From: Chloroflexota bacterium
Lineage (GTDB): Bacteria > Chloroflexota > Dehalococcoidia > CAUJGQ01
Length of the DNA: 37,536 nt
Direction of reading: 5' to 3'
Assembly (NCBI GenBank): GCA_963170165.1
Contig: CAUJGQ010000138.1
Location: 159,690 to 197,225 of the forward strand
Part shown: positions 1 through 37,536 of the stretch, piece after piece
Numbering within the stretch: position 1 is the first letter of the stretch
How the letters are laid out: the number at the start of each line of letters is the position of its first letter
The notes under the pieces: generated by a model
Told to the model about the DNA's origin: nothing
What the model saw: only the letters and a program-made list of their open reading frames with translations
Databases searched by the model: none
Translations under genes and position numbers: made by a program

Positions 1-579
1 CGGCGGCTGGCGCTGACGGCCGAGTTCCGCGACGACGTCACCGGCCAGCATGTGGTCCGCGTCGGCCATGCCTCCGCGCTGCTGAGCCGTCATCTCGGCT
101 GGAGCCCAGAGCAGGCCGACATGCTGCGCCACGCTGCGCCGCTGCACGATCTGGGCAAGATCGGCATCCGCGACGCGATCCTGCTCAAGCCGGCCAAGCT
201 CACCGCGGAGGAGTTCGCCGAGATGCAGCGACACGCTGAGATGGGGGCGCGCATCCTGGCCGGCTCCACCGTGCCGCTGCTGCGGATGGCCGAAGAGATC
301 GCGCTGTCGCATCACGAGCGCTGGGACGGCGGCGGCTATCCGCATGGGCTGCGCGGCGCCGACATCCCGCTGACTGCCCGTATCGTCTCCGTCACCGACG
401 TCTTCGACGCCCTCACGCACGAGCGCCCGTATAAGCCTGCCTGGCCGGCCGGCCAGGCGCTGGCGGAGATGACCCGCCTGGCCGGTGGCCAGTTCGACCC
501 GCAGGTGCTCGAGGTATTTCTGTCGCTGGTGGACAGCGGCGCACTCGACGATACCGAGCACGCCGAGCACGCAGCGTAG
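1..579 (+). CDS. HD-GYP domain protein, 5' end outside the window
   Basis: The reading frame is open from the first base, so the true start lies upstream; an internal ATG at 52 is not convincing. The visible 192 residues form an HD-GYP domain: the HD motif with its flank (HDLGKIGI, codons around 150-175), [11 protein letters not shown] with the GYP part, and the [12 protein letters not shown] segment that follows in this family. HD-GYP enzymes are metal-dependent phosphodiesterases that hydrolyse the second messenger cyclic-di-GMP. They are usually coupled to an N-terminal receiver, GAF or PAS domain, which here would lie outside the window. The conserved H, D, HH and GYP residues suggest an active enzyme. 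A strong hairpin follows the stop. Confidence 0.9.
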
Positions 580-653
580 GCAGATCGTAAGGAATCTGTG
601 AGCTTCTCGGTGATACAGGGTGAGAATCATCGTGTTACGATATCGGTGTCAGC

Positions 654-695
654 GGGGCGGATATGTTCGAAGGCGGGGTCGAACATGTTCGCCCC
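654..695 (+). terminator. Hairpin terminator after the HD-GYP gene
   Basis: GGGGCG at 654-659 pairs with CGCCCC at 690-695, and ATGTTCGA pairs with TCGAACAT inside it; only G-T wobbles interrupt a stem of about 17 pairs around an 8-base loop. A T-rich stretch (GTTGTCTTT) follows. It lies 75 bases after the HD-GYP stop, which fits a rho-independent terminator. Confidence 0.6.
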
Positions 696-746
696 GTTGT
701 CTTTAACCCATCACCACACCCCCCACTTCGCGCTGCGCTGGCGCCG

Positions 747-794
747 CCCCCTGTCGTAATCCCCCTCGCAGGGGGATGCGCGAAAGGCAGGGGG
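747..794. repeat. Nested GC-rich inverted repeat
   Basis: The outer arms are CCCCCTG (747-753) and CAGGGGG (788-794). The inner arms are ATCCCCCT (759-766) and AGGGGGAT (770-777) around a 3-base loop. The element sits in the 406-base gene-free stretch 580-985, which otherwise holds only the terminator hairpin and the leader of the solute-binding protein. It looks like a small REP/MITE-like element, but no second identical copy is visible in the window. Confidence 0.5.
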
Positions 795-985
795 TCTGCA
801 CCGCTTCTCTCCTCCAATAGACCACCTCTATCCCGGTTTGGCAGCGTACGGCTATGCAAGGCACGGCCACCGCCGTATAGTGCCCATGCCATGATCCGGT
901 ACGGGAACGTCCGGCTTGGGACGGACCGAACCAGATGCGGGCAGTTCCATCCTGCCGAGGAACAGGTTCAGGAGGGGGAAGCGGA

Positions 986-2761
986 GTGGCCGCACACGAT
1001 GAGCTGGCAACCAGCGGGCGACGTCTGGGCAGACGGCGATTGCTGGGAGGGATGTTGACCGGCAGCGCAGCGACGGCGTTCATGCTCGCCTGCGGCGGCG
1101 GTGACAGCAAGGACAGCGGTGGCAGCAGCAGTGGCAGCACCGGGGGCTCCGGCGCCGCGCGCGAGGTGACGATTGCACCGTCCACGCGCGTGGCGGAGAC
1201 CGCGCAGCCCAAGCCCGGCGGGTATCTCAACGCCCGCCAGAGCGCCAACAGCCCGCTGGACCCGCATCTCAACAGCACCTTCACGGCACAGACGCTGGCC
1301 AGCTACATCTACTCGCGCCTGCTCAAGTACAAGACGGGGCCGGACCCCTCCTTCGCCAACAACTACGAGATCGAAGGCGATCTGGCCGAAAGCTGGGAGA
1401 CACCCGGCGACGGCACCCAGGTCACCTTCAAGCTGCGGGGCAATGTCAAATGGCAAGACATCGCCCCTGTCAGCGGTCGTGCCCTGGAGGCCGAGGACGT
1501 CCGCTTCGCCTTCGAGCGGTTCCGCACCGACCCCAAGAGCACCAACCGCGCCGTGTTCGGCACGAAAGAAAACCCCCTGGTCGAATCGGTGCAAACACCG
1601 GACCCCAAGACGGTGGTCTTCAAGCTGGCCAAGCCGTATGCGCCGTTCCTGACGCTGATTTCCAACAGTAACTACCTGTGGATCATGCCCAAGGAGATCG
1701 GTACCGGCGGCTTTGACCCGGCCAAGCAGATGATCGGCACCGGGCCGTTCATGCTGGAGAGCACCCAGCCCGACATCGCCTACAAGGTCAAGAAGAACCC
1801 CACCTTCTATGACGCGCCCAAGCCGTATGTCGACGGCGTCAACCTCATCATCATCATGGAGACGGCGCAAGAGGTGGCGCAGTTCCAGGCCGGGCGGCTG
1901 GACCAGGCCGGCATCGACCCCAATCGCGTCGCCGAGGTCAAGCAGAGCGTGCCCAAGGCGGAGATGCTGGAGTTCCTGGCCGGCACCTACGGCTTCATCT
2001 GCTTCCAGCTCCGCGGCAATACGCCGTGGAAGGATGAGCGCGTGCGCCGCGCCGCCTCGATGGCGATGGACCGCGATGGCATCCTGGCGCTGGCGTACAT
2101 GAACAAGGGCTCGTGGCAGGCCTTCTGTCCGGCGCAGTTTGCCTCGTTCTATGTCAACCCCAAGACCTCGGATATGGGCGCCGGCCAGGCCAACTTCAAG
2201 CACGATCCGGCCGAAGCCAAGAAACTGCTGGCTGCCGCCGGCTACCCCAACGGTCTGGAGTTCCGCTACATCTACACCAACAACATCTACGGTGAGCGCT
2301 TCAACCAGACCGCCGAGGCGGTCCATGGGATGCTCAAGGACGCCGGCTTCAAGCCACAGGTGGTGGTCCAAGACTACCTGCGCGAATACATCACCCCCGG
2401 CACCGGCACCTTCTTCGGCAACTTCGAAGGCGCCTTCTACGGCCTATCCACCGCCTTCGGTGACCCGCACGATTTCCTGTACAACTTCAACCACAGCAAG
2501 AGCACCCGCAATCACGGCGGCGTGGTAGACCCGCAACTCGACGCAATGATTGACAAAGAGGAAGGCATTCTCAACCTGCAAGAGCGCATCAAGTCCGTCA
2601 AGGATATCCAGCGCTACCTGGGCGAGAAGATGTACTACTCGCCGTCACCCGTCGGCCCGGACTACATCGGCATCCGCGAATGGGTGAAGAACTACCACCG
2701 CAACAACTCTTACGGCACCGGCGTGGAAAACCGCGCCAAGCTGTGGCTAGACCGCAGCTAG
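986..2761 (+). CDS. ABC transporter solute-binding lipoprotein, family 5
   Basis: A 591-residue extracytoplasmic solute-binding protein of the SBP_bac_5 (DppA/OppA) type, which delivers peptides, nickel or other solutes to an ABC permease. I prefer the GTG at 986, which has GGAGG 10 bases upstream, over the ATG at 935, which has none. From this start the N-terminus carries a twin-arginine run (GRRRLLGG, residues 15-22), a hydrophobic segment and a lipobox-like MLAC with Cys36. A low-complexity Gly/Ser linker follows, so it is probably a Tat-exported lipoprotein. The mature part shows family landmarks such as SWETPGDGTQVTFKLR, ALEAEDVRFAFERF and GTGPFML. No permease or ATPase gene is adjacent, so the partner is encoded elsewhere. 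The substrate cannot be read from sequence. Confidence 0.9.
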   Translation: MAAHDELATSGRRLGRRRLLGGMLTGSAATAFMLACGGGDSKDSGGSSSGSTGGSGAAREVTIAPSTRVAETAQPKPGGYLNARQSANSPLDPHLNSTFTAQTLASYIYSRLLKYKTGPDPSFANNYEIEGDLAESWETPGDGTQVTFKLRGNVKWQDIAPVSGRALEAEDVRFAFERFRTDPKSTNRAVFGTKENPLVESVQTPDPKTVVFKLAKPYAPFLTLISNSNYLWIMPKEIGTGGFDPAKQMIGTGPFMLESTQPDIAYKVKKNPTFYDAPKPYVDGVNLIIIMETAQEVAQFQAGRLDQAGIDPNRVAEVKQSVPKAEMLEFLAGTYGFICFQLRGNTPWKDERVRRAASMAMDRDGILALAYMNKGSWQAFCPAQFASFYVNPKTSDMGAGQANFKHDPAEAKKLLAAAGYPNGLEFRYIYTNNIYGERFNQTAEAVHGMLKDAGFKPQVVVQDYLREYITPGTGTFFGNFEGAFYGLSTAFGDPHDFLYNFNHSKSTRNHGGVVDPQLDAMIDKEEGILNLQERIKSVKDIQRYLGEKMYYSPSPVGPDYIGIREWVKNYHRNNSYGTGVENRAKLWLDRS

Positions 2762-2771
2762 CCGCCGCATC

Positions 2772-2800
2772 GCCGCCACGGCGCGAAGGTCCGTGGCGGC
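2772..2800. terminator. Bidirectional hairpin between convergent genes
   Basis: GCCGCCACGG (2772-2781) and CCGTGGCGGC (2791-2800) form a perfect 10-pair stem with a 9-base loop. It sits exactly between the stop of the solute-binding protein gene and the stop of the convergent kinase gene. There is no T-tract, as is common for GC-rich genomes. Confidence 0.55.
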
Positions 2801-2801
2801 A

Positions 2802-5078
2802 TCAGCTCCCGCCGGAGCGCCGGCGCCGGCCGCGCTCCGGCATGGCCGGTAGCCAGACCGTCACCGCAGTGCCGGCGCCGGGCGCGCTGTCAATGGTGAG
2901 CTGGCCATGATGAGCGCGCACGATCTCTTGGCAGATCGGCAGTCCCAGGCCGGTACCGCCTATCCGGCGATCCTGCGCCGAAGCCGCCCGGAAAAACCGG
3001 TCAAACACGTGCGGCAGGTCCTCTGGGTCGATGCCAATCCCCTGATCGGCCACGCGGAAGCGCACGCCCGGCTGCCCCGCTGGCCCCGTGCCGGGGGCCG
3101 CCTCCAGCCGCACGTCGCCGCCCTCCGGAGAGAACTTGACCGCGTTCGATAGCAGGTTCCCAGCCACCTGCGACAATCGCAGCTGATCCCCCGCGACCAC
3201 CGGCAGCCGCGCCGGTACCTTCACCGTGATCGCACGCCCCGTCACCTGACGCACCTGCGCCGCCGTCTCGCGCAAGATGCTGGCCAGCGCTACCGGCTCA
3301 CTGCGCACGGACAGGGTTCCGCTGGCGGCGCGCCCCGCAAGCAGCAGGTCCTCGACCAGCCGGCTCAGCCGGTCGGCAGCACGATCGATCTCGGTGACGA
3401 ACTCACGCTGCTCCTCCACCTCGACATCGCCGGCGAACTGCAACAGCGCCGAGGCATAGCCTTTGATCGCCGCCAGCGGCGTGCGTAGTTCGTGGGAAAC
3501 AACGTTGATCAGGTCAGTCTTGAACCGGTCGGCCTCTCGTGCCGCGGCAGCCTCTGCCTCCTGCTCCCGCATCTGCTCATGCTGCCGCCGCGCTGCCAGC
3601 TGGGGGGTCATATCCCGCGCGGTCAGCAGAAAACGGCCATCGACGATGCGAGTGATCAGCAATTCAACCGGCGTCCGGTTCCCGTCCCGCCGTCCCAACT
3701 CGACCTCGCCCCGGTATTCAGCACCAGAGCGCAACGCCACCCGCACTGCCGCTCCCTCTTCACCCTGGACGTCGAGCGCGCTGGTCCGCATGTTCAGTAG
3801 CTTCGTGCGCGGCAGACCCAATAGCACACCGGCTGCGGCATTGGCATCGATGATCCGGCCATCGTCATGGAAGACAAGGATCGCGTCGGTAGCGTCCTCC
3901 ATCAGCGTGCGATAACGCCGTTCGCTCTCGGCCAGCGCCAGCTCGGCCCGCCGCCGTTCGGTGACGTCCTGCAGCATGGCCACGACAAACGTGGGTTCGC
4001 CGCCAGCCCCCGCCACACGCGACAATGTGGCATCGATCCATACCGCCTCGCCACGGCGATTGAGACAGCGCATCGGGAACGACACCACCGGCGGATCACC
4101 CGACAGCAACGTGGTTAAGCGTTCGGTCAGCAGCCCGACGTCGAGCGGGAACGTGAACTCACGCAAGTGATGGCCGGCCAGTTCCTCGCGGGTGCGGCCC
4201 AGGATGCGAACCACCTGCTCGTTCACATCCTGCAGCCGGCCATCGGGGGCCAGGCGGGCGATGCCGATGCCCGCCTCGGCGAAGGTGCGCCGGTACCGTT
4301 CCTCGCTCTCGCGCAGTGCCTGCTCTACCGCCAGCCGCTCGGTGATATCCTCCACCGCCACTAAGCGGGCGGCTCGGCCGCCATACATGAGTTGATGGCC
4401 AAACACCGCGACATCGATCACGTGACCGGCGCGCGTACGATGGCGGGCGCGGGCAGACGCCATCCGCAATGCGCTGTTTTCCGCCATAGCCGCGCGCAGG
4501 GCCGGCAGCTCTTCCGGCGGACGAATGCCGGCCAGCGTCATGGCCAAGAACTCCTCGCGGCTGTATCCGTACACTTCGGTGGCAGCGTCGTTCACCTCCA
4601 GGAAGCGCAGCGTCTCCGTGTCATACACCCACATCGGGCGGGGATTGGCCACGAACAGTGCCCGGTATGCGGCTACCTCCCGCACCAAACCCGGCTCGTC
4701 TCCCTGCGGACCGGCGACAAACAGCACCTGTGCCACCTGCCCGCCCACCATCAGCGGGGTCAGAGTCGCCGCTGCCACCACACGCCGGCCGTCGCGCAGC
4801 AGCAATTGCACAGACAGCCCGCTCACTTCCGCTCCGGCCAGCGCCTGCGCCAGGGCCTGTTCAACGGAGCCACGGCACTCCGGCGCGAGATAGGGCAGTA
4901 CACCGGCGGCGGTGATGTCATCCGCAGGGGCAAGGCCAAGCATCCCAGCGGCCGCCGCGTTCCAGGCGGTCACGCGCCCGCCAACGTCGATCAGCAAAGT
5001 CACGGTGTCCGCCAGCACGCCGGCAAACAGCCGTTCGGCCGCTGGTTCATCGGGTCGCGGGACGTTCGATGCACCCAT
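2802..5078 (-). CDS. Soluble multi-PAS sensor histidine kinase
   Basis: A 758-residue kinase without an evident transmembrane segment, so probably cytoplasmic. It has about four PAS-type domains in tandem, at roughly residues 15-130, 135-255, 265-380 and 385-500. The repeated ESEERYRRTF and ESERRYRTLM linkers mark the starts of the last two. The transmitter has the H-box SHELRTPL (His near 528), N-box NLLSNAVKFS (about 643), G1 DQGIGI (about 678), the F-box FDRFFRA and G2 GGTGLGL (about 708). All catalytic boxes are intact. It should autophosphorylate in response to a redox, light or small-molecule cue sensed by the PAS domains. No response regulator gene is adjacent, so it is an orphan kinase here. 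Confidence 0.92.
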   Translation of the reverse strand: MGASNVPRPDEPAAERLFAGVLADTVTLLIDVGGRVTAWNAAAAGMLGLAPADDITAAGVLPYLAPECRGSVEQALAQALAGAEVSGLSVQLLLRDGRRVVAAATLTPLMVGGQVAQVLFVAGPQGDEPGLVREVAAYRALFVANPRPMWVYDTETLRFLEVNDAATEVYGYSREEFLAMTLAGIRPPEELPALRAAMAENSALRMASARARHRTRAGHVIDVAVFGHQLMYGGRAARLVAVEDITERLAVEQALRESEERYRRTFAEAGIGIARLAPDGRLQDVNEQVVRILGRTREELAGHHLREFTFPLDVGLLTERLTTLLSGDPPVVSFPMRCLNRRGEAVWIDATLSRVAGAGGEPTFVVAMLQDVTERRRAELALAESERRYRTLMEDATDAILVFHDDGRIIDANAAAGVLLGLPRTKLLNMRTSALDVQGEEGAAVRVALRSGAEYRGEVELGRRDGNRTPVELLITRIVDGRFLLTARDMTPQLAARRQHEQMREQEAEAAAAREADRFKTDLINVVSHELRTPLAAIKGYASALLQFAGDVEVEEQREFVTEIDRAADRLSRLVEDLLLAGRAASGTLSVRSEPVALASILRETAAQVRQVTGRAITVKVPARLPVVAGDQLRLSQVAGNLLSNAVKFSPEGGDVRLEAAPGTGPAGQPGVRFRVADQGIGIDPEDLPHVFDRFFRAASAQDRRIGGTGLGLPICQEIVRAHHGQLTIDSAPGAGTAVTVWLPAMPERGRRRRSGGS

Positions 5079-5191
5079 ACACCTGCCACTCCGCGGACGG
5101 TGGTTGGTCTATGGCACCGGCGGGGCTGCCGTTCTCTGCAATCGTAGCGTACGTCCTCCAGCTCGCATCTGCTCATTACGGTGGCGTACCA

Positions 5192-7168
5192 TCAGGGAGC
5201 GCCCTGGATCGTCGCGCTGGTGCCGGTGTAGGTGATGCTGGTCAGATGCTCTTTGATTGGCAGCGTGCGCAGACCACCGGTGTCCAGCACCTGGTTGACC
5301 AGCGGCCGCCCGGCCCAGTCTGGCAGGCCGCCGGCGCGCACTGAGGTGAGGCGAACGCGGGGCCGCGGGCCGCTCAGGTCCAGCGTGCCGCGCACCACCG
5401 TATCGACCTCCCGGCCGAGGATCTTCACGCTACCCGCCGCCTCAGCGAAGCCCCCATCGCAGAAACGGATCTGCAGGTTCTTCACTGGTGCGCCCTGCTC
5501 ATTGACGAACTCAACCCCGCGCGACGTCGCCTGTACTTCGCTGACGGTAATCGTGGCCGGACCGGCCGCGGCCTGCGCGCCGAAGGTGCGCCACGCGGCG
5601 CGTAGTTGCTGGCTAGCCGCCGTCGATGGCGCTGCCGAGCGCGCCGCACACACCGGCGGGCTGACATCGCGGAATAGCAGGATAATCCCCACAATGGCCG
5701 CCCCCAGGAGCATCCCGACACCGGAGAGGATGGCGATCAAGATCAGCCGGATAATGCGCCCGATCCCCCACGGTGGACGCGGTGGGCGCACCGGCCCCGA
5801 CGGGATACCCGGCGGCAGCGGCGGCACCATACCAACCGGCGGCCGCCCGGGTATCCCCCCCGGCATCGGGCCACCGGCGCCCGGCGGACGCACCGGCCCG
5901 CCGGGCATGGGGCCACCGGGTGGCCTGCCAGGAATTGCACCCGGCATCCCCGGCGCACCGGCCCCGCCCGGCCCTGCGGCACCGGGAGGTGCGCCGGGTA
6001 TTCCCGGTCCACCGGGAGGACTGCCGCTACCAGGCGGCATCCCCGGCGCACCGGGCCCGCCCGGCATCGGCCCGCCGGGAGCAGGAGGCATGCCAGAGCC
6101 GCCGGGCATCCCACCCGGCATGCCCGGTCCCGGCGTACCTCCCGGCATAGGGCCGCCAGGCCCCGGCGGCACCCCACCCGGCAGGCCCGGCATCGCGCCG
6201 CCAGGACCAGGCGGCATGCCAGGGCCGCCCGGCATCGCGCCGCCGGAGCCGCCGGGCATCCCACCCGGCATCCCTGGACTGCCCGGCGCGCCGCCGGGCA
6301 TCGCGCCACCTGGAGCGCTACCAGCCCCGGGCGGCGTCCCCGGCCCGGGTGCGCTTGGTGGCGCGCTACCCGGGGCGCCCGGTCCCGGCGACGCGATTGC
6401 CCCGGAGCCGTCAACCTGCGGCGCCTTGCCGATGAGACCGCCACCAGGCGATGGCGGCCCGCCCGGGGCGAGCCCGCCCGCCGCGTCCGGCGATGGGATC
6501 TTGCCGATCAGCCCGCCATCCGGAGTGGGGCCACCCCCCTGGAACGGACCAACCTTGCCGATCAGGCCACCACTCTCCGCACCGCCGGGCGCTGGTGTGC
6601 CGCCCTGGAACGGGCCGATCTTGTCGAGCACCCCACCGGGCATGCCCGCCCCGCCAGACCCCGCCGGCCCGCCGGCCGGGATGCCGGGTCCCATCGCCCC
6701 GGAGCCGCCGGCGCCCGCCCCAGATCCTGGACCCAGCGGCGTACCCCCGGGGCCCAGGGCGCCCGCCCCGGGTCCGGCCGCGGCCGCACCGCCGGCCGCC
6801 TCAGCACCGCCACCGCGTGCCGCCAGCCCCATCGCCCCGGCGCCCAGGCCGGCGCCGCCTATTACAGCCCGCCCGGCCGGGCCAAGGAAGCCACCGCGGC
6901 GGCGGCGGTCTTCCTCCGTTACCGGTGCGCCACACTCGCGGCAGAACGCCGCCCCGGGGTCCAGGCCGGCCTGGCAATGCGCACAGCGCGCGCCGGACAC
7001 ACCTTGGCGCGCGCCGCAGTTGCGGCAGAACGGCTCGCTGGGGTGCAAGGGCGCGCCACAGCCCGTGCACTGCGGCACCGCAGTGGGTGGCCGGACCGGC
7101 GCGCCACACTGCTCGCAGAACGCCACATCCGCAGGAAGGCCGGCGCGACAGGAAGGGCAGGCAGCCAT
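5192..7168 (-). CDS. Triple zinc-ribbon protein with collagen-like linker, one TM helix and YpmS-like domain
   Basis: 658 residues with clear modules. Residues 1-82 hold three CxxC-x10-CxxC zinc ribbons (Cys 4/7/18/21, 34/37/48/51, 62/65/76/79). Residues of about 85-465 are a Gly/Pro/Met/Ala linker with many Gly-x-Pro triplets, and include four variants of a GG-(V/L)-(L/I)-(D/G)-K block near its start. A single transmembrane helix lies near 470-496. The last 150 residues or so resemble the YpmS/DUF2140 or LmeA type of outer domain (VKILGREVDTVVRGTLDL, then VRAGGLP). I infer a cytoplasmic zinc-ribbon head, a membrane anchor and an extracytoplasmic tail. The start at 7168 has GAGGGT upstream. 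A 698-codon frame on the opposite strand (5232-7328) is an artefact of the repetitive composition. Confidence 0.8.
   Translation of the reverse strand: MAACPSCRAGLPADVAFCEQCGAPVRPPTAVPQCTGCGAPLHPSEPFCRNCGARQGVSGARCAHCQAGLDPGAAFCRECGAPVTEEDRRRRGGFLGPAGRAVIGGAGLGAGAMGLAARGGGAEAAGGAAAAGPGAGALGPGGTPLGPGSGAGAGGSGAMGPGIPAGGPAGSGGAGMPGGVLDKIGPFQGGTPAPGGAESGGLIGKVGPFQGGGPTPDGGLIGKIPSPDAAGGLAPGGPPSPGGGLIGKAPQVDGSGAIASPGPGAPGSAPPSAPGPGTPPGAGSAPGGAMPGGAPGSPGMPGGMPGGSGGAMPGGPGMPPGPGGAMPGLPGGVPPGPGGPMPGGTPGPGMPGGMPGGSGMPPAPGGPMPGGPGAPGMPPGSGSPPGGPGIPGAPPGAAGPGGAGAPGMPGAIPGRPPGGPMPGGPVRPPGAGGPMPGGIPGRPPVGMVPPLPPGIPSGPVRPPRPPWGIGRIIRLILIAILSGVGMLLGAAIVGIILLFRDVSPPVCAARSAAPSTAASQQLRAAWRTFGAQAAAGPATITVSEVQATSRGVEFVNEQGAPVKNLQIRFCDGGFAEAAGSVKILGREVDTVVRGTLDLSGPRPRVRLTSVRAGGLPDWAGRPLVNQVLDTGGLRTLPIKEHLTSITYTGTSATIQGAP
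5770..6800 (-). repeat. Gly-x-Pro/Met coding repeat tract
   Basis: About 1 kb of imperfect, roughly 9-18-base units encodes Gly-Met-Pro-Gly-Gly and related triplets inside the zinc-ribbon gene. Both strands stay open through it. The tract is prone to slippage and likely varies in length between strains. Confidence 0.7.
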
Positions 7169-7445
7169 CGTCGTACCCTCGGCGGTGACGCGGGACGCTC
7201 ACCTTCGCTCAGCAGCAGGTTCCGGGCGTCCCCCGGCACCGCACCATACACACGGTACGCTTTTCGCCGAATTGCCGGTGTCGGGCAACCTCAGCGATGG
7301 GCACTGGTTGCGCCGGCATCACACCTGACGCGGCGCCGCTATTGCCTGGCAGGCAGACGATCTCGTACGGTCAGAGCCCGCAGCCACCAGCAGGAATTGC
7401 TCATGCCTGCTCACCTCGCCGGCGCTGGCGCCCGACACCGCGGAG

Positions 7446-7595
7446 TCATTGCTTCTCGCGGGCGATACGGGTGAGGAACAGCCGCCCGGTCAGCGGCGCC
7501 ATGCCACAGATTACAGCAGCATGATCGCCTACCCCGGCGATGGGTACAGCCAGGCACGAAGGCGCCGCGCTGACCGACGCAGTCTGCACGCGCAT
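7446..7595 (-). CDS. Possible 49-residue protein in a gene-poor stretch
   Basis: The stretch 7169-7743 has no clear gene. The only thing I can point to is this short minus-strand frame, ATG at 7595 to TGA at 7446, ending in LFLTRIAREKQ. It has no Shine-Dalgarno sequence and no family I recognise. It may be chance or the remnant of a decayed gene. The rest of the stretch shows nothing I can name. Confidence 0.2.
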   Translation of the reverse strand: MRVQTASVSAAPSCLAVPIAGVGDHAAVICGMAPLTGRLFLTRIAREKQ

Positions 7596-7743
7596 CTACG
7601 TCGCCGGCATCACGGGTTAGGCGTCAGACCGAAGGCGCCTGTAGCGAGCACTTCCAGGGTCCCTGCCCGACCTCCACGCTGGTGCAGGCCAGCCGCCGTC
7701 TGCTGCCCGGCGATGCGGGTGGAAAGCGAGGTGGATGCGGGCA

Positions 7744-8283
7744 TCACGGCGTCGCGTGCCCCGCTGCTCCGGCGGCCATCCGGCCCGCGATCCCGGCGCC
7801 GGTTGCGGCCAGCACAGCCAGCACCGCGGCCGCCAGACCTCCAGCAGGCGCCGCTACCAGCGGATCAGCGGCAGCCTGCCCGTTCAGCCACACCACTCCG
7901 GCCAGCACCCCGGCGGCGGCGGCACTGACCACGGAAAGCACCGCCGCGGCGGCCAGCGCACGGGCGGGATGGTGCGCGAGCGGCGCACCGGCCGCCAGCA
8001 CTAGCGCCGCCAGCGCCGCCACCGGCGCAGCGAATAGCGCCAGCACCAGGACCGCCGCCACCGGGCCGCCGGACCAACCACCGAGCAGCAGATCCGTGTT
8101 GCGCAGCAGCCGGGCCAGCCCTGGCCCGTCGAAGACGCGCCCGGCGAGCAGACCGCGCCCTTCGGCCCACGGCAGTGCGAGGAAGGCGGCGGCGGCGGCA
8201 GCGTTGCCTGCCAGCGCACCCAGCCAGCACGCGGCGCGGGCCGCCCGGCGTGCATCGACCGGCGCGGACCGCGCGTGCGGCAT
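7744..8283 (-). CDS. Small Ala-rich integral membrane protein
   Basis: 179 residues, not assigned to a family. Hydrophobic segments at about residues 20-40, 75-100, 110-135 and 145-170 suggest four transmembrane helices, with a His-Pro-Ala-Arg loop between the second and third. It starts 14 bases after the stop of the DUF3352 gene on the same strand, with GGAG upstream, so the two are probably co-transcribed. The composition is typical of GC-rich membrane proteins. A function cannot be inferred. Confidence 0.6.
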   Translation of the reverse strand: MPHARSAPVDARRAARAACWLGALAGNAAAAAAFLALPWAEGRGLLAGRVFDGPGLARLLRNTDLLLGGWSGGPVAAVLVLALFAAPVAALAALVLAAGAPLAHHPARALAAAAVLSVVSAAAAGVLAGVVWLNGQAAADPLVAAPAGGLAAAVLAVLAATGAGIAGRMAAGAAGHATP

Positions 8284-8297
8284 GGGTGACTCCGGCG

Positions 8298-9914
8298 CTA
8301 GTTCTCGGCAACCCGCAGATAAGCGGTGAAACCGGCCCGATCGGCCTTCTGCGTGAAGCCCAGGACAATGTAGCGCAGCCGCGCCATCGCCTGCGGGCTG
8401 AGCCCCAGGTCGAGGTCTCCGTCTGGCAGTTCTGTGATGCGCTTGAGGTTGATGTAGGCCGCCAGCATCCTGCCATCAGGTAGGTGTCGCTGGGCGTCCT
8501 TGAAGTCAGCGGTATCCTCTAGGTTGTCCTTGCGTTCGATGCCACGGCGTACAGCGTCCGGCCCGTAGCCAACTAGCAGCTCATCGCCGGTGATGCCGTA
8601 GGCGTATTCCACATCCTTCCGCGGTCCCTCGCGCGACTCCCAAATATCCTGGCCACCGACCTTCACCTGCTCGACTAGCCGGCCCTGGTTGCGTTCATAC
8701 TGGGCAATCTTGGCCAGCGAGCGGCTGACGGTAGCGGCGTCTTTGACGGTGGACATCGCCAGCACCCAGAGATCATCGCTGCTGAGGTCGCCGGCGCCGA
8801 GCGCGAGCGCGAACTCACCCTTGAGCTGGCTCAGCAAATCGGCGTCCACATCGAAGCCGAGCTCCCGGCGCGCCTCCGCCAGCGCCTCATCCAGCATCTC
8901 CGCCGTGTCACCAGCATCCGGATCATTGCGCAACCCGCTCAGGATATCCTTGAGGCTGGCATCCGTGCCCGTCCACAGATCGCGCCCCCAGACAAACACC
9001 AGGCTGCCGGCGGGCGCCCGCCTGGCAAAGCGGCTCTCATTGCCAACGCGCGGCATCGACAGATCGCCGCGCTTGTTGATCAGCCCCAGCACCTGTGTCT
9101 CGAGCTTGAGCCCGCCTGGCTCGGCCGAGATGGCGACCGCCAACGCCAGCCGGTCCAGGTCGGTGACCATATCCGCCGAGTCGAGCGCGCCCGGCGGCAA
9201 CAGCTCGCCGAACAGCGATTCAGCGCCATCGAGCGCGCCGCCGAGGTTGCCGTAGACAAACAGCAGTGGATCGGCGGATACCGCGGCGCGCGCCGACTTG
9301 AAGCGGCTATTCTCCGCCAAAGAGGCGCCACGTCCTGCCTCCAGGTCCAGCGCCTGCTGCACGACATCCGGCGAGGTTGCACCGATCAAGTAGCGGTCCT
9401 TGCGCGCCAGCGAGAGCGAGTCGCCCGCATCGCCATAGATGCGGATCTCGACGCCGCGGTACGTGCGCGTCTGGATACGTTCACCCTCCTCGCGGGCACG
9501 GCGGTCCAGCGCCTCAACCGCGTGCTTCCAAGCTTTCTCGCCATCGGCGGCGGAGAGCAACAGCAGCATGCTTGGCTCGTCATCGGCAGACAGCACGGCG
9601 AAGGCCGCCTCGCCGCCGAGGTAGGGGGCGATGTCGCGCTCCCAGTCCAGATCCTCGTCGGAGACGGCCTCGTCACGCGCCCGACGCAGATCCCCGGCAA
9701 CGCCCAGACGGTCGAGAATTTGGCTCATCTGCGCCCACTGACGGGAGGCGGCGTCGGTGTTGACGACCGCGTACACCAGTGCGCCTGCCGGGACAAAACG
9801 GGCCGTCTCCCCGGCCGGCGCTGAGCCAGAACGGGCCCACACCACGCCGGCGGCCCCGACCGCCAGCACCAGCGCCACGCCAAAGAGCACTCCCAGGGGC
9901 AACCGTCCGCGCAT
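8298..9914 (-). CDS. DUF3352 domain protein, membrane-anchored
   Basis: 538 residues. A signal or anchor helix (residues about 5-28) is followed by a large extracytoplasmic domain typical of DUF3352: FVPAGALVYAVVNTD near the start, then DIAPYLGGEAAFAV and a run of short alpha/beta repeats with YLIGATSPDVVQQAL. DUF3352 proteins are widespread in Cyanobacteria and Chloroflexota and have no established function. The start is well supported by GAGGAGGG five bases before ATG. It is the first gene of a likely two-gene unit with the four-helix membrane protein. Confidence 0.85.
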   Translation of the reverse strand: MRGRLPLGVLFGVALVLAVGAAGVVWARSGSAPAGETARFVPAGALVYAVVNTDAASRQWAQMSQILDRLGVAGDLRRARDEAVSDEDLDWERDIAPYLGGEAAFAVLSADDEPSMLLLLSAADGEKAWKHAVEALDRRAREEGERIQTRTYRGVEIRIYGDAGDSLSLARKDRYLIGATSPDVVQQALDLEAGRGASLAENSRFKSARAAVSADPLLFVYGNLGGALDGAESLFGELLPPGALDSADMVTDLDRLALAVAISAEPGGLKLETQVLGLINKRGDLSMPRVGNESRFARRAPAGSLVFVWGRDLWTGTDASLKDILSGLRNDPDAGDTAEMLDEALAEARRELGFDVDADLLSQLKGEFALALGAGDLSSDDLWVLAMSTVKDAATVSRSLAKIAQYERNQGRLVEQVKVGGQDIWESREGPRKDVEYAYGITGDELLVGYGPDAVRRGIERKDNLEDTADFKDAQRHLPDGRMLAAYINLKRITELPDGDLDLGLSPQAMARLRYIVLGFTQKADRAGFTAYLRVAEN

Positions 9915-10065
9915 GCCACCCTCCTCGCGCGACGCAACGCGCCTGCACCCTAGATATCGTCTGCTTCCACGATACCGTTCAGTCTAACGCTGAATCCGCC
10001 ACATGCGTTGCGCTTCCGCCGCGGCGCGTACCATGGGCGGGGATGCGCGGCGCGGGAGGGCAGCG

Positions 10066-11694
10066 ATGCAGCAGGTGGATCAGGTGTGGCTGGGTGGTGT
10101 GGTGCGGACGCTGGATGACCACGACACTGTGGCAGAGGCGGTAGCTCTGGCTGGTGAACGCATCGTGGCCACGGGCAGTAACCGTGCGATGCGGGCGCTG
10201 GCCGCGCCAGGCGCGCTGCTGCGCGATCTGCGTGGGCGTGCGGTGATCCCTGGCCTGATCGATTCGCACAATCATCTGCTCAATACTGGCCTCAACCTGG
10301 CGGCGGTGGACCTGTCCGGCGCGCGCACCATCGCGGATGTGCTCGCCGCCATCCGCGCCCGCGCCGCTGTCACCGCGGCCGGAGAGTGGATCGTCACCTC
10401 CTCCCGCTGGCACGAGTCGCAACTGGTGGAAGGACGCTTCCCCACCCGGCACGAGCTGGACACCGCTGCGCCGGCCTGCCCGGTCATGGTGCGCCGTGGT
10501 GGTCACAACGTCGTCTGCAACTCGCCGGCGCTGCGGGCAGGCGGCGTGGACGGCGGCACCCCGGACCCGCCCGGCGGCACCTACGTCCGTCGCGACGGCG
10601 TTCTGACCGGACACATCATCGGCGCGCCCGCCTATCTGCGCGTGGCCGCCAAGGCGCCCGCGCCGGACGAGGCCGCGATGGTGGCCGCCATCCGGGAGGC
10701 GTCGGCGCGTTACGCGGCCGCGGGGCTGACCGGCGTGATCGAGCCGGGACTGTCCGCGGATCAGATCTCGGCCTTCCGGCAGGCAGAACGGGCCGGTGCG
10801 CTCAGTGTCCGCGCCGTACTGATGCAGCGGGCCGTGCCGGGTGTGACCGTGGATGACCGCAGGCGAGCCGAGGCGGCGTGGGCCGGACCGCTGCCCGCGC
10901 AGCCGGACGGCGGACTCGCGCGGCTCGGTGGCGTCAAGATCGTGGCAGACGGCGGCGTCGAGACGAATTACCTGCGCGAGCCGTACGCGTTTTCTGATGA
11001 CCCGGCCGCGCCACGGGGCAAACCTCAGGTCAGCCTGGAGAACCTCACGACTGTCTGCCGGCTGGCGGCGCGCGACGGGCGGCAACTGGGGATCCACTGC
11101 GTGGGCGACGCGGCGATTGACCTCGTGCTGGACGTCTTTGAGGACGTGAACGCCGGAACACCCATCGCCCCACTGCGCTGGACACTGATCCATATGACCC
11201 TGGCGGACGAAGGACAGCTAGCGCGGGCGCGGCGGCTGGGATTGGTACTGGCGGTGCAGCAGCCGCTCGTCTACGCGCTGGGAGCGGGCTGGGTGAAGTA
11301 CTGGGGGGCAGAGCGGGCGGGCCGCGCCTCACCGATGAAGCTCTACGCCGAAAGCGGGTTGCCGGCCGGCGGCGGCTCCGATTCGCCGGTGACGCCGTAT
11401 CAGCCGCTGCTCGGCATCTGGGCCACCGTCACGCGCGCCACTGAGCACGCGGGCGTGCTCGGCCCCGAGCACGGTTGCACCGTCTCCCAGGCACTACGCC
11501 TGTACACTCGCGGCAGCGCCGCCTGCTCGTTCGATGAGCGCCGGCGCGGGCAGATCGCCCCCGGCTATCTGGCAGATCTGACAGTGCTGGAGAGTGACCC
11601 TCTGACTGTGCCCATCGATGCGCTGCGCGACCTGCCAGTGCACCTGACGGCAGTGGGCGGTCAGGTGACGTACGAGCGGGCGGGGGCGTGGTAA
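10066..11694 (+). CDS. Amidohydrolase family 3 (YtcJ-like) protein
   Basis: 542 residues of the metal-dependent amidohydrolase superfamily, YtcJ/amidohydrolase-3 branch, which hydrolyses exocyclic amide-type bonds of unknown substrates. The first metal site reads VIPGLIDSHNHLL, with the HxH pair as H-N-H. Later landmarks are GVKIVADGGVET, GIHCVGDAAID, the LIHMTLAD histidine and GGGSDSPVTPYQPLLGI with the metal-binding Asp. The C-terminus (GYLADLTVLESDPL) folds back into the small beta domain. I chose ATG 10066, with GGGAGGG six bases upstream. A longer frame from 10003 adds a low-quality Arg/Ala stretch. No signal peptide is present. Confidence 0.88.
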   Translation: MQQVDQVWLGGVVRTLDDHDTVAEAVALAGERIVATGSNRAMRALAAPGALLRDLRGRAVIPGLIDSHNHLLNTGLNLAAVDLSGARTIADVLAAIRARAAVTAAGEWIVTSSRWHESQLVEGRFPTRHELDTAAPACPVMVRRGGHNVVCNSPALRAGGVDGGTPDPPGGTYVRRDGVLTGHIIGAPAYLRVAAKAPAPDEAAMVAAIREASARYAAAGLTGVIEPGLSADQISAFRQAERAGALSVRAVLMQRAVPGVTVDDRRRAEAAWAGPLPAQPDGGLARLGGVKIVADGGVETNYLREPYAFSDDPAAPRGKPQVSLENLTTVCRLAARDGRQLGIHCVGDAAIDLVLDVFEDVNAGTPIAPLRWTLIHMTLADEGQLARARRLGLVLAVQQPLVYALGAGWVKYWGAERAGRASPMKLYAESGLPAGGGSDSPVTPYQPLLGIWATVTRATEHAGVLGPEHGCTVSQALRLYTRGSAACSFDERRRGQIAPGYLADLTVLESDPLTVPIDALRDLPVHLTAVGGQVTYERAGAW

Positions 11695-11705
11695 ACAGGG
11701 GCAAT

Positions 11706-11733
11706 GGTGACAAGGATGCGCCCGCCTGTCACC
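11706..11733 (+). terminator. Weak hairpin after the amidohydrolase gene
   Basis: GGTGACA (11706-11712) pairs with TGTCACC (11727-11733) around a 14-base loop, 11 bases after the stop. There is no T-tract. It is a possible terminator only. Confidence 0.3.
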
Positions 11734-11856
11734 TCCCGGCGAGAAGCGTCCATACCGAAGGGACGGCAGATGCTCCTGCGCGACATCGGCAGAGACGACG
11801 GCGTGCACCGCTGAGCCGCGGCTCCCTAGCCTGGCCATTTCTCGCCAAGAATTAAC

Positions 11857-11886
11857 TTGCCATTACGCCATGGCGTGATATTCTAT
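11857..11886 (+). promoter_or_regulatory. MerR-type promoter and operator, near-leaderless
   Basis: A -35-like TTGCCA (11857-11862) and a -10-like TATTCT (11879-11884) flank an 18-base imperfect palindrome, ATTACGCCATGGCGTGAT (11862-11879), whose inner 12 bases are a perfect palindrome. MerR regulators bind dyads placed in this way between the -35 and -10 boxes. The predicted start of transcription falls at about the ATG (11891), so the message may be leaderless. This suggests autoregulation of the MerR-VWA pair. Confidence 0.5.
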
Positions 11887-11890
11887 CGCC

Positions 11891-12529
11891 ATGGACGAGA
11901 GCTACACGCTGCAGGAACTGGCCGAGCGCTGCGGCCTGGAGCCGCGGGTCATCCGCGCCTACATCGAGCAAGGGCTGATGCGCGGGCCGGACACCCGTGG
12001 CCGCAACGCCCGTTACAGCCGCTACCACCTGGAGCGGCTGCGCGCCGTGCGTGCCCTGAAGGAAGGGCGGGGGCTGGCGCTGGCCGACGTTCGCCGGACG
12101 CTGCTCGCCCTCAACGACGAGCAGGTGCGGGCGCTGGCGGGCAAGGTGCTGCCGGAGGAGGGAGCGGCGCCGGTGTTCGGCTCGGCCTCGGCGCTGGAGT
12201 ATCTGCGCACCATCGGCCATGCCCGTGCACCGGCGCCCGCGCCGGCACGCGCAGCCGCTGCCGGTGCGCCGGCGCCCAGCGCCCCACCACCGCCGCCCCA
12301 ACTCGCCACACCCATCGAGCAGCTGCTGCTCGAGCTGGAGCGGCTGGCGCGGCACAGTCGCGTGCCACGGCAGGCACGGGGGGAGCCGTGGTTTCGGATT
12401 GCCATCACCCCCGATATCGAGCTGGGCATCCGTGGCGCGCACAGTGAGGAGGAGCTGGCGCGCCTGGAACGCATCGCCGACCACCTGCGCGCCTTTCTAC
12501 TGGGAGGGATCGACCATGAACGCGAATGA
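11891..12529 (+). CDS. MerR family transcriptional regulator
   Basis: 212 residues. Residues 4-72 form a MerR winged helix-turn-helix (YTLQELAERCGL, VIRAYIEQGLM, ARYSRYHLERL). An Ala/Pro-rich linker (about 111-137) joins it to a C-terminal domain of about 70 residues with WFRIAITPDIELGIRG and a helical end. There is no cysteine cluster for metal sensing, so the effector is unknown. The gene overlaps the next one by 14 bases (ATG at 12516, stop at 12529), so the regulator and the VWA protein are translationally linked and likely work together. The palindromic promoter just upstream suggests that it controls its own operon. Confidence 0.88.
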   Translation: MDESYTLQELAERCGLEPRVIRAYIEQGLMRGPDTRGRNARYSRYHLERLRAVRALKEGRGLALADVRRTLLALNDEQVRALAGKVLPEEGAAPVFGSASALEYLRTIGHARAPAPAPARAAAAGAPAPSAPPPPPQLATPIEQLLLELERLARHSRVPRQARGEPWFRIAITPDIELGIRGAHSEEELARLERIADHLRAFLLGGIDHERE

Positions 12530-13859
12530 ACCGGCCATCAAGATCACGGCGGCCTTCGACCGCTCGCGCATCTGGCGCGGCGGCGACTCCGTCCGCTATC
12601 TCCAGGTAGGCATCGCCACCGGCCCCGCCCCGGCGCGTGACCTGCCGCCGCTTAACCTGGCAGTGGTGATTGACGCCTCCGGCTCCATGAGCGGCCCGCC
12701 GCTGGAGGCAGCCAAGCAGGCGACCATCGCCCTGATCGAACGGCTCTCCCCGCGCGACGTGATCTCCGCCGTCTCCTTCGCCTCGGACGTGATGGTGCAC
12801 GCCGATGCCGTGCGGCTGTCGAACCGCGAAGGCCGCCGCAAGGCACTGGCGGCGGTGGCGGCGCTGGAGACACGCGGCAGCACCAACCTCAGCGGCGGCT
12901 GGCTGGCGGGGGCGGAGTGCGCGGCCCGGGTGCAGGCATCGGGTATTCCCTGCCGCTCCCACATCGTGCTGCTGTCCGATGGTCACGCCAATGAGGGCAT
13001 CGTCTCTCGTGAAGTGCTTGAGCATCACGCCGAGCAACTGCGTCTGCGCGGGCTGATGACCTCCACCGCCGGTATCGGCGACGGCTACGACCCCACCCTG
13101 CTCCAGGCGCTGGCGCAGTACGGTGGCGGCCGGATGCACGACGCCGAGCACCCGCACGAAATCGCTGAGGTGCTGCTGGGCGAGCTAGGCGAGCTAGCCG
13201 CCGCCGTGGCGGAGAACGCCGATCTGACGCTCACCTTCCCGCCCAATGTACGAGTGGAGAACCTGAACGGCGCACCGGTGCGCTTCGCCTCAGGGCGGGC
13301 GAAGACGGCGCTCGGCGCGCTGCTGGGCGCACGCGAGCGACGGTTGATCTACCGGCTGACACTGCCGCGCGGGTCAGCGGGAGAGACCATCCCCGTGGCG
13401 GTGCGGCTCTCCTGGCGCGCGCCCGGCGGCACGGAGAAGCTGCGTGCCACCCCGGTGACGGCAATGCTTACGTACGCCCACGGCAACGAAAACGACAGCC
13501 AGCCGCGCGATCAGGCCATCAGCCTCGAGGCTGCGCGGGCCTGGCAGTCGCAGGTCGTCCGCCGGGTGGTGGTGCTCAACCGGGAGCATGGCTACGCCGA
13601 GGCGCAGGCGCTCTTACAGGTTCAGTTGCCGTACTTCCGCCGGTACTGCGCCGGGCTGGAGGGTGCGGCGACGCTGGTCAAGGAGCTGGAGCAGATGCTG
13701 CACGTGGCGGACCAGGCATGGAGCGAGCGCGGGCGCAAGGAGATCGAGCTCGCCCACTACGTCGCCTCCACCGGCGGCCGTGACCTGCGCGCCGCGCCGC
13801 GGCAGGCATGGGTTTCGTACCTGCGGCCCCAGGACACGGAGGCGGACCGGCAACCTTAA
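12516..13859 (+). CDS. VWA domain-containing protein
   Basis: 447 residues. I use ATG 12516, with GGGAGGG 7 bases upstream and inside the end of the MerR gene; the frame is open further 5' but reads as an Arg/Pro/Ser-rich shadow. The von Willebrand A domain (about residues 40-215) has a complete MIDAS metal site: DASGSMSG, the Thr of GSTNLSGG and the Asp of LLSDGHAN. After it come a beta-rich region (about 220-320) and a helical C-terminus with repeated RRVVVLNREHGY-type helices. There is no signal peptide or transmembrane helix, so it is probably cytoplasmic. VWA proteins of this type act as metal-dependent protein-binding scaffolds. Its partner is unknown apart from the coupled MerR regulator. 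Confidence 0.88.
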   Translation: MNANEPAIKITAAFDRSRIWRGGDSVRYLQVGIATGPAPARDLPPLNLAVVIDASGSMSGPPLEAAKQATIALIERLSPRDVISAVSFASDVMVHADAVRLSNREGRRKALAAVAALETRGSTNLSGGWLAGAECAARVQASGIPCRSHIVLLSDGHANEGIVSREVLEHHAEQLRLRGLMTSTAGIGDGYDPTLLQALAQYGGGRMHDAEHPHEIAEVLLGELGELAAAVAENADLTLTFPPNVRVENLNGAPVRFASGRAKTALGALLGARERRLIYRLTLPRGSAGETIPVAVRLSWRAPGGTEKLRATPVTAMLTYAHGNENDSQPRDQAISLEAARAWQSQVVRRVVVLNREHGYAEAQALLQVQLPYFRRYCAGLEGAATLVKELEQMLHVADQAWSERGRKEIELAHYVASTGGRDLRAAPRQAWVSYLRPQDTEADRQP

Positions 13860-13930
13860 CCTTGCTGGCCTGCCACGCCGGTGTCGCATTTCACGCCAGG
13901 CGGCGGAATACCTCGTGCACCAATCGAGGG

Positions 13931-13959
13931 TTCCGCCGCTCTGGCTGTCGGGGTATAAT
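13931..13959 (+). promoter_or_regulatory. Sigma-70-type promoter for the 67-residue gene
   Basis: A perfect -10 box, TATAAT (13954-13959), sits 17 bases after a partial -35 box, TTCCGC (13931-13936). It gives a leader of about 80 bases before the ATG at 14045. An exact TATAAT is notable in a sequence this rich in GC. Confidence 0.5.
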
Positions 13960-14044
13960 CGCCCTCCGACACCGGTTTCGGTCCGGTGACGCCCCGTCCG
14001 TCGCGGCAGCGGCAGCGCCATGCAGCCAGCCGAGGAGGACCTTT

Positions 14045-14248
14045 ATGCCGGGCGATGACCTTCTGGACTCCCCGCTTGGCCGCTCGCTGGATATGTGGCG
14101 CCAGCATCTCGCCTGGGAGCGGGAGGGCTACGACGGTCATAACCGCCGCTCCGGCCTGCTCACCATGCGCCGCATCCGCCTACGCGTCCTGCGCCGCCGC
14201 TGGAACCAGCGGATGTTCCACATGGCCCGCGGCTGGTCGGCCGCCTGA
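14045..14248 (+). CDS. 67-residue basic protein of unknown function
   Basis: The ATG at 14045 has GAGGAGG 6-7 bases upstream and a TATAAT promoter about 85 bases upstream, so the frame is very likely expressed. The first 30 residues are acidic and polar with several Trp and Leu (LGRSLDMWRQHLAWERE). The last 27 are strongly basic (MRRIRLRVLRRRWNQRM) and could form an amphipathic helix that binds nucleic acid or membrane. I recognise no family. The stop lies 2 bases from the stop of the convergent CoA-transferase gene. Confidence 0.65.
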   Translation: MPGDDLLDSPLGRSLDMWRQHLAWEREGYDGHNRRSGLLTMRRIRLRVLRRRWNQRMFHMARGWSAA

Positions 14249-14250
14249 CG

Positions 14251-15447
14251 CTATCCCTCCGGTCCGAGCGCGATCAGACCGCGCGCCGCAAGCTCCGCCA
14301 ATTGCTCGTCACTCACCCCGGCGTACTGCTGCAGGATGGCGGCGGTGTGGCCACCGGGCCGGTCGGCGCCCTCGGCCGGCCCGCCAGGGGTGCGGGACAG
14401 CTTGATCGGGCTGCCGGAGACAAGCATGGTGCCACCACGCCAGGTAGGCAGTTCTACCACCATATTACGGGCCCGGATCTGCGGATCGTTCACGATATCT
14501 GCGATGCTGTTCACCGGGCCGATCAGGCACACCTGCTCCAGCGTCGCAAGCCACTCCGCCGTTGTCCGCTGCCGGAACACCCCGGCGAGAACCGGTTCCA
14601 AGAGCGCATGGTTCTGGGTACGCAGCGGGTTCGAGCGAAAGCGCTCATCAAGGATCAGCTCGTCTTTGCCGATGGCGGCGCAGAACAACTCCCAGTCCTT
14701 GACCCCCGCCACCACCACCGCACCATCGGCCGTGTCGAACGCCTGGAAGGGCGTGGTCAGCGGGTGGCGGGTGCCGATGCGCCCGGGCACCTGGCCGGTC
14801 GCGCCATAGCGCACGACGGCGTTCTCCAGCAGCGCCACCTGCGCATCGAGCATACTGACATCGATGTACTGCCCCTGGCCGGAGCGGTCCCGCTCGACCA
14901 GCGCCGCCAGCACCCCGAGCGCGGTGAACAGTCCGCCGGCCATGTCGCCAATCGAGTAGCCCGGCCGCGCTACCGGGCCGTCTGGGTGGCCGGTGATGCT
15001 CATCACGCCGCCCATGCCCTGGACGATCACGTCCACCGCACCGCGCTCGCGGTACGGCCCGGTCTGACCGAAGCCAGACGTGGAGGCGTACACCAGCCGC
15101 GGGTTGCGCCGGGCCATTTCCTCGTAGCCGAAGCCCAGCCGCTCCATGGTGCCGGGGACGAAGTTTTCGGTGAGCACGTCCACCTGCTCCACAAGCTGGT
15201 AGAGCAGTTCCTTCACCTCGGGCGCACGCAGGTCCATCGCCAGCGAGTGCTTGCCGCGGTTGACGGAGAAGAAGTAGGTATTGATGCCGTCTACCACCGG
15301 CCCAGCGCCGCGCGTCTTCTCGTTGGCGTACACCAGCTCAATCTTCCACACCTCGGCGCCGAGGTCCGCCAGTTGCATGACCCCATACGGCCCGGCCAGA
15401 TGCCAGGTAAAGTCCAGAACGCGGATACCCGATAGCGGTCCACTCAT
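14251..15447 (-). CDS. Family III CoA-transferase (CaiB/BaiF)
   Basis: 398 residues, normal length for the family. These enzymes move CoA between carboxylic acids (formyl-CoA:oxalate, carnitine, benzylsuccinate and related systems). Landmarks are GIRVLDFTWHLAGPYGVM at the N-terminus, FFSVNRGKHSLAMDL, ENFVPGTMERLGFGYEEM, SGFGQTGPY, the YSIGDMAGG segment with the probable catalytic Asp, and GQGQYIDVSMLDA. The substrate cannot be read. It starts 25 bases after the sulfatase stop on the same strand. A paralogue lies 1.7 kb away at 17195-18442, and both share the pair-defining region around residues 140-230. Confidence 0.92.
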   Translation of the reverse strand: MSGPLSGIRVLDFTWHLAGPYGVMQLADLGAEVWKIELVYANEKTRGAGPVVDGINTYFFSVNRGKHSLAMDLRAPEVKELLYQLVEQVDVLTENFVPGTMERLGFGYEEMARRNPRLVYASTSGFGQTGPYRERGAVDVIVQGMGGVMSITGHPDGPVARPGYSIGDMAGGLFTALGVLAALVERDRSGQGQYIDVSMLDAQVALLENAVVRYGATGQVPGRIGTRHPLTTPFQAFDTADGAVVVAGVKDWELFCAAIGKDELILDERFRSNPLRTQNHALLEPVLAGVFRQRTTAEWLATLEQVCLIGPVNSIADIVNDPQIRARNMVVELPTWRGGTMLVSGSPIKLSRTPGGPAEGADRPGGHTAAILQQYAGVSDEQLAELAARGLIALGPEG

Positions 15448-15472
15448 GCCGAAAGGGTACAGGGCCTAGGGA

Positions 15473-15492
15473 TTAGGGGTTAGGGGTTAGGG
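15473..15492. repeat. Tandem TTAGGGG units at the sulfatase stop
   Basis: TTAGGGG, TTAGGGG and TTAGGG follow each other exactly at 15473-15492. On the minus strand they read CCCTAA and supply the end of the sulfatase gene. The tract abuts the 25-base spacer to the next gene. Confidence 0.75.
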
Positions 15493-16990
15493 CGCTCGCA
15501 TCACAGGTGGCGCCGCTGCAGGCACGAAGGGTGGCGAGACGGGCGGTGAGCTCAGCGAGCAGCGGCGCCACCTCAGGGCGGCCGGCGAGGTTGTCCAGCT
15601 CGTTGGGGTCCGCGGCCAGGTCATATAGCTCGCGCTCGCCGGTGGTGTACTCAACGTATTTGTACCGCGGAGTGCGCAGGCCGCGGTAGGCGGGGGTGAC
15701 GGCCTGCGCCGCACCGCGGGGGCCTCGTGCCGCCTGGGCCTCCTCGTATTGCGGTTCACCGCTGAAGTCCTCCTCAGCGCCCTGCTCCAGCAGGAACGCC
15801 TGCCGCCAGGCCGCCGGCGGTTCTGCGCCCCACAACGGCACGAGCGAACGACCATCGACAAACTCCGGCACGGCCACACCGGCCAGGTGGGCGAAGGTCG
15901 GCGCCAGATCGATGTTGCCGGCGAGCTGCTCCACCGTCTTGCCCGCGGGCACGCCCGGGCCGCGGACGACCATGCGCACCCGCACGTCCTCCTCGTACGC
16001 CGTGAGTTTGCCGAAGAACAGCCGGTGATGGCCAAGGTGGTAGCCATGGTCCGACGTAAAGACGATGTAGGTGTTCTCCAGCGTGCCGGTCTGCTCTAGC
16101 GTCGCGAACAGCCGGTCGAGCATCTCCTCCACGGAAAGCATGGACTGCATGCGCCGCCGGTAGATGCTGTCAATCTGGCGCTGCTGCATTAGGGTGAGCG
16201 GCTCCTGCTCGCGCACCCAGGCCGGCTTGTCGGAGACATCCGCCTCATTGAAGGAGGGTGGGCGCGGAGCGGAGAGGCCGGCATAGGCGCTCTGATGGCG
16301 CGGCGCCGGCGTTGAAGGCGAATGCGGCAGCATCGGCGCCATGTACACAAAGAATGGCTGCCCCGCCGCCGCCGACCTCCGGATGAAGCCTTCCGCATGA
16401 CCGGCCAGCACATCGGTGAGGTAGTCCTCAGGCTGCCGGCCGTAGCTTACCAGCCTGCCGTTCTCATTCAGGCGGTACCCGTACTGCATGTATCCGGTCT
16501 CGGTGGCGACGCCGTACCACTCGGACCAGCCGGGGGGCACGTACTCTGCTCCCGCTTCCTCGGGGTATTGGTTCAGGTATTTGCCGAACAGTGCGGTTCG
16601 GTAACCGCCATCGTGTAGCCAGGTAGCGATGGTAGACTGCTCCAGTCCCTTGTCGTGGAAACCGACAAAGCCACCGTCCGGCCGGCTATTCCCGAAGATG
16701 GTGTGGTTATGCGCATACTGCCCGCGCAGGATTGAGGCACGCGACGGGCAGCACAGCGGCACGCTGGCGAAGAAGTTGGTGAAGGTGGTTCCCTGCTCGG
16801 CCAGCAGCGCCCGCACCCGTGGCAATTCCATCAGCTCCGCGTCGCTCAGGTCATCCGCCACCACAAACACGATGTTGGGCCGCGGCTGTGGCTGCGGCTG
16901 CGCCACCACCGCGGCACGGCCGGATGCGCCGCCACCCAGCAGCAGCACCACAACGACCAGCAACCCTGCCAGCAACCCCCGTTTATTCAC
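15473..16990 (-). CDS. Secreted sulfatase with CxPSR formylglycine site
   Basis: 505 residues from the GTG at 16990, which I prefer because a signal peptide begins there (NKRGLLAGLLVVVVLLLGGG). An ATG at 17143 would add 51 residues that bury it. It belongs to the type I sulfatases, which cleave sulfate esters. It has the metal-binding DD at residues 46-47, the CCPSRASILRG motif whose first Cys (about 80) would become formylglycine, and TSDHGYHLGHH with further metal or substrate ligands. It is predicted to be exported. It sits between two CoA-transferase genes. The last codons and the TAA stop fall inside tandem TTAGGGG units, giving an LTPNP tail. Confidence 0.88.
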   Translation of the reverse strand: MNKRGLLAGLLVVVVLLLGGGASGRAAVVAQPQPQPRPNIVFVVADDLSDAELMELPRVRALLAEQGTTFTNFFASVPLCCPSRASILRGQYAHNHTIFGNSRPDGGFVGFHDKGLEQSTIATWLHDGGYRTALFGKYLNQYPEEAGAEYVPPGWSEWYGVATETGYMQYGYRLNENGRLVSYGRQPEDYLTDVLAGHAEGFIRRSAAAGQPFFVYMAPMLPHSPSTPAPRHQSAYAGLSAPRPPSFNEADVSDKPAWVREQEPLTLMQQRQIDSIYRRRMQSMLSVEEMLDRLFATLEQTGTLENTYIVFTSDHGYHLGHHRLFFGKLTAYEEDVRVRMVVRGPGVPAGKTVEQLAGNIDLAPTFAHLAGVAVPEFVDGRSLVPLWGAEPPAAWRQAFLLEQGAEEDFSGEPQYEEAQAARGPRGAAQAVTPAYRGLRTPRYKYVEYTTGERELYDLAADPNELDNLAGRPEVAPLLAELTARLATLRACSGATCDASALTPNP

Positions 16991-17194
16991 GCCGGACACC
17001 CCGTCTACAGGCTCTCGTGGTGGGTGTCGGACACAGGAGAACACGAGCGTATGGGGAAGCGTCCCTAACGCGGCCACCGGCAGCCAGGGGGACGGTGGGC
17101 ATGGAGCATGGACCTGCGGCGGCGCCTCTGCCGTGTTTGCCATTGCCCGCCGCCGGCTACCCCATCCCCGGATGCCGGTTGCCGGTGAACGACG

Positions 17195-18442
17195 TCAGTG
17201 CGGGATTGCCGGTGCGGTGGCGGGGTCGGTTTCCAGGGCAATCCCGGCGGCGAGCAGGCGGTCGATGGTGGCACTATCGAGACCGCCGATCGCGCGCAGC
17301 ACACGGCGGGTGTCCTGACCGACGCTGGGTGGCGCGCCCCGCACCATGCCGGGCGTGCGGCTGAATTTCAGCGGATGGTTGATCAGCCGAACGCTGCCCA
17401 GCTTGGGATGTGGCTGCTCGACGATCATCTGCCGCGTCGCCACCTGCTCCATCGCCGCCGCCTGCGGGATCGTGTTGAGCGGACCGCTGGGGATGCCGGC
17501 CGGGCGGAAGTCTGCCAGCCACTCGGCGGTGGTGCGCGTGCGGAAGGCCGCGCTGAGCACCGGCTCGAGCAGGGTGTGATTGGCCGTACGCTTGCCGCTG
17601 GTCTCGAAACGCTCGTCGTCCAGTAACTCCGGCAATCCGAGGAAGGCGCACAGTATCTGCCACTGGTTCTCCGTGCCCCAGGACAGCGCCACGACCATGT
17701 GGCCGTCGGCAGTGGGGAACGCCTGAAACGGTGTGGCCGCCGGGTGGCGCGTGCCCAGCGGGCCAGGCGGGAGACCGGTGGCAAAGTAGCGGGTGAAGGC
17801 ATTCTCCAGCACAGCAAGCTGGCAGTCGAGCATAGAGACGTCGATGTACTGGCCGCGGCCGCTGCGTTCCCGCTCGTGCAGCGCTGCCAGGATGCCGATG
17901 GCGGCGTACAGACCGGCGGCGATATCTCCCAGGCTGAGGCCGGGCCGCACCGGCGGGCCGCCCGGCTCTCCGGTGATGCTCATCACCCCGCCGGCGCCCT
18001 GCACGATCACATCTAGCGCGGGCAACGCCCGGTCGGGGCCGGTCTGCCCAAAGCCGGAGACGGAGCACATGATCAGGCGGGAGTTGCGGGCGGAGAGCGT
18101 CGCGTAGTCCAGCCCCAGCCTGGCCATGACACCGGGGGTGAAGTTCTCCATCACGACATCGGCGTGTTCTACCAGCCGCAGGAAGGCGTCTCGGCCCTCC
18201 GGCGCGCGCAGGTCCAGCGCCACCGAGTCCTTGCCGCGGTTGATCGAGATGAAGTAGGCGGATTCATCTTCGATGAACGGGCCAGTGGTGCGGGCGATAT
18301 CGCCGTAGGGAGGGCGCTCGACCTTGATCACCTCCGCACCCAGGTCGCACAGCGTCATGGCGGCGTACGGCCCGGACAGCACCCAGGTGAGATCGAGCAC
18401 ACGCACGCCCGCGAGCGGGCCGGGGGCAGAAGCAGCGGTCAT
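17195..18442 (-). CDS. Family III CoA-transferase (CaiB/BaiF), paralogue
   Basis: 415 residues from ATG 18442, which has GAGG 8 bases upstream; a longer frame to 18499 lies within the preceding gene. It has the same landmarks as the copy at 14251: GVRVLDLTWVLSGPYAAM, INRGKDSVALDLRAPEG, ENFTPGVMARLGLDY, SGFGQTGPD, LSLGDIAAGLY with the probable catalytic Asp, and GRGQYIDVSMLDCQ. Its start codon overlaps the stop of the MNT nucleotidyltransferase gene by four bases (ATGA), so translation is coupled. Substrate unknown. The two paralogues and the sulfatase may form one catabolic locus. Confidence 0.92.
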   Translation of the reverse strand: MTAASAPGPLAGVRVLDLTWVLSGPYAAMTLCDLGAEVIKVERPPYGDIARTTGPFIEDESAYFISINRGKDSVALDLRAPEGRDAFLRLVEHADVVMENFTPGVMARLGLDYATLSARNSRLIMCSVSGFGQTGPDRALPALDVIVQGAGGVMSITGEPGGPPVRPGLSLGDIAAGLYAAIGILAALHERERSGRGQYIDVSMLDCQLAVLENAFTRYFATGLPPGPLGTRHPAATPFQAFPTADGHMVVALSWGTENQWQILCAFLGLPELLDDERFETSGKRTANHTLLEPVLSAAFRTRTTAEWLADFRPAGIPSGPLNTIPQAAAMEQVATRQMIVEQPHPKLGSVRLINHPLKFSRTPGMVRGAPPSVGQDTRRVLRAIGGLDSATIDRLLAAGIALETDPATAPAIPH

Positions 18443-18843
18443 GGATGATCCTCGGAAGCGGGAGTGACAGCAGCGGACGGCGGCGCACCCGCCAGCCACA
18501 GTGTCTCACGGGCCAGGGCGGCGGCAAACCGGGGGCTGCGCTCCGCCAGCCGCGCCCATTCGTCCGGGGTATAGGTGAGCACATCAGCGGGCAGCGGTAG
18601 CCGCTCGGACGGCCAGCGGGCCGAGCGCTGCAGCCACGGCTCGTCGCTTGCCCGTACGATCACCACCATGTCGAGGTCGCTGCCGAAGCCGGCGTCGCCA
18701 CGCCCGTACGAACCGAACACCCCGACGGCGCTCACCTCGGGGTATGCTGCCATCAACTCCGCCGCCCACGTGCGCGCGCCGCTCAGCACCTCCTCACGGC
18801 GGGGCCAGCGCCGCACGAACGAACGCGACGATCGCTCCGGCAT
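18439..18843 (-). CDS. MNT nucleotidyltransferase (antitoxin-type)
   Basis: 134 residues from ATG 18843, which has GAGGAGG 8 bases upstream; the longer frame to 19038 is an out-of-frame shadow of the HEPN gene. It carries the minimal nucleotidyltransferase signature FGSYGRGDAGFGSDLDMVV (Gly-Ser at 44-45, Asp 56 and 58). MNT proteins paired with HEPN partners are antitoxins; in the characterised HepT/MntA pair the MNT protein adds AMP to the HEPN toxin. The gene overlaps the HEPN gene by 50 bases and the CoA-transferase gene by 4 bases. Confidence 0.88.
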   Translation of the reverse strand: MPERSSRSFVRRWPRREEVLSGARTWAAELMAAYPEVSAVGVFGSYGRGDAGFGSDLDMVVIVRASDEPWLQRSARWPSERLPLPADVLTYTPDEWARLAERSPRFAAALARETLWLAGAPPSAAVTPASEDHP

Positions 18844-19189
18844 GGCGGATCGCCTCCTCACTTTGCAGCAGTCCGAAAAACTCGAACGGCGCGCCCTCGG
18901 GCAGCGCGTCCGGGTAGCGCGTGGGAATGTAGTAGGTGTCCAGCACCCGGCCGCGCTCAACCAATTGGTCGGGGATGCCAAACTCCTCGACGGACTGCGC
19001 CAGCAACCGCGAGATGGCGTGCCCCCATACCTCCGCATCGTGGTGCAGATACAGCGCCTTCACCGCCTTCTCAGCCGCCTGGTGTGCCGCAAAGCAGGCC
19101 CATCCATGCGCGCCTTCGATACGAGATCGTTCGGCGTGCGCAAGATCATGCTCCGCCTGCCGCAACCAGTCACCCGCGCGATTCACCAT
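18794..19189 (-). CDS. HEPN domain protein (toxin-type partner of MNT)
   Basis: 131 residues from ATG 19189 (MVNRAGDWLRQAEHDL), the usual start of this HEPN subgroup; an ATG at 19210 would add 7 residues. Helical features follow: CFAAHQAAEKAVKAL, and the C-terminal TYYIPTRYPDALPEG motif typical of PF05168 proteins paired with MNT genes. I see no clear Rx4-6H ribonuclease motif, so it may not be an RNase. A TATGCT box at about 19198-19203 on this strand would place the transcription start near the ATG, so the message could be leaderless. It is the first gene of the tightly packed HEPN-MNT-CoA-transferase unit. Confidence 0.83.
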   Translation of the reverse strand: MVNRAGDWLRQAEHDLAHAERSRIEGAHGWACFAAHQAAEKAVKALYLHHDAEVWGHAISRLLAQSVEEFGIPDQLVERGRVLDTYYIPTRYPDALPEGAPFEFFGLLQSEEAIRHAGAIVAFVRAALAPP

Positions 19190-19361
19190 GCGAGTAGCAT
19201 AACGCGGCATCCGGCACCCGGGGGACGATGGATGCAGGCGGGTGGCGGCTGTGCCCCTCCTGCCTTATCCGTTGCCCTGTCGGCGGATGCCACACGTTCC
19301 CCTTGGCGGTGCACCGGGATACGCTTGGCGGCAGCCCTGCGCCATAGAGAGGAGAGCGCCC

Positions 19362-20063
19362 ATGCCTATCTCTGCGGAACTGATCGAGAAGTTGCGCGGC
19401 TACAACGCCCCCAGCATCAGCAACGCCATCGAGCTGTTCAACGTCCGTCCGCGCAACGAGGGGTTCATGGATGGCTCGATCCGGTGCATCTTCCCCCATC
19501 TGCCGCCGTTCGTTGGATACGCCGCGACGTACAAGATCCGCGCGGCCCAGCCGGGCGAGGACGCCGTGCCGGTGACGAAGCTGTACGAGCACATCCTTGC
19601 CCAGCCCGCGCCGCGTGTGATCGTGGTGCAGGACCTGGACGACCCGCCCTGCACCGGCTCGCTGTGGGGCGAGGTCAACGGCAACGTGCACAAGGCGCTA
19701 GGTTGCGCCGCCGTGGTCACCGATGGCGGCGTGCGCGACCTGGACGAGGTGGAGGGCATCGGCCTGCCGCTGTTCGCCCGCGAGGTGATCGTCTCCCATG
19801 CCTATGTGCGCGTGGTGGAGTACGGCACGCCGGTCACCGTCGGCCGCCTGACGGTCTCACCGGGCGATCTGCTGCACGGTGATAAGCACGGTGTGATCAA
19901 TATCCCGCACGACATTGCCGAGCGCATCCCGGAGGCGGTCGACGCTATCGAGGCCTACGAGCGCGGCATCATCAACGCTGCCAAAGACCCGGACTTCACC
20001 GTCGAGAAGCTGATGGCCGCCCGCAACGCGCCGCGGCCACGGCTGGCGGAGACGAGGTATTAG
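19362..20063 (+). CDS. RraA family protein (HMG aldolase-like)
   Basis: 233 residues from ATG 19362 with GGAG upstream. RraA-fold proteins include 4-hydroxy-4-methyl-2-oxoglutarate/oxaloacetate aldolases and regulators of RNase E. The landmarks here are SISNAIELFNV at the N-terminus and ALGCAAVVTDGGVRDLDEV, where the Gly-Gly, Arg and Asp residues match the metal and substrate site of the aldolases. It is followed by GTPVTVGRLTVSPGDLLHGDKHGV, the usual PGD-x-x-x-D-x-x-G close. The site residues favour an aldolase or decarboxylase over the regulator. It lies 40 bases before an Ldh-family dehydrogenase, and the two likely act in one hydroxyacid or oxoacid pathway. Confidence 0.88.
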   Translation: MPISAELIEKLRGYNAPSISNAIELFNVRPRNEGFMDGSIRCIFPHLPPFVGYAATYKIRAAQPGEDAVPVTKLYEHILAQPAPRVIVVQDLDDPPCTGSLWGEVNGNVHKALGCAAVVTDGGVRDLDEVEGIGLPLFAREVIVSHAYVRVVEYGTPVTVGRLTVSPGDLLHGDKHGVINIPHDIAERIPEAVDAIEAYERGIINAAKDPDFTVEKLMAARNAPRPRLAETRY

Positions 20064-20103
20064 CGGCAGCGGATTGCCTGCCCACCCCGAACACGGAGGC
20101 GCC

Positions 20104-21183
20104 ATGACCACGGTACGTTACGACGCTCAGGAACTGATTGGCTTTACCGAGCGGGTGCTGTCCACGCTGGGGATGGAGCCGTCGGATGCGCGGCTGGCAG
20201 GGGAGGTGCTGGTTGATGCCGACCTGATGGGCATCGACTCGCATGGCATCGCGCACCTGCCGGCGCACGGCTCCTATGCCCCAGCGCTGCGCGACGGCAA
20301 GGTCAATCCACGGCCCAACATCTCTATCGTCCGCGAAACGCCGGCGACTGCCCTCATCGATGGCGACCGCGGCATGGGCCTCGTCACCGGCCATCGCGCA
20401 ATGCGCCTGGCCATCGAGAAGGCGAAGCAGACCGGCGTTGGATCGGTCGCCGTGCGCAACAGCCGCCATTACGGTGCGGCGGGCTACTACGCGATGATGG
20501 CCGTGCCCGAGGAAATGATCGGCATGTCCATGACCAACGCCGGGCCGTGGTTTGTGCCCGCCCACGCCAAGAAGAAGCTGATCGGCACCAACCCCATCGC
20601 GGTCGCCGCCCCTGCCGGCAAGGAACAGCCGTTCCTATGCGACCTCGCCACCAGCACCGTCGCCATGGGCAAGCTGGAGATCGCACGGCGCGAGGGCAAG
20701 CCGATTCCGCCGGGCTGGGCGCTGGATGCACTGGGCCAGCCAACGCAGGATATCGAACTGGTCTACCGCGAAGGCGGGCTCACGGCGCTCGGCTCCACCG
20801 CTGCCACCAGCTCGTACAAGGGTTACGCGCTCGGTGCGATGGTCGATGTCTTCACCGGCATCCTGTCCGGCGCCGGATACAGCATGGCGCTGGGAGCATA
20901 CGGCGGCGGCGTCGGCCACTTCTTCTCCGCCTGGCGGGTGGATGCCTTCCTGCCGGTGGCAGAGTTTAAGGCCATGATGGATCAGATGCAGCGTATGTTC
21001 CTCGATGCCGAGCCGGCCGACCCGGCACTGCCGGTGCGGCTTCCCGGTCAGCGCGAATTCGAGACCCGCGCGGGCCGATCCGTGGATGGCATCCCTCTGC
21101 ATATCTCCGTAATCAAGACGCTGGAGGACCTCGCGGACAGCGTGGGGGTGGCGCGGCCCCAGCCAAAAGCCGTAGCTGTGTGA
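20104..21183 (+). CDS. Ldh family (malate/L-sulfolactate/lactate type) oxidoreductase
   Basis: 359 residues from ATG 20104, which has GGAGG upstream. The family (PF02615) contains NAD(P)-dependent malate, sulfolactate, ureidoglycolate and related dehydrogenases, which are unrelated to the Rossmann LDH/MDH enzymes. Typical segments are DADLMGIDSHGIAHLP near residue 40, GDRGMGLVTGHRAM, NSRHYGAAGYYAMMA with the catalytic His, IGTNPIAVAAPA, and SSYKGYALGAMVDVFTGILSG. The substrate is not readable. It is probably co-transcribed with the RraA-like gene. Confidence 0.9.
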   Translation: MTTVRYDAQELIGFTERVLSTLGMEPSDARLAGEVLVDADLMGIDSHGIAHLPAHGSYAPALRDGKVNPRPNISIVRETPATALIDGDRGMGLVTGHRAMRLAIEKAKQTGVGSVAVRNSRHYGAAGYYAMMAVPEEMIGMSMTNAGPWFVPAHAKKKLIGTNPIAVAAPAGKEQPFLCDLATSTVAMGKLEIARREGKPIPPGWALDALGQPTQDIELVYREGGLTALGSTAATSSYKGYALGAMVDVFTGILSGAGYSMALGAYGGGVGHFFSAWRVDAFLPVAEFKAMMDQMQRMFLDAEPADPALPVRLPGQREFETRAGRSVDGIPLHISVIKTLEDLADSVGVARPQPKAVAV

Positions 21184-21286
21184 GGCGTAGGTTACTGCAT
21201 TCCGTCAATGGCGAGCAGGCAAGCACCGGTTTACGATGAACGTAACAGTGCCGTTCCCTTCGGGCTCCCCACCGGAGGCGCTCGCC

Positions 21287-22255
21287 ATGGTCACACAGAC
21301 GCCGCCTGCCATCACCGCTCTGAGCTGGCGTGCCCGCCGCCCGTGGGTCCGCCGCCGGCTGCATGCCGCGCTGGTCGCCAGCGGACGTACATGGCACACG
21401 CTGCCGGAGGTGGCGCGCGCAGCCAGCCTGGCCGATCTGCCACCGGGCGAGGCGCAGGCCGCCATCACCGAACTGGTCCAGGCCGGCGCCGTCGAGGGTA
21501 TTCGCGGCCCGCACGGCTGGTCGCGCGTGCGTGGCCTGACCATCGTGGTCGCCGAGCAGGCCGCCCGGACGGCCATCACGCCATCACCGGAACGAACCCG
21601 CCGCAGCTTCTCGGTGGTCAACCGGGTACGCCGTCACCGCTCTTCCGGGCTTGGCTCGGGTGCGCTGCTGTTCGGCGTGGCGGCCGTGGTGGCGGCCGCG
21701 GTGGCGCTGTGGCTGATGCGCTCCTGGAATGGCTCCCCCGCCACGCGGCCGGCACCGCTCACCCGCGATGGCTGGTATCAGCAGGTGGCGCGTGGCTATC
21801 TCGACGGCTATCGCGCTGGCCGGCCGGGCTTCACCCTTCCCTATCGCTTCACCGAACTGAGCGGCGTCACGCCGGACGCGCCACCGGCACAGCTTGAGCA
21901 AGGATTCGCCCAGTACCTCAAGGCGGCGCTGTTCCTGGGGTACCCCTCCCATGGGGGACTGCTGGCCTGGGCGCGGACGGAGTTCGGCGAGTTGCCCGGC
22001 GGTGATCAGGCGGATGCCTGGTTCCGGCGGGTCGCAGAGGCGTACGCCGCCCGCTCGCTAGCAGGGACGCCCGGCTACGAGATCAGCTCCACGCTGAGCA
22101 CAGCCGGTGGTATCGCTGCCGGCGAGCGTGACGCCGCTGCGCTGACTGCGGGCCTGGTGCGCGCGCTCCGCACGGCGGTGTATCTCGGCACGCCCGAGCC
22201 AGGCGGGGTTCTGGACTGGGCCCGGCGCACTTACGGCGACCTCCCGGCCCCGTAA
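21287..22255 (+). CDS. Membrane protein with tandem C-terminal repeat, unknown function
   Basis: 322 residues from ATG 21287, with GGAGG 8 bases upstream; an ATG at 21236 lacks a ribosome site. Residues 1-90 look like a winged-helix fold (AAITELVQAGAVEGIRG). One transmembrane helix follows (about 125-150, GALLFGVAAVVAAAVALWLM). The outer part holds two copies of a unit of about 80 residues. The first starts GWYQQVARGYLDGY and ends GGLLAWARTEFGELP; the second starts AWFRRVAEAYAARS and ends GGVLDWARRTYGDLP. I recognise no named family. It may be a membrane-anchored regulator, but that is inference. Confidence 0.7.
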   Translation: MVTQTPPAITALSWRARRPWVRRRLHAALVASGRTWHTLPEVARAASLADLPPGEAQAAITELVQAGAVEGIRGPHGWSRVRGLTIVVAEQAARTAITPSPERTRRSFSVVNRVRRHRSSGLGSGALLFGVAAVVAAAVALWLMRSWNGSPATRPAPLTRDGWYQQVARGYLDGYRAGRPGFTLPYRFTELSGVTPDAPPAQLEQGFAQYLKAALFLGYPSHGGLLAWARTEFGELPGGDQADAWFRRVAEAYAARSLAGTPGYEISSTLSTAGGIAAGERDAAALTAGLVRALRTAVYLGTPEPGGVLDWARRTYGDLPAP

Positions 22256-22259
22256 CGCA

Positions 22260-22805
22260 TCAGGCCGCGTCAATCAGCGCCAGCAGGTATGCGGCATCCG
22301 GCTCCGTGGCGGGCGTGCTGCCGCTGGCCAGGACGTGCAGGCGAGGCCAGATCTCCGCGGCACCGAACGCATACGGCTCGGCCAGCAGCATCCGCAGCCG
22401 TGAGGCGTACAGCGTGGCGCCGTCTTCGTGCGTGGCGGGCAGCAGCAACGCTAGCCGTGCCGCGCCCACCCGCGCCACCGTGTCCGAACGGCGCGCCTGT
22501 CCCCACACACGGTCGACCATCCCGGAGAGCACGGCGTCTACGGCGTCCCCGGCTACGCCTGGTATCGCCACCGGCCATAGCAGATTGATGATGATCAGGG
22601 AGACGCCATGCCCAAGCCGTACACCGAGGGCACACGCCTCCTCCACGCGCAACGTAAACGCCTCGCGGCTGATTGCGCCGGTGGCGGGGTCCAGCAGCCC
22701 TGGGTTTCCCGCATCACCCACCAGTGCTTCGCGCAGTTGTTCCATCGTCATCACCGCTGCCCCGGCCGGCGCCCTTGATTGCTGGCGCGCGGAGTGAACT
22801 GTCAC
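22260..22805 (-). CDS. Degenerate GGDEF-like domain protein
   Basis: 181 residues from a GTG at 22805; an ATG at 22751 is an alternative start, and neither has a strong ribosome site. The pattern LLDPATGAISREAFTLRV, then GHGVSLIIINLL, RRSDTVARVGAARLALLLPATH, matches diguanylate cyclase GGDEF domains. In the catalytic loop GG(D/E)EF is replaced by VGAARLA, so it cannot make cyclic-di-GMP. Such domains can bind GTP or serve as adaptors. The N-terminal 40 residues are short and carry no sensor domain. Convergent with the previous gene, 4 bases apart. Confidence 0.7.
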   Translation of the reverse strand: MTVHSARQQSRAPAGAAVMTMEQLREALVGDAGNPGLLDPATGAISREAFTLRVEEACALGVRLGHGVSLIIINLLWPVAIPGVAGDAVDAVLSGMVDRVWGQARRSDTVARVGAARLALLLPATHEDGATLYASRLRMLLAEPYAFGAAEIWPRLHVLASGSTPATEPDAAYLLALIDAA

Positions 22806-23023
22806 CCTGGGTATCGAGCGTGGCGGCGATAGGGATAGTCCCTACCCGCTCCACGTACTACCGCCTGGCCCGCCGGTATGCCAAGGTAGGGCGGGGAGGA
22901 CGGGGTAGCGGACGCAAGGCATCACGAGCGGCTGAGACAGGTTGCCCGATTCCCGCCACAGCGGGAGTGGGGCCGGGGGTGAGGGGGCTCCCCCGCTGCT
23001 CGGCTGGGGCGCAGGAGGGTGGT

Positions 23024-23746
23024 ATGGGTGCGAACGGGAATGGGCGGGGATTGGGGCGTGACCTACTACTGGCGCACAGCTCTGACCTGCATCTAGGCGG
23101 CACAGCGCATCATCCGGAGATGGACGCGCTGGATATCGTGCTGGCCACCGCCGCCGCCGCCGGCGTCGATGCACTGCTGCTGGCCGGCGATATCTTTGAT
23201 CACAACCGTCTGCCGCTGGCGCTCATCGACCGGGCGGCGCGCACGCTGGCGGACGCCGCCATGCCCGTCATTATCCTGCCCGGCAACCATGACTGTCTCA
23301 CCCCCAGCTCCGTCTACCGGCGCGGCGGCCTGGCCGACCCCGCCAACGTCCACGTGCTCGGCATCACCGCCGATGAGAGTCTGGCGCTACCGGCGCTGGA
23401 CCTGGAGGTATGGGGACGGCCGCACCTGGACCATGTCAACATGTCACCGCTCACCGACCCCCGCCCGCGGGGCGCCGCGCGCTGGAACGTTGCCACTGCA
23501 CACGGGCACTGGGTTACCGGCCCGCACGACCATCACCGCTCCTGGTTAATCCACCAGGAGGAACTGGACATGCTCGATGTCGATTATGTCGCGCTGGGGC
23601 ACTGGGACCGGGCGTTGAAGGTGGGTAGTGGCGAGCTGCCGGCCTACTACTCCGGTTCGCCCGACCTGGCCAAGACCGTGAACATCGTGCGCTTCAGTCC
23701 ATCCGGCGGCGTTAGCGTGGAGCGGATGCCACTGGTCCAGCCGTGA
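23024..23746 (+). CDS. Metallophosphoesterase, SbcD/Mre11-like fold
   Basis: 240 residues from ATG 23024, with GGAGGG 5 bases upstream. All calcineurin-like phosphoesterase motifs are present: SSDLHLG near residue 17, LAGDIFDHN, LPGNHDCLT, ATAHGHW and ALGHWDRAL. The order and the GDIFDHN/GNHD spacing resemble the SbcD/Mre11 nuclease family, but the protein is short and lacks the capping domain. No SbcC/Rad50 ATPase gene is nearby. It could be a stand-alone nuclease or a phosphodiesterase of another substrate. The 220 bases before it are GC-rich and hold part of a CCCGC-CACA-GCGGG hairpin. Confidence 0.85.
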   Translation: MGANGNGRGLGRDLLLAHSSDLHLGGTAHHPEMDALDIVLATAAAAGVDALLLAGDIFDHNRLPLALIDRAARTLADAAMPVIILPGNHDCLTPSSVYRRGGLADPANVHVLGITADESLALPALDLEVWGRPHLDHVNMSPLTDPRPRGAARWNVATAHGHWVTGPHDHHRSWLIHQEELDMLDVDYVALGHWDRALKVGSGELPAYYSGSPDLAKTVNIVRFSPSGGVSVERMPLVQP

Positions 23747-23783
23747 CACGTGTGCGCCACTGCAACATGGACTTCATCCCCAT

Positions 23784-23799
23784 GAAACCACGCTGAAAC
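23784..23799 (+). promoter_or_regulatory. GlnR-like box upstream of amt
   Basis: GAAAC (23784-23788), six bases, then GAAAC (23795-23799), followed by GTAAC at 23808-23812. The GAAAC-N6-GAAAC arrangement resembles GlnR half-sites known from actinobacterial amt promoters. It lies 70 bases before the amt start. A perfect hairpin GGGCCGC-AA-GCGGCCC (23828-23843) sits between the box and the start codon. Confidence 0.35.
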
Positions 23800-23868
23800 A
23801 CACGCTTGTAACCATGCCGGCAGACACGGGCCGCAAGCGGCCCGAGCACTGCACAGGGGAGGGCCGGC

Positions 23869-25535
<1,667 letters not shown>

Positions 25536-25550
25536 GGGAGGAGCTTCCGG

Positions 25551-25616
25551 GCCGCGCGGATTGTGGCAGCCATCGCCTGTGCGCCACTCCGGCAATCGCA
25601 CCACGATCCGCGCGGC
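25551..25616 (+). promoter_or_regulatory. Long hairpin between glnK and glnD
   Basis: GCCGCGCGGATTGTGG (25551-25566) pairs with CCACGATCCGCGCGGC (25601-25616), 16 pairs with one G-U wobble, around a 34-base loop. It begins 15 bases after the glnK stop and may act as an attenuator that lowers glnD expression relative to glnK. Confidence 0.5.
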
Positions 25617-25651
25617 TGGATGTAGGAATCCCATTGGAAAGTTGATCGCGT

Positions 25652-28159
25652 GTGACAGCCGCATCTGAAGCCGCTGCTAGCAGCCCGCTCGCTCCCTTTC
25701 TGACGCTGCGCACTCAGGTCGCGCGGGCTCGTTTGGGCGATGGCGGGCTGGATGTTTGCCGGGCGCTGACAGCGGCGCTGGACGCGGGCATTGCCGCACT
25801 GGCCGCGCCGCTGGCAGGGGAACGGTTTGCGGTAGTGGCTGTGGGTGGCTATGGCCGTGGCGAGCAATGCTTGCACTCCGACATCGATGTCATGCTGCTG
25901 CACGGCGGGCGGCTGCCGGAGAAGGCCATCCAGAGCGTGATGTATCCGCTATGGGATACGCGCATCAAGGTCGGCCATGCCGTGCGTGGCGTGAAGGACG
26001 CCCTGCGCGCTGCCCGCGAGCATGTCCAGACCCTAACAGCGCTGCTCGATGCCCGCGCTGTGGCGGGCGACGGAGCACTGGTAGCTGAGCTATGGACGGA
26101 GCTGGGCGCGCTGCTGCGCCGCGGCGCGCTCAACCCGGTACCTGAGCTGGCCACAGCCGAGCACAACCGGCGCGAGCGGGAACCGTTCCAGTTGCTGGCC
26201 GCTGACCTCAAAGAAGGTCGGGGCGGCCTGCGCGCGCTCCAGTCCCTACACTGGCGCCGCAGGATTGCCGTCCTGGCCGGCACTCCGGCAGCTACGGCGC
26301 CGGCAGAGGAGCAGGAGGCACGTGCCGTCCTGCTCGCCACCCGCAACGCGCTGCACGCTGCCGCCGGCCGCCCGCACGAGCGGTACGACGCCGACCTGCG
26401 CCCGGCCACCGCCGCCTGGCTGGACATGAGCATCGATAAGGCCGGACAGCGCCTGTACCGCGCCCAACGCGCCATCGACGCACTGGCCGCCCTGTGCTGG
26501 GCAGAGACACCGGCCGGACGGCCGGCGGACCGCCCAGCGCGGCTGCCGTTTCTGCGCCGGAGCAGCTCCACCGCCGCCCCCGCGACGGCGACGGAGCCCG
26601 ACCGGGTCGATCCCTACGCCGCCCCGCTATCCCTCGCGCTGCGCACCACCACCCGCGGTCGGGCCCCGGGCGTGTTTACGCCGGAGGAACAGGCGGCCAT
26701 CCGGCAGGCCAGCGCGCCGCTGTGGGATAACACCGATCGCCAGGCGCTGTTGGGTCTACTGCGGGCGGGGATGCGCGGCTGGGAGGCGTTCGCGGAGCTG
26801 GAGCGATTGGGCTGGCTGGCACGGGCGCTGCCAGAGTGGACGCACACCGTTGCCGCACCGCAGCATGCGCCCTTTCACCTGCACCCCCTTGATGTCCATC
26901 TGTGGCGAACCGTGATCGAGATGCTGGCGATCACGCGCCCAGACAGCGATGAGCCATGGTGCCAACAAGTCGCACAGGATCTGGGCAATCTCGATGATGT
27001 GCTGCTGACGGCGCTGCTGCACGATATCGGCAAGGGGCACGACGGTGACCACTCGATCCAGGGAGCCATCGCCGTGTCAATGCTGTGCCGGCGCACGCGC
27101 TTCGGCCCGGCGCTAACGGGCACCGTGGCCGGGGTAGTGCGCCATCACCTGCTGCTACCGGCCGTCGCCACCCGCCGCGACATCGATGATCCGCGGGTCA
27201 TCACCCACGTTGCGGACCAGGCGGGCGATCTGCGCTCGCTGCGAATTCTGTTTCTGCTGGCCGTGGCCGACTCGCGCGCCAGCGGTCCGGCCGTGTGGAC
27301 GCCGTGGAAAGCATCACTGGTACGGGCGCTGTTCGCCCGCGCGTCTGGCGAGCTGATGCGGCGCCAGTCTGCCGAAGCGCATTCGCCACTGGAGGAGCAG
27401 CAGGAGGCGGCGCTGATCGCGGCCGCCGCCGGCCAGTTCGAGCCCGCCGCCATCCACGAGCACCTATCGGCGATGCCGCCCAGTTACCTGACATCGTTCG
27501 ACGCGTCTGATCTGCTGCGGCACGTGGAGGCGATGACACCACCGCCGGAGCCGGGCGAGGTGCTCGTCGGCGTGCGCGACGGCGACCACTCCTCGAACGC
27601 CATCGTGGTGACGGCGGACCGGCCGGGCCTGATCAGCCTGATCTCCGGCGTATTTGCCCTGCATAACGTCTCGGTGCTGGACGGCCGCTTCTTTACCCGC
27701 GCCGACGGCACCGTGCTCGACGCCTTTCATGTGGAAGACGCCCTCGGTGGCGATATCGACGCGCAACGTTGGGAGAAGGTGCGGGCCGGCCTGGCGCGGG
27801 CGCTGGCCGGCGATCTGCCGCTGGAGGATCTGCTCCAGGAGAAGGCGCGTGCCTATCATCGCGACCGCCCGCCGCCGCCGCCCGCCCGCGTCGAGGTCGA
27901 CACGGGGGCATCGGACAGCTTCACCGTGGTAGAGGTCCACTGCGCTGACCGCGTGGGGGTGCTGCACGACATCGCCCGCGCTCTGTTTGAGCAGGGGCTT
28001 GACATCCGGCTGGCGAAGATTGACACGCAGGGGCACGAGGTCGTGGACACATTCTATGTGCGCGACCTGGACGGTGAGCCGGTGCGCGACCCAGACCGCC
28101 ACGATGCGATCCGCGCCGCCGTCACCGAGCGGCTGGCGGCAGGCGCGGTGCGCGCCTGA
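25652..28159 (+). CDS. glnD: PII uridylyltransferase / uridylyl-removing enzyme
   Basis: 835 residues, typical of GlnD, the bifunctional enzyme that adds UMP to PII when nitrogen is limiting and removes it when glutamine is high. The nucleotidyltransferase site has GGYGRG (about 65-70) and HSDIDVMLL with Asp 78 and 80. An internal HD domain for UMP removal reads LLHDIGKGHDGDHS near 456. Two ACT domains lie at about 650-700 (VIVTADRPGLISLISGVF) and 760-808 (VEVHCADRVGVLHDIARALF) for glutamine sensing. The start GTG at 25652 is distant from a weak GGAAAG. With amt and glnK it forms a nitrogen-control cluster. Confidence 0.95.
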   Translation: MTAASEAAASSPLAPFLTLRTQVARARLGDGGLDVCRALTAALDAGIAALAAPLAGERFAVVAVGGYGRGEQCLHSDIDVMLLHGGRLPEKAIQSVMYPLWDTRIKVGHAVRGVKDALRAAREHVQTLTALLDARAVAGDGALVAELWTELGALLRRGALNPVPELATAEHNRREREPFQLLAADLKEGRGGLRALQSLHWRRRIAVLAGTPAATAPAEEQEARAVLLATRNALHAAAGRPHERYDADLRPATAAWLDMSIDKAGQRLYRAQRAIDALAALCWAETPAGRPADRPARLPFLRRSSSTAAPATATEPDRVDPYAAPLSLALRTTTRGRAPGVFTPEEQAAIRQASAPLWDNTDRQALLGLLRAGMRGWEAFAELERLGWLARALPEWTHTVAAPQHAPFHLHPLDVHLWRTVIEMLAITRPDSDEPWCQQVAQDLGNLDDVLLTALLHDIGKGHDGDHSIQGAIAVSMLCRRTRFGPALTGTVAGVVRHHLLLPAVATRRDIDDPRVITHVADQAGDLRSLRILFLLAVADSRASGPAVWTPWKASLVRALFARASGELMRRQSAEAHSPLEEQQEAALIAAAAGQFEPAAIHEHLSAMPPSYLTSFDASDLLRHVEAMTPPPEPGEVLVGVRDGDHSSNAIVVTADRPGLISLISGVFALHNVSVLDGRFFTRADGTVLDAFHVEDALGGDIDAQRWEKVRAGLARALAGDLPLEDLLQEKARAYHRDRPPPPPARVEVDTGASDSFTVVEVHCADRVGVLHDIARALFEQGLDIRLAKIDTQGHEVVDTFYVRDLDGEPVRDPDRHDAIRAAVTERLAAGAVRA

Positions 28160-28163
28160 GCGC

Positions 28164-28673
28164 TCACCCCACGGGCAGCACATCCGCGTAGTTTAGGGCG
28201 GCGTTGACGTCCCCTTCCCACGCCTCGCGCGGCAGATCGCACATCAGCTCGATACCGTTGCCGTCCGGGTCGGTGATATACACGCTCTTGCTGGTGCCGT
28301 GGTCGATACGCAAATCCACGGGATACCCTTGCTGCTTGATGAAGGCAAAGATCGCCATCAGCGCTGCCTCATCCGGCATCCGCACGGCGAAATGGTTCAG
28401 CCCGGCGGTCACGGGCCGCGCCAGCCGAAACGCGCTCGGCGCTGCCGCCGCTGCCGGGTCGGTCAGTTGCACGAGGGCGAGGTCGTGGTGATTGCCACCG
28501 GCGCCGGCGTAGAAACGCATCTTCATGCGCGTAATCTCGCCCACCTGCCGAAAGCCAAGCATCTCCGTGTAAAAGCGGTGCGCCCGCTCCAGATCGCGTA
28601 CGTTGAGCACCAGGTGTGAGATTCCCTGCGGCAATACCGGCGGTTGCCCGCTCCCCGCTTCACCCGCGGTCAT
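28164..28673 (-). CDS. VOC family protein (glyoxalase/extradiol dioxygenase-like)
   Basis: 169 residues, one vicinal oxygen chelate unit. Metal ligands of the fold are visible: His in GISHLVLNVRDLERA near residue 20, His in GLNHFAVRM in the second half and Glu in DPDGNGIELMCD. The length and the HFYTEMLGF, FYAGAGGNHHDLAL pattern are close to catechol-2,3-dioxygenase-like subgroups, but the substrate is unknown. It converges with glnD, 4 bases apart. The 198 bases upstream contain a nested inverted repeat shared with the divergent small gene. Confidence 0.85.
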   Translation of the reverse strand: MTAGEAGSGQPPVLPQGISHLVLNVRDLERAHRFYTEMLGFRQVGEITRMKMRFYAGAGGNHHDLALVQLTDPAAAAAPSAFRLARPVTAGLNHFAVRMPDEAALMAIFAFIKQQGYPVDLRIDHGTSKSVYITDPDGNGIELMCDLPREAWEGDVNAALNYADVLPVG

Positions 28674-28758
28674 CGCCCTACCTCCCCGTCATGTGGTGGG
28701 AGCGTACGGCGCGCCGGAGAGGCTGGCAAGAACCAATAGAGGGAACTGAACTGAGTCT

Positions 28759-28798
28759 CACACCCGGTGTCAATGCACCGATCCTAACGCTGGGTGTG
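28759..28798. repeat. Nested inverted repeat in a divergent promoter region
   Basis: The outer arms are CACACC (28759-28764) and GGTGTG (28793-28798). The inner arms are CGGTG (28765-28769) and CACCG (28776-28780) around a 6-base loop. It lies between the VOC gene and the small gene at 28872. It could be an operator serving both, or a small RNA-like structure. Confidence 0.4.
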
Positions 28799-28871
28799 TG
28801 ATCGGGGAGATAGGCTCTGCTGCTCCGCGCCGGTAGGGTGTGCCTGCACCCGCGCAGAGGAGGAGCACACC

Positions 28872-29066
28872 ATGACCAACGGCGCACCGATGACCGGCAG
28901 CCCCCGCGAAGACGACGTGCAGGGACACGCCCTGAGCTGTGGCGACGCCAAGACCCTGGCGGCACTCCATCTCACCACCGCGCTCGCGCTCTACGGCCTG
29001 GGCGACAGTACCAACGGCGCGTACTTCGCCGGCCAGGCCCGTGGCCTGCTTCAGGGCTCGTGCTAA
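28872..29066 (+). CDS. 64-residue protein of unknown function
   Basis: The ATG at 28872 follows GAGGAGG at the usual distance, so the frame is likely real. The protein is small, with a polar head (residues 1-22), a hydrophobic helix with CGDAKTLAALHLTTALALYGL, and a tail ending GLLQGSC. Two cysteines (23 and 64) stand out. There is no recognised family. It ends 4 bases before a strong terminator hairpin. A membrane or protein-binding role is possible but not shown. Confidence 0.55.
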   Translation: MTNGAPMTGSPREDDVQGHALSCGDAKTLAALHLTTALALYGLGDSTNGAYFAGQARGLLQGSC

Positions 29067-29070
29067 GCCA

Positions 29071-29122
29071 GACCTCACCCCCAGACTCTCGCCGATGGGA
29101 GGCAGGGATTGGGGGTGAGGTC
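29071..29122. terminator. Bidirectional 13-pair terminator hairpin
   Basis: GACCTCACCCCCA (29071-29083) and TGGGGGTGAGGTC (29110-29122) are perfect complements around a 26-base loop. It separates the convergent small gene and LLM oxidoreductase gene. The GGGGGTGAGG motif recurs at 22977-22986, suggesting a repeat family. Confidence 0.65.
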
Positions 29123-29133
29123 GGTGGCACCCT

Positions 29134-30183
29134 TTACACCGCTACGGTCTCCGCGCTGACCTGGCGGACGAGGTCCATGGCGCGGCCCAGTGTCCCCAGC
29201 CGGGCCGCCAGCGTGGCGCCCTCCGGCTGCAGGCGCAGGGTGGTGACACCGGCATTGCGGTAGGCGCGGATGCGGTCGCGCACCATGCCGTCGGTGCCGA
29301 GCAGGTTCGTACCCAATACCATCTCATCGGGCACGAGCGCTGCCGCTTCCTTGCGGTGGCCGTCCAGGTACAGCCGCTGCACCTCTTTGGCCACGTCCTC
29401 GTAGCCAGCGCGCTGGTAGGCCATGTTGTAAAAGTTGTGCTCGCGCGAGCCCATCGCCCCCAGTGAAAAGGCCAGCCCACGCCGCCGCTCCTCAATCAGC
29501 CGCGGCAGATCATCACCAAACGCGATCGCCCCGCCCGCCTGGAGATCGACATCAGTGAGCGAGCGCCCCGCTTTCTCGGCGCCGCGGGCAATGTGGCTGA
29601 AGAACACGTCCGCGTGCTCGGGCAGGAACGAGGTGCCGATCCAGCCATCCGCCAGCTCGCCGGTCATCTCCAGGCTCTTGGGGCTGAGGGTAGCGAGGTA
29701 GACCGGCACCTGGCGCGGTTGGGCGGCAGACTTGAGCGGCTTGCTCTCCGGGGCGGGCAGCGGCAGCTCGTACACTTTGCCCTTGTAGATCACGCGCTCG
29801 CCGCGCACTGCCATCTGCACGATCTCGACCAGCTCGCGCATCCGGGTGACCGGCTTGTCGAAGGGCAGGCCGTGCCAGCCCTGGATCACCTGCGGGCCGC
29901 TGGTGCCGAAACCGAGAATGAAGCGGCCGCCGGAGAGCGCCTGCATGCTCATCGCCGTCATGGCCACCAGCGCCGGCGTCCGTGTGCCTGCCTGGAGGAT
30001 GCCGGTGCCCAGCCGGATCCGCGACGTGCGGGCGGCGAGATAGGCCAGCGGCGAGATGGCGTCATGCCCCCACGCCTCCGCCGACCAGACTGCATCGACC
30101 CCTAGCTTCTCAGCTTCGACGACGTAACTGGCGACCTCTTCGAACTCCTCGTTGACGAGACCCAGGCCGATGGCGACCTTCAT
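29134..30183 (-). CDS. LLM class flavin/F420-dependent oxidoreductase
   Basis: 349 residues from ATG 30183, with GGGAGG upstream; the longer frame to 30261 reads as an Arg/Ser-rich extension into the neighbour. It belongs to the luciferase-like monooxygenase fold (TIM barrel). Landmarks are DAVWSAEAWGHDAISPLAYLAA, RIRLGTGILQAGTRTPALVAMTAMSMQALSGGRFILGFGTSGP, the family's cofactor region, and DGWIGTSFLPEHAD. F420-dependent subgroups are common in Actinobacteria and Chloroflexota, so F420 or FMN is equally possible. The substrate is unknown. It is convergent with the small gene and overlaps no other gene. Confidence 0.88.
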   Translation of the reverse strand: MKVAIGLGLVNEEFEEVASYVVEAEKLGVDAVWSAEAWGHDAISPLAYLAARTSRIRLGTGILQAGTRTPALVAMTAMSMQALSGGRFILGFGTSGPQVIQGWHGLPFDKPVTRMRELVEIVQMAVRGERVIYKGKVYELPLPAPESKPLKSAAQPRQVPVYLATLSPKSLEMTGELADGWIGTSFLPEHADVFFSHIARGAEKAGRSLTDVDLQAGGAIAFGDDLPRLIEERRRGLAFSLGAMGSREHNFYNMAYQRAGYEDVAKEVQRLYLDGHRKEAAALVPDEMVLGTNLLGTDGMVRDRIRAYRNAGVTTLRLQPEGATLAARLGTLGRAMDLVRQVSAETVAV

Positions 30184-30257
30184 GTGTGCCTCCCATCCGT
30201 GTATGCGCTCGCGCCGTGCTGCGACGAGTGTACGGCTGCGGTCGCTTAGAGGCAGGC

Positions 30258-31826
30258 TCACACCCGCTCCGCGATAGCCGCCGGAGCCGGCGCCGGCGGT
30301 CGGACGGGGGACCGATGGCGGATGAACACCGCTGTCAGCGCCGCCACCCCAGCCAGTGCCAGCGTCACCACGGCGATGCGCACGAAGCCATCGACGATGG
30401 CCTGCGCCGCCAGGGCCTGCACCTCCGCCCCGCCCAGCGGCACAAACCGCTCCGCAGCGGCGAGGGTGCGACCCGCCTCGGCGGCGGGGATACCGGCAGC
30501 GGCCAGCTCGCCAGGCAACGTACGCTCGATGTGTCGGGCGAAGACCGCCCCGAACACCGCCACCCCCATCGCGGTGCCGATGTTACGCGACATGGTGAAG
30601 GTGCCCGAGGCAAGGCCGGACTTGGCCACCGGCACCGCGCTCATCACCGCCAGCGAGGATGACGACATCACCAGCCCGATACCCAGCCCGCGCACGATGA
30701 ATGACGGCAGTAGCCCATCGACGTAGCCGCTGCCGGTATCCATGCCCAGCAGCAGCAGCGCGGCGACGAGCACGCACAGCGAGCCGGTGATGATCACCAG
30801 CCGCAGCTGGCCGCCCAGCCGCTGGCCGAGAATGCCGGAGAGCGGCATCAGCGCCGCCACCAGCGCCGTCGCTGGGATAAAGGCCAGCCCGCCCTCCAGC
30901 GCCGAGAAGCCCCAGTAGTTCTGCATGAACATGCTGATATACGGCTGCGAGCCGAACACCGCCGCCGAGAACAGGAACGCGCTGATGCAGGCAGCAACGA
31001 ACGTGCCGCTGCGAAACAGGGAGAGGTCGATGAGAGGATGGCGCGTGCGTCGCTCGACCAGCACAAACAATGGCAGCAACACCGCTCCAGCGGCGAAGCA
31101 GGCGAGGATTGGCGGTGAGGTCCAGCCAGCGTCGTTCGCCTGGTTGAAACCGAACATCAGCAGCACCAGCGCGCCGGATAGCAGCCCCAGTCCCCGCCAG
31201 TCCACCGACCGCGCTGCGCTCTCATCGCGCGACTCCGGCACGAACCGCAGCGACAGAAGGATAGCGGCGATACCCACCGGCAGGTTGACGTAGAAGATCC
31301 AGCGCCAGCTATCACCGCGCACCAGCAGGCCGCCGAGCAGCGGACCCGCGATCAACCCCAGGCCGGAGACACCGCCCCAGATGCCGATCGCCAGCCCGCG
31401 CTGCTGGGGCGGGAATACCTGGGTAATGATCGACAGCGTGCCGGGGAACATGGTGGCCGCACCCGCGCCCTGCAACACCCGGAAGGCGATCAGTTGCTTG
31501 ATATCGGTGGCCGCTCCGCACAGCGCTGAAGCGATCACGAACACTACCAGCCCCAGGAGAAATACCCGGCGACGGCCAAAGATGTCCCCCAACCGGCCCA
31601 TGGTGATCGGCAGCACCCCTACCACCAGCACATAGCCGGAGACCGTCCACTCCACGGCACTGGGTTGCGCCCGCAGCGTGCGGCCCATGGTCGGCAGTGC
31701 GACATTGACGACGAAGGTGTCAATCATCAACATGCCAAGTCCAAGGCAGACGGCAATCAGCGTGTGCCACTTGTTTGGCGCAGCGGGCGGCCGTAGCCAG
31801 CCCGGTGATACCGTCATCGCGCGCAT
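30258..31826 (-). CDS. MFS transporter of the DHA2 (14-helix) family
   Basis: 522 residues from ATG 31826, with GGGGAG 8 bases upstream; the longer frame to 31922 is not supported. Fourteen transmembrane helices are expected. Motif A of the MFS (GRLGDIFGRRRV) follows the first pair, and AVEWTVSGYVLVVGVL and LQGAGAATMFPGTLSIIT are typical of DHA2 drug:H+ antiporters such as EmrB/QacA. It likely exports hydrophobic compounds by proton antiport. It is divergent from the HxlR regulator, which probably controls it. Confidence 0.93.
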   Translation of the reverse strand: MRAMTVSPGWLRPPAAPNKWHTLIAVCLGLGMLMIDTFVVNVALPTMGRTLRAQPSAVEWTVSGYVLVVGVLPITMGRLGDIFGRRRVFLLGLVVFVIASALCGAATDIKQLIAFRVLQGAGAATMFPGTLSIITQVFPPQQRGLAIGIWGGVSGLGLIAGPLLGGLLVRGDSWRWIFYVNLPVGIAAILLSLRFVPESRDESAARSVDWRGLGLLSGALVLLMFGFNQANDAGWTSPPILACFAAGAVLLPLFVLVERRTRHPLIDLSLFRSGTFVAACISAFLFSAAVFGSQPYISMFMQNYWGFSALEGGLAFIPATALVAALMPLSGILGQRLGGQLRLVIITGSLCVLVAALLLLGMDTGSGYVDGLLPSFIVRGLGIGLVMSSSSLAVMSAVPVAKSGLASGTFTMSRNIGTAMGVAVFGAVFARHIERTLPGELAAAGIPAAEAGRTLAAAERFVPLGGAEVQALAAQAIVDGFVRIAVVTLALAGVAALTAVFIRHRSPVRPPAPAPAAIAERV

Positions 31827-31921
31827 AGGGAACTCCCCGGCAATGCTGGTGTCGCGCGTTGTGCAGCGGGGCACCCAACCCAGCGCAGCCCCACCGAATC
31901 CACCGCGATGGCCGAGCCCCA

Positions 31922-31951
31922 CTGACAGGCGGGCACAGGCACTGCTACAAT
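31922..31951 (+). promoter_or_regulatory. Promoter of the HxlR regulator, with possible operator
   Basis: The -35-like CTGACA (31922-31927, 5 of 6) and -10-like TACAAT (31946-31951) have an 18-base spacer. Downstream, a palindrome CTTTCAGAAAG (31971-31981) and repeated AGTAT could be the operator of HxlR, acting on itself and on the divergent transporter. Confidence 0.5.
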
Positions 31952-32003
31952 AGGCTCGTGAGGATAGTATCTTTCAGAAAGTATGCGTGTCAAGGGGAGC
32001 GAC

Positions 32004-32681
32004 ATGGCGCGCACGCGTGAGTATCAGCACTTCTGCCCCGTGGCCCGCTCACTGGAGGTGATCGGCGAGAAGTGGTCGCTGCTGGTGGTGCGCGACCTGC
32101 TGCGCGGGCCGCAGCGGTTCACGGATCTCTTGCGCGGCCTGGGCGGCATTACGCCCAAGTGGCTGACGCTGCGCCTGCGTGACCTGGAGCAGGCAGGTAT
32201 CGTCGAGGCAGACCGCGAAGTGGGACGGCGCGAAGTGTGGTACCGGCTGACGGCCAGGGGACGGGACCTTGCGCCGGTGGTCGAGTCGCTCGCCGTATGG
32301 GGGATCGACCATGCCCGGCGGCCGCCGCTCCCCGGCGAGCCGATCAACCCGGAGAACTCGCTTGCCGCAATGGTCACCTACCGCAACCGCCGCGGTCTGC
32401 GCCTGACGCGCCCGGCTGCATGGCTCGTGCGCTTTGCCGGCGGGCCGGATATGCGTGTGATCTGGGACGGCGCCCGCTGGTCCTATGCGCGCGGCGCGGG
32501 AGGCGCCGTCCCTGATGTTACGGTCGAGACGGACGCGGAGACCTGGGTGCGGTTTCTGATGGCCGGGTCGAGCGCGGCGCGCCAGGCAGAGGTCGCACGG
32601 ATGCGGCTCAGCGGCGCCGCTGCGGCGGTTGCCGAGCTGGTGCGGTCCTTCGGCGTGCGGGGCGGCAGCCCGGCGGAATGA
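32004..32681 (+). CDS. HxlR family regulator with C-terminal SCP2-like domain
   Basis: 225 residues from ATG 32004, with AGGGGAG upstream. Residues of about 1-110 form an HxlR winged helix (CPVARSLEVIGEKWSLLVVRDLL, ITPKWLTLRLRDLEQAGIVE, VWYRLTARGRDL). About 100 further residues (LVRFAGGPDMRVIWDG, then VTVETDAETWVRFLMAG) resemble an SCP2 sterol-binding-like domain, so it may sense a hydrophobic ligand. It is divergent from a DHA2 exporter, which supports drug or lipid sensing. A 12-pair terminator follows. Confidence 0.85.
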   Translation: MARTREYQHFCPVARSLEVIGEKWSLLVVRDLLRGPQRFTDLLRGLGGITPKWLTLRLRDLEQAGIVEADREVGRREVWYRLTARGRDLAPVVESLAVWGIDHARRPPLPGEPINPENSLAAMVTYRNRRGLRLTRPAAWLVRFAGGPDMRVIWDGARWSYARGAGGAVPDVTVETDAETWVRFLMAGSSAARQAEVARMRLSGAAAAVAELVRSFGVRGGSPAE

Positions 32682-32692
32682 AGGGGACAAAC

Positions 32693-32729
32693 GGCAGGGC
32701 CGGCTACGTCTCCGCTGGCCGGCCCTGCC
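32693..32729. terminator. 12-pair terminator hairpin between convergent genes
   Basis: GGCAGGGCCGGC (32693-32704) and GCCGGCCCTGCC (32718-32729) are perfect complements with a 13-base loop. They lie 11 bases after the HxlR stop and before the convergent zinc-ribbon gene's end. Confidence 0.65.
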
Positions 32730-32783
32730 TAGCTGCCCGATACCCGTGATCCCTACGGTCGAACTCCGTCTGCCCGCCGCCCG

Positions 32784-32987
32784 CTACGCGGCGTAGAGGC
32801 TGTCCATGCTCTCCTCGACGATGGCACGGCCGCCGCAGCGCGAGCAACGCAGGGTGCCGCCCTGCATCTTTGGGGTCGCGCCGCCGGAGCCCGGGCTAAC
32901 CATGCGCAGGTGACCGTCCGTGCGCTCCACCACGCCGAGAAACCGGCCACAGATCAGGCAGCTCACGTCACCACGCATCTTCGTCAT
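32784..32987 (-). CDS. 67-residue zinc-ribbon protein
   Basis: ATG 32987 has GGAGGAG about 7 bases upstream. The protein has CLICG at residues 10-14 and CSRCGG at 48-53, four cysteines that could bind one zinc ion as a minimal zinc ribbon. Residues between them (RTDGHLRMVSPGSGG) form a flexible loop. It has no other recognisable domain. It could be a small nucleic acid- or protein-binding factor. The frame extends 24 codons further up to 33059, but no ribosome site supports that start. Confidence 0.75.
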   Translation of the reverse strand: MTKMRGDVSCLICGRFLGVVERTDGHLRMVSPGSGGATPKMQGGTLRCSRCGGRAIVEESMDSLYAA

Positions 32988-33072
32988 CTCGGTCTCCTCC
33001 CGGCACACCGGCCTGCCACCTGGCCCGCCGTATGCGTAGTCTGCCTGGTTGCGGGCCAACCTCCCACGATCG

Positions 33073-33084
33073 CCGGTGCACCGG
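33073..33084. repeat. Perfect 12-base palindrome in the gene-free 33.0-33.26 kb stretch
   Basis: CCGGTGCACCGG at 33073-33084 is a perfect palindrome. Nearby, CCGTCC-GGAA-GGACGG forms a 6-pair hairpin (about 33114-33129). I see no gene in 32988-33266, between the zinc-ribbon protein and the RHS remnants. Confidence 0.4.
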
Positions 33085-33266
33085 GAGGGCAGTCGCTAGG
33101 ACGGCCCGCGTACCGTCCGGAAGGACGGGGAAGCGTGGGGGGCCCCGCCGGTGGGAGGGATGCCCAGCGACGCGCGTAACTCACCCGGCGTAGGAGTCAA
33201 GCTACCGGACCCCGCAGCAACGGCGCAGATCGATCAGCAGCACACCGGACAGCGCTCGGCGGCGGT

Positions 33267-33433
33267 GCGGGGTAGCCGGCGCCGGCCACAAGGCGGCAGG
33301 TTATTCGCGCGTCCGCGTGGCGTGGTCGATTCGTTCGTGCACGACCGTGGCCAGCACGACTGCCGCCGCGCCGCCGTCATCTTCCTCCGGCCGGAAGGCA
33401 GCGGTGGTGACGTCGGCGAAGAGCGCGCCGATG
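33267..33433 (-). repeat. Direct repeat, copy 1 (matches 35840-36006)
   Basis: A 167-base stretch that is nearly identical to 35840-36006 with no indels. It encodes the last 44 residues or so and the stop of the secreted protein at 35874, plus 34 bases after its stop. At 33433-33435 it joins RHS core sequence abruptly. This is a recombination junction. Confidence 0.8.
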
Positions 33434-33579
33434 ACGTGCGCCGCCAGCGGCGTCGAGGGACAGTCCCCCGCCGGGTCCGGGCTAAGGAACCGGCCGGTGG
33501 CCGGGTCGTACAGGCGCGCCCGCAGGTAGAGCAGCCCGCTCTCCGCGTCGCGGCGGTTGCCGGTGTCGTCAAACGGCAT
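33301..33579 (-). pseudogene. RHS core remnant fused in frame to the tail of a secreted protein
   Basis: A 92-codon frame from ATG 33579 begins in the RHS core (MPFDDTGNRRDAESGLLYL, RARLYDPATGRFLSPDP), then leaves it after PLAAH and continues in frame as the C-terminal tail of the 35874-36551 protein (ADVTTAAFRPEEDDGG, then HERIDHATRTRE). It lacks the RHS cleavage motif and any tip, so it cannot act as an RHS toxin. The same frame runs upstream through the IS630 remnant. It is a fossil chimera made by recombination. Confidence 0.75.
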
Positions 33580-33596
33580 ACCTGTCCCCGTCTGCG
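33435..33596 (-). repeat. RHS core copy C
   Basis: Collinear with 34717-34878 (offset 1282) without indels. It encodes the segment from QTGT-MPFD to SPDP of the RHS core. Its outer ends are the junctions to the secreted-protein tail and to the IS630 remnant. Confidence 0.8.
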
Positions 33597-33597
33597 C

Positions 33598-33797
33598 CCA
33601 ATAGTCCTCCGCCAGGCGCGGGCGACCACCGGGCGGTTTGCGATGATGCCACGCCTCCCAGCCGCTGTCCCGGGCCCGCTTGAGCCATTGGCTGCCAGCG
33701 ACTCGGGAACCCCCATCGCTTCAGCGATCCGGGCACCCAGCCAGCCCTGCTCATTTGGCTCCAGTACGCGGAGCCGTAGACCTTCCTGCCAATTCGT
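33598..33797 (-). pseudogene. IS630-type transposase N-terminal remnant
   Basis: Read in two frames, this stretch gives TNWQEGLRLRVLEP, GWLGARIAEAMGV and then, after a one-base deletion, SQWLKRARDSGWEAWHHRKP. This is the helix-turn-helix start of IS630-family transposases, typically TNWREGRRLRAWEL, IAxALGVSxGAVSQWLKRAR. No start codon, DDE domain or terminal repeat remains. It joins the RHS core at about 33598, so an insertion event probably helped to scatter the RHS copies. Confidence 0.65.
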
Positions 33798-33876
33798 GGG
33801 TTAGCGCTCACATTGCGTATTCATACGGGCAATGATAGAACGTTCGCACAGTATCGTTTAGCTTCCACCGCTGTAT

Positions 33877-34104
33877 TCAGTAACGTCTCAGCAGAAGTAG
33901 TACTACAGCATTGGCAATAGACCATATCACTACTGAGATTACGAAACGCAGTGCGACATCTGATGAGCCAACGGAAGATAGTATTACACTTGCGGGCATG
34001 ATGTCTGTTCCAGTTACGTGGAAGACAACTATCTCGATCAGCGAAATGAATAGTGAAAGACTTAGCGATATGATGATAGTCTGTTTGAAAGTTATCGGCT
34101 TCAT
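33877..34104 (-). CDS. Candidate membrane immunity protein, two TM helices
   Basis: 75 residues from ATG 34104. An in-frame GTG at 34134, two bases after the TAG of the RHS module (34136-34138), is an alternative start that adds 10 polar residues. Neither start has a clear ribosome site. Hydrophobic segments at about 8-32 (TIIISLSLSLFISLIEIVV) and 52-72 predict two transmembrane helices. It has no known family. The local composition is much richer in AT than the core genome. A small gene placed directly behind a polymorphic toxin tip usually encodes its immunity protein, and a membrane protein fits a membrane-active tip. Confidence 0.6.
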   Translation of the reverse strand: MKPITFKQTIIISLSLSLFISLIEIVVFHVTGTDIMPASVILSSVGSSDVALRFVISVVIWSIANAVVLLLLRRY

Positions 34105-34135
34105 CGCATCCGACTGCTTTTGTTCTAGCTCCACA

Positions 34136-35056
34136 CTAGTGGAAACCTGCTCCACCACCTCCGCCTCCGCTCGGTGGGCCAGGTGCATCGTTGCCAGATT
34201 CTAGTCTGCTGCATACTGCATCACATCCATTTCGGCCTCCGTAAGCAGATAATGCGCCGCAGATAACGTCAACCGTTCCTGCACAAGCCAGTCCAGGGAT
34301 TGTCCATGCTAGACTGAGTATCGGGCCGATGCAAACAGCCCAACCTATATCGACACATGTGTGCGATGCGCCCAACCCGTACACAATCCCGCAGAGTTGT
34401 CTGCAACCGATCTTCGGGAACCAACTCCAGGGTGAGTTGTGCGTCCATACGAACTGGTCATAGTTCGGGATGTATTTCGCGCCAAGCCCGAGATCCATGA
34501 TGGGGTGGATGCACAGCCCCGGGTCATTCGCCGAGCAAATGCCGTCGTCCAGCGCTGGCTGCGTGTCGACATCTGGGACGGGCGGCTTGCCAATTCCTTG
34601 ATAGGGCTGCGCACCCGGATAGTCGCCGGGCATGGTGCTGGGCGCCGGCCCGTCCCACGCCGAGAGTCCGAGCGGGTCGGTGTAGCGTGCCGGGTTGGCG
34701 AGGCCGTAGAGGTACGCGTGCGCCGTCAGCGGGGTTGACGGGCAGTCCCTCGCCGGGTCCGGGCTGAGAAACCGGCCGGTGGCCGGGTCGTACAGCCGTG
34801 CCCGCAGGTAGAGCAGCCCGCTCTCCGCGTCGCGGCGGTTGCCGGTGTAGTCAAACGGCATGCTCGTGCCGGTCTGTGTGTGGATGTTGCCATACGCGTC
34901 GTACTCCCGGCTGCCGATGGCGCTGCCTGTGCTGCTCAGCACCAGCCGTTCGCTCCCCTGGCGGTCGGCCGCCACCACCCAGCGGGTACTGGGTGACCAG
35001 CTCCCCCGCCCACACGTACTCGCTGGCCCCGTCTCAATCACACTACTGCTCGCCAT
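34136..35056 (-). CDS. Orphan RHS module with cysteine-patterned toxin tip
   Basis: The frame from ATG 35056 gives 306 residues, but only those after about residue 24 (RWVVAADRQGSERLVL) are RHS. It has the RHS core (REYDAYGN, YDPATGRFLSPDP), the self-cleavage motif PARYTDPLGL and a pre-tip segment shared with the copy at the window edge. A hydrophobic tip (residues 217-282) has eight Cys spaced 3-11-7-15-7-11-3, with TIPGLACAGTVDVIC resembling halocin C8-like domains. A Gly tail ends it. The large N-terminal RHS shell is missing, and one extra base near 34984-34986 breaks the frame to the upstream EYVWAGELVTQY. It is a displaced module that would become active by recombination. Confidence 0.75.
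   Translation of the reverse strand: MASSSVIETGPASTCGRGSWSPSTRWVVAADRQGSERLVLSSTGSAIGSREYDAYGNIHTQTGTSMPFDYTGNRRDAESGLLYLRARLYDPATGRFLSPDPARDCPSTPLTAHAYLYGLANPARYTDPLGLSAWDGPAPSTMPGDYPGAQPYQGIGKPPVPDVDTQPALDDGICSANDPGLCIHPIMDLGLGAKYIPNYDQFVWTHNSPWSWFPKIGCRQLCGIVYGLGASHTCVDIGWAVCIGPILSLAWTIPGLACAGTVDVICGALSAYGGRNGCDAVCSRLESGNDAPGPPSGGGGGGAGFH
34416..34798 (-). repeat. RHS pre-tip/core homology, copy B (matches 37154-37536)
   Basis: About 383 bases collinear with 37154-37536 (offset 2738) without indels, covering RHS core, PARYTDPLGL and the pre-tip segment up to WSWFPK. Similarity stops abruptly at the first tip cysteine. The pattern is typical of polymorphic toxins that swap tips at a conserved border. 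Confidence 0.8.
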
Positions 35057-35357
35057 CTCGGGTCGACCTAATATGGGGGAGCAACCAGAACAGCGCTACC
35101 GCAATACCGGCCGCACCCATAACAATGGTGATAATCGCATCCCAGACTGTGAATCCAGATTCTCGCAGAGCGCGGCCAACTACGACGGTACCAGTGAACC
35201 CTAGGGCTATTCCTAGGAATGTCGTTAGCTGTCTCCTCTGGGAATGGCCAGCCCAGTGCTGTAGTCTGCCCTTTACGGGCCTTGTGTCCCGAAACAGCGT
35301 AATGAGGATGATCATCGCGACAGGAACCATGAATGCGAAGATGCCGGTGACCATCAT
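35043..35357 (-). CDS. Small membrane protein, candidate displaced immunity gene
   Basis: 104 residues from ATG 35357 (the next codon is also ATG), with GGGA about 9 bases upstream; a longer frame to 35399 is possible. Three hydrophobic segments (MVTGIFAFMVPVAMIILITL, LTTFLGIALGFTGTVVV, DAIITIVMGAAGIAVALFWL) predict three transmembrane helices. No family is recognised. Its stop overlaps the start of the RHS module that follows on the same strand, so RHS sequence begins exactly where this gene ends. That placement suggests an immunity gene left behind when its own tip was lost or replaced. Confidence 0.55.
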   Translation of the reverse strand: MMVTGIFAFMVPVAMIILITLFRDTRPVKGRLQHWAGHSQRRQLTTFLGIALGFTGTVVVGRALRESGFTVWDAIITIVMGAAGIAVALFWLLPHIRSTRDGEQ

Positions 35358-35399
35358 ATAGTTTCCCGTTTGGGCGAACGCCGCTTCCGTCCGAGACAC

Positions 35400-35839
35400 C
35401 CAGGTATACGAGCTATCGGCAGATTAGCGCCCCTTCGCAGACTTGCTTGGCGGATGGTGAGGGAAGAGCAGCCACTGACCTCAGCATAGATTACTGACCA
35501 TAGCCGCAGCGGCAGAAACCGGCCGTGGTGGAGATCTCTGCCTTGGCGGTCTTCGATGTGCATGCCGGCAGGCGCGTCCTCACCCGCGGTGCGGCCCTCG
35601 CCCGCCGGGCGCAGCTTGCCCCCGCGCCCTAAACCGGCATCCGAACAGGGGCCTGCACAGTCTGGCGAGGGGTACGGGCGCAGCTCGCGCGTATGGGATG
35701 CACCACCTGAGAGAGCACACCTGTCTCCGCTCGGGCGCGCCGTGCGCTGCGGGTGTGCGGGGGGCGAGCAACGGGCGCGCGCGCGGGCAGCCCCCCTGTG
35801 GTGCGGGTATGCCTCCGAGGGCACACACCCGGCGGTCGT
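35400..35839. other. Gene-free stretch between RHS-linked genes
   Basis: I see no convincing gene here. The stretch holds a short alternating CG run (about 35774-35787) and GC-rich simple sequence. A long open frame on the minus strand (35354-36115) is a shadow of the flanking genes and has no recognisable content. Confidence 0.5.
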
Positions 35840-36006
35840 GCGGGGTAACCGGCGCCGGCCGGAAGGCGGCTGGTTATTCGCGCGTCCGCGTGGCGTGGTC
35901 GATTCGTTCGTGCACGACCGTGGCCAGCGCCACTGCCGCCGCGCCGCCGTCATCTTCCTCCGGCCGGAAGGCAGCGGTGGTGACGTCGGCATAGAGCGCG
36001 CCGATG
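35840..36006 (-). repeat. Direct repeat, copy 2 (matches 33267-33433)
   Basis: This is the original context of the repeat: the end of the secreted-protein gene and 34 bases downstream. The copy at 33267 is fused to an RHS core. The two copies are 2,573 bases apart in the same orientation, so recombination between them could delete the RHS modules in between. Confidence 0.8.
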
Positions 36007-36551
36007 TGGAACCGGTACCAGTAATGCACCACGTCACGCCCGTCTTCGCGGCCGGTGAGGCGCATGAGCGCCCCCTCATCCCCGAGTGTGGGGGCATCGA
36101 GTGGCTCTGCCGCAACGTAGTAGCTGGCGCCGTACGTCATCACCAGGTCGGGCATGCCGGCCACAGCGGCCGCCGCGCCGGCGGTATCTTGATAGCGGTC
36201 GATGGAGGCGGCGACGCCACTGGGATACCCATCGGCTGCCGGCACGCGCAGAAAGAGGATGTGATAGCCGTCTATCCGGCCCCAGGCATCGAACTGCTGC
36301 TGAACCGCCGCCGGGTCATCGGAGCGAGCAGCGAGGCTGGCGTTGTCCAGCACCTCCCCGCCATCGCTGATGAAGCCAGGGAGCAGATCGGTCTCGGTAA
36401 GTGAAAGCTGCCAGAGGGCATCACCTTCGCTTGGTTGGGCTGCCATTCCTCTTGTCAGGCCACTGCCTATCAGCACAAGCATCACACCGATGAGCGTGAC
36501 TGTCGTAAATACGAACCGTGTAGCCTGCGTGCGATTATGAAAGCGCAGCAT
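35874..36551 (-). CDS. Secreted or membrane-anchored protein, unknown function
   Basis: 225 residues from ATG 36551, with GGGAGG about 5 bases upstream; the frame extends to 36572 without support. An N-terminal signal or anchor (FVFTTVTLIGVMLVLIGSGL) is followed by a domain with LPGFISDGGEVLDN, QQQFDAWGRIDGYHILF and LGDEGALMRLTGREDG. The pattern resembles extracytoplasmic proteins of Chloroflexota with no named function. It ends in ADVTTAAFRPEEDDGG and a terminal HERIDHATRTRE, also found fused to RHS at 33301. It stands between two RHS modules and may be part of the RHS locus. Confidence 0.7.
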   Translation of the reverse strand: MLRFHNRTQATRFVFTTVTLIGVMLVLIGSGLTRGMAAQPSEGDALWQLSLTETDLLPGFISDGGEVLDNASLAARSDDPAAVQQQFDAWGRIDGYHILFLRVPAADGYPSGVAASIDRYQDTAGAAAAVAGMPDLVMTYGASYYVAAEPLDAPTLGDEGALMRLTGREDGRDVVHYWYRFHIGALYADVTTAAFRPEEDDGGAAAVALATVVHERIDHATRTRE

Positions 36552-36669
36552 TGAACCTCCCGCTCTTGTCACGCTGGGCGAACAAGGCTGATGGTGTTAT
36601 CATTTCAATAGATGTCGATCCGAGGCGGCTGCTATTTTCGACGTCATCCACCGTTTCCTTTTCTTATTT

Positions 36670-36873
36670 GTGTCGATAGCCTTTATTGTGCTGTCCATTA
36701 TTTGGGTTGCTTCCTTGTATTTTGGGTTGTACGGTGGCCTGAGTCTTGGGAACCTCTCCGACGATTGGCGCCGGTGGTGGGTGCAGCTCTTCCCGTTGCT
36801 TACGTTTATCGTGTTATTGCTAGCTGTATTCTTGTTCTCCGCGATTAGATCTGGATTTATGCCTTCATTCTGA
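36670..36873 (+). CDS. Possible two-helix membrane protein opposite to the RHS array
   Basis: Plus-strand frame with a GTG at 36670 and no ribosome site. The open frame continues upstream as SEAAAIFDVIHRFLFLF without ATG, GTG or TTG, so a one-base indel after an ATG at 36612 is possible. The protein has two hydrophobic helices (VLSIIWVASLYFGLYGG and LLTFIVLLLAVFLFSAI) around a polar WRRWW loop. The minus-strand frame through the same bases is Lys/Asn-rich and less protein-like. It lies in the AT-rich stretch right after an RHS tip, so it could be a broken immunity gene. Confidence 0.35.
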   Translation: MSIAFIVLSIIWVASLYFGLYGGLSLGNLSDDWRRWWVQLFPLLTFIVLLLAVFLFSAIRSGFMPSF

Positions 36874-36939
36874 GCAGCCATATGCAAATAGCATATAATC
36901 TCTGGACACATCGGCCATATGGCGTATGTTCAACATATA

Positions 36940-37536
36940 CTAGTGCAATAGTCTTTGCATGGTATACGCATTGCATTGGCGCAGATGCGTCCCCCAGTAA
37001 AACCCGCAAGTTGCAGCGCATGCGGCAGCCGCAATTGGGTTTGCCGTTATAGTTCCACAGACAATGGCGCAGGAAGCGTTCAATGGTACACCTGCCACAA
37101 AACATAGGCCGCTGGAGCAGACAGCATTGCAGATAGTCTTACAGCCGGCTTTAGGAATCCAACTCCAGGGCGAATAGCGCGTCCATACGAACTGGTCGTA
37201 GTTGTGAATGTATTTCGCGCCGAGCCTAAGATCCATGATGGTTTGGAGGCACAGCCCCGGTTCATTCGCCGAGCAAATGCCGTCGTCAAGCGCTGGCTGC
37301 GTGTCGATGTCGGGGGCGGGTGGCTTGCCAACACCGAGGTAGGGCTGTGCGCCCGGGTAGTCGCCCGGCGTGGTGCTGGGCGCCGGCCCGTCCCACGCCG
37401 AGAGTCCGAGCGGGTCGGTGTAGCGCGCGGGGTTGGCTAGGCCGTACAGGTAGGCATGCGCGCTCAGCGGCGTCGAGGGACAGTCCCCCGCCGGGTCCGG
37501 GCTGAGAAACCGGCCCGTGGCCGGGTCGTACAGCCG
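36940..37536 (-). CDS. RHS protein C-terminus with cysteine-rich tip, 5' part outside the window
   Basis: 198 visible residues, open to the window edge. They begin in the RHS core (RLYDPATGRFLSPDP), pass the cleavage motif PARYTDPLGL and a pre-tip segment shared with the module at 34136 (PALDDGICSAN, GAKYIHNYDQFVWT), then enter a different tip. The tip has nine Cys spaced 3-3-4-10-3-12-3-10, with several CxxxC pairs such as CAIVC and CAATC, and hydrophobic Ala/Ile/Val stretches. CxxxC pairs place Cys on one helix face, suggesting disulfide-linked helices. The frame ends at TAG 36940. The downstream sequence is AT-rich. If the N-terminal shell is intact outside the window, this could be the functional RHS gene. 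Confidence 0.75.
   Translation of the reverse strand, partial: RLYDPATGRFLSPDPAGDCPSTPLSAHAYLYGLANPARYTDPLGLSAWDGPAPSTTPGDYPGAQPYLGVGKPPAPDIDTQPALDDGICSANEPGLCLQTIMDLRLGAKYIHNYDQFVWTRYSPWSWIPKAGCKTICNAVCSSGLCFVAGVPLNASCAIVCGTITANPIAAAACAATCGFYWGTHLRQCNAYTMQRLLH
37154..37536 (-). repeat. RHS pre-tip/core homology, copy A
   Basis: Collinear with 34416-34798. The two copies differ by scattered substitutions, so they are not a very recent duplication. Confidence 0.8.

Follow-up and report, generated by a model that had tools for sequence, protein, structure and literature searches.

A probable membrane immunity gene behind a cysteine-rich RHS tip in a Chloroflexota bacterium

A small gene directly behind the C-terminal tip of an RHS module in a Chloroflexota bacterium (class Dehalococcoidia) is probably the cognate immunity gene of that tip, which would be a cysteine-rich, membrane-active domain in a displaced (orphan) cassette. 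The pair lies in a stretch of 37,536 nucleotides of contig CAUJGQ010000138.1, called the window here. The reading rests on the position and length of the small gene, the hydrophobic segments, a drop in GC content, the tip boundary seen between two modules and a statistical link between such tips and small membrane genes across the phylum. As a kind, membrane-active RHS tips paired with immunity genes of their own are already known.

RHS modules and their neighbourhood

The features of the window that bear on the small gene and the tip are the following.
33435..33579, minus strand: fragment of an RHS core (92% identity to 34717-34861), fused to a duplicate of part of the 36572-35874 gene
33877..34134, minus strand: small two-helix membrane protein gene, candidate immunity gene, with GTG at 34134 and an alternative ATG at 34104
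34139..34420, minus strand: variable tip of the orphan module, with eight cysteines, one hydropathy segment, a Gly-rich tail and a subthreshold halocin C8-like match
34136..35056, minus strand: orphan RHS module, consisting of the end of an RHS core, a linker and a C-terminal tip, with no N-terminal RHS part
35043..35399, minus strand: ORF for a 118-aa membrane protein, its end overlapping the first codons of the orphan module
36670..36873, plus strand: 67-aa ORF that faces the second module's tip tail to tail and has two hydrophobic segments; a weak candidate for an inverted immunity gene
36940..37536, minus strand: second RHS module, which shares core and linker with the orphan module, has a tip of its own (nine cysteines in the variable part) and is truncated where the contig stops

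The orphan module encodes 306 aa from an ATG at 35056. Its core and linker are near-identical to those of the second module and the two diverge from about PKxGC on. As in the classical polymorphic toxins, this marks the last ~90 residues as an exchangeable tip. A conserved RHS core (TIGR03696, 74.3 bits) followed by a module-specific tip, seen in both modules, is the layout of an RHS polymorphic toxin cassette. The module begins at 35056 and lacks the N-terminal delivery part of a full-length RHS protein, and is for this reason classed as a displaced cassette, not a complete RHS toxin system. No match to the YD-repeat (PF05593) was found in the assembly of this genome. In its present form the tip perhaps cannot be delivered. 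The contig ends at 37536 inside an RHS core, and the assembly may have lost a full-length RHS protein in the gap beyond.

The window shows a set of displaced cassettes. The 118-aa ORF upstream of the orphan module is a possible immunity gene of a lost tip. A piece of 177 bases is duplicated at 94% identity (33257-33433 and 35830-36006, the latter being the end of the 36572-35874 gene) and fused to the RHS remnant, forming a recombination scar. The 67-aa ORF is overlapped on the opposite strand by a 103-aa ORF with no hydrophobic segment. Scans with PADLOC and Rfam and for promoters and terminators gave nothing bearing on the small gene or the tip.

The small gene

The first-pass annotation had placed a GTG just past the stop codon of the RHS module and an ATG 30 bases further on, and both were confirmed on the minus strand. 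The TAG of the module occupies 34138-34136, a single base (34135) follows, and the small gene opens with GTG at 34134-34132, with the in-frame ATG at 34104-34102 and a TGA stop ending at 33877. The small gene is thus on the same strand as the tip and directly downstream of it, as in an RHS toxin cassette. Its product has 85 aa from the GTG and 75 aa from the ATG; a further ATG of the same frame at 34188, within the tip gene, would give 103 aa. The start codon is unsettled, since an SD-like GGAG stands 15 bases before the GTG, beyond the usual distance.

Two transmembrane helices and a low GC content had also been claimed for this gene. The 85-aa protein has hydropathy segments at residues 14-32 and 64-82, and its gene has 43% GC against 68% in the window (0.434 and 0.678), with 0.560 in the variable part of the tip and 0.671 in the RHS core just upstream; both parts of the claim stand. 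A single-sequence AlphaFold2 model of moderate confidence (mean pLDDT 69.0, pTM 0.45) consists mainly of two long helices. Each end region carries two K/R residues, and the positive-inside rule would allow both ends to be cytoplasmic. When the 306 bases behind the tip stop were block-shuffled 5000 times, a frame of at least 75 codons arose in 444 shuffles and one that also had two transmembrane segments in 2. The protein gave no match in NCBIfam and, in Pfam, only a subthreshold match to an unrelated DUF. Nothing beyond chance-level matches to the small gene was found in 400 genomes of the phylum, and there was no convincing match to it, or to the tip, in viral contigs. As a candidate assignment, the earlier proposal of an immunity gene is upheld, and the position, the size, the two-helix topology and the GC drop common to gene and tip all fit.

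The eight-cysteine tip

The cysteines of the tip are separated by intervals of 4, 12, 8, 16, 8, 12 and 4, a palindrome made of multiples of four that was noticed post hoc. Among 2,000,000 random placements of the cysteines in the same span, 125 were palindromic, 145 had all intervals in multiples of four and one had both properties. Such mirror-symmetric spacing would suit a helical hairpin with nested disulfides. AlphaFold2 modelled the tip with low confidence only (mean pLDDT 47.6).

Halocin C8-like domains (TIGR04449) are cysteine-rich hydrophobic miniproteins, and the immunity protein of halocin C8 is part of the same precursor as the halocin itself. The tip differs from such domains in scoring below the curated cut-off of 24 bits: it reached 18.7 bits over model positions 3-65 of 69, and the whole module protein reached 15.6 bits. 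None of ten cysteine-preserving shuffles of the tip matched the model. TIGR04449 had no match in the 400 phylum genomes and, in 50 genomes behind loci of the RHS-core scan described below, two weak matches, the best at 21.9 bits and neither over the cut-off. No halocin link is claimed, because the match of the tip is subthreshold. According to PMC8651086, PAAR proteins can carry a halocin C8-like domain as an extension at their C-terminus.

Other searches with the tip gave no family in Pfam at E <=5, one chance match among plasmids and no convincing match among genome contigs. In the 400 phylum genomes the tip found its own copies and matches at E 0.001-0.01, which is chance level, and the loci retrieved for the latter had no RHS core motif. 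Linker and tip together, searched in 100 relatives, matched in their own genome only. A likeness to conotoxins was rejected; the search of solved structures gave only two short conotoxin chains (E 0.16 and 0.44), which are taken as chance cysteine matches. Identity with Tox-W-TIP was considered for the WTIP letters in the tip; Pfam gave no match.

Short hydrophobic tips and downstream membrane genes in the phylum

The association was examined in three samples of RHS modules. The tested class comprised tips of <=130 aa after the core with a hydropathy segment, and a success was an ORF of 55-250 aa with at least two transmembrane segments that started -40 to +300 nt from the tip stop. The tip of the window lies outside this class, with 176 aa in linker and tip together and eight cysteines in the variable part instead of two. 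Sample A consisted of the 150 places among the best matches listed, or 149 without the window's own genome, of which 143 were testable and non-redundant. Sample B, from another class, had 77 new places in 66 regions; 40 regions holding 49 places were taken and 44 places tested. Sample C was made up of 20 regions picked by hand, with arrays favoured and the rule fixed beforehand; it held 55 places, of which 49 were tested, and one further place was taken out as seen earlier. Modules in samples A and B were located by the coordinates of their TIGR03696 matches, and an RHS-core regex was used for the counts at random positions and inside RHS genes.

In sample A, after viewing of which (together with an initial RHS-core scan) the tip class and the +300 nt limit were chosen, 14 of 20 short hydrophobic tips were followed by a membrane ORF against 24 of 123 other tips (p = 1.3e-5). 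Sample B gave 1/2 against 16/42, too few cases to inform. Sample C gave 16/19 against 8/30, or 15/18 against 8/30 without the tip seen earlier (p = 1.6e-4); the effect comes from genomes G328 and G334 (10/11 against 3/18), and outside them the difference was not significant (5/7 against 5/12). When tips were permuted within genomes, the 30 observed successes compared with a mean of 22.3, and 20,000 permutations never reached 30. With gaps of <=100 nt the pooled difference is smaller (14/40 against 41/195). An ORF of this kind was found at 131 of 1500 random positions and at 25 of 166 positions inside RHS genes. Thus, with about 235 Chloroflexota RHS modules tested, the expectation that a membrane-like tip is followed by a membrane immunity gene held in samples A and C.

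A downstream membrane gene is not specific to these tips, since membrane ORFs also follow 20-38% of other tips. The similarity of tips and that of their downstream proteins showed no significant link (Mantel rho 0.098, 123/2000), a result that gives no sign of pair specificity. Exactly two cysteines were counted in 33 of 40 short hydrophobic tips and, within the last 90 residues, in 42 of 187 other tips.

Comparison with known systems

The closest functional parallel of the small protein, likened by description and not by sequence, is the immunity protein (CdiI) of ionophore toxins of contact-dependent inhibition (CDI) systems. In the accessible part of PMC11630599, these proteins are described as two-helix hairpins of 72-100 residues with cytoplasmic termini. 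The small protein of the window falls within this size range at 85 aa and agrees in its two hydrophobic segments and in the two long helices of its model. The E. coli CDI ionophore toxins, in the same account, are hydrophobic helical domains at the C-terminus of a large polymorphic protein, as the tip is here; the carrier differs, being CdiA and not RHS, and the toxin has five helices and an entry domain.

Tse5 and Tsi5 are presented in the accessible part of PMC10684867 as a pore-forming Rhs toxin of a type VI system and its cognate immunity gene. The pair in the window has an RHS carrier too and would also be alike in a membrane-active C-terminal part and a cognate immunity gene. Unlike the tip of the window, the Tse5 tip has 149 residues, is not described as cysteine-rich in that part of the source, is delivered by a type VI secretion system and comes with a full-length shell. 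Tox-W-TIP, as given in the accessible part of Zhang (2012; PMC3482391), is a small hydrophobic pore-type tip of polymorphic toxins, predicted to have two helices and restricted to proteobacteria. It resembles the tip of the window in being small, hydrophobic and borne on a polymorphic toxin carrier.

Alternative explanations

The small gene could be a membrane ORF unlinked to the tip and brought to its place by recombination. The region is scrambled, with its 177-base duplication and fused RHS remnant; other small membrane ORFs lie nearby, and no homologue of the small gene came out of the phylum genomes or viral contigs. The one-base gap and the GC drop that the gene has in common with the tip argue against an accidental neighbour, as does the link between tips of this kind and small membrane genes across the phylum, and an unlinked origin is considered unlikely. 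That the small ORF is no gene at all, but an open frame that arose by chance over the end of the tip gene, would agree with the same lack of homologues, with the weak start signals and with the number of shuffles that yielded 75-codon frames; two transmembrane segments in only 2 of the 5000 and a position that fits a coupled gene make it hardly credible.

Two-peptide bacteriocins exist, and a hydrophobic hairpin may itself be toxic; the small gene might accordingly encode an accessory of the toxin, either a second membrane-active subunit or an export helper. In characterised RHS and CDI systems, however, immunity is encoded by the gene that follows the tip, and the known membrane-active CDI parallels have two-helix hairpins as immunity proteins (PMC11630599); an accessory role is improbable. 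The immunity gene of the tip might also be the upstream ORF (35399-35043), whose 118-aa membrane protein gene runs into the first codons of the module, with the downstream ORF belonging elsewhere. Immunity genes normally lie downstream of the tip, and a gene upstream of a displaced module would more simply be the immunity gene of the previous, lost tip, which makes this assignment very improbable. The reading of the small gene as the cognate immunity gene of the tip is preferred over these.

Proposed mechanism

If the small gene is the immunity gene, the tip would be a short hydrophobic domain stapled by disulfides. By analogy with the CDI ionophores and Tse5, it would insert into a competitor's cytoplasmic membrane and collapse the gradients there, the damage to the membrane being the presumed basis of toxicity. 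The immunity protein would form a hairpin of two helices whose ends probably both lie in the cytoplasm, and it may bind the tip within the membrane and block it, thereby protecting the producer, again on the model of those systems. Tip and immunity gene together would make up a single low-GC cassette, exchangeable as a unit and attached to an RHS core and linker common to the modules. A displaced cassette without the N-terminal RHS part may serve as reserve ammunition; alternatively, the orphan immunity gene may guard against siblings that carry the full toxin.

Wider significance

A plausible, still tentative reading is that Chloroflexota carry a large, undescribed arsenal of short RHS-borne membrane toxins with small immunity proteins of their own. 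On this joint reading, the toxins would be hydrophobic domains of ~40-130 aa, mostly with exactly two cysteines and some with 8-12, and the tip of the window would be a nested-disulfide hairpin among them; the immunity proteins would have 2-3 helices and mostly 60-120 aa, and the pairs would often stand in arrays of displaced cassettes. No account of short, mostly two-cysteine RHS tips of Chloroflexota was found in the open-licence literature searched, where the class appears to be undescribed. The pair would extend the range of membrane-active RHS toxins, for which type VI systems of proteobacteria are the main known source, to an environmental phylum. A rule for annotation is suggested as well, namely a short hydrophobic RHS tip followed by a small membrane gene, which would give names to many orphan small proteins. 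The pairs of tip and small gene are short enough for direct making and testing, and the mirror-symmetric cysteine spacing amounts to a clear structural prediction.

Comparable loci in other genomes

A scan of genome contigs with the RHS core gave 79 loci. Two of these, in a Dehalococcoidia MAG (L093) and a Chloroflexi MAG (L069), have short hydrophobic tips with two cysteines, and small ORFs with 2-3 transmembrane segments stand behind the tips at gaps of +53, -4 and +6 nt, the same layout as in the window. One of the 40 short hydrophobic tips of the phylum samples (L193, G123:C122) has 63 residues with twelve cysteines behind an RHS core whose frame extends well upstream, and this tip is followed at +149 by an ORF for a 119-aa protein with three transmembrane segments. 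In addition, genome G328 (L321-L327) has 35 RHS-core matches, several of them in tight arrays of displaced modules with differing tips.

Follow-up and report, generated by a model that had tools for sequence, protein, structure and literature searches.

Near the end of the 37,536-nucleotide stretch of Chloroflexota DNA analysed here (the window), a gene of 306 amino acids (AA) encodes an eight-cysteine domain, which we call tip 1. Our best explanation of the whole, held with moderate confidence and drawn from comparison of sequences, is that tip 1 is distantly related to halocin C8, a peptide antibiotic of salt-loving archaea, and provides an RHS cassette with its variable toxin tip. Judged by its sequence, the gene itself is a displaced, orphan 3′ cassette of an RHS gene and not an intact RHS effector.

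The features of the locus are collected in Table 1. The match of the 306-AA protein to TIGR03696 (Rhs_assc_core, residues 52-131) scores 74.3 bits against a cut-off of 32.5, and the RHS-associated core thus identified lies ahead of a variable C-terminal tip, as in RHS polymorphic toxins. The two RHS modules of the window share a direct repeat (34404-34703 and 37142-37441) that is 86% identical at the DNA level and ends at the first cysteine codon of tip 1, beyond which the modules differ; at the protein level they are 71% identical over 178 AA. Two cysteines of the shared pre-tip (174 and 182) lie outside the set of eight and are present in the 36940-37536 module too. A shared pre-tip followed by divergent tips is the usual organisation of polymorphic toxins. 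The GC content is 67.7% in the RHS part, falls to 55.9% in tip 1 and reaches 42.1% in the gene of the candidate immunity protein. Both C-terminal modules and one RHS remnant are encoded by the minus strand, where a contig of 197 kb comes to its end.

Table 1. Coordinates of the RHS modules and neighbouring features, numbered along the window.
Feature	Position	Strand	Basis
Recombination scar: RHS core remnant fused to a 3′-end copy of the 35874-36572 gene	33301..33579	-	Repeats D2, D3, D4
Candidate immunity gene, 75 AA, two predicted TM helices	33877..34104	-	Hydropathy; position
Orphan RHS C-terminal cassette, bearing tip 1	34136..35056	-	306-AA ORF; TIGR03696 match
Tip 1, halocin C8-like eight-cysteine domain, residues 218-282	34211..34405	-	Cysteine layout and profile match
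Pre-tip linker, residues 132-217, common to the second module	34406..34663	-	Direct repeat
RHS-associated core, residues 52-131 of the 306-AA ORF	34664..34903	-	TIGR03696 Rhs_assc_core
Break of the reading frame within the RHS portion of the cassette	34970..35030	-	Three-frame translation
105-AA protein, three predicted TM helices, directly before the orphan cassette	35043..35360	-	Predicted helices
Second RHS C-terminal module, incomplete because the contig ends	36940..37536	-	RHS module repeat
Tip 2, nine cysteines, core gaps 10-3-12-3-10	37143-36940	-	Cysteine layout

The cysteines of tip 1 (residues 218, 222, 234, 242, 258, 266, 278 and 282; window 34405-34211) are separated by 3-11-7-15-7-11-3 residues, and the exact mirror that the original prediction had read in them is confirmed. 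If the end cysteines are fixed and the other six positioned randomly, the probability of a perfect mirror is approximately 6.6e-5, a post hoc figure, and shuffling the order of the seven gaps restores it in about 1% of cases; being post hoc and attained at this rate by shuffled gaps, the mirror alone was dropped as proof.

The features originally ascribed to halocin C8, a 7-13-7 block and an IP..GLSC..G..V...C segment, are correct, as the archaeal sequence L034 carries ITIPVAGLSCLGFVEIVC. The NCBIfam model of this family (TIGR04449, halocin_C8_dom) matches residues 221-284 of the 306-AA protein at 15.6 bits with an E-value of 0.025 in a search of 18,950 models, covering nearly the full length of the model (3-65 out of 69 positions). 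Neither this score nor the 18.4 bits obtained in six-frame translation attains the curated cut-off, which is 24 bits, for which reason tip 1 is not filed as a member of TIGR04449. Nevertheless, no other six-frame match among 197 genomes of the class scores as highly, the next one standing at 16.1 bits, and no match under an E-value of 0.01 was found in 301 genomes of the phylum. By BLASTP, tip 1 and a Haloferax halocin C8-like protein are identical at 21 of 58 positions (36%; 35.8 bits). We also gathered archaeal halocin-family domains from plasmids and genomes and built our own profile; the plasmid search was queried with the mature halocin C8 sequence, with which L034 agrees. This profile scores tip 1 at 14.2 bits, a value matched by none of 5000 plain shuffles and by two of 5000 in which the cysteines were held fixed, and the mean Smith–Waterman score over 24 halocin domains lies approximately 5.5 standard deviations above cysteine-fixed shuffles, none of 2000 reaching it. 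As the match beats shuffles that retain the cysteines, spacing alone is not the explanation. The hhalign result against the halocin profile is weak, with a probability of about 2%, and in a control of 200 plain shuffles one outscored tip 1 and another was nearly equal; it should be noted that cysteine- and alanine-rich queries yield inflated weak matches. The two AlphaFold models consist of helices throughout but are of low confidence (pLDDT 51-56), a sequence search of the PDB found no solved relative, and tip 1 was not recognised by Pfam or PHROGs. The halocin C8 likeness put forward originally is thus upheld by the sub-threshold TIGR04449 match, the shuffle controls, the 36% identity and the cysteine frameworks described below, while the shortfall from 24 bits, the hhalign result and the low confidence of the models keep it from being a significant family assignment; from these comparisons we regard it as real yet distant, and tip 1 as a probable remote relative.

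Halocin C8 itself (L034) has gaps of 2-7-3-7-13-7-8-8-5, and frameworks elsewhere in the archaeal family read 2-7-11-13-15-7-5 (L039), 2-7-11-3-12-3-11-7-5 (L035), 2-7-7-3-3-12-3-3-7-7-5 (L041) and 2-7-7-3-19-3-8-7-5 (L044). The ten-cysteine set is incomplete in tip 1, which fits loop by loop, never more than three residues apart, the eight-cysteine derivative L042 (2-11-7-13-7-14-5); both lack the same rung, and their loops of 11, 7 and 7 residues are identical in length between the two. Unlike tip 1, L042 is archaeal, scores above the TIGR04449 cut-off and has no RHS link in the stretch read. The reading, taken from alignment A2, that the halocin cysteines missing from tip 1 are C3 and C10 was dropped, as the L042 framework favours C3 and C8. 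With tip 1 excluded, the frameworks of the family are mirror-like with a combined permutation p of approximately 4e-8, related frameworks being non-independent, and as this spacing recurs across divergent frameworks we infer nested disulfides in a helical hairpin. Symmetric cysteine pairs are absent from two of the sequences, C4/C7 from L039 and C3/C8 from L042. Such losses are what nested pairing predicts and suggest, at the level of sequence, a nested disulfide order for halocin C8; L040, which lacks a single cysteine, and L051, which lacks C4 and C6, break strict pair loss, so that the rule has exceptions. The mirror is most simply read as a helical hairpin held together by nested disulfides, which in tip 1 would have one rung fewer. 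Its four disulfides would join residues 242-258, 234-266, 222-278 and 218-282 and staple a single antiparallel hairpin, corresponding to halocin C8 minus the C3-C8 rung (halocin numbering).

The core of tip 2 resembles the 11-3-12-3-11 core of the archaeal L035. By sequence, tip 2 matches best the halocin-like L045, also archaeal, at a score reached by two of 2000 cysteine-fixed shuffles, and its match to the halocin profile is weak; three N-terminal cysteines have no mirror partner, and hence tip 2 may be truncated. The candidate immunity gene starts 31 nt past the stop codon of tip 1, and its product, for which no family match was found, is likely the immunity protein for tip 1, a role suggested by position. 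The 105-AA protein is probably an orphan immunity protein, its role being likewise inferred. An ORF of 67 AA with two predicted TM helices (36670-36873, plus strand) runs convergent to tip 2 and is possibly an immunity gene on the opposite strand. The repeats of the recombination scar, D2 (94%), D3 (90%) and D4, involve the regions 33257-33594 and 35830-36006. The gene at 35874-36572 encodes a secreted protein, and its second 3′-end copy is 94% identical.

Three-frame translation of the cassette shows its RHS homology as GASEYVWAGELVTQY in one frame and then WVVAADRQGSERLV in the next. Both pieces occur in the same order in the RHS loci of relatives (L064, L080, L067 and L061), where the upstream piece scores weakly. 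The reading frame is unbroken between the RHS core and the last of the eight cysteines, whose symmetry is kept. In the whole 4.4-Mb genome (reported to be 97% complete) YD repeats gave no TIGR01643 match and no contractile sheath was found; the YD-repeat shell with a delivery domain that marks RHS polymorphic toxins was thus not found in this genome. The contig stops where the window stops, and an RHS carrier may have been left unassembled. The placement of the eight-cysteine domain at the tip of an RHS protein is true for the 3′ part only, since the RHS homology begins in another frame and the whole is an orphan ORF. Further, the proposal that a bacteriocin-like peptide is here joined to an RHS delivery system was not sustained, as a frame break interrupts this orphan module and neither YD repeats nor a contractile sheath were found in the genome. 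In bee gut bacteria, displaced 3′ ends of RHS genes have been described in arrays that include immunity genes, and such orphan cassettes are reservoirs that can rejoin a secretion domain (PMC8125069).

We propose that the module is probably a displaced and silent reservoir cassette in its present position and would become active once recombined onto a full-length RHS gene. Tip 1 is cysteine-rich and hydrophobic, and the stapled hairpin would act on the envelope or membrane of competitor cells, with the two-helix membrane protein at 33877-34104 protecting the producer. The maturation of halocin C8 starts from a secreted protein of 283 AA, which also yields its immunity protein (PMC11509114). 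Nothing resembling this precursor was recognised here, so protection would have to rely on the separate 75-AA gene.

A GTDB pattern scan headed by tip 1 found no homologue outside this genome, and a halocin-headed scan found haloarchaea only. Homologues of tip 1 were found neither in the sampled Chloroflexota genomes nor in phages, plasmids and viral contigs, and hence no intermediate bridges tip 1 to the halocins. On reading, the weak matches of tip 1 proved to be due to chance, whether in genomes of the class (L009-L013), elsewhere in the phylum (L053-L060) or on the plasmids H1 and H2; the same holds for the matches that tip 2 gave in further genomes of this phylum (L102-L104 and L109). The halocin-like framework is absent from the readable RHS tips of relatives (among L061-L088).

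Alpha-hairpin peptides with mirrored cysteine spacing are found in other kingdoms, and tip 1 could be an unrelated hydrophobic, cysteine-rich RHS tip that came to resemble halocin C8 because a disulfide-stapled hairpin is subject to the same geometric constraint. The sub-threshold family match, the weak hhalign result and the missing intermediates agree with such convergence; however, we consider it rather unlikely, in view of the advantage of tip 1 over shuffles with every cysteine kept in place, the three loop lengths shared with L042 and the resemblance of the second tip at the locus to another framework of the same halocin family. Tip 1 may still be membrane-acting if it arose by convergence. 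Mere chance, by which a hydrophobic, alanine- and glycine-rich sequence from outside the family would carry fortuitously symmetric cysteines, is disfavoured and in our view very improbable. The symmetry was indeed spotted post hoc, and such compositions commonly give weak matches, but so few shuffles (0/5000 plain, 2/5000 cysteine-fixed) reach the profile score, tip 1 scores highest among 197 genomes, and symmetry is a property of the family.

Compatible with a halocin C8-related tip is the notion that the locus is decaying debris, a broken RHS remnant whose tip 1 is no longer expressed or functional. The frame break in the RHS part, the adjacent scar that fuses an RHS core to another gene and the want of an RHS shell in the genome all point this way. 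Yet we find it doubtful, because the frame from the core through the eight cysteines and their symmetry have been preserved, an intact membrane-protein gene follows directly, and elsewhere orphan cassettes act as reservoirs from which a secretion domain can acquire a tip again (PMC8125069).

Tip 1 and halocin C8 (TIGR04449) have in common the seven-residue gaps flanking a turn of 13-15 residues, a core of the IPGLxC-x-G-x-V-xx-xC type, and a hydrophobic domain of 65-75 residues at the C-terminus of a larger protein. They differ in that tip 1 is two cysteines short, falls below the curated cut-off, is bacterial and resides on an RHS cassette, whereas halocin C8 comes from a secreted precursor with its own immunity domain. 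Halocin_C8_dom has been reported almost exclusively as a C-terminal extension of PAAR proteins (PMC8651086), which, like our cassette, would carry it as the C-terminal cargo of a delivery protein, so that the idea of injecting a halocin as cargo has a precedent; here, by contrast, the context is an orphan RHS cassette in a genome where no contractile sheath was found. A literature search on halocin together with Rhs returned PMC8651086 and an unrelated paper only. With the orphan RHS tips of PMC8125069 the locus shares a short RHS core, a new tip and a small downstream gene in arrayed form, but the tip is a cysteine ladder rather than one of the commonly reported enzymatic tips. New features are the variant with eight cysteines, its occurrence on an RHS cassette and the mirror rule.

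Tentatively, halocin C8-type peptides could represent a branch of a wider, cross-domain family of helical-hairpin toxins with nested disulfides, a family that would also supply bacterial RHS systems with exchangeable tips; two or more frameworks, among them 7-13/15-7 and 3-12-3, would then be alternative alleles of a single locus. If tip 1 is indeed a halocin C8 relative, a class of peptide antibiotics known from secreted archaeal precursors would double as swappable RHS cargo in a bacterium, beyond the haloarchaea. For halocin C8, to which no related PDB structure was found, the mirror rule also predicts an order of disulfides that can be tested directly. Among the archaeal relatives, a halocin C8-like gene on plasmid pNRC200 of Halobacterium salinarum NRC-1 (L018) is shorter than the others; its reading frame departs past the sixth cysteine of the domain, and an ISH30-type transposase gene is annotated approximately 230 nt downstream.

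What the first reader, a model, noticed from the sequence alone, without database searches (positions are those of the whole stretch)
36973..37143. A second, different cysteine-patterned RHS tip at the window edge
The RHS copy entering from the edge has the same pre-tip segment but a tip with nine Cys spaced 3-3-4-10-3-12-3-10. Its core 10-3-12-3-10 is again mirror-like. CxxxC pairs (i, i+4) and the i, i+8 pairs of the first tip both put cysteines on one face of a helix. Two unrelated-looking tips with the same design principle suggest a polymorphic family of disulfide-stapled helical toxins.
Basis: partly seen in the sequence, partly recalled or inferred. Interest (0 to 1): 0.8.

Follow-up and report, generated by a model that had tools for sequence, protein, structure and literature searches.

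The report
Cysteine-rich toxin tip on RHS protein
At the broken end of an assembly contig, an RHS protein (a bacterial weapon with swappable toxin ends) carries a short, oily, nine-cysteine tip. A second RHS fragment nearby has the same lead-in but a different cysteine-rich tip that resembles an archaeal antimicrobial peptide, so this looks like a known weapon design with an unclassified warhead.

Summary
The open RHS frame entering at the window edge (37536..36940, minus strand) ends in nine cysteines at exactly 36973-37143, spaced 3-3-4-10-3-12-3-10. The edge is a real contig end, so the RHS body is missing. A second RHS fragment (35056..34136) shares 136 aa at 85% identity. Homology stops exactly at the first tip cysteine, the signature of RHS tip exchange. 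A DPLGL self-cleavage motif precedes the shared linker.

Tip 1 (8 Cys) is probably halocin C8-like. It hits NCBIfam TIGR04449 sub-threshold over nearly the full model. Two halocin sequences score z 4.6-5.0 above shuffles that keep the cysteines fixed. Tip 2, the finding itself, matches no family and is not significantly similar to tip 1 or halocin C8.

The mirror spacing is weak for tip 2 (1.6% by chance; 19% if its own gaps are permuted). The "one helix face" idea fits tip 2 but not tip 1. No genome searched outside this one has the shared lead-in, so conserved spacing across a family is untestable here.

Most likely tip 2 is a disulfide-stabilised, membrane-active bacteriocin-like RHS tip. 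A 2-TM immunity protein is plausible but unproven. This is a new variant of a known kind, of moderate-low interest.

The parts
36940..37536 (-). C-terminal 198 aa of an RHS protein cut off by the contig end; carries tip 2
   Evidence: translation; TIGR03696 Rhs_assc_core 37 bits, cut-off 32.5; contig ends here
37402..37536 (-). End of the RHS core, finishing in DPLGL (self-cleavage motif); the released C-terminal fragment would start after it
   Evidence: sequence; DPLGL named as the aspartyl-protease motif in Rhs1 (PMC8636562)
37147..37401 (-). Linker and pre-tip shared with RHS fragment 1 (DYPGAQPY...PALDDGICSAN...QFVWT..SPWSW.PK)
   Evidence: 80% aa identity to 34394-34660 over 89 columns; not found in 293 other genomes of the class except one weak in-frame-stop hit
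36973..37143 (-). Tip 2: nine-cysteine segment, spacing 3-3-4-10-3-12-3-10
36670..36873 (+). Candidate immunity gene for tip 2: 67-aa protein with two strongly hydrophobic segments, convergent with the RHS gene; GTG start, tentative
   Evidence: no family match
34136..35056 (-). RHS fragment 1: RHS core, same linker and pre-tip, tip 1; lacks the RHS body
34211..34405 (-). Tip 1: eight cysteines 3-11-7-15-7-11-3, halocin C8-like
   Evidence: TIGR04449 E=0.0029, positions 3-65 of 69, 18.6 bits under the cut-off of 24; halocin alignment against Cys-fixed shuffles z 4.6-5.0
33877..34104 (-). Candidate immunity gene for tip 1: 75-aa protein with two hydrophobic segments, same strand, directly downstream
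35043..35399 (-). 118-aa multi-pass membrane protein between the cassettes; possibly immunity of a lost cassette
33301..33579 (-). Third RHS core remnant, fused to a duplicated C-terminus of the 232-aa protein; no tip

Best explanation
Tip 2 is the C-terminal toxin domain of an RHS polymorphic toxin. Shown: RHS core ending in DPLGL, a linker shared with a second copy, and a sharp sequence switch at the first tip cysteine. Inferred: the RHS shell delivers the chain and cuts after DPLGL, releasing a fragment of about 153 aa. Once in an oxidising envelope its small, Ala/Gly-rich, hydrophobic end is stapled by disulfides into a compact, probably helical hairpin that inserts in or disturbs the target membrane, as Tse5-CT does and as halocin-type peptides may. 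A small two-TM membrane protein next to it would give self-protection. Tip 1 is a halocin C8-like version on the same carrier, and the locus looks like an array of exchanged or displaced RHS tip cassettes.
For: RHS core above cut-off. DPLGL motif in the sequence matches the Rhs1 cleavage motif (PMC8636562). Exact breakpoint at the tip. Three RHS core pieces in 4 kb. Foreign-looking tip: GC 0.53 against 0.68 in the core. Hydrophobic tip with TM-like stretches and GRAVY 0.59; small two-hydrophobic-segment ORFs beside both tips. Halocin C8 loci on haloarchaeal plasmids also have a 68-aa hydrophobic protein directly downstream. halocin_C8_dom is reported as a C-terminal toxin extension of PAAR proteins (PMC8651086). 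The RHS protein Tse5 delivers a pore-forming C-terminal fragment of similar size (PMC10684867).
Against: No family hit for tip 2 in NCBIfam, Pfam, or solved structures, and only a chance-level PHROGs hit. No significant similarity to halocin C8 or tip 1. No usable structure model. RHS shell and secretion parts missing from the assembly. The immunity candidate for tip 2 is on the opposite strand and lacks an ATG. Only one instance of the tip exists in the data searched.
Confidence: 0.5

Rival explanations
1. Tip 2 is a highly diverged halocin C8-like domain, homologous to tip 1, with cysteine spacing shifted by whole helical turns.
For: Shared GCxxxC start and similar central C-x12-C loop with proline; weakly raised alignment scores, z 1.2-1.9.
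Against: Not significant: 331-770 of 6000 Cys-fixed shuffles score as high; tip 1 against tip 2 z 0.76; no TIGR04449 hit.
Confidence: 0.25
2. Tip 2 is an enzymatic or metal-binding toxin domain; the cysteines are zinc ligands or a catalytic Cys rather than disulfides.
For: CxxxC pairs can bind metal; most RHS tips known are enzymes (PMC3482391).
Against: No His or acidic catalytic pattern stands out, the tip is only about 66 aa and hydrophobic, no family match.
Confidence: 0.12
3. The tip is a decaying or displaced, unexpressed cassette whose cysteine pattern is incidental to a TGY-rich stretch of DNA.
For: The neighbouring RHS copies are fragments, no YD repeats anywhere in the assembly, and another frame is also Cys-rich.
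Against: The frame is open through the tip with no stop, the shared part shows excess third-position change, and the missing body may only be an assembly break at a repeat.
Confidence: 0.18

Closest known systems
RHS polymorphic toxins with exchanged C-terminal tips (Rhs1, RhsA, Tse5)
   Same: RHS-associated core, DPLGL cleavage motif, conserved core followed by variable tip, multiple tip-bearing fragments at one locus
   Different: Shell and N-terminus not seen because the contig ends; tip domain belongs to no catalogued toxin family
Halocin C8-like domain (NCBIfam TIGR04449), found as a C-terminal toxin of PAAR proteins
   Same: Tip 1 aligns over positions 3-65 of 69 with Cys and non-Cys similarity; tip 2 shares small size, hydrophobicity and high Cys content
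   Different: Tip 2 does not hit the model and its spacing (CxxxC pairs) differs from the 2-7-3-7-13-7-7-8-6 of halocin C8; tip 1 stays under the curated cut-off
Tse5-CT, pore-forming RHS toxin
   Same: Non-enzymatic-looking hydrophobic RHS tip, fragment about 150 aa
   Different: The paper's text does not mention cysteine or disulfide; no sequence relation shown
Tox-WTIP (two-TM predicted pore-forming tips; PMC3482391)
   Same: Small hydrophobic tip of RHS and PVC toxins
   Different: Needs RxxR and Wx[ST]IP; tip 2 has neither, tip 1 has WTIP without the spacer and no RxxR
Twin CX3C helical hairpins (small Tim proteins, plant alpha-hairpinins; from general knowledge)
   Same: CxxxC-x12-CxxxC spacing in the centre of tip 2
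   Different: Spacing resemblance only, recalled and not tested; no homology

Membership tests
RHS polymorphic toxin | RHS-associated core domain (TIGR03696) above cut-off | tested here: met
   37 bits against 32.5, truncated by the contig end; copy 1 74.3 bits
RHS polymorphic toxin | DPxGL self-cleavage motif at the core end | tested here: met
   DPLGL at residues 41-45; motif in PMC8636562
RHS polymorphic toxin | Variable tip after a conserved core | tested here: met
   85% shared, then 21% aa identity at the tip; other class members share only the core
RHS polymorphic toxin | YD-repeat shell and secretion N-terminus | tested here: inconclusive
   No YD repeats in the assembly; contig ends inside the gene
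RHS polymorphic toxin | Cognate immunity gene beside the tip | tested here: inconclusive
   Two-hydrophobic-segment ORFs beside both tips, no family match, tip 2 candidate on the opposite strand
Halocin C8-like domain (TIGR04449), tip 2 | Score above the curated cut-off | tested here: not met
   No hit; Cys-fixed shuffle test not significant
Halocin C8-like domain (TIGR04449), tip 1 | Score above the curated cut-off | tested here: not met
   18.6 bits against 24, E=0.0029, nearly full-length
Halocin C8-like domain (TIGR04449), tip 1 | Sequence similarity beyond cysteines | tested here: met
   Against halC8 and Haloferax lucentense 2/6000 and 1/6000 Cys-fixed shuffles, 34/6000 and 7/6000 with hydrophobic pattern fixed; but not against Halobacterium salinarum
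Disulfide-stapled helical hairpin | Helical arms with Cys on facing sides, disulfides formed | tested here: inconclusive
   Cys on one face for tip 2 but not tip 1; AF2 pLDDT about 40; disulfides not testable

The most novel reading that the evidence does not exclude
The RHS carrier swaps a whole series of disulfide-rich, membrane-active peptide warheads behind a fixed GCxxxC lead-in, keeping a cysteine scaffold while sequences diverge, much as venoms do; tip 2 would be the first of a new bacterial disulfide-hairpin toxin family.
Probability: 0.13. Interest if true: 0.6.

Novelty: new variant of a known kind. Interest (0 to 1): 0.34.

Why it matters
Most RHS tips described are enzymes; non-enzymatic membrane-acting tips are few. 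If tip 2 is a disulfide-stabilised membrane toxin, it adds a warhead type to RHS proteins, and tip 1 extends halocin C8-like domains, known from haloarchaea and PAAR proteins, to an RHS carrier in what is probably a Chloroflexota genome (taxon inferred, not shown). With one genome and two tips, it is a lead rather than a family.

Tried and rejected
Genome-contig scan with the whole RHS fragment: no relative. Viral contigs with tip 2 and tip 1, plasmids and phages with tip proteins: no relative. Class-wide HMM search with tip 2: only the window itself is real; the weak hits checked are antisense or composition matches. TIGR04449 in 294 class genomes, 400 phylum genomes and 320 genomes of another order (that of a Pseudorhodoferax locus): none above cut-off, so halocin-like domains are rare there. 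AlphaFold2 single-sequence models unusable, and Foldseek on one gave nothing, as expected. A fourth RHS core hit on contig C130 proved spurious. One home-made halocin HMM gave tip 1 8.0 bits, with 14/3000 Cys-fixed shuffles as high, and tip 2 -2.5.

Full report
What is there. The minus-strand frame 37536..36940 is the last 198 aa of an RHS protein. The window edge is the end of contig C138 in a 213-contig assembly, so the rest of the gene is unseen. No YD-repeat match exists anywhere in the assembly, and RHS-core matches above cut-off lie only in this 4-kb stretch. The core matches TIGR03696 above cut-off and ends in DPLGL, the aspartyl-protease motif described for Rhs1 (PMC8636562).

The tip. 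Nine in 57 residues is far above the local rate of 0.94% (P about 3e-9). A second frame of the same DNA is also TGY-rich, but it contains a stop, so base composition contributes. Tip GC is 0.53 against 0.68 for the core, which fits acquired DNA.

The second copy. RHS fragment 1 (35056..34136) shares 136 aa at 85% identity, with 39 of 59 nucleotide differences in third positions. Identity then falls to 21% (aa) and 35% (nt). The 300-nt repeat ends at 37142/34404, inside the first tip Cys codon. That is the pattern expected of tip replacement in RHS proteins. A third core remnant at 33301-33579 is fused to a duplicated end of a neighbouring 232-aa gene.

What tip 1 is. Tip 1 aligns to the halocin C8 domain model over positions 3-65 of 69 at E=0.0029 (domain alone), 18.6 bits under a cut-off of 24. 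With the hydrophobic pattern also fixed, 34 and 7 of 6000 reach them. A Halobacterium salinarum homologue gives no signal. I call tip 1 probably halocin C8-like, not a proven member. The domain has been reported as a C-terminal toxin almost exclusively on PAAR proteins (PMC8651086).

What tip 2 is. No library gave a hit above chance. Its scores against halocins and tip 1 are not significant (z 0.8-1.9). Its core mirror arises by chance in 1.6% of random placements, or 19% when its own gaps are permuted; tip 1's full mirror is much rarer. On a helical wheel the Cys of each tip 2 arm cluster (R=0.91), but those of tip 1 do not (R=0.09). Structure prediction failed for lack of homologues.

Is it a family? 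The pre-tip occurs only in these two copies among 294 genomes of the class and was not found by the genome-contig scan. RHS proteins elsewhere in the class share only the core and carry unrelated, mostly Cys-poor tips. The prediction therefore stays open.

Mechanism. Most likely a released C-terminal fragment of about 153 aa acts at the target envelope, with its hydrophobic Cys-rich end held by disulfides. The precedent for an RHS protein delivering a membrane-acting fragment is Tse5, whose C-terminal fragment forms pores (PMC10684867). Small proteins with two hydrophobic segments flank both tips, and halocin C8-like genes on haloarchaeal plasmids have a small hydrophobic protein directly downstream, which suggests membrane immunity. 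For tip 2 that candidate lies on the opposite strand and is tentative. Delivery, cleavage, disulfides, membrane action and immunity are all inferred.

Verdict. Real feature, correct coordinates, partly correct interpretation. It is a new variant of a known kind.

Noticed in passing
window 33257-33433 and 35830-36006: 177-nt direct repeat, 94% identical: the C-terminus of the 232-aa secreted-looking protein (35874-36572 minus) is duplicated and fused to an RHS core remnant, so the locus has rearranged by recombination between repeats.
   Followed up: partly
window 34980-35056: RHS fragment 1 seems frameshifted just upstream of WVVAADRQ: another frame reads GASEYVWAGELVTQYP, typical of RHS. Seen by eye only.
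   Followed up: no
window 36670-36873 (+): Two-hydrophobic-segment small ORF convergent with the RHS gene; the minus-strand 103-aa ORF over it looks like its antisense shadow.
   Followed up: partly
L070:2804-3010, L071:2799-3005: Haloarchaeal halocin C8-like genes on plasmids are followed by a conserved 68-aa hydrophobic protein annotated hypothetical; it may be an accessory immunity protein.
   Followed up: no
L249:478-1503: A Chloroflexi MAG contig encodes a repetitive Cys-rich protein (CVSxCPAGQCCxxGAC repeats) found by the spacing scan; unrelated to the tip.
   Followed up: no
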